In this document: positions 1 to 64,000 of the stretch, in pieces
Numbering within the stretch: position 1 is the stretch's first letter
How the letters are laid out: each line of letters starts with the position of its first letter
From: Oscillochloris sp. ZM17-4
Lineage (GTDB): Bacteria > Chloroflexota > Chloroflexia > Chloroflexales > Chloroflexaceae
DNA length: 64,000 bases
Assembly (NCBI RefSeq): GCF_019599295.1
Contig: NZ_JAIEWN010000001.1
Location: forward strand, 291,984-355,983
Reading direction: 5' to 3'
Translations under genes and position numbers: made by a program
Notes under the pieces: generated by a model
The model's input: only the letters and a program-made list of their open reading frames with translations
The model's database searches: none
Told to the model about the DNA's origin: nothing

Positions 1-62
1 ACGCGGGGCTGCCGCCCGCCGTGGCGCCCGCCGGCCCGGCGCTGACGATCTCAGACAGGTGA
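1..62 (+). CDS. 3' end of an unidentified upstream gene (partial)
   Basis: The third frame is open from the window edge to a TGA at 60-62 and encodes about 19 residues rich in Ala, Pro and Gly. The stop overlaps the GTG at 59 in a GTGA arrangement, as in several same-strand pairs of this window, which supports a real upstream gene. Too little is present to name a product, and a chance open frame cannot be excluded. Confidence 0.3.
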   Translation, partial: AGLPPAVAPAGPALTISDR

Positions 63-712
63 GCCTGCTAATGATGATCACGATCACAGAGCTGCAGAGC
101 GAGCGCCTCATCCTGCGCGCCCTCGGCGCCGACGACGCCCCCGCCGTGCTGGAGTACCACCGGCGCTGCTGGCCCTCCGTGGCCCCCTGGATGCCGCTGG
201 TCGAGCCGCAGTTCTTCACCGTGGAGGCGCACCGCGCCCGCCTGGAGTCCGAGCGCACCTCCCGGCTGGTCGGCAGCGCCGTGCGCTTCTACCTGTTCCG
301 CCAGAGCGACCCCGCCGGCCCGATCATCGGCGACCTGAACTTCTCATCGATCATCCGCGGGGCCTTCCAGTCCTGCTTCGTCGGATACAAGATGGACGGC
401 GCGGCGGCAGGCCAGGGCTATATGACCGAGGCGCTGCGACGCGGGGCCGAGTTTGCGCTTACGGAGCTGAGGCTCCACCGCCTAGAGGCCAATATCATCC
501 CGCGCAACCTGCCCTCGCGCCGCGTCGCCGCCAAGGCCGGATTCGTCGAGGAGGGGCTGTCGCACAAGTACCTGAGGATCAACGGCGTCTGGGAGGACCA
601 CCTCCACTACGTCCTGCTAAACAATGACTACGATGACGATCCCAGCGCTGGTACTGGTCGATTCACCTTGGGGGCGCGGCTAACGATTGATAACTCGTCT
701 AATGATTCTTGA
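59..712 (+). CDS. GNAT-family N-acetyltransferase, RimJ/RimL-like
   Basis: Probable acetyl-CoA-dependent N-acetyltransferase of the group that modifies ribosomal-protein N-termini or small molecules. The N-terminal strand (ITELQSERLILR, about residues 8-19) and the acetyl-CoA loop (AAAGQGYMTEAL, about 115-126) are typical. They are followed by the family pattern LHRLEANIIPRNLPSRRVAAK and a GFVEEGLSHKY segment close to RimJ. The start is ambiguous: GTG at 59 overlaps the preceding stop as GTGA, while ATG at 71 fits the family start equally well. The C-terminal tail after about residue 190 is not family-like and runs into the AT-richer restriction-modification island, so the original 3' end may have been replaced. 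The last 14 bp overlap the convergent endonuclease gene. The acceptor substrate cannot be read from sequence. Confidence 0.88.
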   Translation: MSLLMMITITELQSERLILRALGADDAPAVLEYHRRCWPSVAPWMPLVEPQFFTVEAHRARLESERTSRLVGSAVRFYLFRQSDPAGPIIGDLNFSSIIRGAFQSCFVGYKMDGAAAGQGYMTEALRRGAEFALTELRLHRLEANIIPRNLPSRRVAAKAGFVEEGLSHKYLRINGVWEDHLHYVLLNNDYDDDPSAGTGRFTLGARLTIDNSSNDS

Positions 713-1601
713 GTTCGTTGCGTATCGCCTCCTCATAGACATTCTCGTCTGGTAGATTGCTCGGCGATGTGAAAGCTAATGCAACTTGGTCTACAGTAGT
801 GGTGAGGTTTCCCTGCAATATGAGATCACGTGTAGCCCCATCGGCTACCGAAGCCCCCAAGTCATACCACATAAATGTCAGAGAGCCTGGCTGTAAGCCA
901 TAGCCTAATAACTTCCCACCTAATCGCTCACGGATCTTTTCATAAACTGGCTTGGGGCAGACGAAAAAGAGGCCGCTCTTGCACAGGCGTTCTCTTCGGA
1001 GAACATGCCCTTTATAGATGATTTGAGGGAGAATGCGCTTGTTGACATTCTCCCAGTTAAAACCGGCTGTGCTGTAACCTTCAAAAGAGCTTTCTTTTAA
1101 GTAGGCAGTTCGTTCAGATTGGTAATTTCCCGTTGTGTCAATGCTCTGAACTTCAATGGCGACAAATTCTTCTAGATCATTTCTAGAGTTTAGCTTCGCT
1201 AATACCCAATCTACAAAGTACCCCCCTGTTTTTCCTCGGTTAGGCAAGCGGAGTTCCTTTCCCCATCTCTTGCCAAAAACAGCAATCTTTGTCTTTCCTG
1301 ACTCAACGCTCTTAGATCGCGCCTCTTGGCCTGATACTAGTTCTACGTTGTCACCAAATGCCTTGCGGGCAACATCTACCAATATACGATACCTGTTAGC
1401 ATAGAGCCTATATGGACAGCAAATAACAGCGCCAGAAGTTGCGGGCTTTAGTGTGCAAGCCCCACTAATAGCGCCATCGCTAAGGTTCTTCTGGCAGGTA
1501 TCACCTAGAAATGGGCACCGCTTGTCTTCGCGGGCCGCACGAGCCGCTGTAGAGCGATCATCAGGAGAGTAGCCGAAGAATTCGATGATATTGCTAGCCA
1601 A
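699..1601 (-). CDS. NotI-like type II restriction endonuclease
   Basis: Predicted restriction enzyme of the NotI family. Residues 29-62 hold a four-cysteine pattern (C29, C36, C49, C61/C62) beginning CPFLGDTC, matching the metal-binding Cys4 module known in NotI. The probable PD-(D/E)xK-type nuclease core has D131 and an ExQ pair (E150, Q152), so Gln replaces the usual Lys. The start is a TTG at 1601 that overlaps the stop of the methyltransferase gene by 8 bp; an alternative internal start would cut the conserved-looking NIIEFFGYS opening. At 300 residues it is shorter than NotI. The gene is visibly AT-richer than the chromosome around it, suggesting horizontal acquisition. The target sequence is unknown; GCGGCCGC sites do occur in this window (near 20,601, 33,003 and 48,241), so avoidance of that site is not evident. 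Confidence 0.8.
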   Translation of the reverse strand: MASNIIEFFGYSPDDRSTAARAAREDKRCPFLGDTCQKNLSDGAISGACTLKPATSGAVICCPYRLYANRYRILVDVARKAFGDNVELVSGQEARSKSVESGKTKIAVFGKRWGKELRLPNRGKTGGYFVDWVLAKLNSRNDLEEFVAIEVQSIDTTGNYQSERTAYLKESSFEGYSTAGFNWENVNKRILPQIIYKGHVLRRERLCKSGLFFVCPKPVYEKIRERLGGKLLGYGLQPGSLTFMWYDLGASVADGATRDLILQGNLTTTVDQVALAFTSPSNLPDENVYEEAIRNELKNH

Positions 1602-2904
1602 CTTCTATGATCTCCCTATGATTAACTTCACCTTCAGGTTCAATGCTATGCAGATGTTCTCTTAGCTTTTGAGCAATAGCTTTAGCCATAAGAACCGGCA
1701 CTGCATTTCCGACCTGCTCATACTGTGACACACGAGGCCCAAGGAACTGGTATGAGTCTGGGAAGGATTGAAAGCGAGCCGCTTCTCTTACGGTCAATGA
1801 ACGGTCTTGATATGGTAAGAAGACAGCTCCCCAATGGGGATCGCATTTCGTCATGACAGTACCGGAAAGACCATCCGGTCTAAGGCGGCCATACCTCTTT
1901 GTGTGATCTGACTTACGTGCTCGCTGCATACCCTTCGGTAATAGCTCAAAGGGGATATCGCGCCAAGATCCGCCAGGTTTGATGTACTTCATTCGCTCTA
2001 CATTCGTTTTAGATAATTGGGCTGCAAAATGATTAAAGGTGAAGCCCTTTTCATTGCGCATAAGCTTGGAATATTCGCTTTGCGGATCGCAATCATAGCG
2101 AATAACTTCGTCCCCTTCACCCATAGATAAGCGAGGTAAGTCGTCGATAGCCTCACTTACGGTGACTGCGGGCTCTAAGAGTTGTTGATCGCTTGGATCT
2201 AGGCGAAAGACTAACGTTCTGCCACCTCTAAAATTCGCCCGTCCCATTGCATAATGAGTTGGCTCGGGATGCTGTACTTCGCCAAAACGTGATCCGAGCA
2301 ATATGAGCCGCCATCTCTCTTGAGGTACACCATAGTGTGCCGCGAAGAGGATCTTTACAGATACCTTGTATCCTAGACCCGAAAATATCTCGATGATTTG
2401 CCGAAAAACTTTGCCATCCTCAAGCGATAGCAGGCCAGGAACATTCTCGAAAAGAAAAACCTTAGGTTCGAATTCCTCTAGAAATCGCTCGTAATGCCGA
2501 AAGAGTTTGTTGCGAGGATCATCGAGAAATCTTTCAGGGGCGTTAATGGAAAACCCTTGGCACGGAGGGCCGCCAACAAGCACATCTAAATCGCCGCGAT
2601 CCAAGCCTAAGCTTTTTCGAAGCGAATAAGAGTCAACGTCCTCAATAGGTCGATTATCTGCTATAGCCTCAGGATGGTTGTGCTGAAAGGTTTGTATGGC
2701 TTCTGGCATAATATCATTGCCATATAAGCACTTAAAACCAGTCTGTCTAAAGCCCTCAGTGATTCCACCTCCGCCACAGAAAAGGTCAAGCGAGGAAAGC
2801 ACTCTGTAATTTGTATTTTTCGACGGGGTGTTAGCGTAAGATGGTACTGTCGCCTGACTCGGCTCTCGGTTGGGGTGATGCGGGTTTCGCCCGTTTACAG
2901 TCAT
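1594..2904 (-). CDS. DNA (cytosine-5-)-methyltransferase of the NotI-like R-M pair
   Basis: C5-cytosine methyltransferase that would protect the host from the downstream endonuclease. From the ATG at 2904 (436 residues) the ordered motifs are: motif I, SAM-binding DLFCGGGG (about 40-47); motif IV, GGPPCQGFS with catalytic C115; motif VI, ENV (153-155); motif VIII, QERWR (195-199); and motif X near the end, QVGNAVPV. The stretch between motifs VIII and X is the target-recognition domain. An AAGGAG lies 8 nt upstream of the ATG, so longer in-frame starts up to 3018 are unlikely. The stop overlaps the endonuclease start, giving an M-then-R operon in which methylase is made first. Base composition is AT-richer than the flanks. 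Confidence 0.93.
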   Translation of the reverse strand: MTVNGRNPHHPNREPSQATVPSYANTPSKNTNYRVLSSLDLFCGGGGITEGFRQTGFKCLYGNDIMPEAIQTFQHNHPEAIADNRPIEDVDSYSLRKSLGLDRGDLDVLVGGPPCQGFSINAPERFLDDPRNKLFRHYERFLEEFEPKVFLFENVPGLLSLEDGKVFRQIIEIFSGLGYKVSVKILFAAHYGVPQERWRLILLGSRFGEVQHPEPTHYAMGRANFRGGRTLVFRLDPSDQQLLEPAVTVSEAIDDLPRLSMGEGDEVIRYDCDPQSEYSKLMRNEKGFTFNHFAAQLSKTNVERMKYIKPGGSWRDIPFELLPKGMQRARKSDHTKRYGRLRPDGLSGTVMTKCDPHWGAVFLPYQDRSLTVREAARFQSFPDSYQFLGPRVSQYEQVGNAVPVLMAKAIAQKLREHLHSIEPEGEVNHREIIEVG

Positions 2905-3130
2905 GATCTGTGCTCCTTCATCAGACGGCAGGGTGATTATAACATGGAGAGCTAGGTGAATTGAGAGCAGCTTGCCCTCAATCAGTTGGCTGCCGCCTGC
3001 GCGGCAGCTTGCGCTCAAGGCGGCGCAACTCGCGCTGCATGCACGTTTCTTCTACGCGACGTGCAGGGGAAGGAGGTGCTGGGCGGATTGTTGCCGCCCT
3101 CGCCGCTCCCACTACAGCCCTGCATGAAGC

Positions 3131-3742
3131 ATGTGCAGCCCTGCCCACCGCGTGCGCAATAACCTCCAGACGATCTCTGCCCTGCTGGCCATGCAGCTGC
3201 GCCGGGTCGAGCCGCACAGCCAGGGAGCTAAGGCCCTGCGCGAGAGCGCCGCGCGCATCCAGTCGATCGCCGCGATCCACAACCTGCTCTCCCGCGAGGA
3301 TGTCGGCGTCACCACGGTCAACGCGGTGGCCCGCCAGGTGGTCGAGAGCGCCCAGGCCACCCTGGTCAGCAGCGACGCCCCAGTGAAGTTCGCGATCACC
3401 GGCGACGCCGTCCGGGTCGGCTCGCGCGATGCGACGGTCCTCGCCCTGGTGATCAATGAGCTGATCAGCAACGCCCTCACCCACGGCATGGCCGCCGAGG
3501 GCGGGCGCGTCGAGATCGTCGCCCTCCTGTCCGACGGCATGGTCACGGTGAAGGTACGCGACGACGGGCCGACCCACCCGCCGCCGCCCGCCAGCCACAG
3601 CAGCGGCCTCGGCCTCCAGATCATCGAGACCCTGGTACACGAGGATCTCGGCGGTAACTTCCTGCTCTTCCGCGAGGAGGACGGCGGCTGGATGTGCGCC
3701 CGCGTGCAATTCCCTCAGCGCATGATTACTGAGGAGAATTGA
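3131..3742 (+). CDS. Histidine kinase of the HisKA_2 type, lacking sensor domains (probably 5'-truncated)
   Basis: The protein opens directly at the phospho-acceptor region (AHRVRNNLQTISALLAMQLR, about residues 6-25). This is the HisKA_2 H-box with its His before RVRNN. A HATPase_c domain follows with an N-box (INELISNALTHG, about 114-125) and a D/G box (VRDDGP, then SSGLGLQI). No sensor, PAS or membrane segment precedes it, and an in-frame TGA lies at 3125, only 6 nt before the ATG. The upstream sequence borders the AT-rich restriction-modification island. I therefore infer that the island or a deletion removed the 5' part of a longer sensor kinase. It could still work as a soluble kinase. 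No response regulator is adjacent. Confidence 0.65.
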   Translation: MCSPAHRVRNNLQTISALLAMQLRRVEPHSQGAKALRESAARIQSIAAIHNLLSREDVGVTTVNAVARQVVESAQATLVSSDAPVKFAITGDAVRVGSRDATVLALVINELISNALTHGMAAEGGRVEIVALLSDGMVTVKVRDDGPTHPPPPASHSSGLGLQIIETLVHEDLGGNFLLFREEDGGWMCARVQFPQRMITEEN

Positions 3743-3747
3743 GAATT
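3731..3747 (+). repeat. GAGAATT heptad pair
   Basis: Two adjacent copies of GAGAATT straddle the stop codon of the kinase fragment. They face TCAATTC-type heptads at 3908-3939 across a MITE-like element. Confidence 0.5.
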
Positions 3748-3748
3748 G

Positions 3749-3895
3749 GCAATACCGCAGAAGTCACGCTGTCACCCAGGAAGCCACATCTCCATGTCAC
3801 CCTGAGCGCAGCGAAGGGTCTTCCCACAACGGTCATGGGAAGATTCCTCGCTGCGCTCGGAATGCACCATTGGCACGTGACTTCTGCGGTACTGC
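3749..3895. mobile_element. MITE-like element, TACCGCAGAAG family (copy A)
   Basis: A 147-bp non-coding element with inverted ends: 3749-3768 and the complement of 3876-3895 match at 19 of 20 positions around TACCGCAGAAGTCACG. The interior carries further complementary segments (TCTTCCCA against TGGGAAGA), so the whole element folds as one long imperfect hairpin. It shares the internal segment ATGTCACCCTGAGCG with a second locus at 11,580. No transposase is encoded. Related copies lie at 11,548-11,686 and 37,849-38,005, with one end at 48,274. Confidence 0.75.
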
Positions 3896-3903
3896 GAACA
3901 TTG

Positions 3904-3939
3904 AGCATGTTCAATGCTCAATGTTCAATGCTCAATTCC
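3904..3939 (+). repeat. TCAATGC heptad array
   Basis: About four tandem 7-bp units (TCAATGC, TCAATGT, TCAATGC, TCAATTC) lie just upstream of the TerC gene. It is one of several unrelated heptanucleotide families in the window. Confidence 0.7.
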
Positions 3940-3952
3940 TAATGGAGGATCT

Positions 3953-4930
3953 GTGGATATAAGCATCTGGGCCTGGGTGGGATTCCACGCAGTCATCTTC
4001 TTCCTGCTCGCCCTAGACCTGGGAGTCTTCCACCGCAGCGCCCACGAGGTGAAGGTTCAGGAGGCAGCGATCTGGACGGTCATCTGGATCTCGCTCTCGC
4101 TGCTCTTCAACCTGGGGCTCTCCTTCTGGCTCGGCCAGGAGGCCGGGCTGAACTTCCTCGCTGGCTACCTGATCGAGTACTCGCTCAGCGTCGATAATAT
4201 CTTCATCTTCGTCCTGCTCTTCTCCTTCTTCCGCGTCCCCGCCGCCTACCAGCACCGCGTGCTCTTCTGGGGCATCCTCGGCGCCCTGATCATGCGCGGC
4301 AGCCTGATCCTGCTCGGCTCCGCCCTGATCGAGCGCTTCGAGTGGATCATCTATATCTTTGGGGCGTTCCTGGTCTTCACCGGCCTACGCATGTTCTTCA
4401 GCGGCGACGATGAGGAGGAGGATGTCCACCCCGAGGGCAACGTCCTCGTGCGGGTGGTGCGCCGCTTCCTGCCCGTCACCAAGGAGATGCGCGGGCCGCG
4501 CTTCTTTGTGAAGGAGGACGGGATGCTCATGGCCACACCGCTGCTGATCGTCCTGCTGATCGTCGAGAGCACCGACCTGATCTTCGCCGTCGACTCGATC
4601 CCGGCCATCTTCGGGATCACCCACGACGCCTTCATCGTCTACACCTCGAATATCTGCGCCATCCTCGGGCTGCGCTCGCTCTACTTCCTGCTCGCCGGCG
4701 TGATGGATAAGTTTCACTACCTGAAGACCGGCCTGGCCGTCATCCTGACCTTCGTCGGCATGAAGATGCTCTGGCCCGAGATCACCTACCTCGCCCTCCA
4801 CGAGCGCTACGAGATCCCGAACCTGCTCTCGCTCGGCGTGATCATCGCCACCCTCTCGGTCGCCATCATCGCCTCGCTTATCCGCGCCCGCCGCCTGGAG
4901 GGGCAGCAGCCGGCCGAAGTCGGACAGTAG
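3953..4930 (+). CDS. TerC-family integral membrane protein (Alx-like)
   Basis: Polytopic inner-membrane protein of the TerC/Alx family, whose members are implicated in metal-ion export, tellurium resistance or membrane redox balance. About eight hydrophobic segments are visible, with family-typical acidic patches inside membrane regions (EYSLSVDNIFIFVLLFSFF, and later VESTDLIFAVDSIPAIF). The cytosolic loop is charged (DDEEEDVHPEGN). I chose the GTG at 3953, which follows GGAGG at 3944-3948. The ATG at 3914 would start inside the heptad repeats. Length is 325 residues, normal for the family. The substrate cannot be deduced. It stands alone, between a MITE-like element and a GGGGACA repeat. Confidence 0.92.
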   Translation: MDISIWAWVGFHAVIFFLLALDLGVFHRSAHEVKVQEAAIWTVIWISLSLLFNLGLSFWLGQEAGLNFLAGYLIEYSLSVDNIFIFVLLFSFFRVPAAYQHRVLFWGILGALIMRGSLILLGSALIERFEWIIYIFGAFLVFTGLRMFFSGDDEEEDVHPEGNVLVRVVRRFLPVTKEMRGPRFFVKEDGMLMATPLLIVLLIVESTDLIFAVDSIPAIFGITHDAFIVYTSNICAILGLRSLYFLLAGVMDKFHYLKTGLAVILTFVGMKMLWPEITYLALHERYEIPNLLSLGVIIATLSVAIIASLIRARRLEGQQPAEVGQ

Positions 4931-5060
4931 GGGACAGTAGGGGACAGGGGACAGCGCACAGGGGACAGGCCGGGCGCATCGCGCCTATAGATGTGCGTTT
5001 CCTCTCCCCTGTCCCCTGTCCCCTGTCCCCTGTCCCCTGTCCCCTGTCCCCTGTCCCCTA
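4922..5060. repeat. GGGGACA heptad repeats in inverted arms
   Basis: Several GGGGACA units on the left (4922-4966) face a longer run of TGTCCCC units on the right (5004-5060), with a short spacer between. The structure could form a long G-rich/C-rich hairpin between the TerC gene and the peptidase. The same heptad recurs inside a coding region at 29,110-29,192. Confidence 0.9.
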
Positions 5061-5085
5061 ATTCATAGCAGCGAGGGTTCTCTCC

Positions 5086-7050
5086 ATGTTCCAGGCGCTC
5101 CTCTCGACGATCCAGAACGAGGCCTCCGGCGTTGCGGCCAAGGGGCTGGCCGCGAAGATCAGCCAGTGGCACCGCATCCAGGCCAGCCCGATGTACCGCG
5201 AGGCGGCCCACTGGCTCCACACGACGCTGCGGGGCTGGGGGCTACAGAGCGAGCTGGAGTCCTACCCGGTGGCCGAGGGGGCGCTGGCATGGGGCGAGCT
5301 GCTGTTCGACGAGTGGAGCTGCGAGGAGGGCTGGCTCGACCTGCTCCAGCCGGGGGGCGGCGCGCTGCGCCTGGCCGACTACCGGGCGGTGCCGCTCTCG
5401 CTGCTGCCGCGCAGCATATCGGCCGACGGCGAGTATGAGCTGGTCGTGGTGGACGGCGGCGACCGCGAGGAGGACTACGCCGGCCGCGATGTGGCCGGCA
5501 GGCTGGTGCTCACCCGCTCCTCGCCGATGAGCGTCCACCGCATGGCGATCGAACGCTTCGGCGCGGCCGGCGTGATCTTCGACGGCATGCGCTCCATCCC
5601 CGAGATCTGCCCGCCCGGCGACCTGCCCGACGACATCCAGTACAGCTCGTGGTGGTGGTACGGCGGCGAGACGCGGGCCTTCGGCTTCGCGCTCAGCCCG
5701 CGGGCCGGGGCCGCCCTGCGCCGCCGCGCCGCCCAGAGCGACCGCCCGCTGCGCCTGCGCGCCCGCGTGCGTAGCCGCCTCGCCCCCGGAGCCATCGAGG
5801 CGGTCAGCGCGCGCATCCAGGGCGAGAGCGATGAGGAGGTGCTGCTGATGGCCCACCTCTGCCACCCCGCGCCCTGCGCCAACGATAACGCCAGCGGCGC
5901 CGCCGCCACCATGGAGGTGGCCCGCGCCCTCCACGAGCTGATCGGCTCTGGCCGCCTGCCCCGCCCGCGGCGCTCCATCCGCTTCCTCTGGGTGCCCGAG
6001 ATGACCGGCACCTACCTCTACCTGGCCCACCACGAGGAGCTGATCGGCAGGGTCGTCGCCGCGCTCAACCTCGATATGGTCGGCGCCGACCAGGGCCTCT
6101 GCGGCAGCGTGAATATGGTCGTCCACACCAGCGACGCCCTGCCCAGCTTCGTGGGCGACCTGTTGGAGGCCATCCGCGACGGGATGGGCGGCGAGTACCA
6201 CACCTTCAACGGTCGGGCCGACCCACCGCTCTTCCGCTACGCCTCGACCCCGATCTCCAACGGCAGCGACCACTACATCCTGGGCGACCCCTCGGTGGGC
6301 ATCCCCACGCCGCTGATCATCGAGTGGCCCGACCGCTTCTACCACACCACGGCCGACACGATCGAGAAGGTCTCGCCCGTCACCCTGCGGCGCAACATGG
6401 CCCTGGCCGGCACCTATATCGCCTTCCTGGCCTCGGCGGGCGGGCGCGAGGTCGCCTGGCTGGCCCGCGAGATGAACGCCCGTTTCACCGAGGGCCTATC
6501 GCGCAAGCTACAGAGCGCGGTGACGGCGGCACTCGGCGACGAGCGGCCGATCGGCGCGCCATGGGAGGCGCGGGTGGCCTTCCGGATCGACCGGCAGCGG
6601 GCGGCCCTGGCCGACCTGCGCCGACTCGACCCGACCTTCGACCCGGCGCCCTTCCAGGCGGCCGCCCGGGCCAGCGGCGAGCTGCTCTGGGCGCAGTCCC
6701 GCGAGGTGCTGGCGGGATGGCACCCGGTCGGGCGCGAGGATCTGACTGCGGAGACGGCGGCCCTGGTGCCCCGGCGGCTCCAGCGCGGCCCGCTGAGCCT
6801 GGGCCCGCACCTGGCCCGCCTGCCCGCCGCCGAGCGCGAGGCGGCCATGGCCGAGCTGCGAAGACACCGCGGCTTCGACGGCCTCACCGCCGATATCGCC
6901 CTCTACTGGGCCGACGGCCGGCGCAGCCTGGGCGAGATCCTCGACCTGGTGGAGCTGGAGACGCAGACGCGCAGCCCCGGCGGGCTGCACGCCCACTTCG
7001 CACTGCTGGCCCGGCTGGGGCTGGTCGAGCTCGGGGGCGGGGGCGCGTAA
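5086..7050 (+). CDS. M28/DUF4910-type zinc aminopeptidase
   Basis: Predicted di-zinc aminopeptidase. Visible features are a PA-like insert (about residues 100-230, with VVVDGG and RLVLTRSS) and metal-ligand motifs of a co-catalytic zinc peptidase: MAHLCHP (about 254-260), NDNASGAA (about 266-273), WVPEMTG (about 301-307), LNLDMVGAD (about 327-335) and YHTTADT (about 418-424). The C-terminal 90 residues contain a short segment resembling a winged-helix domain (ALYWADGRRSLGEIL). No signal peptide is seen, so cytoplasmic action is likely. Start is the ATG at 5086. At 654 residues it is longer than simple M28 enzymes, owing to the insert and tail. The natural peptide substrate is unknown. It is monocistronic. 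Confidence 0.85.
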   Translation: MFQALLSTIQNEASGVAAKGLAAKISQWHRIQASPMYREAAHWLHTTLRGWGLQSELESYPVAEGALAWGELLFDEWSCEEGWLDLLQPGGGALRLADYRAVPLSLLPRSISADGEYELVVVDGGDREEDYAGRDVAGRLVLTRSSPMSVHRMAIERFGAAGVIFDGMRSIPEICPPGDLPDDIQYSSWWWYGGETRAFGFALSPRAGAALRRRAAQSDRPLRLRARVRSRLAPGAIEAVSARIQGESDEEVLLMAHLCHPAPCANDNASGAAATMEVARALHELIGSGRLPRPRRSIRFLWVPEMTGTYLYLAHHEELIGRVVAALNLDMVGADQGLCGSVNMVVHTSDALPSFVGDLLEAIRDGMGGEYHTFNGRADPPLFRYASTPISNGSDHYILGDPSVGIPTPLIIEWPDRFYHTTADTIEKVSPVTLRRNMALAGTYIAFLASAGGREVAWLAREMNARFTEGLSRKLQSAVTAALGDERPIGAPWEARVAFRIDRQRAALADLRRLDPTFDPAPFQAAARASGELLWAQSREVLAGWHPVGREDLTAETAALVPRRLQRGPLSLGPHLARLPAAEREAAMAELRRHRGFDGLTADIALYWADGRRSLGEILDLVELETQTRSPGGLHAHFALLARLGLVELGGGGA

Positions 7051-7117
7051 CAACACGCGCACCCGGCGTAAAGGGATCATCCCGCACCGCGCGCGCTGCG
7101 GGTGCTATGATCAGTGC

Positions 7118-7139
7118 AGGCGGCAACGTGGCCGCCTGT
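7118..7139. terminator. Hairpin after the aminopeptidase gene
   Basis: Eight-bp complementary arms (CAGGCGGC and its complement) with a 6-nt loop lie about 70 bp past the peptidase stop. There is no U-tract, so terminator function is only a suggestion. Confidence 0.35.
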
Positions 7140-7249
7140 TAGGTATACCACCGAGCAGGGGGCTGCGCTGGCTAGCCATCTACTCCCTCTCACCTCTCAG
7201 ATAATGCAGCTAACCGGCCACTCCCGCAGAGGCACAAGGGAGGTGGCAT

Positions 7250-7723
7250 ATGCTGTCCCGCACCATCCTCCTAACAATCTCACTCCTCATCGGCGTCATC
7301 CTCACGCTCCAGACACCTCCACAGCCCACCCCCGCAGATCCAGCCCTCGACGCCACGCCGGCATGGGAAAACCGCACCCTGATCATCACCAATATGCGAC
7401 GCCTGCGCGGGCTCTACCCCGACGACCCACAGCTCGCAGCACTGGCGTGGCGGCTGGGTGAGCTTGCCGCCCGCCCGCAGGTGCGCGGGCGGCTGCTCGA
7501 CATCGGCCTGGACCCGGAGACCTACCTGGCCTACAGCGACTGGGATCATGAGCTGGCGTTCTCAGACCAGAGCTTCTGGCGGGCCTCGGGCGAGAGGTGC
7601 GCGGTGAGCGCCCCGAGGGCGGCGGCCCAGCGGCGCTGGTCGGCGGCCAGCAGCACCACCGGCCAGTCGCTGCCAAAGGCCACCCGATCCTCGCCGAAGA
7701 CCTCCAGGGCGTGGGCGACATAG
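7250..7723 (+). CDS. Small membrane-anchored protein of unknown function, 3' end probably rearranged
   Basis: An ATG at 7250 follows a strong ribosome-binding site (GGGAGGTG) at good spacing. The first 20 residues form a hydrophobic signal or anchor (TILLTISLLIGVILTL), followed by a Pro/Thr-rich linker and a helical segment (TLIITNMRRLRGLYPDDPQL). After about residue 98 the frame runs antisense into the 3' half of the convergent amidohydrolase gene and reads as low-quality Arg/Ser/Ala-rich sequence. I infer that the true gene is the first 300 bp and that its native stop was lost when the 3' ends of two convergent genes were joined near 7,545. No family is recognised. Confidence 0.45.
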   Translation: MLSRTILLTISLLIGVILTLQTPPQPTPADPALDATPAWENRTLIITNMRRLRGLYPDDPQLAALAWRLGELAARPQVRGRLLDIGLDPETYLAYSDWDHELAFSDQSFWRASGERCAVSAPRAAAQRRWSAASSTTGQSLPKATRSSPKTSRAWAT

Positions 7724-8373
7724 GGGGCGAGGTCATCGACCGTCCAGCGCTGATGGTCGGCCTCGGTGACGAGGCCGCTCAGCTTGCACATGACATTGGG
7801 CAGGGCGGCGAGCTCGGCGATCTGGGCGCGCCAGGGCTCCAGCTCGCCGGCACGGGCGGCCGGCTTGCCCAGGTGGTCGAGGATGAACGACACCTCGGGG
7901 CAGCGGCGCACCAGCTCGGCGGTGGCGGGCAGCTGGCGGTGGGTGATGCAGAGGTCGCAGCTCAGGCCGTAGCTAGCCAGGATGCGCACGCCCGCCTCAA
8001 AGCCGGGTCGCAGACAGAAGGCCGGGTCGGACTCGCCCTGGGTGAGCCGGCGCACGCCCGTGATCAGGGGGCTGATCTGGGTCAGGGCGTCGAGGTAGGA
8101 GCGGGCCTGCGGGCCATCCTCAAGGGGCGCATAGGCCACGATCGCCTGGATGCGCGGGTCGCGCCGAGCCATATCGGCGACCAGCTGGGCCTCGACGAGG
8201 CCATAGGCCGGAGCGACATCGACCTGGACGTAGACGATGGCCTCGACATCGTCAGCGCTGGCGGCGTACTCGGCCATGCCGTAGGGCCGGTTGAGCGCGG
8301 GGATGCCGTCGAGCCAGGGGATGCGCATCTGGCCGGGGTCCCACAGGTGGACGTGCGAGTCGATGATGGGCAT
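7546..8373 (-). CDS. Amidohydrolase_2-family metal-dependent hydrolase (lactonase-like)
   Basis: TIM-barrel amidohydrolase of the PF04909 type, related to sugar-lactone hydrolases such as L-fuconolactonase. It starts MPIIDSHVHLWD with the HxH motif (His7, His9). Later landmarks are CITHRQLP, FILDHLGKPA and FGSDWPV, with the conserved Asp near residue 243. The expected C-terminal ending (NAxRFYxL) is cut to LWSENASS. The last few residues therefore appear lost, consistent with a deletion against the convergent small gene. The barrel and metal ligands are intact, so activity is plausible. The substrate is unknown; a role in sugar-acid catabolism is only suggested by family. Confidence 0.85.
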   Translation of the reverse strand: MPIIDSHVHLWDPGQMRIPWLDGIPALNRPYGMAEYAASADDVEAIVYVQVDVAPAYGLVEAQLVADMARRDPRIQAIVAYAPLEDGPQARSYLDALTQISPLITGVRRLTQGESDPAFCLRPGFEAGVRILASYGLSCDLCITHRQLPATAELVRRCPEVSFILDHLGKPAARAGELEPWRAQIAELAALPNVMCKLSGLVTEADHQRWTVDDLAPYVAHALEVFGEDRVAFGSDWPVVLLAADQRRWAAALGALTAHLSPEARQKLWSENASS

Positions 8374-8415
8374 AGCCTCCTCCTCTCCCTGGGCGAGCGG
8401 GCAGCGCGCTGCGCC

Positions 8416-11523
<3,108 letters not shown>

Positions 11524-11547
11524 CGAGTACTCATAAGGCAATGGAGC

Positions 11548-11686
11548 ATACGTAACGCGGTCGCTCAGGAAACCACCTCCCCATGTCACCCTGAGCGAGG
11601 CGAAGGGTCTGCCGGCGCAAGGCTGGTAGATGCTTCGCTGCGCTCAGCGCGACAGAGCGCTCACCGCGTTCCTTCTGCGGTATTTC
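11548..11686. mobile_element. MITE-like element, TACCGCAGAAG family (copy B, degenerate left end)
   Basis: The right end (11,663-11,684) reads CCGCGTTCCTTCTGCGGTA, complementary to the left end of copies A and C. The interior shares CCATGTCACCCTGAGCG and GCGAAGGGTCT with copy A. The left end is poorly preserved, with only AACGCGG recognisable. It lies just upstream of the hybrid kinase gene. Confidence 0.6.
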
Positions 11687-11692
11687 CTAATC

Positions 11693-12338
11693 AGGATCAG
11701 CGCCGCGGCGGTGGTTGGCAGCAGTGATGTGGGCATTGGGTATTATACGCGTTCTACCCGGCCCAGGTGGCTATCCGACACTCGTGACGGGCGAGGGTCC
11801 GACACCCCAGATGACACTTTTGTTATCAGGCTGTAACCATCCGTAACCATGGCGACATAGCGCGCGTTTTGAATTGTAAGTTACGTCTCACACATATATC
11901 ACCGCGCACCCAGCAACACGAGCAATCACATCCCACACCACATCCCACCACGAGCGAAGCAGAACATCCGGTTCTGAGGCAACGAGCGGCGCTGCTCCAC
12001 GCTCCAACGGCGTCCCCCACATATCGGGTATCTCTACCAGTGATCACCGTGTTGCTCGCCCACGCTAGCAGGGCTATGGCACCTGCGATCATGGTTGTGC
12101 ATACCGCAACCTTCCGACATTTCGTAGTAGGCGCGGGTTGTCACCTGATAGGGTGTGGCTCCTCCACCACACCGCATCAGAGACAATGACGGGGGAGCTG
12201 TCATCGTGACAGCCGGAAGGCGTAATGGCAACGGCGCCATTATTCCTCCCAATCCACGTCATCCATCCGACAACAATCGATAATCGACGCCCTGGCTGAA
12301 GGCGGAGTGGGGACAGCCAGGCAAGCACAGAGGTTCCT
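11693..12338. other. Intergenic region upstream of the glycan cluster
   Basis: No convincing gene is seen in roughly 650 bp. It is less GC-rich than the coding DNA and contains a short direct repeat (GTAACCATCC/GTAACCATGG, about 11,834-11,853). An open frame at 11,869-12,189 has His/Thr/Pro-rich composition, no ribosome-binding site and no family resemblance. The region probably holds the promoter and leader of the downstream glycosyltransferase operon, but I could not identify specific boxes. Confidence 0.5.
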
Positions 12339-13154
12339 ATGCAGAAAGTCTTGGTCAGCGTAGTGGTGCCAGCCTGGAATGAGGCCGAGAATCTCCCGCA
12401 TGTTCTACCGCGCATCCCGCACGACGTCCATGAGGTCATCCTTGTTGACGGGCACTCGACCGATGGGACACCCGAGGTCGCGATGCAGCTCCACCCCCAG
12501 GTGCGGGTTGTCTACCAAGATGGCAAAGGAAAGGGCGCGGCGCTGCGGACAGGGTTCGCGGCGGCGACTGGCGATGTGATCGTGATGCTTGACGCCGATG
12601 GCTCGACCGACCCGGCGGAGATCCCGGCCTATGTTGGCTCGCTCCTCTCCGGGGCAGACTTCGCCAAAGGGTCGCGCTTCCTCCAGGGCGGCGGCACAAG
12701 CGATATGTCGCCGCTGCGCTGGATGGGCAACATGGGCTTTGTGATGGCCGTGCGGGTGCTGTTCGGAGGCCAGTACAGCGACCTGTGCTACGGGTACAAC
12801 GCGTTCTGGCGGCGGATCCTCCCCCAGCTCGACCTCGACGGGGACGGCTTTGAGATCGAGACGATGATGAATGTGCGGGCGCTCAAGGCCGGGCTGAGGA
12901 TCACCGAGGTGCCGAGCTTCGAGCACGAGCGCATCCACGGCGAGAGCCACCTGCGCACCTTCGTCGACGGCTGGCGCGTGCTGCGGACGATCCTGCGCGA
13001 AGGGATGGGCAGTGTGATGGATGCGCCCAAGCCACAGCCGGCCATGCCCAGAATGCCAGCGCGGGATGCGATGTCCTACTTCTTGCCGAGCCACGATCCC
13101 CAGCACGGGATCATCCACCCGGTGGAGCTTGAGCGCGAGGTAGGTGGCGTGTGA
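12339..13154 (+). CDS. Family 2 glycosyltransferase (dolichyl-phosphate-sugar-synthase-like)
   Basis: Cytosolic GT-A-fold glycosyltransferase, first gene of the glycan cluster. It shows the GT2 opening VSVVVPAWNEAENLP (residues 5-19), VDGHSTDGT, a KGAALRTG segment and the metal-binding DADGSTDP (DxD). It resembles polyprenyl-phosphate glucosyl/mannosyl transferases but lacks C-terminal membrane helices, so it may charge a lipid carrier or transfer directly. The ATG at 12,339 follows AGAGG. Its stop overlaps the next start as GTGA, implying coupled translation. Donor and acceptor are unknown. Confidence 0.88.
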   Translation: MQKVLVSVVVPAWNEAENLPHVLPRIPHDVHEVILVDGHSTDGTPEVAMQLHPQVRVVYQDGKGKGAALRTGFAAATGDVIVMLDADGSTDPAEIPAYVGSLLSGADFAKGSRFLQGGGTSDMSPLRWMGNMGFVMAVRVLFGGQYSDLCYGYNAFWRRILPQLDLDGDGFEIETMMNVRALKAGLRITEVPSFEHERIHGESHLRTFVDGWRVLRTILREGMGSVMDAPKPQPAMPRMPARDAMSYFLPSHDPQHGIIHPVELEREVGGV

Positions 13155-14149
13155 CAAAGGTTGCGCGCCCCATCTCGGTTATTATCTGCGCCTACACGGA
13201 GGCCCGCTGGGATGATCTGCTGGCGGCGGTGGAGTCGGTGCGCCGGCAGACGCTGCCGCCCGACGAGATTATCGTGGTGATCGACCACAACCCCGCCCTG
13301 CTCGCGCGCGCCAGATCGATGATCGGCGGCGCGCAGGTTATCGCCAACAGCGAGGCGCGCGGGCTCTCGGGGGCGCGCAACACGGGCCTGTCCGTCGCAC
13401 GCGGGGCAATCATCGCCTTTATGGACGAGGACGCCGTGGCCGCCGAGGACTGGCTCGCGACGCTGGACACCCACTACGCCGAGCCCGAGGTGGTGGGGGC
13501 AGGCGGCGCGATCAAAGCCGCATGGGCGCATGGGCGCCCCAGCTGGTTCCCCGAGGAGTTCGACTGGGTGGTGGGCTGCACCTACACGGGCATGCCCGTG
13601 GCGCCCGCGCCGGTGCGCAACCTGATCGGCTGCAATATGTCGTTTCGGCGTGAGGTGTTTGCGCGGGCCGGCAGCTTCAAGGACGGGATCGGCCGGATCG
13701 GCACCCTCCCGGTTGGCTGCGAGGAGACCGAGCTCTGCATCAGACTGGCCCAGATCTGGCCGCAGAGCGTCCTCCGCTACGACCCGCAGGCCCGCGTGCG
13801 TCACACGGTGCCGGCGGCGCGGGCGCGCTGGGGCTACTTCCGCTCGCGCTGCTACAATGAGGGGCGGTCGAAGGCGCTGGTAGCCAAGCTGGTCGGATCG
13901 CGCGACGGGCTCGCGACAGAGCGATCATACACGCTGCGCACGCTTCCCCTCGGGGTGGCCCGTGGCATCGGCGACGCCCTGCGCGGCGACGGCGCGGGAC
14001 TCCTGCGCGCCGGCGCCATCATCGCGGGGCTGATCGTCACGACGGCCGGCTATGGGGTCGGCCAGGTTGAGTCTCTGCTAGAGGCGCGCCGCGCCCCCGT
14101 CACCATAGCCACGGCGCCAGAGCCCGCGAGCGACACCGGATCACGATGA
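13151..14149 (+). CDS. Family 2 glycosyltransferase
   Basis: GT2 enzyme with the N-terminal nucleotide-binding region ISVIICAYTEARWDDL, the sequence SGARNTGL, and AFMDEDAVAAEDW, which takes the place of the DxD metal site. A later CEETELCIRLAQ segment resembles the acid/base ED motif. C-terminal hydrophobic stretches (about 272-292) could contact the membrane. It starts at a GTG overlapping the previous stop by 4 bp, and its own stop overlaps the next ATG (ATGA), so three transferases are translated as a coupled unit. It probably adds one residue of a surface polysaccharide repeat. Sugar specificity cannot be inferred. Confidence 0.88.
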   Translation: MTKVARPISVIICAYTEARWDDLLAAVESVRRQTLPPDEIIVVIDHNPALLARARSMIGGAQVIANSEARGLSGARNTGLSVARGAIIAFMDEDAVAAEDWLATLDTHYAEPEVVGAGGAIKAAWAHGRPSWFPEEFDWVVGCTYTGMPVAPAPVRNLIGCNMSFRREVFARAGSFKDGIGRIGTLPVGCEETELCIRLAQIWPQSVLRYDPQARVRHTVPAARARWGYFRSRCYNEGRSKALVAKLVGSRDGLATERSYTLRTLPLGVARGIGDALRGDGAGLLRAGAIIAGLIVTTAGYGVGQVESLLEARRAPVTIATAPEPASDTGSR

Positions 14150-15264
14150 AGATCTTGCAGATCACGCCACACTACTATCCGCAGCGCGGCGGGGTCGAGC
14201 GACACGTCCAGTCGATCAGCGAGGGGCTCGCCGCGCACGGTCACGAGGTGGCGGTGCTGACGATGGCCGCCCCCGGGTCGGGCGGGGCCGTAGAGGAGAT
14301 TGGCGGAGTCCTTGTCTTTCGGCTGCTGGCAACGGGGCCAGCGCCGGCCTACCATGTGCCCATGGGGCTGCTCAGCTGCCTTGGCAGCAGCGGCGGGTAT
14401 GACATCATCCACGTCCACAACTATCATGCGGCGCTGCTGCCGATCGTCGCCGCCCTCGCGCCGCAGCGTATGGTGGTAACGCCGCACCTGAATGATCGGC
14501 CGCACAGCCGCCTGGCCGAGCTCCTGCACGTGCCATACCGGCTGATCGGCGGCTGGAGCCTGCGCCGTGCCCGCGCCATCATCTGTGTCAGCGAGGCCGA
14601 ACGCGAGCGCCTGATTGGCCGGTTCGGCCTGCGGGCGTCGGTCGCCACCGTGATCCCCAACGGCGTCGATATCGCGCGGGCTATGCGGGGCGAGACAGAG
14701 GCCCGCGACCCGCGACAGCTCCTGGCCGTCGGGCGGCTCCAGGCCTACAAGGGGGCGAGCCGCGCCGTCGCGGCGATGGCCGATCTCCCGTCAGGCTACC
14801 GCCTGACGATCATCGGCACAGGCCCATGCCACAACGACCTACAGCGTCAGGCCCAGGCGCTTGGCGTGGCCGACCGGGTCGAGCTCATCGGCGAGGTCGG
14901 CGATACAGCGCTGAGCAGCTGGTATCGACGATCAGGCGTGGTGCTGAATATGTCATCGGCCGAGGCATTCGGGATCACGGTCATCGAGGCGCTCGCGCAC
15001 GGATGTCGGGTTGTCTGCAACGACATCCCGGCATTTCGCGACCTCGCGTCCCGTTTCCCCGCCAACATCGCCCTCGTCGATGCAGCGCGCGCCCCCAGTG
15101 TGGCCGCCGCAGCGCGCCAGGCGGCCGATACGCCCGCCCCATGCGCTGATGTGTCGGTCTTTAGCTGGGAGCATATTGTGGGGCAGCTTCTATCCACCTA
15201 TGCGATCGTGCGTGCGGCGGAGGGCGCAGACGCCCCCTCACGGTATACGTCAACCCTGGTATAG
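14146..15264 (+). CDS. Family 4 glycosyltransferase
   Basis: GT-B fold retaining glycosyltransferase. The N-terminal domain starts MKILQITPHYYPQRGGVERH with the glycine-rich acceptor-side loop. The C-terminal nucleotide-sugar domain shows LLAVGRLQAYKG, VIPNGVDIARA and the E-x7-E region NMSSAEAFGITVIEAL. Length (372) is normal. Start overlaps the preceding gene as ATGA. Predicted role is extension of the glycan on its lipid carrier at the cytoplasmic face. Substrates are unknown. Confidence 0.9.
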   Translation: MKILQITPHYYPQRGGVERHVQSISEGLAAHGHEVAVLTMAAPGSGGAVEEIGGVLVFRLLATGPAPAYHVPMGLLSCLGSSGGYDIIHVHNYHAALLPIVAALAPQRMVVTPHLNDRPHSRLAELLHVPYRLIGGWSLRRARAIICVSEAERERLIGRFGLRASVATVIPNGVDIARAMRGETEARDPRQLLAVGRLQAYKGASRAVAAMADLPSGYRLTIIGTGPCHNDLQRQAQALGVADRVELIGEVGDTALSSWYRRSGVVLNMSSAEAFGITVIEALAHGCRVVCNDIPAFRDLASRFPANIALVDAARAPSVAAAARQAADTPAPCADVSVFSWEHIVGQLLSTYAIVRAAEGADAPSRYTSTLV

Positions 15265-15419
15265 CAGAAGAGCGTGCGGCGCAGATGAGACGTAGCGCCC
15301 CCGGCGCGCATCACTGGCGCACATGCACCTCTATGAGGCACGGATATCTTCCAGGAGGGGGGCAGCGGAGACAGTCATACGTCAATCAACCTCCCAGCGA
15401 GATACAAAGGATCTATCGG

Positions 15420-17447
15420 TTGAATAAGCGAGCGACAATTGCACGAATATCGAGCGGGGCCATCTTCTCAGTGGGCGCGCACGGTGCAGATCACAATACC
15501 CACGCGACGACCCAGTCGACCACATGGGAGCCCGGCTGGTTGCCAGCCATCACCGCCTTGGGAGCATTCGGGCTGCTGCTGGTGGCGCTGGCCTATAATG
15601 GCTCACGCCAGAGCGCGCCATGGGCGCTGCTTGCCTTCTGGGCCGGCGTGACAACGATGATCGCCCCGATTGCGCTGCGGCAGCTGGCACCTGGGGTGGG
15701 GCGTGGAGAGCGCGCCGGGCTGGTGATATGGCTCGGGCTGAGCCTCTACCTTATCAAGGTGCTCCAGAGCCCGCTAGGGTTCGCCCTCCACGATGAGTTC
15801 CCGCACTACCGCACCGCCAACGACATCCTGCTCAGCGACCACCTCTTCCACATCAACGCCCTCCAGAATGTCAGCGCCCTCTTCCCAGGGATGCAGATTG
15901 TGGTGAGCGCCATCGCGCAGATGAGTGGCCTGCCAATCTACCCGACGGCGCTGATCATCATCGGCGCGGCGCGGCTGCTGGCCACCGTGTCGGCCTTCCT
16001 GATCCACGAGCGGATCAGCGGCTCGGCGCGGGTGGCGGGGGTGGCCTCGCTGATCTACTGCTCCTACCCGAACTTCGTCTACTGGAGCGCGCAGTTCGGC
16101 TACGAGTCGCTGGCGCTGCCGCTGGCGACGGCGGCGCTGTTCATGATCCTCATGGGTGAGCCGATCCAGGCCCGCTGGCGCTGGCCCTGGATGCTCGCCC
16201 TGATGACCATCGGCGCGGTGGTGGTGAGCCACCACGTGACATCCTATGTGATGACCACCCTCCTGATCCTGCTGGCGGTGATCACCTTCTTTCACCGGCA
16301 ACTGCTGATCATCGGCGAGCGGGTGTTCGGGCTCGCCCTGGCGAACCGGCTCGTCCGACCGCTGGCGCGCTGGGCGGGCGGGCCGATCTTCCCATCGCTG
16401 CGCGAGCGCGACCCTTCGGCCGGGCAGGTGCCAGAGCGGCGGCGCGTCGGGATCTTCTGGATCTTCTCGCTCTCGCTCGTGGTCATCTGGCTGTTCACCG
16501 TGGCCCAGCAGACGATCCCCTATCTGGGGCCGCATATTGTGAAGGCGGCGAACTCGGTGGTCAAGCTGATCATCCGCGAGGAGAGCAGCCGCACGCTCTT
16601 TCGCTCGGCGGCCCCCGAGTACACGCTGCCAACCTTCGAGCGAATCATGGCCCTCGCCTGCGTGGGGCTGATCGCCGTGGCCATCCACTTCGGGTTGGTC
16701 TTCGCCTGGCGACGCTACCGCCGGCACCCGATGGCCATGCTGCTCATGGTTGTTGGCGGGATCTACCCGGCCACCCTGATCCTGCGGATCACATCGAGCG
16801 GCGCCGAGATCTCGAACCGCTCATCGGACTACCTATTTATCGGGGTCTCGTTTGTCGTGGCGGTGGCGATCGTCGAGTTCGTGTCGGCGCTGCGGCTCAC
16901 AGGCCTGCGCCGGGGCATCGCCACAGGCGTGATCGGGCTGATCCTGATGGGCGCGATCGTGATCGGCATCCCGCCCTGGGCGCGGATGCCCGGCCCCTAC
17001 GCGCTGATGGGCGATACGCGCGGGATCCAGCCCGAGAGCATCGCGGCGGCCGACTGGGCCCGCCCGCGGCTTGATCGCTCCTACAACCTCGTCGCCGACA
17101 AGACGAACTGGCTGCTGATGGGCTCCTACGGCGAGCAGAACCCGGTCGAGACGCTCTCGTGGATCTACTTCTCGCCGCGCATCGCGCAGCTTGAGCGGCG
17201 AGACATGCGGCGCGACAATGTGCGCTATGTTGTCGCCGACTACCGGATCACCCGTGGGATTCCGGTGAGCGGGATCTGGTTCGCCTCAGGCGAGCCAGAG
17301 GCGAAGCAGCACGAGGATCCGTTTCCGGTCGAGAAGCTCGCCAAATTCGACAGCGTGCCACAGCTCAGCCGGATCTTCGACAGCGGCAATATCCAGATCT
17401 ATGATACGGTGTTACTGCTCCAGCCGGAACCCAGCGTCTCGCCGTAG
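15420..17447 (+). CDS. Large polytopic membrane protein, probable GT-C glycosyltransferase or glycan polymerase
   Basis: About 12-13 hydrophobic helices span most of the 675 residues. The first extracytoplasmic loop after the early helices contains an acidic/His cluster (FALHDEFPHYRTANDIL). Acidic residues in this position are typical of lipid-carrier-dependent GT-C enzymes. The C-terminal 100 residues form a soluble domain. The start is uncertain: I favour TTG at 15,420, with AAAGGA about 10 nt upstream. Starts at 15,285 or 15,333 add an Arg/His-rich leader that looks non-coding. Its position between glycosyltransferases and a flippase fits a polymerase or lipid-linked-sugar transferase. I did not recognise a named family, so function is inferred from topology and context. 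Confidence 0.75.
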   Translation: MNKRATIARISSGAIFSVGAHGADHNTHATTQSTTWEPGWLPAITALGAFGLLLVALAYNGSRQSAPWALLAFWAGVTTMIAPIALRQLAPGVGRGERAGLVIWLGLSLYLIKVLQSPLGFALHDEFPHYRTANDILLSDHLFHINALQNVSALFPGMQIVVSAIAQMSGLPIYPTALIIIGAARLLATVSAFLIHERISGSARVAGVASLIYCSYPNFVYWSAQFGYESLALPLATAALFMILMGEPIQARWRWPWMLALMTIGAVVVSHHVTSYVMTTLLILLAVITFFHRQLLIIGERVFGLALANRLVRPLARWAGGPIFPSLRERDPSAGQVPERRRVGIFWIFSLSLVVIWLFTVAQQTIPYLGPHIVKAANSVVKLIIREESSRTLFRSAAPEYTLPTFERIMALACVGLIAVAIHFGLVFAWRRYRRHPMAMLLMVVGGIYPATLILRITSSGAEISNRSSDYLFIGVSFVVAVAIVEFVSALRLTGLRRGIATGVIGLILMGAIVIGIPPWARMPGPYALMGDTRGIQPESIAAADWARPRLDRSYNLVADKTNWLLMGSYGEQNPVETLSWIYFSPRIAQLERRDMRRDNVRYVVADYRITRGIPVSGIWFASGEPEAKQHEDPFPVEKLAKFDSVPQLSRIFDSGNIQIYDTVLLLQPEPSVSP

Positions 17448-17481
17448 CCTGCTCTGCAACCTTTGGATTGGAGATCGTCCC

Positions 17482-18594
17482 ATGCGCGTGCTCCTGGTCT
17501 CGAATATGTACGCCTACCCGGGCAACTGGGACAAGCTCGACGAGCTGGGCAAGCGGGTAGAGCTCGGCGTGGTGATGCCCTCGGACTGGCATACGATCGA
17601 GCTGCACCCGATGCAGGCGGTGCCAGCCAACGCGCCTGACGCGAGCTGGACCCAGTACCGGCTCGACACGCTGTTCCAGTTTCAGGGCAACCCCTTCCGC
17701 TACTTCTATCGGCCGCAACAGCTGGCTGCGGCGATCGCCGAGTTCCAGCCAGACCTGGTGCATGTGGAGCAGGAGCCCGAGAGCCTGAGCCTGCTTCAGC
17801 TGAGCGCGCTGAAGCGCCGCTATGGCTACCACATGATCTTCGTGGCGTGGGAGAACATCCACCCGCTGCGGCTGGGGGCGCTCTTCCGCAAGCTGAACTA
17901 TGCCGCCGCCGACGCCGGGATCGTGGGCAACCAGGCGGCGCTGGAGCGCAGCCGGAGGCTGGGCTTCCACAAGCGGCTCGATGTCATCCCGCAGTATGGC
18001 TTCGCCATCGACGAGGAGCTGCGGTCGGCGGGCACCGCCGAGCGCCCCTTCACCGTGGGCTACGCCGGCCGGCTGGTGCCCGAGAAGGGCATCCACTCGC
18101 TGCACGCGGCCGCACGGATGCTGCCCGATATACATGTGCGCGTGGCCGGCGACGGCCCCCTGGGCGATATGCTGCGGCCCGAGCCGCAGTTCGAGCTGCT
18201 CGGCATTATGCCGCGCCGTGAGATGCGGCAGTTCTGGCAGAGCATCGATGTGCTGGCCGTGCCCTCGCTCACCACACCGCGCTGGGCCGAGCAGTTCGGC
18301 CGGGTGATCGTGGAGGCGATGGCCGCCGGCGTGCCGGTGATCGGGTCGAGCTCGGGGGCTATCCCCGAGGTGATCGGCGACGCCGGGCTGGTCTTCCCCG
18401 AGGGCGACGCGGCGGCCCTGGCAGACGCGATCCGGCGGGTGCGCGATCAGCGTGATGAGCGCGCTGCCCTGATCGCAAGGGGCTATGAGCGCGTGCGTAC
18501 CTGCTACAGCTATGAGGCGATTATGGGGCAGACGGTTGCCTTCTATCAGGATGTGCTCGCCACATCGAGGGCCGCTGCGCCATGTGCGCCATAG
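17482..18594 (+). CDS. Family 4 glycosyltransferase
   Basis: GT-B enzyme. N-terminal MRVLLVSNMYAYPGNWDKL; C-terminal donor-binding domain with VGYAGRLVPEKGI, VAGDGPLG, LGIMPRREM and the E-x7-E motif (EQFGRVIVEAMAAGVPVIG). The ATG at 17,482 follows TTGGAGA; the open frame upstream is non-conserved. Length is 370 residues. It lies 34 bp after the GT-C-like gene and is probably cotranscribed. It likely contributes one linkage of the same surface glycan. Confidence 0.9.
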   Translation: MRVLLVSNMYAYPGNWDKLDELGKRVELGVVMPSDWHTIELHPMQAVPANAPDASWTQYRLDTLFQFQGNPFRYFYRPQQLAAAIAEFQPDLVHVEQEPESLSLLQLSALKRRYGYHMIFVAWENIHPLRLGALFRKLNYAAADAGIVGNQAALERSRRLGFHKRLDVIPQYGFAIDEELRSAGTAERPFTVGYAGRLVPEKGIHSLHAAARMLPDIHVRVAGDGPLGDMLRPEPQFELLGIMPRREMRQFWQSIDVLAVPSLTTPRWAEQFGRVIVEAMAAGVPVIGSSSGAIPEVIGDAGLVFPEGDAAALADAIRRVRDQRDERAALIARGYERVRTCYSYEAIMGQTVAFYQDVLATSRAAAPCAP

Positions 18595-18605
18595 GGAGAG
18601 CTTCT

Positions 18606-19409
18606 GTGCCGCGCAAGTCTATCGATCTGCTTCTGGTGATCGCCTTGGCGGCGGTTGGGGCGGCCGTCGCCCTCGCTCCGGGCCTGCCCACGCTCCTGCG
18701 TGCCCCGTTCACGATCACCCTGACCCTAGCCCTGCCGGGCTACGCGCTGCTCGCCGCGCTCGACCCGGGCCGGGAGATCGGCGGCATCGAGCTGCTGGTG
18801 CTGCGACTGGGGTCAAGCATGGTCATCGTGATCCTTGGCGGCCTGCTCCTCAACCTGACGCCCTGGGGTCTGCGCAACGATCTCTGGGCCGCCCTGCTCA
18901 TGACGGTGACGATGGTCGCGGCAGGTGTGGCGCTGGCCCGCCGACGACTGGCCGCTGAAGAGCGGGGCTCCGCCGAGCGGGCGGCTCACCGGCCAGCCCT
19001 GCGCCTACGCCCAATCCAGCTGGCCCTGCTCGCCCTGGCCGCCCTGCTGCTGGCGAACGCCGTCGGCACGGCCCGATCCGGGGCGCTCACGCAGCACACC
19101 ACCGGGTTCACGCAGCTCTGGATGCTCGAGGTGAGCGGCGCCGCCCCGGGGACGGTGCGCCTCGGCGTGAGCAACCAGGAGCTGCGGCCGATGAGCTATG
19201 TGCTGCGCCTCACGGAGGGCGGCCGTGTACTGAACGAGTGGGCCGACCTGGAGCTTCAGGCGGGGGCGCAGTGGGAGATCACCGAGGTGCTCCCCATCGC
19301 GGACCAGCAGAAGAGGCCGGTGGAGGCGAGCCTGTACGTGGCCGATGACCCGAACACGATCTACCGCCACACTGTCCTCTGGCCCGGGACGGACGATATC
19401 AGCCAGTAG
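18606..19409 (+). CDS. DUF1616-type membrane protein
   Basis: Four predicted helices in the first 150 residues (for example LLLVIALAAVGAAVALAP) and a fifth near 145-165. A C-terminal extracytoplasmic beta-rich domain follows, with RLGVSNQELRPMSYVLRL. Both parts match the DUF1616 family, best known in archaea and some bacteria next to glycan genes. Its biochemical role is not established. The GTG at 18,606 follows AGGGAGAG; the earlier ATG at 18,582 lies inside the previous gene. Position within the cluster suggests a role in assembling or exporting the polysaccharide or glycoprotein. Confidence 0.72.
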   Translation: MPRKSIDLLLVIALAAVGAAVALAPGLPTLLRAPFTITLTLALPGYALLAALDPGREIGGIELLVLRLGSSMVIVILGGLLLNLTPWGLRNDLWAALLMTVTMVAAGVALARRRLAAEERGSAERAAHRPALRLRPIQLALLALAALLLANAVGTARSGALTQHTTGFTQLWMLEVSGAAPGTVRLGVSNQELRPMSYVLRLTEGGRVLNEWADLELQAGAQWEITEVLPIADQQKRPVEASLYVADDPNTIYRHTVLWPGTDDISQ

Positions 19410-19443
19410 CCAAAGCGCCTCCGCCGCCTTCCGATATCGTACT

Positions 19444-20772
19444 ATGGACACATCGATGCACGCCTTACGCACACGACTCAAGCGGATCAGCAACCTGGAT
19501 ATTCTGCTGAACACCGGCTCGCTCGTCGCGACCACCGGAGTCTCGGCGGCGCTGGGGTTTCTCTACTGGTGGCTAGCGGCGCGCGCGTTCACCCCGGCAG
19601 AGGTGGGGTTTGCGGCTGCGGCAATCTCGACGATGACCCTGATCGGCACGGTGAGCATGCTGGGCCTGGGGACGATGCTGATCGGCGAGCTGCCGCGCCG
19701 ATCCGGCCATCGGGCCGCGCTGATCGCCACGTCCCTGGTCGTGGCCGGGCTGGCGGCCACCCTGATCGGCGCGATCTTCGCGATGCTGTCGCCCTACCTG
19801 ACGAGCGACCTGGCGCTGCTCTCATCGAGCCTCGGGATGGTGGCGACCTTCGCCCTCGGGGCCGGGCTGACGGCGGTGGCCCTGGTGCTCGACCAGGCGC
19901 TGATCGGGCTGCTGCGGGGCGGGCTCCAGTTCTCGCGCAACACGATCTTCGGGCTGGTGAAGCTCGGGTCGCTCTGGCTGGCGGCCGCCCTGATCGTCGA
20001 CACCACCGGGATGAGCATCTACGTCACATGGCTGGTTGGGAACCTGGCGGCGCTGGCGGCGCTGGCGGCCTATGTGGTGGCCCGGCGCGGCCTCAGCGGG
20101 ATCACGATGCAGTGGGCGGTGCTGCGCAGCCTGGGCTGGACATCGCTCCAGCACCACATGCTCAACATGGTGGTGCTCGCCCCCGGCATGATCCTGCCGC
20201 TGATCGTCACTGCGGTGCTCTCGGTCTCGGCGAACGCCTACTTCTACACGGCGTGGATGCTGGCAAGCTTCGTCTCGGTCGGCCCGGTGTCGCTGGCGAC
20301 CGTGCTCTTCGCGGTGGGGTCGGGCAACCCGGCGGCGCTGGCGCAGCGGCTGCGCTTCACCCTGGCGGCGGGGTTAGCTATCGCCCTGGCGGCGAACCTG
20401 GTGCTCTTCCCCGGCGGCCACCTGCTGCTCTCGCTGTTCGGCAAGGCCTACGTGGCCGAGTCGCTCTGGCCGCTGCGCATCCTGGGGTTGTCGGTCTTCC
20501 CGCTGATCATCCGCGAGCACTACGCGACGATTGCGCGCATCCACGGGCGTACGCTCCAGGCCACCAAGCTGATAGCGGTGGTAAGCCTGCTCCGCCTACT
20601 GGCGGCCGCAATCGGCGCCTCACTCGATGGGCTGGTTGGACTGTGCCTCGGCCTGCTGATTGTCGAGACGATCGCCGCCGTGATCATGTCCCCGCTGGTC
20701 TACCGGACGGCGATCTTCGACCAGGGGGCGACGCCAACACACACTGAGCAGGTCGGGAAGCATATCGCGTGA
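19444..20772 (+). CDS. Polysaccharide flippase (Wzx/MOP superfamily)
   Basis: About 12 transmembrane helices in 442 residues, beginning NTGSLVATTGVSAALGFLYW and FTPAEVGFAAAAIST, a pattern typical of oligosaccharide flippases. Predicted to move the lipid-linked glycan from the inner to the outer leaflet. The ATG at 19,444 gives a short basic N-terminus; another ATG at 19,456 is equally possible. The stop overlaps the next gene as GTGA. It completes the transferase-flippase-polymerase set of a Wzx/Wzy-like pathway. Confidence 0.88.
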   Translation: MDTSMHALRTRLKRISNLDILLNTGSLVATTGVSAALGFLYWWLAARAFTPAEVGFAAAAISTMTLIGTVSMLGLGTMLIGELPRRSGHRAALIATSLVVAGLAATLIGAIFAMLSPYLTSDLALLSSSLGMVATFALGAGLTAVALVLDQALIGLLRGGLQFSRNTIFGLVKLGSLWLAAALIVDTTGMSIYVTWLVGNLAALAALAAYVVARRGLSGITMQWAVLRSLGWTSLQHHMLNMVVLAPGMILPLIVTAVLSVSANAYFYTAWMLASFVSVGPVSLATVLFAVGSGNPAALAQRLRFTLAAGLAIALAANLVLFPGGHLLLSLFGKAYVAESLWPLRILGLSVFPLIIREHYATIARIHGRTLQATKLIAVVSLLRLLAAAIGASLDGLVGLCLGLLIVETIAAVIMSPLVYRTAIFDQGATPTHTEQVGKHIA

Positions 20773-21986
20773 TCGGAGCGAAGCTTGTGGGAGATCTGCC
20801 CGACATTATCGACGCCGCGAGGATCGCCCTGGCGCTCGCCCTGACACTGTACGCGCTCTACCGAGCCGCCCAGGCATACGGGCGCGGCACGCAGGCGCGC
20901 GCCGCGCGGCGCTGGGCCCCGCCGCCGCCGCCACAGCGCTGGCCATTGGCCACGCTGATCATCCCATCATGGCGCGAGCGCGGCACCATCGAGATCCTTA
21001 TGCGCCAGCTGCGCGCCCTCGACTATCCGAAGTGGACGGCGGTGGTGGTGGCCGGGGGGCCTGACGGCACCTACGCGGCAGCCCAGGCCGCCGCCGCTGA
21101 CCCGCGGATCGTGGTGATCGAGCAGCGCCCGCGCGGGAAGAACGCGGCGCTCAACGATGGGCTGCGGCTCGCCACAGGCGAGGTTGTTGTCATCCTCGAC
21201 GCCGACACGCAGATCGAAGCGGGATGGCTGCGCACCATGGTCGCGCCGCTTGCCGCTGGCGCGGCTGTGGCCAGCACCGGGAACTACCTGCCGCTGCGCC
21301 GCACGCCTTTCTCACTTCACGGTCAGATGGAGAAGATCGCCGCCTACCAGATCCACGGCCACGCCCACCTCCAGGGCAGCGGTGGCATCGCTATGCGCCG
21401 CACGCTGATCGATCAGCTCGGCGGCTTCCCCGAAGATGTCCCGGTCGGCGTAGACTGGGATCTCGACGCGCGGGTGGCCGCCGCCGGCGCGGCGCGGGCC
21501 TACTGCCCCGACGCACTCGCCTACACTGAGCGCCCGGCGACCCTGGGCGAGTGGTGCAAGAACGAGCTGCGCTGGCGGCGGGCGCACCTCGCCTCGCTGT
21601 TCCGGCACCGGACCTATTTCTTCCGCAGCCCGATGGAGACCCTGGGCAGCATCTACCCCTACGCCGTCGGCTGGCTCTGCGCCATCGCAACACTGGCGGC
21701 CGTGGCGCTCGCCATCGCCGGCCCGCCCGACCTGGCCGCCGCTGGGCTGACAGTATGGGCCGCCCTGATCGCATGGGCCGGCCTCTCACGGATCGGGCTC
21801 GCCATCGAGGTCGCCGCCTATACCCGCGAGTCGCGCTGGCTCGCCCTGATCTGGGCCCCACCATTTCTTTGGTACCTCACTCTGGCCGCCTCCTGCATCG
21901 CAACCCTCACGATGCGCGCGACCACGATGCACTTCAAAGGCCCGCGCCACCATATTGAGCACGAGCAGCCCTCAGCGCACTCGTAG
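20769..21986 (+). CDS. Membrane-anchored family 2 glycosyltransferase
   Basis: Processive-type GT2. One N-terminal helix (about 12-30), a GT-A domain with LIIPSWRERGTIEIL, LDADTQIEAGW (DxD) and a third Asp in GVDWDLDARV, then an amphipathic KNELRWRRAHL motif (the Q/RxxRW-like position). Three C-terminal helices follow (about 295-385). The architecture resembles cellulose- or hyaluronan-synthase relatives but is shorter. GTG start overlaps the flippase stop by 4 bp. It is the last gene of the core operon and could prime or extend the polymer at the membrane. Confidence 0.87.
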   Translation: MIGAKLVGDLPDIIDAARIALALALTLYALYRAAQAYGRGTQARAARRWAPPPPPQRWPLATLIIPSWRERGTIEILMRQLRALDYPKWTAVVVAGGPDGTYAAAQAAAADPRIVVIEQRPRGKNAALNDGLRLATGEVVVILDADTQIEAGWLRTMVAPLAAGAAVASTGNYLPLRRTPFSLHGQMEKIAAYQIHGHAHLQGSGGIAMRRTLIDQLGGFPEDVPVGVDWDLDARVAAAGAARAYCPDALAYTERPATLGEWCKNELRWRRAHLASLFRHRTYFFRSPMETLGSIYPYAVGWLCAIATLAAVALAIAGPPDLAAAGLTVWAALIAWAGLSRIGLAIEVAAYTRESRWLALIWAPPFLWYLTLAASCIATLTMRATTMHFKGPRHHIEHEQPSAHS

Positions 21987-21999
21987 GCGGCGTGAGCGC

Positions 22000-22070
22000 T
22001 GCTGAGCAGCAACGAGCGTCACTCCATTAGCTCGCAGCTCGCGCTGGTTTTTTCGTCCGGCCATGGCGTA
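22000..22070 (+). terminator. Possible terminator after the glycan operon
   Basis: GC-rich self-complementary segments (GCTGCTGAGCAGC and AGCTCGCAGCTCGCGCT) are followed by a TTTTTT tract at about 22,049. A stem followed by a T-tract downstream of the operon fits an intrinsic terminator, although the stem is imperfect. Confidence 0.4.
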
Positions 22071-22132
22071 TGATGGAGGAAGATGATGGGCCCAGGAGAG
22101 GCGTTAGGGAAGTGGAAGAATTTAACTATCCC

Positions 22133-22190
22133 GATGGATGCGTGATGCGTGATGCGTGGCCGAGTTACGGATCACGCATCACGCATCACG
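22133..22190. repeat. GATGCGT heptad repeats in inverted arms
   Basis: Left arm 22,133-22,157 has about three GATGCGT units; right arm 22,171-22,190 has the complementary ATCACGC units, with a 13-nt spacer. It lies upstream of the GH5-like gene. The same heptad family recurs at 48,704-48,767. Confidence 0.88.
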
Positions 22191-22234
22191 ACGGGACGAT
22201 TAAAAAGATCCGTTTCCCTTATTGAAGAGGTGCG

Positions 22235-23662
22235 ATGGCACGACCGGATCGAACGCACAACACAGGACGGGCGGCCATGATCATCGGGATCGCAGTGATA
22301 GTTATCACCCTAGCGCAGTGTGGTGACGCAGCCCGGCCAGCGACACCGGCCCCAGCCGCCCCGCCGACACCCTCGCCCATCCCGACCCCGACCATCGCCG
22401 CCACCTTCGTAGAGCGCCAGGGGAGCACCCTCACCCTCGCCGCACAGCCATTCCGCTTCGCTGGCAGCAATATCTACTGGCTCGGCCTCGATGAGAATGT
22501 CGGCGGGGTCGATTACCCGAGCCCCTTCCGGGTGAGCGACGCCCTCGCAACCGCCCGCGAGATGGGCGCAACGGTTGTGCGCACGCACGCTGTCATCTCT
22601 GCTGGCTGCCCACGCTGCATCAAGCCTACCCTCAACAGCATCAATGAGCAGGCCCTCGTCCACGTCGATTATGCCATCGCGGCGGCGCAAACCTACGGCC
22701 TGCGGCTGATCATGCCGCTGGTGGATAACTACAACTACTATCACGGCGGCACTGGCACCTTCGCCCGCTGGCGCGACAAGCCCAACGAGGCCTTCTACAC
22801 CGACCCCGAGGTGATCGCAGACTTCAAGGAATATGTCGCGCTCATCCTGAACCGGGTCAACACCTATACCGGCGTGGCATACAAAGACGACCCAACGATC
22901 ATGGCCTGGGAGACTGGCAATGAGATCCGCCCGCCGACATCGTGGACGCGCGAGATCGCCAGCTACATCAAGCAGATCGCCCCGAGGCAGCTCATCATCG
23001 ACGGCAACGTGCGAGTCGATGAGGCGGCCCTGTCGATCCCTGCGGTCGATATCTACACCCTGCACTTTTACCCGATGGATCGCAGCAGGCTCGCTGCGGT
23101 CGCCCTACAGGTCGCCATCGCCGACAAGGCATTCTTCGTGGGCGAGTTCGACTGGAGCAACACCAAGGGCGGCGACAGCCTCGAGAGCTTCCTCAGGGTG
23201 ATCGAGGAAACCCCTACGATCGCTGGCGATATGTACTGGGCGCTCTTCGGCCATCTCGACGATCATGGGTATGTCAATAGTAATGGTGGCTATAAGCTGC
23301 ACTACCCCGGCGAGACCGAGGAGATGCGCCGGCGCGCCCGGCTGCTGCGCGATCACGCCTATGTCATGCGCGGAGTCGCACCGCCCGCCAGCGGCATCCC
23401 TGTCGCGCCGCTGATCACGGAGCTGGGTGAGCGCATCGCCTGGCGCGGCGTGGCCGGCGCCGACACCTACAGCATTGAGCGGGCGACGGCCGGGCCAGAT
23501 GGGCCGTGGCAGGTGATCTGCGACCGCTGTGCCACCGACTACGACACCCCCTGGTCCGGACTGCCGCCGGCCAATGGCCCCGCCTGGTATCGGGTCAGGG
23601 CCTATAACCTCGATGGGGTCGCTGGGCCGTACTCGGTAGCGCAGGAGGCGCCCACGCCCTAA
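22235..23662 (+). CDS. Secreted GH5-like glycoside hydrolase (mannanase-type), probable lipoprotein
   Basis: Predicted extracellular (beta/alpha)8 endo-glycosidase. The N-terminus has a hydrophobic signal ending LAQCGDA, a plausible lipobox, then a Pro/Thr-rich linker (about residues 35-52). The catalytic domain begins FRFAGSNIYWLGLDEN. The probable acid/base Glu is in TIMAWETGNEIRPP (about 230) and the nucleophile in FFVGEFDWSN (about 308). The C-terminal 90 residues look like a fibronectin-type domain. The ATG at 22,235 follows GAAGAGG. It lies next to the glycan cluster and a GH26-like hydrolase, so it may trim or release the exported polysaccharide, or degrade external mannans. Confidence 0.85.
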   Translation: MARPDRTHNTGRAAMIIGIAVIVITLAQCGDAARPATPAPAAPPTPSPIPTPTIAATFVERQGSTLTLAAQPFRFAGSNIYWLGLDENVGGVDYPSPFRVSDALATAREMGATVVRTHAVISAGCPRCIKPTLNSINEQALVHVDYAIAAAQTYGLRLIMPLVDNYNYYHGGTGTFARWRDKPNEAFYTDPEVIADFKEYVALILNRVNTYTGVAYKDDPTIMAWETGNEIRPPTSWTREIASYIKQIAPRQLIIDGNVRVDEAALSIPAVDIYTLHFYPMDRSRLAAVALQVAIADKAFFVGEFDWSNTKGGDSLESFLRVIEETPTIAGDMYWALFGHLDDHGYVNSNGGYKLHYPGETEEMRRRARLLRDHAYVMRGVAPPASGIPVAPLITELGERIAWRGVAGADTYSIERATAGPDGPWQVICDRCATDYDTPWSGLPPANGPAWYRVRAYNLDGVAGPYSVAQEAPTP

Positions 23663-23716
23663 GAGCTTCCTCAGAAGATCGAGCGTGTGGATCTCGCTGG
23701 GGCTCTATGGTGTGCC

Positions 23717-23744
23717 GTCAGGACGCAGCGCGCTGCGTCCTGAC
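23717..23744. repeat. Perfect 14-bp palindrome
   Basis: Arms 23,717-23,730 and 23,731-23,744 are perfect complements with no spacer. It lies 55 bp past the GH5-like stop and may act as part of a terminator. Confidence 0.7.
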
Positions 23745-23809
23745 GCAGATGCCCGGGGTTTTGTCGAGCCCGTCTCCCAACCTGCCAGCATAGCTCGGAC
23801 GGAGTACTA

Positions 23810-23864
23810 GCCAGAGCGACACGCCAGGAGCCAGCGATGCTGGCTCCTGGCGTGTCGCTCTGGC
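23810..23864. repeat. Perfect 26-bp palindrome with 3-nt loop
   Basis: Arms 23,810-23,835 and 23,839-23,864 match perfectly around a GAT loop. It lies between the two glycoside hydrolase genes. Confidence 0.88.
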
Positions 23865-23959
23865 GCATGTCGGGGCGTGGAGTCGCGTATGATAACATTG
23901 GCCAGGATGACGTTTTCTTAACCAGATTTAAATTTTTTGTCATCTCCGCGAGGCACATC

Positions 23960-25045
23960 ATGAGACATCACACCCCGCTCATATGGGCTATGCTCACCGT
24001 CACGCTGCTAAGCCTCAGCATCTCACAGCCCAACCAGGCCGCCACAACCTACCGCGTCAACCTGCCCATCGTCATCAGCACAGGCTCCGGGCCAGACCTC
24101 TACTGGGGCGCCGCCGTAAAAGGGCCGCCCTATGACATGAGCAAGCTGGACGCCTTCGAGGCCAACGTGGGCAAGAAGGTGTCGATCTTCCACTGGACGC
24201 ACTCATGGGTGGAGCAGGGCGCCTACCGCGGCTTCCTAAAGGGCGAGTTTAACGCCATCCGCGCCCACGGGTCGCTCCCGATGATGACCTGGACCACCGA
24301 CGCGCAGGGCCAGGGGATCAGCCAGCCCGACTTCCAGCTGCGCGCCATCTACGAGGGCAAGCACGACGCCTTCATCCGCCAGTGGGCCACCGACGCAAAG
24401 AGCTGGGGCCACCCGCTCTTCTTGCGGCTCAACCACGAGATGAATGGCTGGTGGTACGTCTGGAGCGAGCAGGCCAACGACAATCAGCCCGGCGACTTTG
24501 TAAAGGCGTGGCGCCACATCCACGATATCTTCACCCAGGTTGGCGTGACGAACGTTACCTGGGTCTGGTGCCTAAACGCCACTGGATACGGTCGACTCAC
24601 GCCGGCGGCCTCGCTCTACCCTGGCGACGACTACGTCGACTGGGTGGCCCTGGACGGCTACAACTTCGGCGCCGACGGGGTCGACGGCTGGCTGACGGCG
24701 GAGCAGATCTTTCGCCCGCTGTACGACGAGCTGGCCCGCATCGCGCCGAGCAAGCCGGTGATGATCGCCGAGGTGGCCTCGGCAGAGAATGGCGGCCCGA
24801 TCGGTCGGCCGGGGTCGAAGGCGGCCTGGATCGCCGCCTCGCTCGCCGGCATGCCCGCACAGTTCCCGAAGGTGCGGGCGCTGCTCTGGTTCAACCAGGA
24901 CGGCGGCGCGGGCAAGTACGAGTGGCCGATCGAGAGCTCTACGCAGGCGGCGCGGGCATTCGCCGGCGAGATCGCGTCGAGCCGCTACGCCGCCAATCTG
25001 TTTGGCGACGCCGGCCCGACGACGATCGCGCCCCTGCGGCCGTAG
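23960..25045 (+). CDS. Secreted GH26-like glycoside hydrolase
   Basis: Predicted secreted endo-glycosidase of the GH26 (mannanase-like) type. A signal peptide occupies about residues 1-27 (LIWAMLTVTLLSLSIS). It is followed at once by TTYRVNLPIVIS, which resembles the YLPLV-type motif ending other surface proteins of this kind. The catalytic Glu candidates are in LFLRLNHEMNGWW (acid/base, about 159) and VMIAEVASAENG (nucleophile, about 260). The ATG at 23,960 follows GAGG; an upstream open frame runs through a palindrome and is rejected. Length is 361 residues. It probably acts with the GH5-like enzyme outside the cell on a mannose-containing glycan. Specificity is inferred only. Confidence 0.85.
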   Translation: MRHHTPLIWAMLTVTLLSLSISQPNQAATTYRVNLPIVISTGSGPDLYWGAAVKGPPYDMSKLDAFEANVGKKVSIFHWTHSWVEQGAYRGFLKGEFNAIRAHGSLPMMTWTTDAQGQGISQPDFQLRAIYEGKHDAFIRQWATDAKSWGHPLFLRLNHEMNGWWYVWSEQANDNQPGDFVKAWRHIHDIFTQVGVTNVTWVWCLNATGYGRLTPAASLYPGDDYVDWVALDGYNFGADGVDGWLTAEQIFRPLYDELARIAPSKPVMIAEVASAENGGPIGRPGSKAAWIAASLAGMPAQFPKVRALLWFNQDGGAGKYEWPIESSTQAARAFAGEIASSRYAANLFGDAGPTTIAPLRP

Positions 25046-25046
25046 C

Positions 25047-26375
25047 CTACAGCAGCACCACCTTCGCGCGCAGCGCCTCGGGCAGCCCCCGCGTCGCGTT
25101 GCGCGTGTCCACCACCGCCGGGGCCAGCTCGACGATCCGCGCGTAGGGGAAGGCGCTGTGGTTGGTGATGATCACCGCGCAGTCGCAGCCGGCCAGCAGC
25201 GCGTCGTCGAGCGGCGTCGTCGCGAAGACCTGCCCCTGATGCGACTCGAAGCGCGTCACGTGGGGGTCGCAGGCAATCACCTCGGCCCCATCCTCGATCA
25301 GCAGATCCATCACCTTAAAGGCCGGCGACTCGCGGTAGTCGTCCACATCGGGCTTATAGGCCACGCCCAGCAGCAGCACCCGCGAGCCGTTGAGCGCCTT
25401 GCGCTGCCGGTTGAGCGCCCGCACCACCAGATCGTGGACGTGGCGCGGCATCTGCGTGTTGATCTCGCCGGCCAGCTCGATGAAGCGGGTGGTCAGATCA
25501 TACTCGCGGGCCTTCCAGGTCAGGTAGAACGGGTCGATCGGGATGCAGTGGCCGCCGAGGCCGGGGCCGGGGGTGAACTTCATAAAGCCGTAGGGCTTAG
25601 ATGCGGCGGCATCGACCACCTCCCACACATCCAGGCCCATGCGGTCGCAGAGCAGGGCCAGCTCGTTCACCAGGGCGATGTTCACCGCCCGAAAGATGTT
25701 CTCGAAGAGCTTGGTGATCTCGGCGACCGCCGGCGACGATACCGGCACCACGCGGCTGGTGATCTGGCCGTAGAAGGCGCTGGTCAGCTCGGTGCAGGCC
25801 GGCGTCGTCCCGCCGACCACCTTCGGCGTGTTCTCCACGCCCCAGCCCTTGCTGTTGGTCTGGCCGGGGTCGATCCGCTCGGGCGAGAAGGCCAGGAAGA
25901 TCTCTTGGCCGACAGTGAGCCCGCCGGCCTCAAGCCGCGGCTGCACCACCTCGCGGGTGGTGCCGGGGTAGGTGGTGCTCTCCAGGATGACCAGCTGGCC
26001 GGGGCGCAGGCTGGCGGCGATCGCGTCGATGGCCGACACGATGAAGCTCAGGTCAGGGTCGCGGGTCTGGTTCAGCGGGGTGGGGACACAGATCACCAGC
26101 AGGTCGCACTCGGCCATGCGGGCGGTGTCGGTGGTGGCCTCAATCCGGCCATCGGCGCGCAGGCGGGCCATCACCTCGCCCGGCACATCGCCGATATAGC
26201 TCTCGCCACGGTTCAGCACCGCAGCCCGCTCGGCGCTCACATCGAAGCCGATCACCGGGAAGCCCAGCCCGGCGGTGCGGGCGGCCAGCGGCAGGCCAAC
26301 ATACCCCATCCCGATCACGCCGACGCGGGCGCTGCGCTCAGTGATCATGCGCCGCAGGTCGTTCATAGCATCCAT
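25047..26375 (-). CDS. UDP-N-acetyl-sugar 6-dehydrogenase (WbpA/WecC-like)
   Basis: NAD-dependent nucleotide-sugar dehydrogenase that oxidises C6 of a UDP-HexNAc to a uronic acid. Residues 20-40 hold the Rossmann motif (VGVIGMGYVGLPLA). The catalytic Cys lies in GPGLGGHCIPIDPFYL, a form typical of UDP-GlcNAc or UDP-ManNAc dehydrogenases rather than UDP-glucose dehydrogenase. The C-terminal substrate domain has LLLGVAYKPDVDDYRESPA. I prefer the ATG at 26,375 (442 residues), which has AAGGA about 10 nt upstream; the ATG at 26,408 is also possible. It likely supplies an acidic amino-sugar for the neighbouring glycan cluster, although it is transcribed from the opposite strand. Confidence 0.92.
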   Translation of the reverse strand: MDAMNDLRRMITERSARVGVIGMGYVGLPLAARTAGLGFPVIGFDVSAERAAVLNRGESYIGDVPGEVMARLRADGRIEATTDTARMAECDLLVICVPTPLNQTRDPDLSFIVSAIDAIAASLRPGQLVILESTTYPGTTREVVQPRLEAGGLTVGQEIFLAFSPERIDPGQTNSKGWGVENTPKVVGGTTPACTELTSAFYGQITSRVVPVSSPAVAEITKLFENIFRAVNIALVNELALLCDRMGLDVWEVVDAAASKPYGFMKFTPGPGLGGHCIPIDPFYLTWKAREYDLTTRFIELAGEINTQMPRHVHDLVVRALNRQRKALNGSRVLLLGVAYKPDVDDYRESPAFKVMDLLIEDGAEVIACDPHVTRFESHQGQVFATTPLDDALLAGCDCAVIITNHSAFPYARIVELAPAVVDTRNATRGLPEALRAKVVLL

Positions 26376-26439
26376 TATGTCTCTATCCTTCAGCGAAACA
26401 TGCAGCATATCGCGCCAAGGATAGCACAGGTTCCTCTAC

Positions 26440-26507
26440 CCGATAAAAGACAGGGCTGGTGCTTCGCACCAGCCCTGTCTTTTATCGGGGGTGGCTTCGC
26501 CACCCCC
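26440..26507. terminator. Two abutting TTC-loop palindromes
   Basis: Arms 26,440-26,462 and 26,466-26,488 are perfect 23-bp complements around TTC, capped GCTTCGC. A second smaller palindrome (26,487-26,495 against 26,499-26,507) with the same cap abuts it. They lie downstream of the Gfo/Idh/MocA gene and upstream of the dehydrogenase, so could separate the two transcripts. Confidence 0.75.
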
Positions 26508-26544
26508 AAACCCCCGCCTGGCGGCGGTTTTGCATCAGCCCTGA

Positions 26545-26597
26545 GATAAGAGCAGGCGGCAGGCAGCGCGTTGCGCTGCCTGCCGCCTGCTCTTATC
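26545..26597. repeat. Perfect 25-bp palindrome carrying a stop codon
   Basis: Arms 26,545-26,569 and 26,573-26,597 match perfectly around GTT. The right arm contributes the TAA stop of the Gfo/Idh/MocA gene, whose 3' end is at 26,593. Confidence 0.85.
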
Positions 26598-27624
26598 GAG
26601 GAACCGCCAGCGCCTGGCCGGTCTCCGCCGACGTGATCGCCGCGAAGGTCAGCCCAATACTGCCGAGGTTCTCGCGCCCGCTGGAGGGCGGCGTCTCCCC
26701 GCTGCGGATGGCGTGGGCGAACGCCGCCATCGAGCCGGCCCGATCCCAGTGGGCCATGTCGGGCAGGCGCACGCGGCGGGCCCGCGCGCCGCGCCGGCGC
26801 ACCGTGACCTCCTCGCCCTCCGGCGTGTTGGCGTCATCGCGGCTCGTCCAGCTGATCACCCCCTCCGCGCACTCGATCTGCCACTCGCCGGCCCACAGCG
26901 TCTTCGACGCCGGGCTGACCCAGCTGCCCTGGTAGCTCACCACCGCCCCGCCGTCGAAGGTGATCGTGGCCGAGGCCGCCGCCGGCTCGGCGAAGTTGCT
27001 CCAGGCCGGGTTCCAGGCGTGGCAGCTCACCGCCGTCGGCTCCTGGCCCAGCACGAAGCGCATCAGGTCGAAGTGGTGGATCGACATATCGAGCAGCAGC
27101 GGGTGGCGCAGGCTGAAGTGCGAATGCCCGGGCTCGCGGCCGTTGGCGTCGCGGCGGAACTGCAGGCTCACCGCGCCCACCGGGCCGAGCTCGCCGCCGC
27201 GCACCAGGGCGGCGGCCGCCTGCGCGGCCGGGAAGAATCGGTAGTTCTGGCTGACCATCAGCGCCAGGCCGGCGGCCTCGGCCTGGGCCACCAGCCGCGC
27301 GGCCTCGGCGACCGACGGCGCGAAGGGCTTCTCCACCAGCACGTGCTTGCCCGCCGCGAGGGCGGCCTCGGCCACCGGGACGTGGCCGCCGAGCGCCGCC
27401 GTCACCAGAACCGCCTCGGCGTCCGTCGCCGCCAGGGCCGCATCTAGCGTGGCGAAGCAGCGCTCGGCGGGGGCGCCGCCCTCCTGCTGGAGCAGCCGCA
27501 GCATCTCGGGCGCAATATCGACATAGGCTGCCACCTCGACCAGCTCGGGCCGGCCGGCCAGCATCTTCGCCCAGTCGCGGCCCCAGCCGCCCATCCCAAC
27601 CTGCACGATCCGTATCGGTGTCAT
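26593..27624 (-). CDS. Gfo/Idh/MocA-family NAD(P)-dependent oxidoreductase
   Basis: Sugar or inositol dehydrogenase-like enzyme. N-terminal Rossmann domain IRIVQVGMGGWGRDWAKML (about residues 4-22), the signature VLVEKPFAPSVAEA (about 95-108) with the catalytic-site Lys of EKP, and the C-terminal domain with HFDLMRFVLG. The ATG at 27,624 follows GGGGAG. Length (343) is normal. The stop codon is provided by a palindrome. It may make or modify a nucleotide sugar for the adjacent glycan cluster, or act in sugar catabolism; substrate is not predictable. Confidence 0.9.
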   Translation of the reverse strand: MTPIRIVQVGMGGWGRDWAKMLAGRPELVEVAAYVDIAPEMLRLLQQEGGAPAERCFATLDAALAATDAEAVLVTAALGGHVPVAEAALAAGKHVLVEKPFAPSVAEAARLVAQAEAAGLALMVSQNYRFFPAAQAAAALVRGGELGPVGAVSLQFRRDANGREPGHSHFSLRHPLLLDMSIHHFDLMRFVLGQEPTAVSCHAWNPAWSNFAEPAAASATITFDGGAVVSYQGSWVSPASKTLWAGEWQIECAEGVISWTSRDDANTPEGEEVTVRRRGARARRVRLPDMAHWDRAGSMAAFAHAIRSGETPPSSGRENLGSIGLTFAAITSAETGQALAVPR

Positions 27625-27671
27625 GGTCTCCCCTCGTAAACGTCCTCTTGCCCCTCCAGATGATACCCCAT

Positions 27672-27712
27672 GTACGGGCGCAGCAGGCGCTTTGCGCCTG
27701 CTGCGCCCGTAC
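27672..27712. repeat. Perfect 19-bp palindrome
   Basis: Arms 27,672-27,690 and 27,694-27,712 match perfectly around TTT. It lies between the divergent oxidoreductase and molybdenum hydroxylase genes. Confidence 0.85.
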
Positions 27713-27778
27713 TAGCCCCAGCTCCCCCGTGGTATCATAGAGAAACCCCGCAGCGAGAGTAACGAAAGGTAGCCCCCC

Positions 27779-30148
27779 ATGGCATACGCCGCCCTGATCG
27801 GCGCCGAGGTGAAGCGCAAAGAAGACCCGCGGCTCATCCGCGGCGCCGGCTCCTATGTCGGCGACCTGAAGCTCCCCGGCATGCTCCACGTGGCCTTGGT
27901 GCGCAGCCCCTACCCCCACGCCCGCGTCGGCGCGATCGACCGCGCCGCCGCCGAGGCCATGCCCGGCGTGGTAGCCGTGATCACCGGCGAGGACCTGCGG
28001 GCCAGCTACGGGCTGCTGCCCAGCGCCAGCTCCGGCGAGGGCGGCGGCGGCGCCGTGCAGACGGCCCGCACCCGCTACCCGCTCTCGGTGGGGGTCGTGC
28101 GCCACGCCGGCGAGGCCGTCGCCGCCGTGGTCGCCGCCAGCATGCCCGAGGCGATCGACGCCGCCGAGGCCGTCCAGGTGGACTGGGAGCCCCTGCCCAG
28201 CGTGGCCGACCCGCGGCGCGCCCTGGAGCCCGACGCCCCGATCCTCTTTGAGGGCATGGCCAATAACATCGACCACTCGCGCAGGCGGGCCAAGGGTGAC
28301 GCCGACGCCGCCTTCGCCGCGGCCCACCGCGTCGTCAGGCAGCGCATGGTTAACCAGCGCCTCTTCGGCATGCCCATGGAGGGCCGGGCCGTGGCCGCCG
28401 CCCCCGACGCCGCCACCGGCGGCTTCACCCTCTGGACGAGCACCCAGACCCCGCACCAGGTGCGCGGTGAGGTCGCCGCCGTCCTGCGCATGCACGAGAG
28501 CCAGGTGCGCGTGATCGCCCCCGACGTGGGCGGCGGCTTCGGCGTGAAGATCGGCGTCTACCCCGAGGAGGCGCTGATCCCGGCCCTGGCCATGCGCCTG
28601 GGCGCGCCGGTGCGCTGGGTCGAGAGCCGCCTGGAGCACGTCTTCGCCACCACCCACGGCCGCGACCAGGTGACGGACATGGAGGCCGCCGTCGAAGCCG
28701 ACGGCACGATCAGCGCCCTGCGCATGCGCGTACTGGCCAACATCGGCGCCTACCCGCTGGCCCCCGGCCTGCCCGACCTGACCACCGCCATGGCCACGGG
28801 CGTCTACAAGATTCCGGTGGTCGACCTTGAGACAACCTGCGTCTACACCAACACCACCCCGGTGGCCGCCTACCGCGGGGCCGGCCGCCCCGAGGCCGCC
28901 TACTATATCGAGCGCATGATCGACCTGGTGGCCGCCGAGCTCGACCTCGACCCGGCCCAGGTGCGCCGCGTCAACTTCGTCCCGCCCGACGCCTTCCCCT
29001 ACAAGACGGCCACCGGCCTGAACTACGACAGCGGAGAGTACGACAAGGCGCTCACCAAGGCCCTGGAGATCTCCGGCTACGCGGGGCTGCGCGCCGAGCA
29101 GGCGGCAAGGAGGGGACAGGGGACAGGGGACAGGGGACAGCCCGAAGGTGCTGGTGCGGATCCTGTTCCCTCTCCCCTGTCCCCTGTCCCCTTGCTCGGC
29201 ATCGGCATCGCTTGCTACGTCGAGATGTGCGGCTTCGGCCCCTACGAGAGCGCCCAGATCAAGGTCGAGCCCAGCGGCAGCGTCACCGTGACCACCGGGA
29301 TCTCGCCGCACGGCCAGGGCACCGGCACCACCTTCGCCCAGATCGTCGCCGACCAGATCGGCGCCGACTTCGAGCGGATCGTCTTCAAGTCCGGCGACAC
29401 GGCCACCACGCCGATGGGCGTGGGCACCATGGGCTCGCGCTCGCTGGCCGTGGGCGGCGGTGCGCTGGCCCGCGCGGCCACCCGCCTGCGCGACAAGCTG
29501 CGCAAGATCGCCGCCTACATGCTTGAGGCCAACGAGGCCGACGTCGAGCTGATCGAGGGCAGCTACCAGGTGCGCGGCGCCCCCGACGCCAGCCTGACCC
29601 TGTCCCAGCTCGCCAAGCGCGCCTACAGCAGCAAGCTGCCCGACGACATCGACAGCGGCCTGGAGGAGACCGACTTCTTCCGCCCGGCCGACCTGATCTA
29701 CCCCTTCGGCGCGCACGTCGCCGTGGTCGAGGTGGAGCCGGACACCGGCGTGGTGCGGGTGCGCAGCTACTTCTCGGTGGACGACTGCGGCCCGCGGATC
29801 AGCCCCATAATCGTGGCCGGGCAGGTCCACGGCGGCCTGGCCCAGGGCATCGCCCAGGCCCTGCTGGAGGAGGTCGTCTACGACGAGAGCGGCCAGCTGA
29901 TCACCGGCTCGCTGATGGACTACGCCCTGCCCAAGGCCAGCTTCTTCCCGGCCTTCACCCTCGACCAGACCGTCACGCCCACCCCGCTCAACCCGCTGGG
30001 GGTCAAGGGCATCGGTGAGGCGGCCACCGTCGGCTCCACGCCGGCGATCGCCAACGCGGTGGTGGACGCCCTGCGCCACGCCGGGGTGCGCCACATCGAC
30101 ATCCCCATGCGCTCGGAGAAGGTCTGGCGGGCGATCAACGCGAAGTAG
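27779..30148 (+). CDS. Molybdenum hydroxylase large subunit (xanthine dehydrogenase/aldehyde oxidase family) with an in-frame repeat insertion
   Basis: Molybdopterin-binding subunit of the XDH/CO-dehydrogenase superfamily. The N-terminal domain has KRKEDPRLIRGAGSYVGD. Cofactor-contact motifs include VIAPDVGGGFGVK (about residues 241-253) and AYRGAGRPEAAYY (about 363-375), and the active-site region near the C-terminus contains GVKGIGEAATVGSTPAI with the conserved Glu. The AYRGAGRPE form, without the AYRCSFR loop, argues against a true CO dehydrogenase. Residues about 443-472 are encoded by a GGGGACA heptad inverted repeat (29,110-29,192) and look like an insertion (GQGTGDRG...SPLSPVP). No medium (FAD) or small (2Fe-2S) subunit gene is in the window. 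The stop TAG lies in a palindrome. Whether the insertion affects function is unknown. Confidence 0.9.
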   Translation: MAYAALIGAEVKRKEDPRLIRGAGSYVGDLKLPGMLHVALVRSPYPHARVGAIDRAAAEAMPGVVAVITGEDLRASYGLLPSASSGEGGGGAVQTARTRYPLSVGVVRHAGEAVAAVVAASMPEAIDAAEAVQVDWEPLPSVADPRRALEPDAPILFEGMANNIDHSRRRAKGDADAAFAAAHRVVRQRMVNQRLFGMPMEGRAVAAAPDAATGGFTLWTSTQTPHQVRGEVAAVLRMHESQVRVIAPDVGGGFGVKIGVYPEEALIPALAMRLGAPVRWVESRLEHVFATTHGRDQVTDMEAAVEADGTISALRMRVLANIGAYPLAPGLPDLTTAMATGVYKIPVVDLETTCVYTNTTPVAAYRGAGRPEAAYYIERMIDLVAAELDLDPAQVRRVNFVPPDAFPYKTATGLNYDSGEYDKALTKALEISGYAGLRAEQAARRGQGTGDRGQPEGAGADPVPSPLSPVPLLGIGIACYVEMCGFGPYESAQIKVEPSGSVTVTTGISPHGQGTGTTFAQIVADQIGADFERIVFKSGDTATTPMGVGTMGSRSLAVGGGALARAATRLRDKLRKIAAYMLEANEADVELIEGSYQVRGAPDASLTLSQLAKRAYSSKLPDDIDSGLEETDFFRPADLIYPFGAHVAVVEVEPDTGVVRVRSYFSVDDCGPRISPIIVAGQVHGGLAQGIAQALLEEVVYDESGQLITGSLMDYALPKASFFPAFTLDQTVTPTPLNPLGVKGIGEAATVGSTPAIANAVVDALRHAGVRHIDIPMRSEKVWRAINAK
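29110..29192. repeat. GGGGACA heptad inverted repeat inside a coding region
   Basis: Four GGGGACA-type units face complementary TGTCCCC units, all in frame within the molybdenum hydroxylase gene. Three heptads equal seven codons, so the array can be read through. Confidence 0.92.
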
Positions 30149-30203
30149 GGACGAAGCATTCCGTTCTGGCGCTACGCGCCAGAACGGAATGCTTCGTCCC
30201 TAC
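30145..30203. terminator. 28-bp palindrome providing stop codons for both convergent genes
   Basis: Arms 30,145-30,172 and 30,176-30,203 are perfect complements around TAC. Each outer end reads GTAGGG outward, supplying the TAG of the rightward hydroxylase gene (30,146-30,148) and of the leftward kinase gene (30,200-30,202). The location is ideal for a bidirectional terminator. Confidence 0.88.
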
Positions 30204-31906
30204 GGTGCCCCCACCACCCCCGCGATCGCCGCAAGCAGCTCGGCTGCGGTGAAGGGCTTGGCCAGCAGGGGCCGGCCCGCCTCAGCCAAGAAGGCCCGCG
30301 TCATCGCGCTGCTCGTGTCCCCGCTGATAAACAGAAAGTGCGCCGCTGCCTCGGGGCGAATCGCCGCCACCAGGCGGTAGAGCTGCTCGCCGCTCAGCTC
30401 GGGCATCCTCAGGTCACAGAGCACCAGATCGAAGGTCTCCGACACGATCAGCCGTAGCGCCTCCGCGCCGCCGCTGGCCAGCACCAGATCATTCTGATCG
30501 CCCAGGGTGCGCCGGATCACCGCCCGCACCACCGGGTCATCGTCCACCGAGAGGATGCGCAGACCGATGTGCCGCGCCGCCGGCGGCGCGGGTGTCGCCG
30601 GCGCGGGCGCCGGGGCGTGCGGCATGGCGCGGAGCGGCAGATCGATGGTAAACTCCGCGCCCGCGCCAGGCTCAGAGGCGACCCTGATCGCACCGCCGTG
30701 ATGCTGGATGATCTCCGCGCAGATGCTCAGGCCCAGGCCAGTGCCCTGGCCGGGCGGGCGGGTGGTGAAGAAGGGCTCGAAGATCCGCCCGATCACCGCG
30801 GGCGCGATGCCCGGGCCGTTATCGCGCACGCTGAGCAGCAGCCGGGCCGGCGCGCCCTCGCCGCCCTCCCGCCAGGTGCGGAGCGTCAGCTGGCGCGGCG
30901 GCTGGCGCTGGCGCAGGGCGTGCTGCGCGTTCACGAGCAGGTTGAGCAGCACCTGGCTCAGCTGCCCGCCGTCGCCCCAGAGCAGCGGCAGATCCGGGTG
31001 CAGGTCGGTCTGCACCTCGATCATATCGAGGGTGTAGTCGCCGCGCTTGAGGGTGAGCGCCTGCTCAGCGATCTGGCTCAGGCTCACCGGCATCTCGCCG
31101 CTCTTCTGCTGGCGGGCGAAGATCTGCAGGTTGCGCACGATCGCCCGCACCCGCTCGGCGCCCGCCCGCACCTGGCCGAGCATCTCTTGGCTGTCGAGGC
31201 TCATCTCGGCCTCAGCCAGAAAGTCGCTGTAGCCGATCACCGCCGTGAGCGGGTTGTTGATCTCGTGGGCGATGTTGGCGATGAATCGGCCGAGCCCGGC
31301 CAGCTTCTCCGACTCGACCAGCCTCGTGTTCGCCTGATGCAGCCGCTCGATCAGCAGCGCCTGCTCCAGCAGCGCGCCGGCATGCTCGGCCAGCAGCAGC
31401 GCCAGCGCCTCGGCCTCGGGCGGGAAGGGGGCCGGGTCGTGCAGGTTGTCGAGCGTGAGCGTGCCATAGAACGCCCCGCCGAGCATGATCGCCGTCACCA
31501 TCGAGCGCCGGATCGCAGCCACGTGGCCGTGCTCCAGCATGATCTGATAGGCCTCCGCGCCCAGGAAGGCCTGATCCAGCTCGGTAAGATTACAGATCTG
31601 GATGACCCGATCGCCGTGAAACAGTGCGTCGCAGACATTGTCGGCAGGAAAGCTCACTGCGCGCAGCTGATCCAGGTCGTAGCCGAAGGCCACCCGGTAG
31701 CACATCACGTCGCCCTCCAGCACCATCAGGCTGCCGCGCTGGGCGCCCGGCACATAGGCGATGGCGGTGTCAAGGATGGCCTGGAGCAGGCTATCGAGGG
31801 GTCGCGGCGTGCGCAGCATCTGGTAGAGGTCGATCAGGGCGAGCAGGAGCTGCTGGCTCGTGGCGGCGGTGTGCTTGCGGTAGCGTGAGCGGCGGCGTGA
31901 TCGCAT
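30200..31906 (-). CDS. Cytoplasmic hybrid histidine kinase (GAF-HisKA-HATPase-REC)
   Basis: Soluble sensor kinase. GAF domain at about residues 25-185 (LLALIDLYQMLRTPRPLDSL to EHAGALLEQAL), coiled linker, HisKA with IAHEINNPLTAVIGYSDF (His near 215), HATPase_c with LLNLLVNAQHAL, DNGPGIAP and GTGLGLSIC, an Ala/Pro linker, and a C-terminal receiver with ILSVDDDP and VLCDLRMPELSG (Asp near 502). No membrane helices. The basic N-terminus (MRSRRRSRYRKH) is unusual. Own receiver but no output domain, so the signal must pass to another protein. The stop codon comes from the shared palindrome. Confidence 0.92.
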   Translation of the reverse strand: MRSRRRSRYRKHTAATSQQLLLALIDLYQMLRTPRPLDSLLQAILDTAIAYVPGAQRGSLMVLEGDVMCYRVAFGYDLDQLRAVSFPADNVCDALFHGDRVIQICNLTELDQAFLGAEAYQIMLEHGHVAAIRRSMVTAIMLGGAFYGTLTLDNLHDPAPFPPEAEALALLLAEHAGALLEQALLIERLHQANTRLVESEKLAGLGRFIANIAHEINNPLTAVIGYSDFLAEAEMSLDSQEMLGQVRAGAERVRAIVRNLQIFARQQKSGEMPVSLSQIAEQALTLKRGDYTLDMIEVQTDLHPDLPLLWGDGGQLSQVLLNLLVNAQHALRQRQPPRQLTLRTWREGGEGAPARLLLSVRDNGPGIAPAVIGRIFEPFFTTRPPGQGTGLGLSICAEIIQHHGGAIRVASEPGAGAEFTIDLPLRAMPHAPAPAPATPAPPAARHIGLRILSVDDDPVVRAVIRRTLGDQNDLVLASGGAEALRLIVSETFDLVLCDLRMPELSGEQLYRLVAAIRPEAAAHFLFISGDTSSAMTRAFLAEAGRPLLAKPFTAAELLAAIAGVVGAP

Positions 31907-31959
31907 AGCGAAAGAGCCCTAAGTACGATATGTGGCCGGAGCCTCACTATAGCATAGGA

Positions 31960-32135
31960 TGCGGCGGGCGTAGCGGGTGTGACGTAAACTCTTGCATGCG
32001 GGCCTGCGGCTGAAGCCGCGCCGGGGGGGGCCTGCGGCCGCCCGCCCGCCTTCGCGGGCGGTTCCGGCGTCGGCGCAGGCCGACGCTCGGCGCGCAGCGC
32101 CCCGGCGACGCGGTTTTAGCCGCCCGCCAGAGCAC
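31960..32135. repeat. GC-rich palindromic intergenic segment
   Basis: Contains GCGGCTGAAGCCGC, a CGCCCGCCTTCGCGGGCG stem and a CCGGCG-type tail with GCGGTTTTAGCCGC at the far end. The segment between the kinase and the thiolase could fold extensively. Similar GGCTGAAGCC-type stems occur at about 37,890-37,975. No gene is seen here. Confidence 0.55.
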
Positions 32136-32178
32136 CGCTGCAAGACTATACGCCGCACCCGGGCGTAGCGGGGGCAGG

Positions 32179-32184
32179 TATAAT
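32179..32184 (+). promoter_or_regulatory. Perfect -10 box of the thiolase promoter
   Basis: TATAAT lies 27 bp before the thiolase ATG, predicting a leader of about 20 nt that contains the AGGAGG site. The -35 region (about 32,156-32,161, CACCCG) is poor. Confidence 0.6.
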
Positions 32185-32210
32185 AGCGGACAAATGAACA
32201 GGAGGTGTCA

Positions 32211-33392
<1,182 letters not shown>

Positions 33393-33415
33393 CAGGATGT
33401 AGCAGCCACTCCACT

Positions 33416-33452
33416 GTAAGGGCGCAGCAGCGCGGCGCTGCTGCGCCCTTAC
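33416..33452. terminator. 17-18-bp palindrome after the thiolase gene
   Basis: Arms starting GTAAGGGCGCAGCAGCGC (33,416) and ending at 33,452 match perfectly with almost no loop. A close relative of this palindrome lies at 50,058-50,095. Confidence 0.8.
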
Positions 33453-33466
33453 GACTAGCAGGTGCA

Positions 33467-34387
33467 ATGACAGCATCTCAGACACACACATCCCTCACTC
33501 GCTTCGCATGGCTCTCGATCGCCGCGGCGGTCGTCACGATCGGCCTGAAGGCCGGGGCCTACCTGATCACCGGCTCGGTCGGCCTGCTCTCCGACGCCCT
33601 GGAGTCGGTCGTCAACCTGGTGGCGGCGATCGTCGCCCTGGTGGTGCTCACCGTGGCCGCCCGCCCGCCCGACGAGGATCACGCCTACGGCCACGGCAAG
33701 GCCGAGTACTTCTCCAGTGGTGTCGAGGGCTCCCTGATCCTGGTGGCGGCCGCCAGCATCGCCTACGCCGCCGTCGGCCGCCTGCTCAACCCGCAGCCGA
33801 TCGAGGGGGTCGGGCTAGGCCTGGCGATCTCGGTGAGCGCCTCGGCGATCAACTTCGCCGTGGCCCGCGTGCTCATGCGGGCCGGCCGCCACTACCACTC
33901 GATCACCCTGGAGGCCGACTCGCACCACCTGATGACCGATGTCTGGACATCGGCGGGCGTGATCGTCGGCGTGGCCCTGGTGGCGCTCACCGGCTGGGAG
34001 CTGCTCGACCCGGTCATCGCCCTGATCGTGGCCGCCAACATTGTCTGGACGGGCGCGCGCATCCTCCAGCGCTCGGCCCTCGGCCTGCTCGACACCGCCC
34101 TGCCCGCCGCAGAGCGCCAGCATGTGCTCGCCATCCTCAACCGCTACGCCGAGGCCGAGGGCATCCAGTACCACGCCCTGCGCACCCGCGAGGCCGCATC
34201 CCGCCGCTTCGTCTCCGTCCACATCCTCGTGCCCGGCTCCTGGAGCGTGCTGCGCGGCCACCACCTGCTCGAGCAGATCGAGCAGGAGGTGCGCGCCGCC
34301 CTGCCCAACACCACGATCTTCACCCACCTGGAGCCGATCGAGGACCCGGCATCCTTCGACGACCAGACCCTCGACCGGGTGCGGTGA
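33467..34387 (+). CDS. Cation diffusion facilitator (CDF) family metal transporter
   Basis: Six-helix divalent-cation/proton antiporter. Residues 1-200 hold the membrane domain with metal-site motifs [12 protein letters not shown] (helix II), [11 protein letters not shown] and [14 protein letters not shown] (helix V, HxxxD). The cytoplasmic C-terminal domain (about 205-295) contains the regulatory ferredoxin-like fold with [20 protein letters not shown]. The HxxxD pair suggests Zn, Cd or Co rather than Mn. Start is the ATG at 33,467 with a weak ribosome-binding site. The gene is followed by GATTGCA heptad repeats and a convergent kinase. Confidence 0.93.
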
Positions 34388-34472
34388 TGATTGCAGATTG
34401 TAGATTGCTGATTGCAGATTGCGCTCCGGACATCCCGACAATCTGCAATCTGCAATCTGCAATCTACAATCC
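34387..34472. repeat. GATTGCA heptad repeats in inverted arms (intergenic)
   Basis: About four GATTGCA/GATTGTA units on the left face complementary TGCAATC units on the right. They fill the whole gap between the convergent CDF and Amt-kinase genes. The array may serve as a bidirectional terminator. Confidence 0.9.
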
Positions 34473-37400
34473 CTACCCCTCGCCCCGGGCGATGTACGAG
34501 AGCACCAGGCTCCGCACGTCGCCGAGCAGATCCTCGTGGCTGTACGAGCCCTTCTGGAGCACCTTCTCCACATAGCCGTTCAGGCGCATCCGGTCGGTCG
34601 CGCTCAGATCCATCGCTGTCAGGACAACGATCGGGATGCTGCGCCAGAGGGCCGTCGAGCGCAGGGCGCTGATCACCTCGAAGCCGTCCATCTTCGGCAT
34701 CATCAGGTCGAGCAGGATCAGGTCGGGCCGGCGCTCGGCCACCCGGCCCAGGGCCACCTCGCCGTTGTCGGCCTCGGCCACCTGCCAGCCCTCGCGCTCC
34801 AGCATGCGCCGCAGCATCTCGCGGGTGCCCGGGTCGTCCTCCACCACCAGGATGTTCGAGGCGGCCGCGACGGACGGCCGGTGCGACTCCACCACGCGCA
34901 GCAGGCGCTCGCGGTCCACCGGCTTCATGAGGTAGTCGTCCGCGCCCAGGGCGAAGCCGCGCTGCCGGTCGTCCACCATCGTCATCATGATCACCGGCAC
35001 GTCGTGCAGATCGGGGTCGGCCTTGATCTTGGCCAGGACAGCCCAGCCGTCCAGCTCCGGCATCATCACGTCCAGCGTGATCACCGCCGGCCGGGCCGCG
35101 CGGGCCATGGCCAGCCCCTCTGCGCCGCCGCTCGCCAGCATCACCTGGATGCCCTCGCGCGCCAGAGTGCGCCGGATCAGCTCGCGGGCCTCGGGGTCGT
35201 CGTCGATCACCAGCACCGCCGCCTGCGTCAGCGCCGCCGGCCCGACGCCGCCCGCATCGACGCCGGCATCGTGCGCCGGCACGATCGGCAGCCCCAGCGG
35301 CAGCGTCACCCGGAAGGTGGAGCCCTCGCCGGGCACGCTCGTCACCGCGATGTCGCCGCCCATCATCTGGCAGAAGCGCCGGCTGATCGCCAGGCCCAGC
35401 CCGGTGCCGCCGTACCTGCGCGTCGTGCTCGCGTCGGCCTGGCTGAACTCCCTGAACAGCCCGTCCATCTGATCCGCGCTCATGCCGATGCCGGTGTCGA
35501 TCACCTCGAACACAATTGCAGATTGCAGATTGTAGATTGCAGATTGCGCCGCGCTCAAGCCCGATTCTGCAATCTGCAATCTGCAATCTGCAATCAAACT
35601 GACGCGCAGCGTCACCGTGCCGCCCTCGGTGAACTTGCTGGCGTTCGAGAGCAGGTTCAGCAGCACCTGGCGCACCTTGGTCACATCGGCGTTGAGGATA
35701 TCGACCGCCGGGTCCTGCGCGATCACCAGGAGGTTGTGGTTGCGCTCCACCATGGGCGCGATCGTGGCCGCCACCTCATCGACCAGGCTGCGCACCGTGA
35801 ATCGCTCGTAGTAGAGGTCCATGCGCCCGGCCTCGATCTTCGAGAGGTCGAGGATGTTGTTGATCAGCTCCAGCAGGTGCTTGCCGGCGGTGCGGATCTT
35901 CTCCAGGTCGGGCACCAGATCCTCGCTGCCGGTCTCCTCGGCCTCCTCGCGCAGCATCTCGCTGTAGCCGATGATCGCGTTGAGCGGGGTGCGCAGCTCG
36001 TGGCTCATGTTGGCCAGGAAGGTGCTCTTGGCCCGGTTGGCCGCCTCGGCGGCCTCCTTGGCCTGGATCAGCTCGGCCTCGGCCCGCTTGCGCTCGGTGA
36101 TGTCGCGGAAGGTGCCAGTGAAGAAGGGCTCCTTGCCCAGCCGGGCCTCGGTGAACTGGGCCTCGACCGGGAAGGTGCTGCCGTCAGCCCGCCGCCCGGT
36201 GATCTCGCGCCGCGCCGCGGTGGCCGCCGTCTCGCCGATCAGCGCCGTCGCCGCCAGGGCCGAGATCGCCCCGCCCGCGATGTCGCCGAGCAGCACCGGC
36301 GCCGGCTGGCCCGCCAGCTGCGCCTCGCGGTAGCCGAAGATCGCCTCGGCCGCCGGGTTCACCGTGCTGATCTGCAGCCCCTGCCGGCTAAAGGTCACGA
36401 TGCCGTCCATCGCCGTCTGCACGATCGTCTCGGTGCGCGCCACCGCCCGCTCCAGGGTCTCCATCACGCTGTTGTAGCGCGTCGCGATCTGGCCGACCTC
36501 GGTGAAGGGGTCCGCCGGCACGCGCAGGCTCAGGTCGCCCGTGCGCGACTGGCGGTCCATCACCATAAACAGATCGAGCATGTCGGTCGTGGCGCCGTGC
36601 TCCGACACATTCAGCCCGATCTCCTCGTCCTCGGGGCTGGCCCGCAGCGGGAAGACCCGGTCGATCAGGCGCAGGGCCAGGTAGGTGATGCCGAAAGTCC
36701 ACACGCCGCAGACCAGGATGCCGAGCAGCTGCACGCCGACCTGCGAGAGGAACGAGAGCCCGGTGTTCAGCCGGCCCGGCTCGCCGAAGAGGCCGACCGC
36801 CAGGGTGCCCCAGATCCCGGCCGCCAGGTGGACCGGGATGGCGCCCACGGCGTCGTCGATCCGCCAGCGGATGAGCAGATAGTCGCAGGCCAGCATGAGC
36901 AGGCCGCCGATGCCGCCGATGATCACCGCGCTGAGCGAGGAGACGACGTGGGCGTTGGCGGTGACGGCGACCAGCCCGGCCAGGGCGCCGTTGAGCGCCA
37001 GGTCGACCTCGGCCCGGCCGCGCACGCGCCAGCCGGCCACCAGGGTGAAGATCAGCCCGGCCGACCCGCCCAGGACGGTGTTGATCAGCACGCCCGGCAC
37101 GCGGCCGTCCATGCCCAGGGTGCTGCCGCCGTTAAATCCGAACCAGCCGAACCAGAGCAGGAGCGTGCCGAGGGTGGCCAGGGGGATGTCGGCGCCCTGC
37201 ATGCGCTGGGGCGGCCCGCCCTTGGGGAAGCGGCCGATGCGCGGGCCGATCACCAGCAGCGCCGCCAGCGAGGTCCACCCGCCGAAGCTATGCACCACCG
37301 ACGAGCCGGCGAAGTCCACGAAGCCCATGCTGTTCAGCCAGCCGGCCGGCCGCCCGTCGACGCCCAGGTTCCAGACCCAGTGGCCGAAGATCGGGTAGGT

Positions 37401-37790
37401 GAAGCCGGCGATCAGCACCATGATGATCAGGTAGGAGGCGAAGCGCATGCGCTCGGCCACCGCGCCGGCCAGGATGGTCGCCGCCGTGCCGCAGAACATC
37501 ACCTGGAAGAAGAAGTAGGCGGCGGCCCAGGGCTGCTGCCGGCCGAGGTCGAGGGCCATCCCGCTCGACCCGAAGAGGCCGCCCCGGCTCAGGCCGAACA
37601 TCAGCCCGTAGCCGATCAGCCAGTAGACCAGCGTCGAGACCCCGAAGTCCGAGAGGTTCTTCATCGCGACGTTGATGTTGTTCTTGCGCCGCGTGACCCC
37701 CGCCTCCAGGCACATAAAGCCGGCCTGCATCATAAAGACGAGCCCGGCACAGATGACCAGCCACATGATGTCCGTCGCCGACTTCGTCAC
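34473..37790 (-). CDS. Ammonium transporter fused to hybrid histidine kinase (Amt-PAS-HisKA-HATPase-REC-REC)
   Basis: Predicted ammonium sensor kinase. Residues 1-380 form a complete Amt/Rh-type channel with 11 helices and both pore histidines (H167 in [10 protein letters not shown] and H321 in AIPVHLAAG), plus the [10 protein letters not shown] segment. A HAMP-like linker (about 405-450), PAS (about 455-570), HisKA ([11 protein letters not shown], His near 595), HATPase_c (about 690-830) and two receivers follow ([11 protein letters not shown] near 905-915; [11 protein letters not shown] near 1025-1035). Residues about 731-758 derive from a GATTGCA heptad repeat inserted in frame before the D-box (DTGIGM). 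Amt-kinase fusions are known, for example Ks-Amt5 of Kuenenia. Tandem receivers make this a longer version. No amtB-glnK pair is adjacent. Probably monocistronic. Confidence 0.95.
35515..35596. repeat. GATTGCA heptad inverted repeat inside the Amt-kinase gene
   Basis: Four GATTGCA-type units and four complementary units lie in frame within the HATPase_c region, translating as IADCRLQ and NLQSAI-type peptides. They are near-identical to the intergenic array at 34,387-34,472, about 1 kb away. Confidence 0.92.
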
Positions 37791-37848
37791 AGCCAGACCC
37801 TCCGCGCGCTCAGCGTCAACCCATCAGCTTTAGGCATAAGCATAACAC

Positions 37849-38005
37849 GCAATACCGCAGAAGGAACGCTGCGCGACGCCGCCCGCCGGGGGCTGAAGCC
37901 CCCGGCTCAATCTACGAAGGCCGCTGAAGCGGCCTCGGACAGGCCGCTTCAGCGGCCTTCGTAGCCGGGCGACTCAGGGTGACAGCGTTCCTTCTGCGCT
38001 ACTGC
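37849..38005. mobile_element. MITE-like element, TACCGCAGAAG family (copy C)
   Basis: Ends 37,849-37,871 and the complement of 37,983-38,005 match at 21 of 23 positions around the TACCGCAGAAGGAACGC core. Inside are two further palindromes (GGGGGCTGAAGCCCCC and a GCCGCTGAAGCGGC pair). It lies between the divergent Amt-kinase and birA genes, 69 bp upstream of the birA start. Confidence 0.78.
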
Positions 38006-38074
38006 CATAACACTATCCTGGCGGCTCTGAAGCCGCAGTCCCCTCAGGGCAAACCTCTGGTAAAATGGTGCGAT

Positions 38075-38884
38075 ATGATGGGCGACGACGTATTTGATCG
38101 AACGGCGATACTGGCCGATCTTCGCACAGCAACGCTGCCGCGCGCGGTGCGCTCCTACGCGCAGGTCGGCTCGACGATGGACGTGGCACGCCAGTTGCTA
38201 CCATCGCTCGCAGACGACGATCTGCCGCTGCTGGTGCTGGCCGACGAGCAGACGAGCGGGCGCGGGCGGCGCGGGCGGGTCTGGGTGGCCCCCCCCGGCA
38301 GCGCCCTGCTGCTCTCGCTGGCCCTCAGGCCGGCATGGCTGGCCCCCGAGCGGGCGATCAGCATGGTCTGGATGGCCGCGGTCGCCCTCTGCGACGCGGT
38401 GGCCGAGCAGACCGGGATGGCGGCCGCGCTGAAGTGGCCGAACGACCTGCTGCTGCCGACTTCCGCCGGCGGCCACGCCAAGGCGGCGGGCATCCTGCTG
38501 GAGGCCAGCGGCGGCCAGGCGATCGACTGGGTGATCATCGGCATGGGCCTGAACGTGAGCGCGGCGCCGCCGCCCGAGGCCACGCCCTACCCGGCCACCA
38601 GCCTGAGCGCGGCGGCCGGGCGGCCCGTGGATCGCCTGGCCGTGCTGCGCGCCCTGCTGCGCCACCTGGACACCTGGCACGCCAGGCTGATCGCCGGCGA
38701 GGATCTGGCCCTGTTCACGGCCTGGCGCGGGCGGCTCCACACGCTCGGGCAGACGATCACGGTGCAGGCGCCGCAGGGGCCGATCACTGGACTGGCCGAG
38801 TCGGTCGATCCGAGCGGAGCGCTCCTCCTGCGCGATCAGGCCGGGGCGCTGCACACCATCACCACAGGCGATGTCGGAATGTAG
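38075..38884 (+). CDS. birA: Biotin--[acetyl-CoA carboxylase] ligase, without DNA-binding domain
   Basis: Attaches biotin to the carboxyl-carrier protein of acetyl-CoA carboxylase through biotinyl-5'-AMP. Biotin/ATP loop TSGRGRRGRVW (about residues 60-70), KWPNDLLL (about 116-123), GMGLNV, and the C-terminal SH3-like domain. There is no N-terminal helix-turn-helix, so this is the monofunctional class that does not repress transcription. I chose ATG 38,075 (or 38,078). A TAAAAT only 8 nt upstream could be a -10 box, in which case the mRNA would have almost no leader. The longer frame starting at 37,979 lies inside the MITE-like element and is rejected. Confidence 0.9.
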   Translation: MMGDDVFDRTAILADLRTATLPRAVRSYAQVGSTMDVARQLLPSLADDDLPLLVLADEQTSGRGRRGRVWVAPPGSALLLSLALRPAWLAPERAISMVWMAAVALCDAVAEQTGMAAALKWPNDLLLPTSAGGHAKAAGILLEASGGQAIDWVIIGMGLNVSAAPPPEATPYPATSLSAAAGRPVDRLAVLRALLRHLDTWHARLIAGEDLALFTAWRGRLHTLGQTITVQAPQGPITGLAESVDPSGALLLRDQAGALHTITTGDVGM

Positions 38885-38964
38885 GGGCGACACATGTGGC
38901 CGCCCGGTGGCCGCCCGGTGGCCGCGCTCACCCCCCTCTCACCCTCATCTCATCGCCGCCACCG

Positions 38965-38991
38965 TTGGCCTCTGACAACCTGTGGTATAGT
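38965..38991 (+). promoter_or_regulatory. Possible promoter of the LCP gene
   Basis: TTGGCC (38,965-38,970) and TATAGT (38,986-38,991) are separated by 15 bp, shorter than ideal, about 40 bp before the LCP start. Confidence 0.35.
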
Positions 38992-39031
38992 AAAGGGCAT
39001 CAAAATCTTGAATAACCGGAGAGATGGAGGT

Positions 39032-40171
39032 ATGCCGTTCTCTCGTAGGCGCCTCGTTCTCAGCGCCGTTATCTTCGTCAGTCTGATAGTCGCAGCCACG
39101 ATGCTGCGCCTCGCCTATGAGTGGCGACAGGCCCTTGACGATATCGATTCCATGATCGTAACGCCGGCAGTGATCCAGCTGCCTACGGACACCTCTCTAT
39201 CTGCCAGCGCAGCCTCCCAGACACCCCCGGCGTCGAGCCAAGCATCTGGCGATGCCCAGGCCCAGCCTGAGGCCGCCGCCAATGCTCCCAGCGACGGGAG
39301 CGCCCCCGTCTCCGCCGCCAGTGGCGGCGAAGCCGCGGCCAGCCTCAGCCAGGAGACGCTGAACATCCTGCTGCTCGGCACCGACGCCCGCCCCACCGAC
39401 ACCGAGCCCACCCGCACCGACGCGATCGTGCTCGTCCGACTCGAGCGCGACAGCGGCCGGGTCAGCATGCTCTCCATCCCGCGCGACCTGTGGGTGACCT
39501 ACCCCAGCGGCGGCGAGGGCCGGATCAACGCGGCCTTCGCCGTGGGCGAGAAGAAGTACGGCCCCGGCGGCGGCGCGGCCCTGGCCAAGTCCACCGTGGG
39601 CAAGCTGCTCGGCGTCGAGGTCGACCAGTTCGTGCTGATCAACTTCCAGGGCTTCAAGACCCTGATCGACCAGCTCGGCGGGATCACCGTCGATGTGCCC
39701 GAGGCGATCAGCGACCCGGCCTACCCCACCGACGACTTCCGCACGATCAGCGTGAGCTTCGCCGCCGGCCCGCAGCAGATGGACGGCGAGCACGCCCTGA
39801 TCTACGCGCGCACCCGCCACGCCGACAGCGACTTCGGGCGCAACCAGCGCCAGCAGCTGGTGCTGATGGCGATCTTCAACCGCGTCCGCGAGCGCGGCCT
39901 GCTCCAGCAGCTCACCAGCCTCGACGACTACACCGGCGCCCTGCGCGGCTATGTGAAGACGGACCTCGACCTGAAGGACCGCGGGCGCATGCTTGCGCTG
40001 GCCAACTTCGCCCGCGGCATCAGCCCCGAGGATGTGCTGCGCTACGCGATCGACTCGACGACGATCGTCGAGCTGCGCCCCCCGGCGACCTTCGCCGCCG
40101 AGCCGCGCTCGCTGAAGCGGATCGTGGCCCAGTTCACCGGCGAGGCCACCTCCACCGCCGGTGGAGAGTAA
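39032..40171 (+). CDS. LytR-CpsA-Psr (LCP) family cell-envelope ligase
   Basis: Membrane-anchored phosphotransferase predicted to attach a lipid-linked glycan to the cell wall or another acceptor. One N-terminal helix (about residues 8-28), a long Ala/Ser/Pro-rich extracytoplasmic linker (about 50-105), then the LCP core: ILLLGTDARPTDTEPTRTDA, LSIPRDLWV, and the Arg-rich pocket YARTRHADSDFGRNQRQQ. The ATG at 39,032 follows GGAGAG 8 nt upstream. The next gene encodes MurJ. The pair fits delivery of surface polymer, possibly the glycan made by the 12-27 kb cluster. Confidence 0.92.
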   Translation: MPFSRRRLVLSAVIFVSLIVAATMLRLAYEWRQALDDIDSMIVTPAVIQLPTDTSLSASAASQTPPASSQASGDAQAQPEAAANAPSDGSAPVSAASGGEAAASLSQETLNILLLGTDARPTDTEPTRTDAIVLVRLERDSGRVSMLSIPRDLWVTYPSGGEGRINAAFAVGEKKYGPGGGAALAKSTVGKLLGVEVDQFVLINFQGFKTLIDQLGGITVDVPEAISDPAYPTDDFRTISVSFAAGPQQMDGEHALIYARTRHADSDFGRNQRQQLVLMAIFNRVRERGLLQQLTSLDDYTGALRGYVKTDLDLKDRGRMLALANFARGISPEDVLRYAIDSTTIVELRPPATFAAEPRSLKRIVAQFTGEATSTAGGE

Positions 40172-40183
40172 AAAGAAGGGGTT

Positions 40184-40208
40184 TGGGGGAGGGCTTGGCC
40201 CTCCCCCA
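40184..40208. repeat. 11-bp perfect palindrome between LCP and MurJ genes
   Basis: Arms 40,184-40,194 and 40,198-40,208 match perfectly around TTG. It lies upstream of the MurJ ATG chosen here and would be inside the coding region if the GTG at 40,161 were used. Confidence 0.75.
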
Positions 40209-40226
40209 GCCTCTCCCAGCAGCGCG

Positions 40227-41753
40227 ATGAGGAGCGTGGCGGTCGCCGCGCTCCTCATCGGCGTGGGCAACATCGCCAGCCGCGCCCTCGGCCTCATCCG
40301 CGAGCCGACCATCGCCTACTACTTCGGCCGCGGCGCCGCCACCGACGCCTTCACCCTGGCCTGGACGGTGCCCAACACGGTCTACGACATGCTGATCAAC
40401 GGGGCGGTCAGCGCGGCCCTCGTGCCGGTGTTCAGCGAGTACGCCGAGGGCGACCAGGACGAGTTCTGGCGCGTGGTCTCCGGGGTGATCAGCATCGCCC
40501 TGGCCGCCCTGACCATCCTGACGGCCCTGGTGGTCTGGCAGGCCCCGGCGGTGGTGCGCCTGCTGGTGCAGCCCGGCCAGGAGGGCCTGCGCGACCAGAC
40601 GACATCCCTGGTGCGCCTGCTCATGCCCGCCGTGCTGCTCATGGGCGTCTCCGGGCTGACGACGGCGATCCTCTACGCCCGCCAGAGGTTCCTGCTGCCG
40701 GCCTTCGTCGGCGCGGCCTTCAACGCCGGCATGATCGCCGGGATCGTGCTGCTCCACGGGCGGCTGGGCGTGAGCAGCCTGGCCGCCGGCGCGGTGGCGG
40801 GCGCCCTGGGCCAGGTGCTGCTCCAGCTGCCCGGCCTGCGCGGCTCCCGCCTGCGGCCCAGCCTCAGCCTGGAGCACCCGGCCGTGCGGCGCATCCTGCG
40901 GCTCTACGCCCCCGTGGCGCTCGGCATCGGCTTCTCGATCATCGGCACGCTGATCGACCGCTGGCTCGCCTCGGGCCTGCCCGCCGCGCCCACCACCATG
41001 CGCTACGCGACCACGCTCATCCAGTTCCCGCTCGGCCTGGTGGCCTCGGCGGTCTCCCTGGCCGTCCTGCCCACCCTCTCGCGGCAGAGCGCCGCAGGCG
41101 ACGACGACGCCTTCCGGGCGACCCTGGCGATGGGCTTGAAGGTGGTGCTGCTGCTCATCCTGCCGGCCAGCGCCGGGCTGCTGGCCCTGGCCGGGCCGAT
41201 CACCCGCCTGCTCTTCGAGCGCGGGGCCTTCGGCAGCGCCGACTCGGCGGCCACGGCGACGGCACTGCTCTTCTACCTGCCCGGCCTGCCGGCCGCCGCG
41301 ATCGACCAGGTGCTGATCTTCGCCTTCTACGCGCGCAAGAATACGCTCACGCCGAACCTCATCCAGGGCGCGGCGATCGGCTTCTACCTGCTGACCGCCC
41401 TGCCGCTGCTGGCCCTCAGCCAGCTCGGCTTCCTGGCCCTGGTGCTCGGCAACTCGGCCCAGTGGGTCGGCCACGCCCTGCTGGCGGCATGGCTGCTGCA
41501 CCGCGCCGTGCCCATGGGCGGCCAGCGCCTCGGCGAGGCGGCGGCCAAGGCGCTCCTGGCCAGCCTGCTCATGGCCGCCGCCGTCTATGGCCTGGCCGCC
41601 CTGCTCGGCGGCGCGCCCGCCCTCGTCCAGGTGGCCGCGGCCGGCGGCCTCGGCGGCCTGATCTACCTCGGCGCCTGCGCCGCCCTGCGCGTCGAGGCCC
41701 TCGGCTTCTTCCTCGGCGCCCTGCGCGCGCGCTTCGCGAGGCGTCAGGCATAA
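40227..41753 (+). CDS. murJ: Lipid II flippase MurJ (MviN family)
   Basis: MOP-superfamily flippase that moves the peptidoglycan precursor lipid II to the outer leaflet. About 14 helices in 508 residues. It has the family opening NIASRALGLIREPTIAYYFG and an early VYDMLINGAVSAALVPVFSEY, plus LFERGAFGSADS. I chose the ATG at 40,227, which aligns with usual MurJ N-termini. The GTG at 40,161 would overlap the LCP stop but read through a palindrome. Pairing with LCP suggests coordinated wall assembly. Confidence 0.92.
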   Translation: MRSVAVAALLIGVGNIASRALGLIREPTIAYYFGRGAATDAFTLAWTVPNTVYDMLINGAVSAALVPVFSEYAEGDQDEFWRVVSGVISIALAALTILTALVVWQAPAVVRLLVQPGQEGLRDQTTSLVRLLMPAVLLMGVSGLTTAILYARQRFLLPAFVGAAFNAGMIAGIVLLHGRLGVSSLAAGAVAGALGQVLLQLPGLRGSRLRPSLSLEHPAVRRILRLYAPVALGIGFSIIGTLIDRWLASGLPAAPTTMRYATTLIQFPLGLVASAVSLAVLPTLSRQSAAGDDDAFRATLAMGLKVVLLLILPASAGLLALAGPITRLLFERGAFGSADSAATATALLFYLPGLPAAAIDQVLIFAFYARKNTLTPNLIQGAAIGFYLLTALPLLALSQLGFLALVLGNSAQWVGHALLAAWLLHRAVPMGGQRLGEAAAKALLASLLMAAAVYGLAALLGGAPALVQVAAAGGLGGLIYLGACAALRVEALGFFLGALRARFARRQA

Positions 41754-41764
41754 TCCATCACGCC

Positions 41765-42724
41765 TCACGCCCGATCAATCAGCGCCTCGATCCGGGTCAG
41801 GAAGTGCTCCACGAAGCCCTCGCCGTCGAACTGCTCCACCAGGCGCACGTTCGGCGCGCGGTCGGTCTTGCCCAGGAAGTCGGCCACCGTCTTGCCCACC
41901 GAGAGCTCGCCGGAAAGCTCGACCTCCACATTCACCGGGCGGGTCACGGCCAGCTCGGGCACGTAGGCCAGGGCCAGCGCCGCCGGGTCGTTCAGCGAGC
42001 AGCCCGCGAAGCCCAGGCGCACGCGGTGCATCTCCATGTAGTAGCGGGTCGACTCGGCCACGAAGTGGGCGATCGGGCCGCCGCGCTCCAGCAGGCGCCC
42101 GATATGCACATCGGTGATCCGCACCCCGCGCGTGATATCCCAGGGCATGATCGTGATCGGCGCGCCGCTCGTGAAGACGATCTGGGCCGCGTGCGGGTCG
42201 GCGTAGACATTGAACTCGGCCAGGGGCGAGGCGTTCCCCTCGATGCGGAAGGCCCCGCCCATATAGATCAGCTCGCGCAGGGAGCCGGCGAGGCGCGGCT
42301 CCTTGCGCATCGCCAGGGCCACGTTGGTCAGCGGGCCGACCGCGACCAGAGTCACCTCGCCGGGCGCGGCCATAACCTCGCGGATGAGCAGATCCACCGC
42401 GTGCTCGGCGACCGCCGCCGCCGGCGACGGCGGCAGGGCCGCGTAGCCCAGGCCCGACACCCCGTGGACCTCGGGGGCGTGGAAGCGCGGCCGCAGCAGC
42501 GGCCGGTCGCAGCCGGCGGCCACCGGGATATGCGCGGCCCCGCCGAGGGCCAGCACATCGAGGCCGTTGCGCACCGCCTCGCTCAGCGCGCAGTTGCCGT
42601 GTACCACCGCGAGCGCGGCCAGATCGATCTCGGGCGAGGCCAGGGCCAGCAGGATCGCCAGGGCATCGTCGATGCCGGGGTCGGTGTCGAGCAGGACGCG
42701 CAGCGGGCGAGAGGGAAGGCTCAT
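41765..42724 (-). CDS. Inosine-uridine-preferring nucleoside hydrolase
   Basis: Cleaves the N-glycosidic bond of ribonucleosides for salvage. The Ca-binding N-terminal signature DTDPGIDDA is at about residues 13-21. Further motifs are TLVAVGPLTNVALAM, LIYMGGAF, AEFNVYADPHAA and a C-terminal NDPAALA with a further Ca ligand. The ATG at 42,724 follows AGGAG by about 7 nt. Length (319) is typical. Purine or pyrimidine preference cannot be read. Convergent with murJ. Confidence 0.93.
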   Translation of the reverse strand: MSLPSRPLRVLLDTDPGIDDALAILLALASPEIDLAALAVVHGNCALSEAVRNGLDVLALGGAAHIPVAAGCDRPLLRPRFHAPEVHGVSGLGYAALPPSPAAAVAEHAVDLLIREVMAAPGEVTLVAVGPLTNVALAMRKEPRLAGSLRELIYMGGAFRIEGNASPLAEFNVYADPHAAQIVFTSGAPITIMPWDITRGVRITDVHIGRLLERGGPIAHFVAESTRYYMEMHRVRLGFAGCSLNDPAALALAYVPELAVTRPVNVEVELSGELSVGKTVADFLGKTDRAPNVRLVEQFDGEGFVEHFLTRIEALIDRA

Positions 42725-42774
42725 GGGGCAACTCCTGGGAGATGAGGCGGGCGACTCGGTCTACTATAGCAGAT

Positions 42775-42841
42775 GGCAGAGCGCAGAGCGTAGAGCGCAG
42801 AGCGCAGAGCGTAGGGCGCAGAGCGTAGGGCGTAGAGCGTC
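42775..42841 (+). repeat. GCGCAGA/GCGTAGA heptad array, one-armed
   Basis: About nine tandem 7-bp units (GCGCAGA, GCGTAGA, GCGTAGG) lie in the divergent space between the nucleoside hydrolase and exonuclease genes. No complementary arm follows. Confidence 0.9.
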
Positions 42842-42934
42842 CTTCGTGGTCAGCTTGACGCCCCGTAGCGCGCCGTGCCATAATGGGCGCAGCGAAGCCA
42901 TTGGTCGGCGCGTGTCATCGGGGGCGAGTGGGGG

Positions 42935-43441
42935 ATGCGGGCCTACCTAGATATTGAGACCACCTTCGCCGGCAGCATCAGCGTCATCGGCATCTACCGG
43001 CCCGACAGCGGCACCACCCAGCTCGTCGGCGGCGGCGTGAGCGATGTGAACCTCTACGACGCCCTGGAGGGCGTCTCGACGATCATCACCTTCGCCGGCA
43101 GCAGCTTCGACCTGCCCGTGATCCGCAAGCGGCTCTTCGCCGACCTGCGCAGCGAGTTCGACCACCGCGACCTGCTCTATGTCTGCCGCAGGCGCGGCCT
43201 GCGCGGCGGGCTGAAGGTCGTCGAGCAGCGCCTCGGCATCGACCGCGACACCGCCGGCATCACCGGCTACGACGCCCCGCGGCTCTGGGATCGCTACGAG
43301 ACGCGCGGGGAGCAGTCGGCGCTCGACACGCTCCTCAGGTACAACTATGAGGACGTGGTCAACCTCGCGCTCCTGGAGGCGATCCTCGACGGCGCGCCCG
43401 CGGCCCAGCTCGCCCCCGCAGTCACCGTCCTGATGACCTAA
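42935..43441 (+). CDS. RNase H-fold 3'-5' exonuclease-like protein (YprB/RNase_H_2 type)
   Basis: DEDD-type nuclease domain alone. AYLDIETTF (Asp6, Glu8) forms the first metal-ligand pair. IITFAGSSFDLPVI has the second-motif Asp, and RYNYEDVVNLALL the third-motif Asp. At 168 residues it is the minimal domain, with no helicase or other partner attached. Role is probably DNA or RNA processing; the natural substrate is unknown. It ends 47 bp before the PASTA kinase gene and may be cotranscribed with it. Confidence 0.8.
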   Translation: MRAYLDIETTFAGSISVIGIYRPDSGTTQLVGGGVSDVNLYDALEGVSTIITFAGSSFDLPVIRKRLFADLRSEFDHRDLLYVCRRRGLRGGLKVVEQRLGIDRDTAGITGYDAPRLWDRYETRGEQSALDTLLRYNYEDVVNLALLEAILDGAPAAQLAPAVTVLMT

Positions 43442-43488
43442 TACTCCGGCCCTGGGATCCCCCTCGGCCAGCAGATAGATTGACCTCG

Positions 43489-45315
43489 ATGCAGCAGAAA
43501 GTTCTCGACGGCCGCTATGAGCTCGACCGCAAGATCGGCGAGGGCGGCATGGCCCGCGTCTACCTCGGCCGCGACCTGCGGCTGAATCGGCGCGTCGCCA
43601 TCAAGATCCCGCATCGCCACGCCAGCGGCGACGCCGACTTCCTCGACCGGTTCCGCCACGAGGCCCAGGCCGCCGCCATCCTCGCCCACCCCAATATCGT
43701 CGATGTCTACGATGTCGGCCAGGACGGCGACATCCACTATATCGTCATGGAGTACGTCGAGGGCACCGACCTGAAGGCGGTGATCAACCGCGAGGCGCCC
43801 CTCACCGCCGCCCGCGCCGTCGATATCGCCGGGCAGATCGCCCGCGGGCTCTCGGCCGCGCACAAGGCGGGCATGGTCCACCGCGACATCAAGCCCCAGA
43901 ATGTGATCGTCACCGCCGATGGCCGGGCGCGCATCACCGACTTCGGCGTCGCCAAGAGCCACCTCAGCACCGCCCTCACCGAGACCGGCGTCTCCTTCGG
44001 CACCGTGGACTACATCTCGCCCGAGCAGGCCCAGGGCCGCGCGGCGACCCCGCAGTCGGACATCTACGCCCTCGGCATTGTGCTCTACGAGATGCTCACG
44101 GCCCGGCTGCCATTTAAGGGCGACTCCGCCGTGGCCGTGGCGATGAAGCACGTCACTGAGGAGCCGCCCCCGCCGCGCCAGATCAACCCGCAGATTCCGG
44201 CCCAGCTCGAGGCGCTGATCCTGCGCGCCATGGATAAGGACCCGGCCCGCCGCCCGCGCAGCGCGATGGAGTTCGCCGACCTGATCGCCGGCTACACCCA
44301 GATCGCGCAGCAGGAGACGGTGGTCAACCCGGCGCTCGCCGGCGTGGGCGGGCGGCCGGCCCAGCGCGGCCCGACGACGCAGCCCCCGCGCCAGGCCGGC
44401 GGATCGAGCGGCACCGGCGCCACCGGGCGGGTGAGCATCCCCATGCCCAGGCAGACCCCGGCCCGCGCCCCGCGCCAGGAGGGCCTGGGCTGCGGCATCT
44501 TCCTGGTGGGCATGCTCATCCTCGCGGGCGTCCTCGGCATCGTGATGCTCTTCAGCACCGGCGCCCTGAACGGCCTGTTCGGCAGCATCGGCGGCGACCC
44601 GCGGCCCACCACGTCGGCCCCGCCCCCGGGCGGCACCGCCGCCCCCGGCGAGCCGAGCCCCACGCCCGACCAGCGGATCAGCGTGCCCACGCTGGTCGGG
44701 CTGAGCGACGGCGCGGCGCAGGAGCAGCTGCTCAAGCTCCAGCTCATCCCCGCGCCGCAGGGCGAGAATAACCCGACCGTCAGCCAGGGCCTTGTGATCA
44801 GCCAGACGGTCGCGCCCGGCGAGCTGCTGGCCCCCGGCCTGACGGTGACTTACACCGTCAGCCTCGGGCCGCTCCTGGTGACGGTGCTCGATGTCACCAA
44901 TACCCGTGTCGAGATCGCCCGCTCGCAGCTCACCGCCCTTGGGATCCAGGTCGCCGTCGTGGAGGTGCCGAGCGTCGCCATCGATGCGGGCTTTGTGATC
45001 GATCAGTCGCCGCGCTCCGGCCTGCGCATCGCCCAGGGCGAGACCGTGACGATCCGGGTGAGCCAGGGCGATGTGGTCCGCTTCCCCGATGTGATCGGCA
45101 AGACCCGCGCCGAGGCCGAGGCCATCCTGGCGGCGACGCCGGGGATGACCCTGGAGTTTGTTGACGTGCAGGGGCGCGATCGGCTGATCGACTTCGACAC
45201 GTTTGCGCCTGGCGAAGTGGTGAGCGCGCAGATCCAGGGCGGGTCGGGGATCAGCAACGGTGAGCTGATACCGCGCGGCAGCAGGATCATCCTCGGGGTG
45301 CGGGCGGAGAGCTAA
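43489..45315 (+). CDS. PASTA-domain Ser/Thr protein kinase (PknB/PrkC-like)
   Basis: Membrane receptor kinase that senses peptidoglycan fragments or lipid II. Kinase domain about residues 8-275: GEGGMARVYLG loop, VAIKIPH Lys, HRDIKPQNV catalytic loop, DFG and a regular activation segment. A Pro/Arg-rich juxtamembrane region (about 280-330), one helix (CGIFLVGMLILAGVLGIVML, about 335-354) and three PASTA domains follow (about 395-460, 461-525, 528-608). ATG at 43,489 is preferred over the TTG at 43,480. Context near MurJ and LCP supports a cell-wall role. It ends at a hairpin terminator. Confidence 0.94.
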   Translation: MQQKVLDGRYELDRKIGEGGMARVYLGRDLRLNRRVAIKIPHRHASGDADFLDRFRHEAQAAAILAHPNIVDVYDVGQDGDIHYIVMEYVEGTDLKAVINREAPLTAARAVDIAGQIARGLSAAHKAGMVHRDIKPQNVIVTADGRARITDFGVAKSHLSTALTETGVSFGTVDYISPEQAQGRAATPQSDIYALGIVLYEMLTARLPFKGDSAVAVAMKHVTEEPPPPRQINPQIPAQLEALILRAMDKDPARRPRSAMEFADLIAGYTQIAQQETVVNPALAGVGGRPAQRGPTTQPPRQAGGSSGTGATGRVSIPMPRQTPARAPRQEGLGCGIFLVGMLILAGVLGIVMLFSTGALNGLFGSIGGDPRPTTSAPPPGGTAAPGEPSPTPDQRISVPTLVGLSDGAAQEQLLKLQLIPAPQGENNPTVSQGLVISQTVAPGELLAPGLTVTYTVSLGPLLVTVLDVTNTRVEIARSQLTALGIQVAVVEVPSVAIDAGFVIDQSPRSGLRIAQGETVTIRVSQGDVVRFPDVIGKTRAEAEAILAATPGMTLEFVDVQGRDRLIDFDTFAPGEVVSAQIQGGSGISNGELIPRGSRIILGVRAES

Positions 45316-45319
45316 CATA

Positions 45320-45357
45320 GAGAATGGAGCATGGGACAAGTCCCAAGCTCCATTCTC
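45320..45357 (+). terminator. Hairpin terminator after the PASTA kinase gene
   Basis: Arms 45,320-45,336 and 45,341-45,357 match at 16 of 17 positions around a 4-nt loop (CAAG), 5 bp past the kinase stop. Confidence 0.65.
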
Positions 45358-45489
45358 AATTCGAGATAGTGGCTCCGGTACCCCGCCTCCCCCCGGCGCG
45401 GGGCACGGTGCCATTCCTTGATGTCCACACTCTACTACACCACCGTGAAAACTCGCTGTCTAAGGGTAGTGAGTTTTGTAACAAAAGCG

Positions 45490-46212
45490 TCATCTTCGGA
45501 TAGGAAGGGCATCCTCTTGGAGGCGGCCGTCGCTGACCCGGAAGACCCGGTCGGCCATGCCGACGACCTCAGGGCTGTGGGTGACCATCACCATGGTGCG
45601 GTTGGCCTGGCGGGTGAGCCGGTCGAGCAGGGCCAGCACCTGCTGGCCGGTGTCGGCGTCGAGGTTGCCGGTCGGCTCATCGGCCAGGATGAGCGCCGGG
45701 CTATGTACAAGGGCGCGGGCGATGGCCACCCGCTGCTGCTCGCCGCCGCTCAGGCGGTCGGGGTAGCTGGCGTCGCGGTCGGCCAGGCCCACCTCGGCCA
45801 GCATTGCCGCGGCCGTCGTGCGGGCCTCGGGGCCGCCGCGCCCGTTCAGCTCAAGTGGCAGCAGCACATTCTCCAGCACCGTCAGGGTCGGCACCAGGTT
45901 GAAGAACTGAAAGATGAATCCCACGCTGCGCCGGCGGAAGAGCGTGCGCTCGCGCTCGGAGAGCCGGGTCAGGTTCTGCCCGTCCACCCAGACCTCGCCC
46001 GCGCTCGGCGTGTCGATCCCGCTGACCAGGTTGAGCAGTGTGCTCTTGCCGCTGCCGCTCCTGCCAAGCAGCACGGCTATCTCGCCCCGGCCGACGCGCA
46101 GGCTCACCTCGTGCAGCACCGCCCGCGTGGCCCCGGCCTCCTCGTATGATTTGCTGACGCCCGCAAGCCGCAGCAGCGGCTCGCCCACAGGCGGATCGCG
46201 ACGATCGCTCAT
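45490..46212 (-). CDS. ABC transporter ATP-binding protein (LolD/MacB type)
   Basis: Cytosolic ATPase subunit of an ABC exporter or lipoprotein-release-like transporter. Walker [10 protein letters not shown] (about residues 44-52), Q-loop region with [19 protein letters not shown], signature [15 protein letters not shown] and Walker [13 protein letters not shown]. The ATG at 46,212 follows GGGGAG. Length (240) fits the MacB/LolD group. No permease gene is adjacent on either side, so the partner lies elsewhere. Confidence 0.9.
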
Positions 46213-46231
46213 TGAGACTCCCCCTACAACA

Positions 46232-46288
46232 TGTATGATGTGCAAGGGGCTTGCCAGCTTCGCTGGCAAGCCCCTTGCACATCATACA
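46232..46288. repeat. 27-bp perfect palindrome with GCTTCGC cap
   Basis: Arms 46,232-46,258 and 46,262-46,288 are perfect complements around TTC. It lies upstream of the ABC ATPase gene in the divergent space. Confidence 0.9.
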
Positions 46289-46717
46289 CACTATCTGCTG
46301 CCGCTGCCCGCAGGGTAAACGAAACGACGGCAGGAATCCTGCCGCCGTGGTCGTCGTTGAAACAAGATTGGCGCTGACCCCGCCGGCCTTCTGGCAAGCG
46401 GCGCGGGGGGGGGAGAGGGTTTAGAGGGAAAAAGGGGAATAAGTGCGGAGTTGTCGTCCGGGGCTTATTCGCAAGCCGTTTTCCTTTGGGGCCGCGCTTC
46501 TCTGTTACCAACAGCATACGTCATAGGGGCCGGTGACTTCAATAGTCCCTTTCTCCCCCGTCATGATGGCCCATCTGGGAGCGCCAGTACTGGGAGGCGG
46601 GATGACCTATGCTACAATGAAGATAACGTTCGAGCGCCCCCTTTTGTTTCAGCGCCATTGCAAGATCGGGCGGCCCCCTGGGTGTGGGCCGGGCCGCATC
46701 GCGCGTCCAGATGCGCA
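46289..46717. other. Intergenic region upstream of rarA
   Basis: About 430 bp without a convincing gene. It contains a small imperfect hairpin (CGGCAGGAATCCTGCCG), a G-rich tract, and a possible -10 box (TACAAT, 46,613-46,618). An open frame continuing upstream from rarA has no conserved sequence. Confidence 0.5.
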
Positions 46718-46748
46718 GTCTGCCATCTGCAATCTGTAATCTGCACTC
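46718..46748 (+). repeat. TCTGCAA heptad array, one-armed
   Basis: About four 7-bp units (TCTGCCA, TCTGCAA, TCTGTAA, TCTGCAC) of the GATTGCA family lie directly before the rarA ATG, where a ribosome-binding site would be expected. Confidence 0.75.
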
Positions 46749-46753
46749 ACACT

Positions 46754-48271
46754 ATGCCCCCAAAACGCGGCCCGACCCTCTTCGACGCCCAGCGCGACGC
46801 GACTCTCCAGAGCCAGGCGCCCCTGGCCGCGCGCATGCGCCCGCGCAGCCTGGAGGAGTACGCCGGCCAGCAGCACATCGTCGGCGAGGGCCGCCTGCTG
46901 CGCCGGGCCATCGCCGGCGACAAGCTCTTCTCGATCATCCTCTGGGGGCCGCCCGGCAGCGGGAAGACGACCCTGGCCCAGATCATCGCCAGCGGCACCA
47001 ACGCCCACTTCGAGCAGGTGAGCGCCGTCAGCGCCGGCGTGGCCGACCTGCGCAAGGTGATCCAGGAGGCCAAAGATCGCCTGGGCATGTTCCAGCAGCG
47101 CACGGTGCTCTTCATCGACGAGATCCACCGCTTCAACAAGGCCCAGCAGGACGCGGTGCTGCCCTATGTCGAGGACGGCACGGTGATTCTGATCGGCGCC
47201 ACCACCGAGAACCCCTCGTTTGAAGTCAACGGCGCCCTGCTCTCGCGCTCCCGCGTCTTCACCCTGGAGGCCCTGAGCGATGAGGATGTCGGCCAGCTAG
47301 TGGACCGGGCGCTGGCCGACGGCGAGCGCGGCCTGGCCGGCTACAGCCCCATGCTCGCCGCCGACGCCCGCGGCTACCTGGTGAATATGGCCAACGGCGA
47401 CGCGCGCACCGCGCTCAACGCCCTTGAGGCGGCCGTCATGGCCAAGGCGCCCAGCATCGGCGAGAAGCGCCTGATCACCCTCGACGACATCCGCGACGCG
47501 CTGCAGGGCCGGGCCACCCGCTACGATAGGAACGGCGAGCTGCACTACGACGCGATCTCGGCCCTGCACAAGAGCGTCCGCGACAGCGACCCCGACGGGG
47601 CGCTCTACTGGCTCGGCCGCATGCTCGATGGCGGCGAGGACGCGCTGTATATCGCCCGGCGCGTCGTGCGTATGGCCGTCGAGGATATCGGCCTGGCCGA
47701 CCCGCAGGCCCTCCCGCAGGTGATGGCGGCCCAGCAGGCCGTCCACTTCCTGGGCCAGCCCGAGGGCGAGCTGGCGTTGGCCCAGGCCGTCGTCTATCTC
47801 TGCCAGGCCCCGAAGAGCAACGCGGTCTACCGGGCCTACGGCGCGGCCCAGAAGGACGTGGCCGAGACGCGCAACGAGCCGGTGCCCCTGCACCTGCGCA
47901 ACGCGCCCACCCGCCTGATGAAGGGAATGGGATTCGGCAAGGGCTACGAGTACGCCCACGATCTAGCCGATGGCCGGTCGGAGCAGGCCCACCTGCCACC
48001 GAACCTGGAGGGCCGGATCTACTACGAGCCGACCGACCACGGCTTCGAGGCTCTGGTGCGCGAGCGTCTGGCGTGGCGCTCTGCGCGAAGCGCGCAGAGC
48101 GCCGAACAGAAAGCGCCGGCAGCGCCACAGGGCGGGCCGCCTGAGGGCGGTGCGCCAGACCAGCTCGCCCCCGGCGAGGAGCCGCAGCTGGCGCCCGACG
48201 ACATCCCGCCGCCGGATGGCGCGGGCGCCCCGCCGCCCGCGCGGCCGCGCAAAGGGCCGCGCAAGAGCTGA
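46754..48271 (+). CDS. rarA: Replication-associated recombination protein A (RarA/MgsA AAA ATPase)
   Basis: AAA+ clamp-loader-like ATPase acting at stalled replication forks. The N-terminal opening LAARMRPRSLEEYAGQQHIV (about residues 21-40) is diagnostic. Walker A is WGPPGSGKTT (about 63-72), Walker B is LFIDEIHRFNKAQQDA and sensor 1 is GATTENPSF; the C-terminal tetramerisation domain has KSVRDSDPDGALYWLGRML and NAVYRAYGAAQKD. The family core ends near residue 435. A further 70-residue Pro/Ala/Glu-rich tail follows, interrupted by a palindrome at 48,075-48,103. The start ATG is preceded by heptad repeats, so its ribosome-binding site is weak. Confidence 0.93.
   Translation: MPPKRGPTLFDAQRDATLQSQAPLAARMRPRSLEEYAGQQHIVGEGRLLRRAIAGDKLFSIILWGPPGSGKTTLAQIIASGTNAHFEQVSAVSAGVADLRKVIQEAKDRLGMFQQRTVLFIDEIHRFNKAQQDAVLPYVEDGTVILIGATTENPSFEVNGALLSRSRVFTLEALSDEDVGQLVDRALADGERGLAGYSPMLAADARGYLVNMANGDARTALNALEAAVMAKAPSIGEKRLITLDDIRDALQGRATRYDRNGELHYDAISALHKSVRDSDPDGALYWLGRMLDGGEDALYIARRVVRMAVEDIGLADPQALPQVMAAQQAVHFLGQPEGELALAQAVVYLCQAPKSNAVYRAYGAAQKDVAETRNEPVPLHLRNAPTRLMKGMGFGKGYEYAHDLADGRSEQAHLPPNLEGRIYYEPTDHGFEALVRERLAWRSARSAQSAEQKAPAAPQGGPPEGGAPDQLAPGEEPQLAPDDIPPPDGAGAPPPARPRKGPRKS
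48075..48103. repeat. In-frame 12-bp palindrome in the RarA tail
   Basis: Arms 48,075-48,086 and 48,092-48,103 are perfect complements and the centre contains GCGAAGC. It encodes part of a Ser/Arg-rich segment outside the RarA core. Confidence 0.75.
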
Positions 48272-48273
48272 GT

Positions 48274-48293
48274 GGCAATAGCGCAGAAGGCGC
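48274..48293. mobile_element. Single end of a TACCGCAGAAG-family element
   Basis: GCAATAGCGCAGAAGG, just past the rarA stop, matches one end of the MITE-like copies. No matching second end is seen nearby, so this is probably a remnant. Confidence 0.45.
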
Positions 48294-48340
48294 GCACAAA
48301 AAACTGATGGTGCAGCATGTGCCTGCTGGACAATTGCGGG

Positions 48341-48610
48341 CTACTTGACGACCTTCTCGCCGGTGTAGGGGTCGTACTGCCACTCGCCGGTCTGGTCGAT
48401 AATCTGGTTCGCCTGGGTGGGCTGCGCGGCGCCCTGCTCGGGCATCACCACCCACAGGATGACGTAGATCAGCGGGCTGAGGCCGCTGAGCACGGCCAGC
48501 ACGAACACCAGGCGCACGAGGGTGCTGTCGACGCCGAAGTAGCGGGCCAGGCCGCCGCAGACGCCGCCGAGCATGCGGTCGCTCTGGCTGCGGGAAAGCT
48601 GGTTGCTCAT
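48341..48610 (-). CDS. PspC-domain membrane protein
   Basis: Small stress-response-type protein of 89 residues. The PspC domain opens LSRSQSDRMLGGVCGGLARY (about residues 4-23) and ends with a membrane segment (LVFVLAVLSGLSPLIYVILW). A short hydrophilic tail ends EWQYDPYTGEKVVK. PspC proteins help monitor membrane integrity. The ATG at 48,610 follows AAGGAG by 8 nt; longer frames run through heptad repeats. No pspA is adjacent. Confidence 0.9.
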   Translation of the reverse strand: MSNQLSRSQSDRMLGGVCGGLARYFGVDSTLVRLVFVLAVLSGLSPLIYVILWVVMPEQGAAQPTQANQIIDQTGEWQYDPYTGEKVVK

Positions 48611-48703
48611 GGTGTGTCTCCTTATCTGTGCGCCGCGCCACCTGCGCGGCGTTGTTCGTTCCCTGCCCATACGACGACGACGCCCGCCGAATGTTGCGCC
48701 CCC

Positions 48704-48767
48704 TGATGCATGATGCGTGATGCGTGATCGGCACAGACGGATCACCGATCACGGATCACGCATCACC
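48704..48767. repeat. GATGCGT heptad repeats in inverted arms (second locus)
   Basis: Left arm 48,704-48,731 holds GATGCGT-type units; right arm 48,739-48,767 holds ATCACGC-type units. It is the same family as 22,133-22,190 and lies in divergent space between the PspC and methylase genes. Confidence 0.88.
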
Positions 48768-48848
48768 GTAAACCAGAGTGTAAGCCATGCTGTAGCCTGT
48801 TTTATCTAGAACATGGCTTAGATCTGGCATGAAATCGCCGCCAGGGCA

Positions 48849-48877
48849 TACACAAGCTCCAACTTTTGCGCTACAAT
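48849..48877 (+). promoter_or_regulatory. Predicted promoter of the DNA methylase gene
   Basis: TACACA (48,849-48,854), a 17-bp spacer and TACAAT (48,872-48,877) fit a sigma-70-type promoter, about 43 bp before the start codon. Confidence 0.45.
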
Positions 48878-48919
48878 AGGAGCAGATCCACCTGGAGCGC
48901 AAGAGGAGCACGGAGACCC

Positions 48920-50062
48920 ATGGCGATCGCCAAGCTGCCCACGCTCGCGCCGCCCGATCTTGCGGGCGCGCCCGAGGCCCCGCCGGCCGAGCCCGCCGAT
49001 GTGACGCTGCGGCTGCGCCGCGACCTGCTGGTAGAGTGTCTCGCTGCGCTGACCGACGCCCCCACCGTCGCCGCGCTGCGCCAGAGTCTCGGCGCCCTGC
49101 GCGACCGGCTAGGCGAGCTGGGCGACCCGATCTACGCCGGGCGCGAGGCGGAGCAGGTGCGCTTCTCGGCGGCCTACCTGGAGGGCGAGTTCGCCCAGAT
49201 CGGCGGCGCCCTGACGATCGAGCGGGCGCGCTACTACGTCGACCGGCTGCGGCGGGCCGCCGCCGTCGAGCGCACCGGGGCGATCAACGAGATCAACCTG
49301 AACCGCTGGAAGGAGTACGACGACATCCTCACCGACAGCCTGTGGATGATCGACCGCCGCGACAGCAGCGGCGTCCACACGGCCGGCTACTGGGGCAACT
49401 TCATCCCGCAGATCCCCAACCAGCTCATGCGCCGCTACACCCGCCGGGGCGACTGGGTGATCGACCCCTTCGCCGGCTCGGGCACCACGCTGATCGAGGG
49501 GCAGCGCCTTGGCCGCAACACCCTCGGCGTCGACCTCCAGCCGCAGATGGTTGAGCACGCCCGCGCACTCGTCGCCGCCGAGCCCAACCGCCACGGCGCG
49601 ATCTCTCAGGTTGTGGCCGGCGACAGCACCTCCACCGACTTCCGCGCGCTGCTGGCCTCCCAGGGCGCCCGCAGCGCCCAGCTGGCAATCCTGCACCCGC
49701 CCTACCACGACATCATCCGCTTCAGCGACGACCCGCGCGACCTCTCGAACTCGCCGTCGATCGATGAGTTCCTGCACCTCATGGGCCGCGTCGTGGAGAA
49801 CATCGCCCCGGCCCTCGACCGTGGGCGCTACCTGGCCCTCGTCATCGGCGATAAGTACGCCAGGGGCGAGTGGTTCCCCATGGGATTTCAGACCATGAGC
49901 GAGGTGCAGGAGCGCGGCTTTCTGCTCAAGAGCATCGTGGTGAAGAACATCGACGGCACCGCCGGCAAGCGCAGCCAGAAGGAGCTCTGGCGCTACCGCG
50001 CCCTCGCCGGCGGCTTCTATGTCTTCAAGCACGAGTACATGTTCCTCTTCAAGAAGCGGTAG
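48920..50062 (+). CDS. Orphan DNA methyltransferase, beta-class N4/N6-type
   Basis: SAM-dependent amino-methyltransferase. An N-terminal helical region (about residues 1-120) of unknown family precedes the catalytic domain. Motif I is WVIDPFAGSGTTLIEG (about 177-192), next NTLGVDLQP. The catalytic motif IV is ILHPPYHD, with His where D, N or S is usual. The short target region is followed by LALVIGDKYARG. No nuclease gene is linked, so it is a solitary methylase or a member of the related RNA-methylase-like group. Start ATG 48,920. The stop codon TAG lies at the edge of a palindrome shared with the sirtuin gene. Confidence 0.8.
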   Translation: MAIAKLPTLAPPDLAGAPEAPPAEPADVTLRLRRDLLVECLAALTDAPTVAALRQSLGALRDRLGELGDPIYAGREAEQVRFSAAYLEGEFAQIGGALTIERARYYVDRLRRAAAVERTGAINEINLNRWKEYDDILTDSLWMIDRRDSSGVHTAGYWGNFIPQIPNQLMRRYTRRGDWVIDPFAGSGTTLIEGQRLGRNTLGVDLQPQMVEHARALVAAEPNRHGAISQVVAGDSTSTDFRALLASQGARSAQLAILHPPYHDIIRFSDDPRDLSNSPSIDEFLHLMGRVVENIAPALDRGRYLALVIGDKYARGEWFPMGFQTMSEVQERGFLLKSIVVKNIDGTAGKRSQKELWRYRALAGGFYVFKHEYMFLFKKR

Positions 50063-50095
50063 GGCACAGCAGCGCGGCGCTGCTGCGCCCTTACG
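50058..50095. terminator. Imperfect palindrome supplying stop codons of two convergent genes
   Basis: GGTAGGGCACAGCAGCGC faces GCGCTGCTGCGCCCTTACGG. The left end supplies the TAG of the methylase gene and the right end the TAA of the sirtuin gene. The core is nearly identical to the palindrome at 33,416-33,452. Confidence 0.8.
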
Positions 50096-50852
50096 GCGGT
50101 GTGTCATCCCAGGCGGCGCGCAGCAGCGCCGGCAGCAGCTCGCCGGAGCGCGCGTTGAGCGTGTAGAGCGGCGGGCGGGCGGCGGTGGTCACGTCCAGGT
50201 TGATCACCGCCACGGTGGCCCCGGCCTGCATGGCCGCGCGCGGCAGCGAGGCGGCCGGCTCCACCAGGCCCGAGGTGCCGATCGAGAGGAAGAGGTCGCA
50301 GCTGCGGGCGGCCGCCCACGCCGCCGCCATGGCCGCCTCCGGCAGCAGCTCGCCGAACCAGACCACATCGGGGCGCAGGTGGGCGCCGCAGCGCGGGCAG
50401 CGCGGCGGCAGCTCGCCGCCGGACTCGTCCCACTGCTCGACCACGCCCCCCTCCTCCGCGCACACCACCCGCCCGATATTCCCGTGCAGCTCGATCACGG
50501 CCTCGCTGCCGGCGCGCTGGTGCAGCCCGTCCACATTCTGGGTGATCAGGGTCAGCTGCGGCACATAGCGCGCAAGCTCGGCCAGGGCCAGGTGGCCGGG
50601 GTTGGGCGCGGCCTGGGCCACCAGCTCGCGGCGCCAGGCGTACCACTCCCAGACGCGCCGAGGGTTGCGGCGGAAGCCCGCCGGCGAGGCCAGATCCTCG
50701 GGGCTGAAGCTCGCCCACAGCCCCGTCTGCGCGTCGCGGAAGGTCGGGATGCCGCTCTCCGCCGAGACCCCCGCCCCCGTCAGCACGGCCACGTGGCGGG
50801 CGCGCCGCAGCGCCGCCACCAGGCCAGGGTCGATCAAGAGATCCGCGCTCAT
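50091..50852 (-). CDS. NAD-dependent protein deacylase (sirtuin, CobB/class III-like)
   Basis: Removes acyl groups from lysines using NAD. NAD-binding motif VLTGAGVSAESGIPTFRD (about residues 24-41), catalytic His in IELHGNIG, QNVDGLHQRAG, zinc site with RVVC and CPRC, and LRPDVVWFGE as in CobB. The WYAWRREL segment carries the Y-xx-R pair that binds acidic acyl groups in class III sirtuins, so desuccinylase/demalonylase activity is plausible in addition to deacetylation. The start ATG overlaps the upstream phosphatase gene by 4 bp (ATGA). Confidence 0.92.
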   Translation of the reverse strand: MSADLLIDPGLVAALRRARHVAVLTGAGVSAESGIPTFRDAQTGLWASFSPEDLASPAGFRRNPRRVWEWYAWRRELVAQAAPNPGHLALAELARYVPQLTLITQNVDGLHQRAGSEAVIELHGNIGRVVCAEEGGVVEQWDESGGELPPRCPRCGAHLRPDVVWFGELLPEAAMAAAWAAARSCDLFLSIGTSGLVEPAASLPRAAMQAGATVAVINLDVTTAARPPLYTLNARSGELLPALLRAAWDDTPP

Positions 50853-51367
50853 GGCGTTGGCTTGAAGATGAGCTCGAAGCGCAGCTGCTGCGCGTCGAGG
50901 CGCTGGACATGCCAGATCCCGCAGGTCGGCGCGGCGTTGCCGCCGGGGTAGTTGTGCTTCGTCAGGTCGATCTTCTCCTTGCTCAGCTCCAGCAGGGCGG
51001 CGCGGATCGGCGAGCCGTGGGAGACGAAGGCCACCCGCTGCTGCGGCGAGTCGGCGGCGGCGGACAGCAGATCGCGCACCCGCCCGCGCACCGTGTCGAA
51101 GGTCTCGCCCGGCCCGTGCTCCTGGAGCAGCGTCGTGAAGGTCGCCGGCAGGCCGAGGACATCGATGATCACCTCGGCCGTCTGCGTGGTGCGGGCGAAG
51201 GGCGAGACGAACAGCTGCTCCACGCCCTTGTCGGCCAGGAAGGCGGCCGCCTGTCGCGCCTCGGCCCGCCCGCGCTCCGAGAGGTCCGGCCCGGGCGGCG
51301 TGTTGTAGGGGATGGCCGGGTTCTGCGCCGGCGTGCCGTGCCGGATGAGGTAGATATCGCTGAGCAA
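50849..51367 (-). CDS. Histidine phosphatase family protein (phosphoglycerate-mutase-like)
   Basis: Phosphohistidine-intermediate phosphatase. IYLIRHGTPAQN holds the RHG catalytic motif (His about residue 10), and DLSERGRAEARQAA, FVSPFARTTQTAEVI and the second His in AFVSHGSPIRA are typical. The start is TTG at 51,367, about 6 nt after AAGGAG; an ATG nearby is out of frame. Length is 172. Its stop overlaps the sirtuin start as ATGA, so the two are coupled. Substrate unknown (small phosphate ester or phosphoprotein). Confidence 0.87.
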   Translation of the reverse strand: MLSDIYLIRHGTPAQNPAIPYNTPPGPDLSERGRAEARQAAAFLADKGVEQLFVSPFARTTQTAEVIIDVLGLPATFTTLLQEHGPGETFDTVRGRVRDLLSAAADSPQQRVAFVSHGSPIRAALLELSKEKIDLTKHNYPGGNAAPTCGIWHVQRLDAQQLRFELIFKPTP

Positions 51368-51390
51368 GCATCACTCCTTAGTATAGACAA

Positions 51391-51424
51391 GATTGCAGAT
51401 TGTAGATTGCAGATTGCAGATTTG
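51391..51424 (+). repeat. GATTGCA heptad array, one-armed
   Basis: Four tandem GATTGCA/GATTGTA units lie just upstream of the histidine phosphatase gene. No facing arm is present. Confidence 0.8.
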
Positions 51425-51478
51425 GTGTAGTAGAACGCCATTCACGGTATCAAAGTGTAAAGCAACCCGAAACCTTGT

Positions 51479-51521
51479 CATAGCTAGGGATTGCTGGCTT
51501 CGCCAGCAATCCCTAGCTATG
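51479..51521. repeat. 20-bp perfect palindrome with GCTTCGC cap
   Basis: Arms 51,479-51,498 and 51,502-51,521 match perfectly around TTC. It lies in the divergent space between phosphatase and ArsA-like genes. Confidence 0.88.
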
Positions 51522-51567
51522 AAGGTACCACGTCCCCGTGCCGCGTGTCAACGGCGGGCGGCCCCGA

Positions 51568-51596
51568 TTGACGCGCCGCAGCGCAACATTTACAAT
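51568..51596 (+). promoter_or_regulatory. Sigma-70-like promoter of the ArsA/GET3 ATPase gene
   Basis: TTGACG (51,568-51,573), a 17-bp spacer and TACAAT (51,591-51,596). The predicted leader is about 65 nt. This is the best -35/-10 pair I see in the window. Confidence 0.65.
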
Positions 51597-51668
51597 GCAG
51601 GCTACGTCGATTCTAGGAGTCTGTACTGGGGGCACGCGCCCCTCGCGCAATTAATTAAGGACGGAGCG

Positions 51669-52847
51669 ATGCGCCTCATACTCTATCTTGGCAAGGGCGG
51701 TGTTGGTAAGACGACGACGGCGGCCGCCACGGCGGTGCGCGCCGCCGAGCTGGGCTACCGCACGCTGGTGGTGAGCACCGATGTGGCCCACAGCCTCGCC
51801 GACGCCCTCGATGCGCCCCTCGGGTCGCTGCCCACCCAGCTCTCCGATAGGCTCTGGGGCCAGGAGATCAATGTGCTGGACGAGGTGCGCGAGCACTGGG
51901 GCCAGCTGCGCAGCTACCTCTCGACCCTGCTGCGCCGCCGCGGCGTCGATGAGGTCGCCGCCGAGGAGCTGGCGATCATCCCCGGCATGGAGGAGGTGGT
52001 CAGCCTGCTGCACATCCGCCGCCAGGCCAGGGACGGCAACTTCGACGCCGTGATCGTTGACGCCGCCCCCACCGGCGAGACGGTGCGCCTGCTCACTATG
52101 CCCGAGACCTTCCAGTGGTACGCGGCCCGCGTGATGGACTGGGAGCCGACGACGATGAAGGCCGCCCGGCCCCTGGTCAAGGCGCTCATCCCCGCCACCG
52201 ATATGTTCGAGACGATCGAGCGGCTCACCAAGGGCGTCGAGGCCCTGCGCGACACGCTGACCGACGCCAGCGTCAGCTCCTACCGCCTCGTGGTCAACCC
52301 CGAGCGCATGGTGATCAAGGAGGCCCAGCGCGCCGCCACTTACCTGGCCCTCTTCGGCTACCCGGTGGACGGCGTGGTGCTCAACCGGGTGCTGCCCGTC
52401 GAGGCGGCCGAGGGCGAGTTCATGAAGGAGCTGGCCCGCATCCAGCAGGGCTACCGCCAGCAGGTCTACGACATCTTCCAGCCCCTACCGATCTGGGAGG
52501 GGCCGCACTACGCCCGCGACCTCGCCGGGATCGCGGATCTCTCTATGGTCGGCGCGAAGCTCTTCGGCGACACCGACCCGGTCAAGGTGCAGTTCACCGG
52601 GAAGACCCAGGAGATCATCCGCGACGGCAACGAGTATGTGATGAAGCTGCCGCTGCCCCACGTCGAGATCGGCAAGGTGCAGATGGTCAAGCGCGGCGAC
52701 GAGCTGTTCATCGAGATCGGCAACTTCCGCCGCGACATGATCCTGCCGACCACGCTGGCCGAGCGCCCGGCCACGCGGGCGGTCTTCCGCAACGGCGTGC
52801 TTGAGGTGCGCTTCGGCGAGCCCGAGGCTCTGCCGCTAGAGGCGTGA
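51669..52847 (+). CDS. ArsA/GET3-type ATPase with C-terminal HSP20-like domain
   Basis: Deviant-Walker-A P-loop ATPase of the arsenite-pump/tail-anchored-protein-targeting group. MRLILYLGKGGVGKTTTAAA holds the signature Lys (KGGVGKTT, about residues 9-16). Switch I is STDVAHSLAD and switch II is VDAAPTGETVRLL. The last 85 residues (EYVMKLPLPHVEIGKVQMVK to GVLEVRFG) form an HSP20/alpha-crystallin-like domain. No Cys pair for arsenite is evident and no arsB or arsR is nearby. A chaperone or membrane-protein-targeting role is therefore more likely than arsenite export. ATG at 51,669. Confidence 0.9.
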   Translation: MRLILYLGKGGVGKTTTAAATAVRAAELGYRTLVVSTDVAHSLADALDAPLGSLPTQLSDRLWGQEINVLDEVREHWGQLRSYLSTLLRRRGVDEVAAEELAIIPGMEEVVSLLHIRRQARDGNFDAVIVDAAPTGETVRLLTMPETFQWYAARVMDWEPTTMKAARPLVKALIPATDMFETIERLTKGVEALRDTLTDASVSSYRLVVNPERMVIKEAQRAATYLALFGYPVDGVVLNRVLPVEAAEGEFMKELARIQQGYRQQVYDIFQPLPIWEGPHYARDLAGIADLSMVGAKLFGDTDPVKVQFTGKTQEIIRDGNEYVMKLPLPHVEIGKVQMVKRGDELFIEIGNFRRDMILPTTLAERPATRAVFRNGVLEVRFGEPEALPLEA

Positions 52848-52852
52848 CCCGA

Positions 52853-53056
52853 GTGTAGGGCCGAAGCAGTCGCCTGGGATGCCTACGGTTATAGGATGAT
52901 CCATCCGGGGCGGCATGTGTAGGGCCGAAGCAGTCGCCTGGGATGCCTACGGTTATAGGATGATCCATCCGGGGCGACATGTGTAGGGCCGAAGCAGTCG
53001 CCTGGGATGCCTACGGTTATAGGATGATCCATCCGGGGCGACTGCTTCGGCCCTAC
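52853..53056. repeat. Three direct 64-bp repeats closed by an inverted arm
   Basis: Units begin at 52,853, 52,917 and 52,981, each starting GTGTAGGGCCGAAGCAGTCG and differing at one base (GGCAT or GACAT). After the third, the sequence continues GCGACTGCTTCGGCCCTAC (53,038-53,056), which is the inverse of the unit start. There are no variable spacers, so this is not a CRISPR. The array abuts the chimeric pseudogene. Confidence 0.92.
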
Positions 53057-53080
53057 GTTATATCGAAAGGCAACGACGCC

Positions 53081-53715
53081 ATGAGCAAGATCGCCCTGAT
53101 CGGCGTGCCGATCGACCTGGGCGCCGGCCGGCGCGGCGTGGGGCCTGTGACGTGGCGGTGAATAGCGCCGGCCCCTGGGCCGGCGCGGTGGCCGCCCTGG
53201 CCGGGCTCAACGTCCCGGTGATGCCCTACCGGCGCAATATCTATATGACCACGCCCTTCCCCCAGATCCCGCGGCCGATGCCCTTCACCTTCGATGTCGG
53301 CAGCGGCTTCTACATGCGGCCCGAGGGGGCCAGCATCCTGATGGGCGAGGCGAACCCCGCCGAGCCCAGCAGCTACACCACGACGGTGGACTGGGAGTGG
53401 CTCGATACGGTGCTGGAGCACGGGCTGGCCCGCTTCCCCATCCTAGAGCAGGCCGGCCTGGCCGAGCAGCAGTGCTGGGCCGGGCTCTACGAGGTCACGC
53501 CCGACCACAACCCCATCCTGGGCAGCAACCCGGCCCTGGCGGGCTACGTGGACGCCAGCGGCTTCAGCGGCCACGGGATCATGCACGCCCCGGGCTGCGG
53601 CCTGCTGATCGCCGAGGAGATCCTCGACGGCCGCGCCCATACGATCAACATCGATGAGCTGCGGATCGACCGCTTCGCCAACGGCCCGACCCACGCGGAG
53701 CGCAATGTCTTTTAG
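53081..53715 (+). pseudogene. Chimeric remnant: arginase 5' end joined to FAD-dependent oxidoreductase 3' end
   Basis: From the ATG at 53,081 the frame encodes MSKIALIGVPIDLGAGRRGV, the characteristic arginase N-terminus, but stops at a TGA (53,159-53,161) after 26 codons. In another frame, from about 53,149, the sequence becomes VNSAGPWAGAVAALAGLNVP, the C-terminal half of a DAO-type FAD oxidoreductase (glycine/sarcosine-oxidase-like). That part runs to 53,715 with YEVTPDHNPILGSNP, SGFSGHGIMHAPG and a normal end. A deletion at about 53,140-53,150 appears to have fused two once-separate genes, removing the arginase metal site and the FAD-binding half. The GTG at 53,152 could allow translation of 187 residues, but not as a working enzyme. 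Confidence 0.85.
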
Positions 53716-53756
53716 GCGAGGCTGTGTGGGCCGGGCCATCAGGCTCTGTGAAAACA

Positions 53757-54668
53757 ATGGCAACCCGCTCGTTGCAAGAGCTGTTCGTGGATCGACTGAA
53801 GCAACTTGACCGCTTCCGCAGAAGCCTGGATGGCACCGCCAGCAGGCGCATTATTCTCGTCTCCGCCGGATCAGGGATGGGCAAGTCCTGGCTCCTCAAG
53901 CAGTTTGCCAGCGAGGCGGAGGGGCGGGGCGCCCGCAGCGTCCTGATCGACTTCAGCGACGGCCAGGCCTACGATGTGCTCACCCTGGTGCGGCGCTTCC
54001 GCGACTCGCTCGGGGAGACTCACTTCAACAAGCTCACGGCGGCGATCAACGAGGCCACCGCGCCGCGTTTAGTGATCAGCGATAGCGGCGGCGGCGGCAC
54101 CGGGGTGAACTTCGGCAGCAGCCAGATCGGCGACGTGAGCATCGGCGATGTCGCCGGGCGTAACGTCATCAAGGATAATCTCTTCATCTTTCAGGCGGAC
54201 AACCCGCTGGTCATCCAGGCGATCGAGGATCGGATCACTCAGGTCTTCTTCGCGTGCCTCAGCGAGATCGAGGCCGCCGGCCCGGCGCTCTTCCTCTTCG
54301 ATACCTACGAGCGAACCTCCCAGTCGAGCGAGGCCTGGTCGCCAAACGTGACCGACCGCTGGATCACCCGCGAGCTGCTCACGCGCATCCGCGACGGGCG
54401 GCTGAGGAACACCGTCGTTGTGCTAGCCGGCCGCCGGCTGCCGAGCTTCGGCGTGGAGTGGTCCCAGGTGATCGGCGTCATGCCGATCGATCTGTTCACC
54501 CAGGCCGATGTGTCCGCCTACCTGCGCGAGAACCGCGGGCTGAGCAGCCTCACCGACGCCGAGGTGCAGACGCTCTACAACGCGGTGCAGGGCAGCCCGC
54601 AGCTCCTCGGGATTATTGGCGACAACCTAGAGCAGACGGTGCGCCCAGGCGACGAAGATGACTGGTGA
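53757..54668 (+). CDS. STAND-type P-loop NTPase module (first half of a split protein)
   Basis: ATPase core of a signal-transduction NTPase. Walker A ILVSAGSGMGKSWLLKQF (about residues 34-51), Walker B ALFLFDTYERT (about 182-192), an Arg-sensor-like VLAGRRLP, and near the end a GxP-type helical-lid motif (VQGSPQLLGIIGDNLEQ). Between Walker A and B is an insert with VNFGSSQIGDVSIGDVAGRN, resembling the short Gly/Asp beta repeats in some conflict-system NTPases. The frame stops at 54,668, before the winged helix expected of this fold. The next ORF, in a +1 frame and overlapping by 11 bp, supplies it. ATG 53,757 has no clear ribosome-binding site; GTG 53,724 is possible. Confidence 0.75.
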   Translation: MATRSLQELFVDRLKQLDRFRRSLDGTASRRIILVSAGSGMGKSWLLKQFASEAEGRGARSVLIDFSDGQAYDVLTLVRRFRDSLGETHFNKLTAAINEATAPRLVISDSGGGGTGVNFGSSQIGDVSIGDVAGRNVIKDNLFIFQADNPLVIQAIEDRITQVFFACLSEIEAAGPALFLFDTYERTSQSSEAWSPNVTDRWITRELLTRIRDGRLRNTVVVLAGRRLPSFGVEWSQVIGVMPIDLFTQADVSAYLRENRGLSSLTDAEVQTLYNAVQGSPQLLGIIGDNLEQTVRPGDEDDW

Positions 54669-57600
54669 CATCCACAACTACCTGAGCGATATGCTCATCG
54701 CGGCGAAGAGCAAGAGCGGCGACGCGCTGCTCACCTTTAATATCGACCAGGTGCTCAAGAGCGTCAAGCCGGGCAAGGCCGAGGTGCTGCGCCGCTGCGC
54801 CATCCCGCGCTGGTTCGACATCTCGATCCTGCGCGTGCTGCGCGAGAGCGAGGATGGCAACGAGCGGATCATCGAGCAGATGCGCGCGTTCAGCTTCATC
54901 CGCGACTTGGGCGACGGGCGGATGGCCTATCACGAGCAGGTGCGCCAGATCCTGCTGGCCGAGTGGCTCGACCAGCGCCCCGATGCGCTGAACCAGCTCC
55001 ACCGGCGGCTCTACAGCTACTTCAACAACCGCACGACGCCGCCCGGATCGACCCGGCGCGCGATGCAGCTGGTGCCCGAGAGCAATATGCTCAGCGTGGT
55101 GCCGATGAGCCCCCAGTCGGACATGTTCCGCCGCGAGGCGCTCTACCACCTGATCAACGCCGACCCGATCCGCGGCATGGACGAGCTGCGGGCCGCCTTC
55201 AACGATCTGGAGCGCGCGCACCGGCTGGCCGAGGCCGAGATGCTGCTGCTGGTGGCCAGCGAGGCGCCGCTGAACTCGCTCCAGCGGCGCTGGCTCCAGT
55301 ATATGCAGGCGCGCACCCAGCAGGGCAGCCTGAACCTGGCGGCGGCCGCCCAGCAGTTTGAGGCGCTGCGGGCGCTGAAGGATCTGGACCCCGAGCTGGG
55401 CGCGGAGACGAGCCGGTCGCTGGCCGAGGTCTACTCGGAGACGGGGCAGTGGGCGCGGGCCACCCAGCTCTTCCGCCAGAGCCTCGCGTACTTCCGGCGC
55501 ACCGGCAACCAGCGGGCCGCGGCCGACACGATGCTGATGCTGGGCGAGGCCTACCAGGGCATCGGGATCAGCACGGGCAGCTGGCATGTGGCGCATGTGC
55601 CCGAGAACGAGCTGCTGCGCTATGTCCAGATCATCTGGATCTGGCTGATCGGCCTGCCCTTTCAGGTCGGCGCGCTGGCGCTGGGGCCGCACAACCGCCT
55701 GCTGCCGATCCCCGAGTACTGCGCCCGCTACCAGAACTGGCTGCTGATCCGGCTCTACAACACCGCCCGCACCTGGTACGCCCAGGCCCGCGAGGCCTAC
55801 CGCCGCCTCGGCGATGAGGGCAGCATGCTGCGCGCCGAGCAGCGGCTGATCGACATCCTGCGGCTCTACGGCTACCACGAGGAGGCTAGGGCGCAGGTCG
55901 AGTCGCTGCTGAAGCGCAAGCCCGCCCGCGACCCATACTGGCGGGCGTGGCTGGAGCGCACCCTCGCCGAGTGCTACCTGGCCGCGAACAATATCGGCAG
56001 CGCCCAGGTGCTGCTCGCGAACGCCCTGGCGGTCTTCCGCGAGTTTGGCGATGTGCGGCGCGAGGCGACGATCCTGATGATCCAGGGCCAGGCGGCTATG
56101 CAGGCCGGCAACATCGACGGGGCGCTGGACGGCTTCGTGAAGAGCCTGGAGCGCTACCGCACGCTGGGCTACGCGGCCGCCCGCGAGCGCATCCTCCATG
56201 AGCTGCGGGCATGGAAGCATCGCCCGGGGGTCTCCGAGGGCGTGCGCCAGCGCATCGCGACGCTGATCGCCGCCGAGCCGGAGAAGCGCTATGTCGGCCG
56301 CTTTATCAGCAGCTATCTGCGCCTGCTCCAGATCGTGTCGGTCGTCGCCATGCCCCTCGCGCTGCTCATGCTGGCGGTGGTCGCGCCCACCGCCACGCTG
56401 ATCCGGCTGCCGAACGAGGTGCTCTCGATGAGCACCTTCTACGACCCGCTGCGGATCACGGTGGTGCTGGCGCTGCTGGCGGTCTTCTATCTGGGCATCT
56501 ACGCCGCGATGGCCGCGGCGGTGATCTATGTGCTGCCGATCAGCCGGATCGAGCGCGAGCAGCCCGATGTGATCGTGACCCGGCCCGACCGGATCGCGCG
56601 CTACGATAGCCTGGGCAACGTGGATCTGGAGATGCCCTGGCCCCAGGTGCGCCGCTGGCTGGCCATGGATCGCTGCGTCTGGGACCGGCCGATGGCGCTC
56701 TACTCGCGCACCTTCCTTGAGGATGCCGAGGGGCGCGACCTGGCGATCGACGGGATCACCGGCTGGTACGGCGATGTGCAGACCGACGTCGGGCAGCGCC
56801 TCGCGGCGGCGGGCAGCCCGGTCGAGCGACGAAGCCTCGGCTACCGCCTGCTGCTGAGCGCGAGCGGCGCGGTCGCGACAACGGGGGCGGCCCTGCTGCT
56901 GCTGGTGACGATGTTCGAGAACCAGTGGCTATCGCTGCCGACATGGTTTCCGGCCGGGCTCTACGCCCTGGTCTTCGTTATCGCCATGAGCGGCGCGCTG
57001 ATGCTTTGGCCGCTGGCCTACTGGCTGGCCAACCGCCCCCTGACCTTCCAGCACATGCTGCAGCTTAGCGAGAGCTGGCCACATGTGCTGCTGGTGCTCG
57101 GCGCGCTGCCCGTGCTGCTCTACATCCTCAGCGGCGGCACGGCGCTGCCGATCGATGTGATGAACTACAGCACCTTTATCTGGGGCGTCTATGTGCTGGC
57201 CGAGGCGCTGGTGGCGCGCTCCCCTGCCGCGCTGCGCGGGCTGCGGCTGCCGGTCGTGGCCCTGGCGACGCTCCTTGCGCTCCTGATCGTGGCCCAGCCG
57301 GCCTACGCCAGCTACCGCTGGCAGGTGGGCTACACCGCCAAGGGCCAGGTCTCCGACGCGGCCGCCGTCGGCGCTGCGCCCTCGGCGGTGAGCGAGACGG
57401 ACTGCGCCGCCGCCGCCGAGGCCCGCGCCCTCGGCACCGACCCGCTCAGCACCTACACGGTCCAGGGCGACTGCGCCGCCGTGGCCGGAGATTGGCAGGC
57501 GGCGACAGACTACTACGCCCAGGCCGTCGATAGCGCGGCCCCCGGCTCCGGCGAGCATGCCCTTGCCCTCTACAACCTCTGGAACACCCTCCGGCGCTAC

Positions 57601-57693
57601 GACACCGCCCAGGCGGCTGAGATCAGCCGCCAGCTCGATGCGGTCTGCGCGGCCTCGCCGCAGATCTCGCCGGTCTGCGCGATGAGCAGGTAG
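54658..57693 (+). CDS. Winged-helix/TPR/PH-like/multi-TM protein (second half of the split STAND NTPase)
   Basis: Residues 1-100 resemble the winged-helix part of a STAND NTPase (EVLRRCAIPRWFDISILRVL, RAFSFIRDLGDGRMAYHEQVR). About 130-520 is a TPR-like helical array (ETSRSLAEVYSETGQWARAT, AECYLAANNIGSAQVLLANA). Two helices follow at about 550-577 and 597-628, then a soluble PH-like domain (about 632-725, VIVTRPDRIARYDSLGNV). About five more helices lie at 730-757, 765-790, 806-830, 838-852 and 862-885. A C-terminal, probably extracytoplasmic segment has one more TPR-like unit and Cys residues. ATG 54,658 overlaps the NTPase stop. Likely translated with the NTPase as a two-part membrane sensor. 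No catalytic effector is recognised. Confidence 0.75.
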   Translation: MTGDIHNYLSDMLIAAKSKSGDALLTFNIDQVLKSVKPGKAEVLRRCAIPRWFDISILRVLRESEDGNERIIEQMRAFSFIRDLGDGRMAYHEQVRQILLAEWLDQRPDALNQLHRRLYSYFNNRTTPPGSTRRAMQLVPESNMLSVVPMSPQSDMFRREALYHLINADPIRGMDELRAAFNDLERAHRLAEAEMLLLVASEAPLNSLQRRWLQYMQARTQQGSLNLAAAAQQFEALRALKDLDPELGAETSRSLAEVYSETGQWARATQLFRQSLAYFRRTGNQRAAADTMLMLGEAYQGIGISTGSWHVAHVPENELLRYVQIIWIWLIGLPFQVGALALGPHNRLLPIPEYCARYQNWLLIRLYNTARTWYAQAREAYRRLGDEGSMLRAEQRLIDILRLYGYHEEARAQVESLLKRKPARDPYWRAWLERTLAECYLAANNIGSAQVLLANALAVFREFGDVRREATILMIQGQAAMQAGNIDGALDGFVKSLERYRTLGYAAARERILHELRAWKHRPGVSEGVRQRIATLIAAEPEKRYVGRFISSYLRLLQIVSVVAMPLALLMLAVVAPTATLIRLPNEVLSMSTFYDPLRITVVLALLAVFYLGIYAAMAAAVIYVLPISRIEREQPDVIVTRPDRIARYDSLGNVDLEMPWPQVRRWLAMDRCVWDRPMALYSRTFLEDAEGRDLAIDGITGWYGDVQTDVGQRLAAAGSPVERRSLGYRLLLSASGAVATTGAALLLLVTMFENQWLSLPTWFPAGLYALVFVIAMSGALMLWPLAYWLANRPLTFQHMLQLSESWPHVLLVLGALPVLLYILSGGTALPIDVMNYSTFIWGVYVLAEALVARSPAALRGLRLPVVALATLLALLIVAQPAYASYRWQVGYTAKGQVSDAAAVGAAPSAVSETDCAAAAEARALGTDPLSTYTVQGDCAAVAGDWQAATDYYAQAVDSAAPGSGEHALALYNLWNTLRRYDTAQAAEISRQLDAVCAASPQISPVCAMSR

Positions 57694-57746
57694 CGGGGGG
57701 CGCAGGGTATGCGCAGTACGTTACGCCCCGGGTTCGGCGGGATCTC

Positions 57747-57828
57747 TTGTTGTTTTTTGCCAAAATGGCCAGCGAAGCTGGCCATTTTGGCAAAAAACAA
57801 CAACGGTTTTTAGGGCGGCAGCCCTAAA
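57747..57828. terminator. 27-bp palindrome with GCGAAGC cap, plus a smaller hairpin
   Basis: Arms 57,747-57,773 and 57,777-57,803 match perfectly around GAA, with T-rich and A-rich outer parts. A second stem (TTTAGGGC/GCCCTAAA, about 57,808-57,828) follows. Located 54 bp past the membrane NTPase gene; plausible terminator. Confidence 0.8.
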
Positions 57829-57965
57829 CGTGATGCGCATAGGGCTGGTGCCCAGGCGGCATCAGTTGCCGATTTTGAGACTAGCGAGTATAGTAGTAGC
57901 GGCAATCGCCAGGCAATCATCTGCTACATTCTACATCCGCTCTAGTGCGCCCCGGAGGAGTGCCC

Positions 57966-58211
57966 ATGACCCTTGACGAAGCTATCGCCGAGCTGACCCG
58001 GCTGATCAGTGCCGCCAGCCCCGGCAGCGTCGTGCGCGTCACGCGCGTGTCCGGCGAGGAGGCGAGCATCCGCGCGTATGCGCCCGCAGCCGATGAGGGC
58101 GCGGTCAAAGAGGCGACCCACGACCTCACATTCCAGCTGCTCACCGGCGAGGGCCTCGATGTGCAGGTGCTCGTCTATGATATTGCGACGTCGCTCCCGC
58201 CCGACGAGTAA
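57966..58211 (+). CDS. Small 81-residue protein of unknown function
   Basis: The ATG at 57,966 follows GGAGGAG by about 6 nt. The protein is acidic and soluble. A helical N-terminus (LDEAIAELTRLISAA) is followed by a beta-rich part (GSVVRVTRVSGEEASIRAYA; THDLTFQLLTGEGLDVQVLV). No signal peptide or membrane segment. I recognise no family; the alternating strands could form a small alpha/beta fold. It is monocistronic, bracketed by palindromes, and the good start and terminator argue that it is real. Confidence 0.75.
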   Translation: MTLDEAIAELTRLISAASPGSVVRVTRVSGEEASIRAYAPAADEGAVKEATHDLTFQLLTGEGLDVQVLVYDIATSLPPDE

Positions 58212-58217
58212 CGTTTT

Positions 58218-58266
58218 ATTGGCACACAAAAGCGGGTGGCTTAGCCACCCGCTTTTGTGTGCCAAT
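58218..58266. terminator. 23-bp palindrome between convergent genes
   Basis: Arms 58,218-58,240 and 58,244-58,266 match perfectly around TTA, between the small orphan and aroQ. Suited to act as terminator in both directions. Confidence 0.8.
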
Positions 58267-58277
58267 GATCACAGGCC

Positions 58278-58709
58278 CTACGCATCAAGCAGCCACTCCA
58301 GGGCCAGCATATAGCCGCGCCAGCCCAGGCCGGCGATCTGCCCCGTCGCCACCGGCGCCACCACCGACGTGTGGCGGAACGCCTCGCGCCGGTAGACGTT
58401 CGAGATGTGTACCTCGATGATCGGCGACTTCAGCATGGCCAGCGCGTCGCGCAGCGAGAGCCCGTAGTGGGTCAGCGCCCCCGGGTTGATGATCACCCCG
58501 TCGGCATCCCAGGCCATGTCGTGGATGTAGTCGACGAGCGCGCCCTCGTGGTTCGACTGGAAGCTGCGCAGATTCGCGCCGGCCGCCTCCGCCCGCGCGG
58601 CGAGGGCCGCGTCGATCTCGCCCAGGGTCATCGCCCCGTAGATCTCCGGCTCACGTCGGCCGAGCATGTTCAGGTTCGGCCCGTGGATCACCACAATAGC
58701 GCGCGCCAC
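58278..58709 (-). CDS. aroQ: 3-dehydroquinate dehydratase, type II
   Basis: Third step of the shikimate pathway, converting 3-dehydroquinate to 3-dehydroshikimate in a dodecameric enzyme. Signature [19 protein letters not shown] with the catalytic Arg and Tyr (about residues 6-24), [29 protein letters not shown], and [15 protein letters not shown] with the catalytic His. I chose the GTG at 58,709, which follows GAGGAG by 6 nt (143 residues); TTG at 58,739 would overlap the upstream gene. It lies 16 bp after the giant surface-protein gene on the same strand. This is a functionally odd pairing. Confidence 0.94.
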
Positions 58710-58725
58710 ACCAGCTCCTCTCGCC

Positions 58726-61700
58726 TCACCTGCGGACAAGCGGCAGGTAGGCCTTGTGTGTCACCGTTACCTCGGGCGCGATGTAGACGAAGCGCAGGCG
58801 CACCTCGGCCACTGCGGTCGAGTCGAAGCGCGAGCGCGCCTGGATGGTGATCACCTTCGTGGGGCCGGGCTCCACGTCCGGTGGCACCGTCACCGATACG
58901 CCGACGTTGTAGTCGGTGTCGCGCGGGCCGATCACGGTGACCGGCGCGATATTGACCTTCCAGCCGCCATCTGCGCCCAAGACCGTGATGTCAACGGTAT
59001 CAAGGCCGTTCCCCGTATTGCTCAGCACCAGATCCTTCATACGGATCGTGCCGCTGCTCGGCGTCACCGCGCGGGCCTGGTCGGTGCTGAGCACCAGGTC
59101 GATCACCTTGCCCACGGTGATGTGCTCAACCGCCTCGTCGTTTGACTTCACCGGGTCTGTGTTTGAGGCGACCCGGATGCGGCCAAAGTTCGGGGCGCCG
59201 ACCGTCGTGTTATCGTCGTTGGGGACGCCGATGATCACGGTGATCTCCTGGCTCTCGCCGGGGGCCAGGGTGAGGAAATCCGGCACCGCCGTCATCGGCC
59301 AGAAGAGCGCGTTGGTCGATGTAATCGTGTAGGTGTCCGCCGTGATGCCGATGTTGGTGACGGTGTGGGTGAAGACGAGCGATGCGTTCGGGTAGGCTGT
59401 GCCGGTGCGGTCGGGCGTGATCTGCACGTCGTAGGTGTTGCCCACCCTGGACTCGTCCGTCGCGCTGGCCAGGATTGTGCCGCTCGGGCTGTCCTTCCGC
59501 GCCTCAACGGTGGTGACGTTAGCCGTGCCGCCGAGCACCCCGAGCGGCAGGCTCACCTGGACGCTGATCGTCGTTGTCTCGCCGGGGTTGAGGACGAGCG
59601 GTGGCGAGTAGAGTACTGATGAGCTGAAGCCAACCCCGGCCTGGCTATCGCTGGTTGTGATGTAGAACGAGATCTGCGAACTGCCGGTGTTGGTCAGGGT
59701 GTGGGTGAAGGTCACCGTCGTGCCGGGCAGGCCGTTCTTGCTGGTGCCGGGCGAGAGGCTCGCGGCGTCGAAAAGCTCGACCGTGGCGACATCGTCCCGG
59801 CTGGCCGTCGCCCCCGCGCTGCTCTTTGAGGTCGCGGTGACGGTGAAGGTCAGATCGCCGGCGATGATCCCGCTCGGCACCGTCACCACCAGGGTGATCG
59901 TGCGCGTGCCGTTGCGCGGCACATCGGTGACGACCGTCGGGCTGAGCACGGCCATGCCGGCGCTGGCCGGGGCCGTCGGCACCAGGGCGATGTCGAAGCT
60001 GTCGGTCGCGTTGCCCAGGTTGGTCAGGGTGTGGGTGTAGGTCAGCACCGTGCCGGGGACGCCCGTCTGCGGCGTTATGGCCGCGCTCAGGCTCACATCA
60101 CGCACGGTCTCCACGTTCACCGTGGCCGTGGCGGTCACGGTGACATCCACCGGCGTCGACTGGGTGCTGTTATCAGCCGTCGCGCTGAGCGTTACGGCCT
60201 GCGGCCCGCCGTTCGCACCGGCGGGCACTGTTACCTGGAGCGTGAAGGTGCAGCTCTCACCATTCACCAAGTTGATCTTGGTCGGCGAGAGAGTGCAGCT
60301 GCCGTTATAGTCCACAAGGGCCACCCAGCCGGCCGGGCTGCCAGTGACGGTCGGGATGCCGAGGGTAAAGTTGACGGTCGCGTTGCCCGTATTGGTCAGG
60401 GTGCCAGTGAACGTCACCGTGCCGCCGGCCGCGCTGGCTGTGCCTGGCGTCCCGGAATCGAAGCGGAGTTGGGGCGAGCCACCGCCGGTCACCGTGACTC
60501 GCCCGGGCACAGACGGCGCGGTGGGTGGGGTGCCCCCAACTGCCACGGCTGTCACGCTGAAGTTATAGTCATTCTGGACTGCACTCGCATCCGACGCCAC
60601 CTGAGCCGTCACCGTGACGGTGCGCGAGGCTCCGGCGGCCAGGCTGAAGCTGCCGCTGGGGCTGACGGTAAAGCTCAGCGGAGCGGCGTTCGTCGGGGCC
60701 GGCACCTGGAAGCTGTCGGTCGCGTTGCCAGTGTTGGTCAGGGTGTAGACGAAGTCGGCCGAGGCGCCGGGCGGGCGCGAGAGGGTCGGCGGCGAGCCGG
60801 TGGGGCTGGTGGCCACAAAGGTGAAGCTGCGCAGGGTCGGCACGGTGATCGTGTCCACCGTGGCCGGGTCGGTCTGCGCGGTGCCAGCCTTGATGCGGAA
60901 GCTGAACGACACCGAGCCGGCGGGCGCGCCGGCCGGCGTGTTCACCACAATCGTCAGGGTCGTGCTCGCGCCGCCGGCCAGGCTGGTCTGCGCGAGGGTC
61001 GCCGAGGCCACCGACCAGCCCGTCGGCGGGGTGCTGGTGAAGGTCGGCAGGCCAGAGCCGCTCGGGCCGACCACCGAGAAGGTGCCGGCGAGGTCGCCGG
61101 TGTTGGTGACGCTGTGGGTGAAGGTGAGCGTCGTGCCGGTGCGCGCCTTGGTCTGGCCCGGAGAGACGGCGGGGGTGGCCGGGTTAAACGTAAGGATCTT
61201 GGCCGTGGTAATATCAGTCTGCACATTTGAGCCGGTGGTGCCGGAGAAGACCTGGACGGTAGTGGTGTCCTTGTCGCCGGCCTGGGCGCTGTAGGGCACG
61301 CTGACCACCATGTCAAATGATGCGCTGGTGCTGGCCGGCACCGTCACCAGGGCCGGGGCGCTGGCCCAGCCCTTGTCCGAGGTGATCACGACGCTGAAGG
61401 TGCGCTCGACGGCGGCGTTGTTGGTGATGCTGTGCCTGTAGATAACAGAGTCGCCCACCACCACCTGCGCCTGGCTATCCGGGAAGGCCACGTCAAGGCT
61501 GAAGCTGCTGTCGGCGCATGGCCCGAGGGCACCGCTATCGAGCACCGTCGAGAAGGGCGAGGTGTTATTGCTGGCGTTATCGTGCACCGTCGCGGTGAGA
61601 TAGCGCTGGCACCCGGTGATATTAATGGTAAAGGTCCCGCTCGCCGTGGTCGCTGAGGTCAGGTAGACCGGCCCCTCTTTATCCTCGCTGACGCTGCTGG

Positions 61701-63999
61701 TGAAGACCTCGACGGTGCAGTTACCGCTGCTACAGCTGGCGCTGCCGCCGAGCGTGGCGGCGGTGGTCGTGCCGCTTGCCCCGGTCAGGGTCGGCGCGGC
61801 GATATCGCCGTTGCTGCCGGCGGAGTAGAGCTTGATCCCGTCGCCATTATGGGTGCTGGTGGTGCTCTTGGTGATCAGGATGCCGCTCGGCCCATCGATA
61901 AAGACACCGCTGCCCATCGAGCCATCGCCATTGCGCACCAGCCGATTGCCGCTGATCGTGTTGCCGTTGGCCCCGGCCCCACTGTTCTGGACATAGATCC
62001 CGTAGTAGTTCGTCAGGGGGCCGCTGCCGCTGCCCTCATCGCCGTTGAAGGCGATCAGGTTGTTCGAGATGACGTTGCCAGTGCCCTGAAGGAGGTTGAT
62101 GCCGCTCCGCTTGTTGCGGATGGCCTGCGCAAAGGTCAGGTCGCCCGAGGCCCTGGTGCCGATCCGGTTGCCGTCGATCGTATTGTTGCTCGCGCCCCTG
62201 AGCAGGTAGATCCCGATGCCCACGCCGGAGATCACATTGTCGCGCACCGTGTTATTGCTTGAGGCGGTCGTCCCGGCGGCGGTTGTCGAGTTATTCGTGA
62301 TCCGCAGCCCCTCGGAGGTGCTGATACTGGTGGCCCCGGAGGTGTCGAGGGCGACGGTGCCGCTGGCGCTCACGCCCAGGTAGTTGCCCTGGATGGTCGT
62401 CGCGGTGACACTACAGATAACCGAGCCGCAGCTGCCGCTGCCGATGCCGGGCAGCAGCACGATCGCCGCCGCCGCGCCGGTGGTCTGGCCAGCGCCGGTG
62501 GCGATCACATTGCGGTCGCCGCTCTCCGGCCCGCCGATCTGGTTGTCGCTGCCGTTCTCAACCCAGATCCCCGAGTCGCCGAAGCTGTAGCCGACCGTGC
62601 CGACCGTGGTGGCCGAGGTGGGCGAGGTGGTCGTGCCAGTGACATCGGTACCGATGAAGTTACCCTTGATCGTATTGCCGCTGGAGCGCACGTGGATGCC
62701 GAAGCGGCGGACCGAGGAGATCACATTGGCCGGGCCGATGATCGTCGCCGGGCTCGGGGAGCCGGACGTCACCGTGCCGAGGTAGATCCCGGTGTTATGT
62801 AGATTCGAGGCACTCGCGGTGCCGATCGTCGCCAGGGTGGTGCCATTGCGGGCGATGCCGATCAGGTTGCCGACGATCTGGGTGCCGCTGGAGTTATAGG
62901 CGTTATCGCTCAGCTGGATGCCGTCCTCCTCGCTGAAGCCGATCACATTCCGCCCGCCCAGCGGGTTGTTCGGGTCGCCGATCGTGGTGTTGAGCGCGCC
63001 CCGGGTGATGCGGATGCCGTTGTGGTTGGCGATATTGCCGCCCGTGGGGGTGACGCCGATATCGTTGCCGACGATCGAGGTGTCCTGGGGGTGAAGGTTC
63101 GAGAAGACCGATGCGGCGGCGCTCTCGATCACGATCCCGGCGGCGGCGTTGGTGCTGTTGCCCAGGTGCCCGCCGATCAGGTTCCCCTTGATCAGCGTGC
63201 CGTGCGCGTAGGTGCTCACGAACACGCCGGCGGCGAGGTTGGTCTGGGTGACATCCCCAGGGACTGCCGTGCCGGCAGCGTTGACGCCGATGTAGTTCCC
63301 AACAACCTGATTGTTGCTGATGAACGATGAGGATACGGAGTCGCTGTCATCGACGGCGATATTCGCCCGCAGGTTACCGGTGACAACATTGCGCTCGCTG
63401 GCCGCGTCGCCGCCGATCAGGTTGCCGCTGGCGCCCTCATCGATCTGGACGCCGTAGTAGGCGTTGCCGAAGGTGGAGGTGCCATCGGCGTTCAGGCCGA
63501 CCCAGTTATTGGCGATCACGTTGCCGGTGGCCGCAGCGGAGCGGAGCGAGATCCCCGAGCCGCCGAGGGCGACGGACGTGCTGGGAAAGCCGACCACCAC
63601 CAGGCCGCGCACGACATTGTTCGCCGACGTGATCACCAGGCCGAAGGCGCTTGCGCCGACGGGGAGGCCAACGCCGCTCAGCACCACCGAGTGGGCCGGC
63701 ACCACGTTGATCGTCGTCTCGCCGCCCGAGAGCTCCGGCAGCTCCGAGGTCACATTGATCATGAATGGGGCCGTGCCGGAGATGCTGAAGGTGATCGTGT
63801 CCGGCCCGGGGTTCTGGTTGGCCAGGCGGATCGCCTTGCGCAGGGTGCAGCCCGTCGCGCAGCTCGCGGCGCCGTCGTCGGTGTCGGCGGTAGAAGTGAC
63901 GGTGAAGGTCTGCGCGTGCGCGAGCCGGGCCGCCGGCAGGGTGGCGGCCAGCAGCGCGATCAGCACGACCAGGCTAAGACGGCGGGCGAGTGACGACAC
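58726..63999 (-). CDS. Giant secreted CSLREA/beta-helix surface protein with NEW3-like repeats and YLPLVRR tail
   Basis: Predicted cell-surface or secreted protein of at least 1,757 residues. A signal peptide ([23 protein letters not shown], cut here as about residues 8-30) is followed by a CSLREA-type domain ([20 protein letters not shown]). A right-handed parallel beta-helix occupies about 90-700 (many N-x-I-x-GN-x-I/V-G rungs), then a calcium-site-like region. About eight Ig-like repeats of roughly 110-130 residues follow at about 830-1,735, each with a T/S-HTxTNTG-x-x-x-x-F/S motif. The C-terminus ends KAYLPLVRR, a tail seen on Chloroflexota surface proteins. Start is GTG at 63,999; the real start may lie beyond the window. 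Function is probably adhesion or matrix structure; no enzymatic residues were identified. Confidence 0.88.
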
Positions 64000-64000
64000 G

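Follow-up and report, generated by a model that had tools for sequence, protein, structure and literature searches.

The heptad inverted repeat inside a molybdenum hydroxylase gene of Oscillochloris sp. ZM17-4 is one copy of a class of heptad elements that is spread over the whole genome. The gene lies in a window of 64,000 nt (the whole stretch of DNA that was analysed), and the features of this window are collected in Table 1. An inverted repeat had been predicted at 29110-29192 from the letters alone; it is present, at 29111-29192, and lies far above chance both in shuffles and in folding. Its arms are 30 nt each, complementary at 28 of 30 positions and 22 nt apart. AGGGGAC units start at 29111, 29118, 29125 and 29132, and exact GTCCCCT units stand at 29179 and 29186, preceded by degenerate ones. 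With at most one mismatch allowed, the window has 13 matches to GGGGACAGGGGACA, where shuffles average 0.04, and DNA folding of the stretch gave z = -6.9, an equally good fold being found in 0 of 200 shuffles. In the reading that we prefer, with a probability of roughly 0.55, heptad arrays would arise by slippage, fold-back and ectopic copying under selection for frame or stop codon, and the protein would tolerate the insert.

Table 1. Coordinates of the host gene, its hairpin and the other heptad elements of the window
Feature	Position	Strand	Basis
Molybdenum hydroxylase large subunit, xanthine-oxidase/CODH-large family, 789 aa, intact	27779-30148	+	
AGGGGAC heptad hairpin within the molybdenum hydroxylase gene	29111-29192	+	arms, fold, counts
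Left purine-rich arm, 4 AGGGGAC units, read as GQGTGDRG-type residues	29111-29140	+	
Spacer, core TGCTGGTGC common to the ZM16-3 orthologue	29141-29162	+	
Right pyrimidine-rich arm, inverted heptads, read as PSPLSPVP-type residues	29163-29192	+	
Second GGGGACA heptad hairpin of the window	4922-5059		
GATTGCA heptad hairpin, one base after the stop of the cation-efflux gene 33467-34387	34389-34471		
GATTGCA heptad hairpin, in frame in the HATPase domain of a histidine kinase	35515-35595	-	
GCAGAGC-type heptad array, unpaired	42776-42839		
GATTGCA heptad array, unpaired	51390-51422		

Heptad arrays across the genome

Arrays were defined by at least 14 matches at a given lag, and lags 2 to 30 were compared in 1.236 Mb of G000 (this genome, 6.69 Mb) and in 354 kb of G005, which we take to be ZM16-3, of the same genus. 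Period-7 primitive arrays numbered 169 in the G000 sample, the second commonest lag (21) giving 22 and all other lags 22 or fewer; in the G005 sample there were 33, with 15 at lag 21 and at most 15 at any other lag. The G000 sample holds 29 heptad types, the commonest being GATTGCA, GGGGACA and GAATGTT. Among 61 genomes of Chloroflexales, three tandem units of GATTGCA occur in 13, with 522 overlapping matches in G000. Three units of GGGGACA occur in 7 of the 61 (209 overlapping matches in G000, 63 in G005 and 1 to 3 in each of the other five), a count for which the reversed sequence is no control because this tandem reads alike backwards. Three units are more frequent than four in GATTGCA (37 against 22), GAATGTT (23 against 15) and GGGGACA (17 against 12), and are commonest in most families of at least three units; the left arm at the molybdenum hydroxylase locus has four. 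By eye, the spacers of the hairpins look unrelated among copies and only the heptads are shared. No inverted partner was found by the detector for 110 of 175 elements. Elsewhere in the window, a 64-nt unit occurs three times in tandem (52853-53042). It contains GTAGGGCCGAAGCA, which is similar to the first bases of a non-heptad hairpin family (GTAGGG...) that is frequent in the genome.

The elements have a marked polarity. When both samples were pooled, neighbouring arrays at most 100 nt apart formed 51 inverted and 3 direct pairs of the same family, as well as 29 pairs of different heptads, and the left arm was purine-rich in all 51 inverted pairs. With a separate detector, the same was true of 93 of 94 heptad hairpins, compared with 219 of 303 other hairpins. 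Placement was examined at flanks that represent gene 3' ends. A stop codon stood within 12 nt of the edge at 63 of 71 such flanks of heptad hairpins and at 82 of 109 for all heptad elements. Other hairpins had a stop that close at 122 of 260 flanks, and random segments at 104 of 719. The 82 near-stop flanks were purine-rich in the sense strand in 79 cases and pyrimidine-rich in 3, and in many of them the stop codon is completed by the first purines of the element. Unpaired arrays are purine-rich in sense in 33 of 36 cases near a stop and in 8 of 20 further away. At the end of the molybdenum hydroxylase gene itself, a non-heptad hairpin (30146-30202) begins, by eye, exactly at the TAG stop.

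One possibility is that the arrays act primarily at the RNA level at gene 3' ends, as a terminator, a stabiliser of the mRNA end or a G-quadruplex switch, and that a purine-to-pyrimidine hairpin of any sequence has been selected for this, with the in-gene copies as by-products. Both the polarity and the stop-codon placement speak for it, as do some orthologous sites at which the hairpin is kept and its sequence changed, and the stop-codon bias of Xanthomonas heptads described in the accessible part of PMC4692102. However, neither the 7-nt period nor the in-gene copies are explained in this way: heptad hairpins have in-gene flanks in 22 of 93 cases, against 8 of 268 for other hairpins. The predominance of three units, not four, in most families argues against it as well, and since G-tracts are absent from GATTGCA and GAATGTT, quadruplexes cannot be general. 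As the origin of the class, an RNA element thus described seems to us improbable. A role in RNA at the ends of genes could well have come on top of copying, and this would explain polarity and stop-codon placement.

In-frame copies and turnover at shared sites

To judge from their flanks, a reading frame runs uninterrupted from one side to the other through 20 of the 175 elements, 6 share a frame with a stop, 8 lie between different frames of the same strand, 4 between opposite strands, 69 have one coding flank and 68 have none; the classifier misses genes with a weak codon signal. An earlier classifier with other thresholds kept 116 elements, with some in-frame cases beyond these 20; on 132 long ORFs, some of which may be spurious, it assigned the strand correctly in 90 cases for one half and in 95 for the other, and gave both halves the same frame in 123. 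Ten of the 20 open cases are backed by a family model or an orthologue alignment, and the other ten by codon statistics, two of them by a DNA alignment too. The other 14 same-strand cases are not open; by eye, their upstream frame stops at the element, a few codons from it or inside it, and therefore none of them is a clear frameshift within a gene.

The genes that bear inserts include those for PEP carboxylase, MnmG and MutS in both genomes, and those for MetH and RecN in G005. Among the copies scanned, NCBIfam cut-offs were passed by PEP carboxylase of G000 and by MnmG, MutS, MetH and RecN of G005. A member of the isocitrate/isopropylmalate dehydrogenase family and an agmatine deiminase-like gene, also with inserts, have strong Pfam matches and fall below the NCBIfam cut-offs. 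In an ABC transporter the insert stands between the two domains, and in the window's histidine kinase, which also has an ammonium-transporter domain (open frame 34476-37823, minus strand), it lies inside HATPase_c. In MnmG, by our own reading, the heptad arm that would create TGA is interrupted, and the opposite arm is a clean run. Three observations on individual genes may be added. One or two stop codons were flagged in the housekeeping matches L204 (MutS of G000), L175 and L176 (MnmG of G001 and G004); these may be genuine, or may stem from assembly errors or start-site effects. The MnmG of G001 (L175) carries a non-heptad palindromic insert, GAGACGCCCC...GGGGCGTCTC, at the position in the protein where G000 and G005 have their heptad loop. 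A single long frame at G000:C95:99315-102275, valyl-tRNA-synthetase-like by eye, has two heptad inserts, GGGGACA and GATTGCA, and ZM16-3 has a non-heptad inverted repeat in place of the second.

The fate of shared sites was followed by comparing 318 hairpins of G000, heptad and other, with the G005 sample. At the 35 sites that could be aligned, G005 has a similar hairpin in 7 cases, a different one in 11 and none by the detector in 17. By our own reading, the 11 different sites have heptad hairpins in both genomes in 2 cases, in one genome in 6 and in neither in 3. Some of the 17 sites visibly hold other heptad arrays, and the host-gene hairpin was counted here because its short ZM16-3 form falls below the threshold of the detector. 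In the reverse comparison, 20 of 79 G005 sites were alignable, and the G000 hairpin was similar at 7, different at 10 and missing at 3. Random places had any hairpin in 3 of 306 cases, and in 2 of 285 in the reverse direction, a contrast that is overstated for intergenic slots because the random control is mostly coding DNA. A single shuffled Markov sequence, sized as the stretch from contig C95, gave 0 hairpins. Synteny between C1 of G000 and C40 of G005 comprised only 17 blocks longer than 500 nt, and was better between C95 and C40.

At C95 240391 of G000 there is a GATTGCA hairpin; between the corresponding flanks of G005, both arms consist of GATTTTT. The G000 element keeps ATTTTTG at its edge, a remnant which suggests that GATTGCA came later there, and on this one well-resolved site an apparent in-place replacement of one heptad by another is based. 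The heptads of one MutS loop are GGGAGTC in G005 and GGGGACA in G000, and further genomes have others there; they flank a conserved segment that is native to the protein.

Dispersed copies might also be produced by mobile palindromes of the MITE or RPE type, moved in trans by a transposase for which the heptads would be repeated binding sites. The many dispersed copies and the patchy occurrence of the two tested heptads among related genomes are consistent with this, and the in-frame coding palindromes of Rickettsia, as covered in the part of the review at hand (PMC2229807), provide a precedent. Several results point the other way. Only the heptads, and by eye not the spacers, are common to the copies; the 29 types found in the G000 sample do not suit a mobile family; and the arms in MutS flank a native segment and so do not form one cassette. 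At four apparently empty sites, just one of which concerned a heptad hairpin, no target-site duplication was seen by eye. The Y1 transposase (PF01797), the sole transposase family searched, had 0 matches in G000 (98.6% complete), while it is present in 41 of 61 genomes, G005 included; mobilisation of the RAYT/REPIN kind is thus not supported for G000. We consider it unlikely that the class spread as mobile palindromes.

In the preferred reading, the arrays would be generated by copying within and between hairpins. Arms would grow and shrink in 7-nt steps by slippage, their complementarity would be maintained by fold-back template switching inside the hairpin, and ectopic copying between hairpins would spread heptads and let one replace another, while selection would retain those copies that are in frame or behind a stop codon. 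Slippage, fold-back and ectopic copying together fit the 7-nt unit, the unshared spacers and the apparent replacement in place. Polarity is left unexplained by this mechanism. Over the 51 pairs, the lengths of the two arms show no positive correlation (r = -0.36), and this counts against strictly concerted growth. The 110 elements with no inverted partner by the detector and the 29 neighbouring pairs of different heptads also speak against the mechanism. In addition, the turnover at stop-flush sites, compared between the same-genus pair G000 and G005, could reflect independent insertion and loss at a favoured slot. Loss of the SbcD nuclease is not supported as a cause of the abundance, as an SbcD match is present in G000 and in 58 of 61 genomes.

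A bolder alternative, which we hold to be doubtful, is a dedicated 7-base engine, an enzyme that slips, templates or reverse-transcribes in 7-nt steps, folds back, and so writes and rewrites convergent purine-to-pyrimidine hairpins at fixed slots; the heptad would be swapped and the slot, whether flush with a stop codon or in a protein loop, would be kept. If this were true, core enzymes would go on receiving new loop sequences from it, and the mismatch-repair and recombination genes of the cell itself would be among those affected.

The host gene and its loop

The protein encoded at the locus matches PF01315, PF02738 and PF20256, and the best structural match of its predicted model is CODH (1n60; Z 43.1, rmsd 2.5, 747 residues aligned). 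Against TIGR02416, the curated equivalog for the large subunit of aerobic CODH, it reached 689 bits, below the cut-off of 991. Its active-site loop reads AYRGAGR, which we take to be of the form II type, in place of AYxCSFR, presumably the copper-site loop motif of form I CODH, which is absent from the protein. We call the product a form II-like molybdenum hydroxylase.

Alignment with orthologues upheld the insertion and reduced its size. The aligned segment has 76 residues in the window protein, 62 in ZM16-3, 54-60 in most orthologues and 66 in L128, whereas the distant paralogues have 67-70 with a separate insertion further on. The net gain is thus about 20 residues relative to most orthologues and 14 relative to ZM16-3, and not the 30 or so given by the original prediction. 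The ZM16-3 orthologue carries a shorter form of the hairpin with the same spacer core and 21 nt less per arm. It had also been proposed that frame is preserved because three heptads make 21 nt; this holds for the difference from ZM16-3 but not for the whole insert. The insert is situated in a loop that joins helix 434-446 to strand 472-479, a site whose length varies among orthologues. In the model, built on an alignment of 30 sequences (pTM 0.83), residues 450-466 form a low-confidence loop with pLDDT below 50. Between the window gene and ZM16-3, its closest orthologue, dN/dS is 0.246 over 775 codons, which indicates that the gene is not decaying and is under purifying selection. The view of the insert as a flexible loop that the protein tolerates is supported by the variable site, by the model and by this ratio; we claim no function for the loop.

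Two further readings can be set aside. That the gene has been inactivated, one of the two options first put forward, and that the repeat is debris is very unlikely. A strong hairpin does lie within the message (-68 kcal/mol for 96 nt), and FAD and iron-sulfur subunits are missing from the five neighbours scanned (UDP-glucose dehydrogenase, Gfo/Idh oxidoreductase, histidine kinase, thiolase and cation efflux), as had been remarked. Against debris stand the full open frame, the low dN/dS and the closeness of the model to CODH. The missing subunits do not serve as a sign of decay either: none was seen within 3 kb of the Chloroflexus islandicus orthologue (L032), where the ORFs include moeA and, by eye, transporter genes. 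Weakest of all, a native loop that merely looks repetitive would agree with the variable length among orthologues, but it is hardly tenable when three tandem units of GGGGACA are frequent only in G000 and G005 among the 61 genomes, when the loop is shorter in the other aligned orthologues and when the five compared at the DNA level show no heptads there.

Two FAD-subunit genes are found elsewhere in this genome, one of them about 55 kb away on the same contig. At G000:C1:377502-378093, a GAATGTT heptad hairpin is flush with a stop codon and directly precedes a gene for an FAD-binding subunit (PF00941). The orphan large subunit may have a distant partner in the product of this gene.

Relation to known repeats

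The closest known elements are the G-rich heptamers of Rehm et al. 2015 (PMC4692102), GGGAATC in Xanthomonas and GGGGA(C/T)T in Nostoc. The portion of that paper available to us reports convergent inverted pairs (70 and 75 cases in two Xanthomonas), a bias towards stop codons on the sense strand with some repeats overlapping the stop, and a minority inside genes. Tandem 7-nt units, convergent pairs and stop placement with a purine-rich sense strand are all shared with the elements described here. The unit GGGNATC is not, the locus having GGGGACA, nor is the preference for four units, which three outnumber here. Moreover, the present class comprises 29 heptads in one sampled genome, non-G-rich ones included, and stands in frame in core genes. 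TAACTGA heptamer repeats, some of which overlap stop codons, are recorded for Beggiatoaceae in the excerpt available of PMC4679880.

Palindromic elements in Rickettsia lie in frame within conserved protein genes and are tolerated; they measure 105-146 bp and have terminal inverted repeats, according to the available part of the review (PMC2229807). An in-frame palindrome in conserved genes is common to both systems, but by eye a common sequence beyond the arms was not found here. A further comparison is the heptanucleotide hairpin of the Nostoc tRNA-Leu intron, reportedly treated by Vioque (1997). As in the present case, paired heptanucleotide repeats stand there inside a functional gene; because those repeats lie in an intron or an RNA gene, frame is irrelevant, whereas here the repeats lie within reading frames. 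The accessible text of PMC3488679 treats the STRR heptads of cyanobacteria and this hairpin with its varying copy number. In a phototroph related to ours, Chloroflexus aurantiacus, (GATAGRA)n heptamer satellites form scattered arrays, similar to those seen here (PMC6749651); they are of one heptad, and the part of the paper at our disposal describes no in-frame hairpins.

No account of in-frame heptad hairpins in Chloroflexales was found in our searches of the open-licence literature. It is the combination that we have not found described: many heptads, in frame in core genes, with one and the same slot holding different sequences. The frequent 7-base units of bacterial tandem repeats, and their pairing as convergent hairpins at stop codons, call for an explanation. 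The present genomes offer many heptad families at orthologous slots, and their reading frames provide an internal record of selection. They belong to another lineage, unrelated to Rickettsia, whose conserved proteins likewise seem to tolerate inserts of palindromic DNA.
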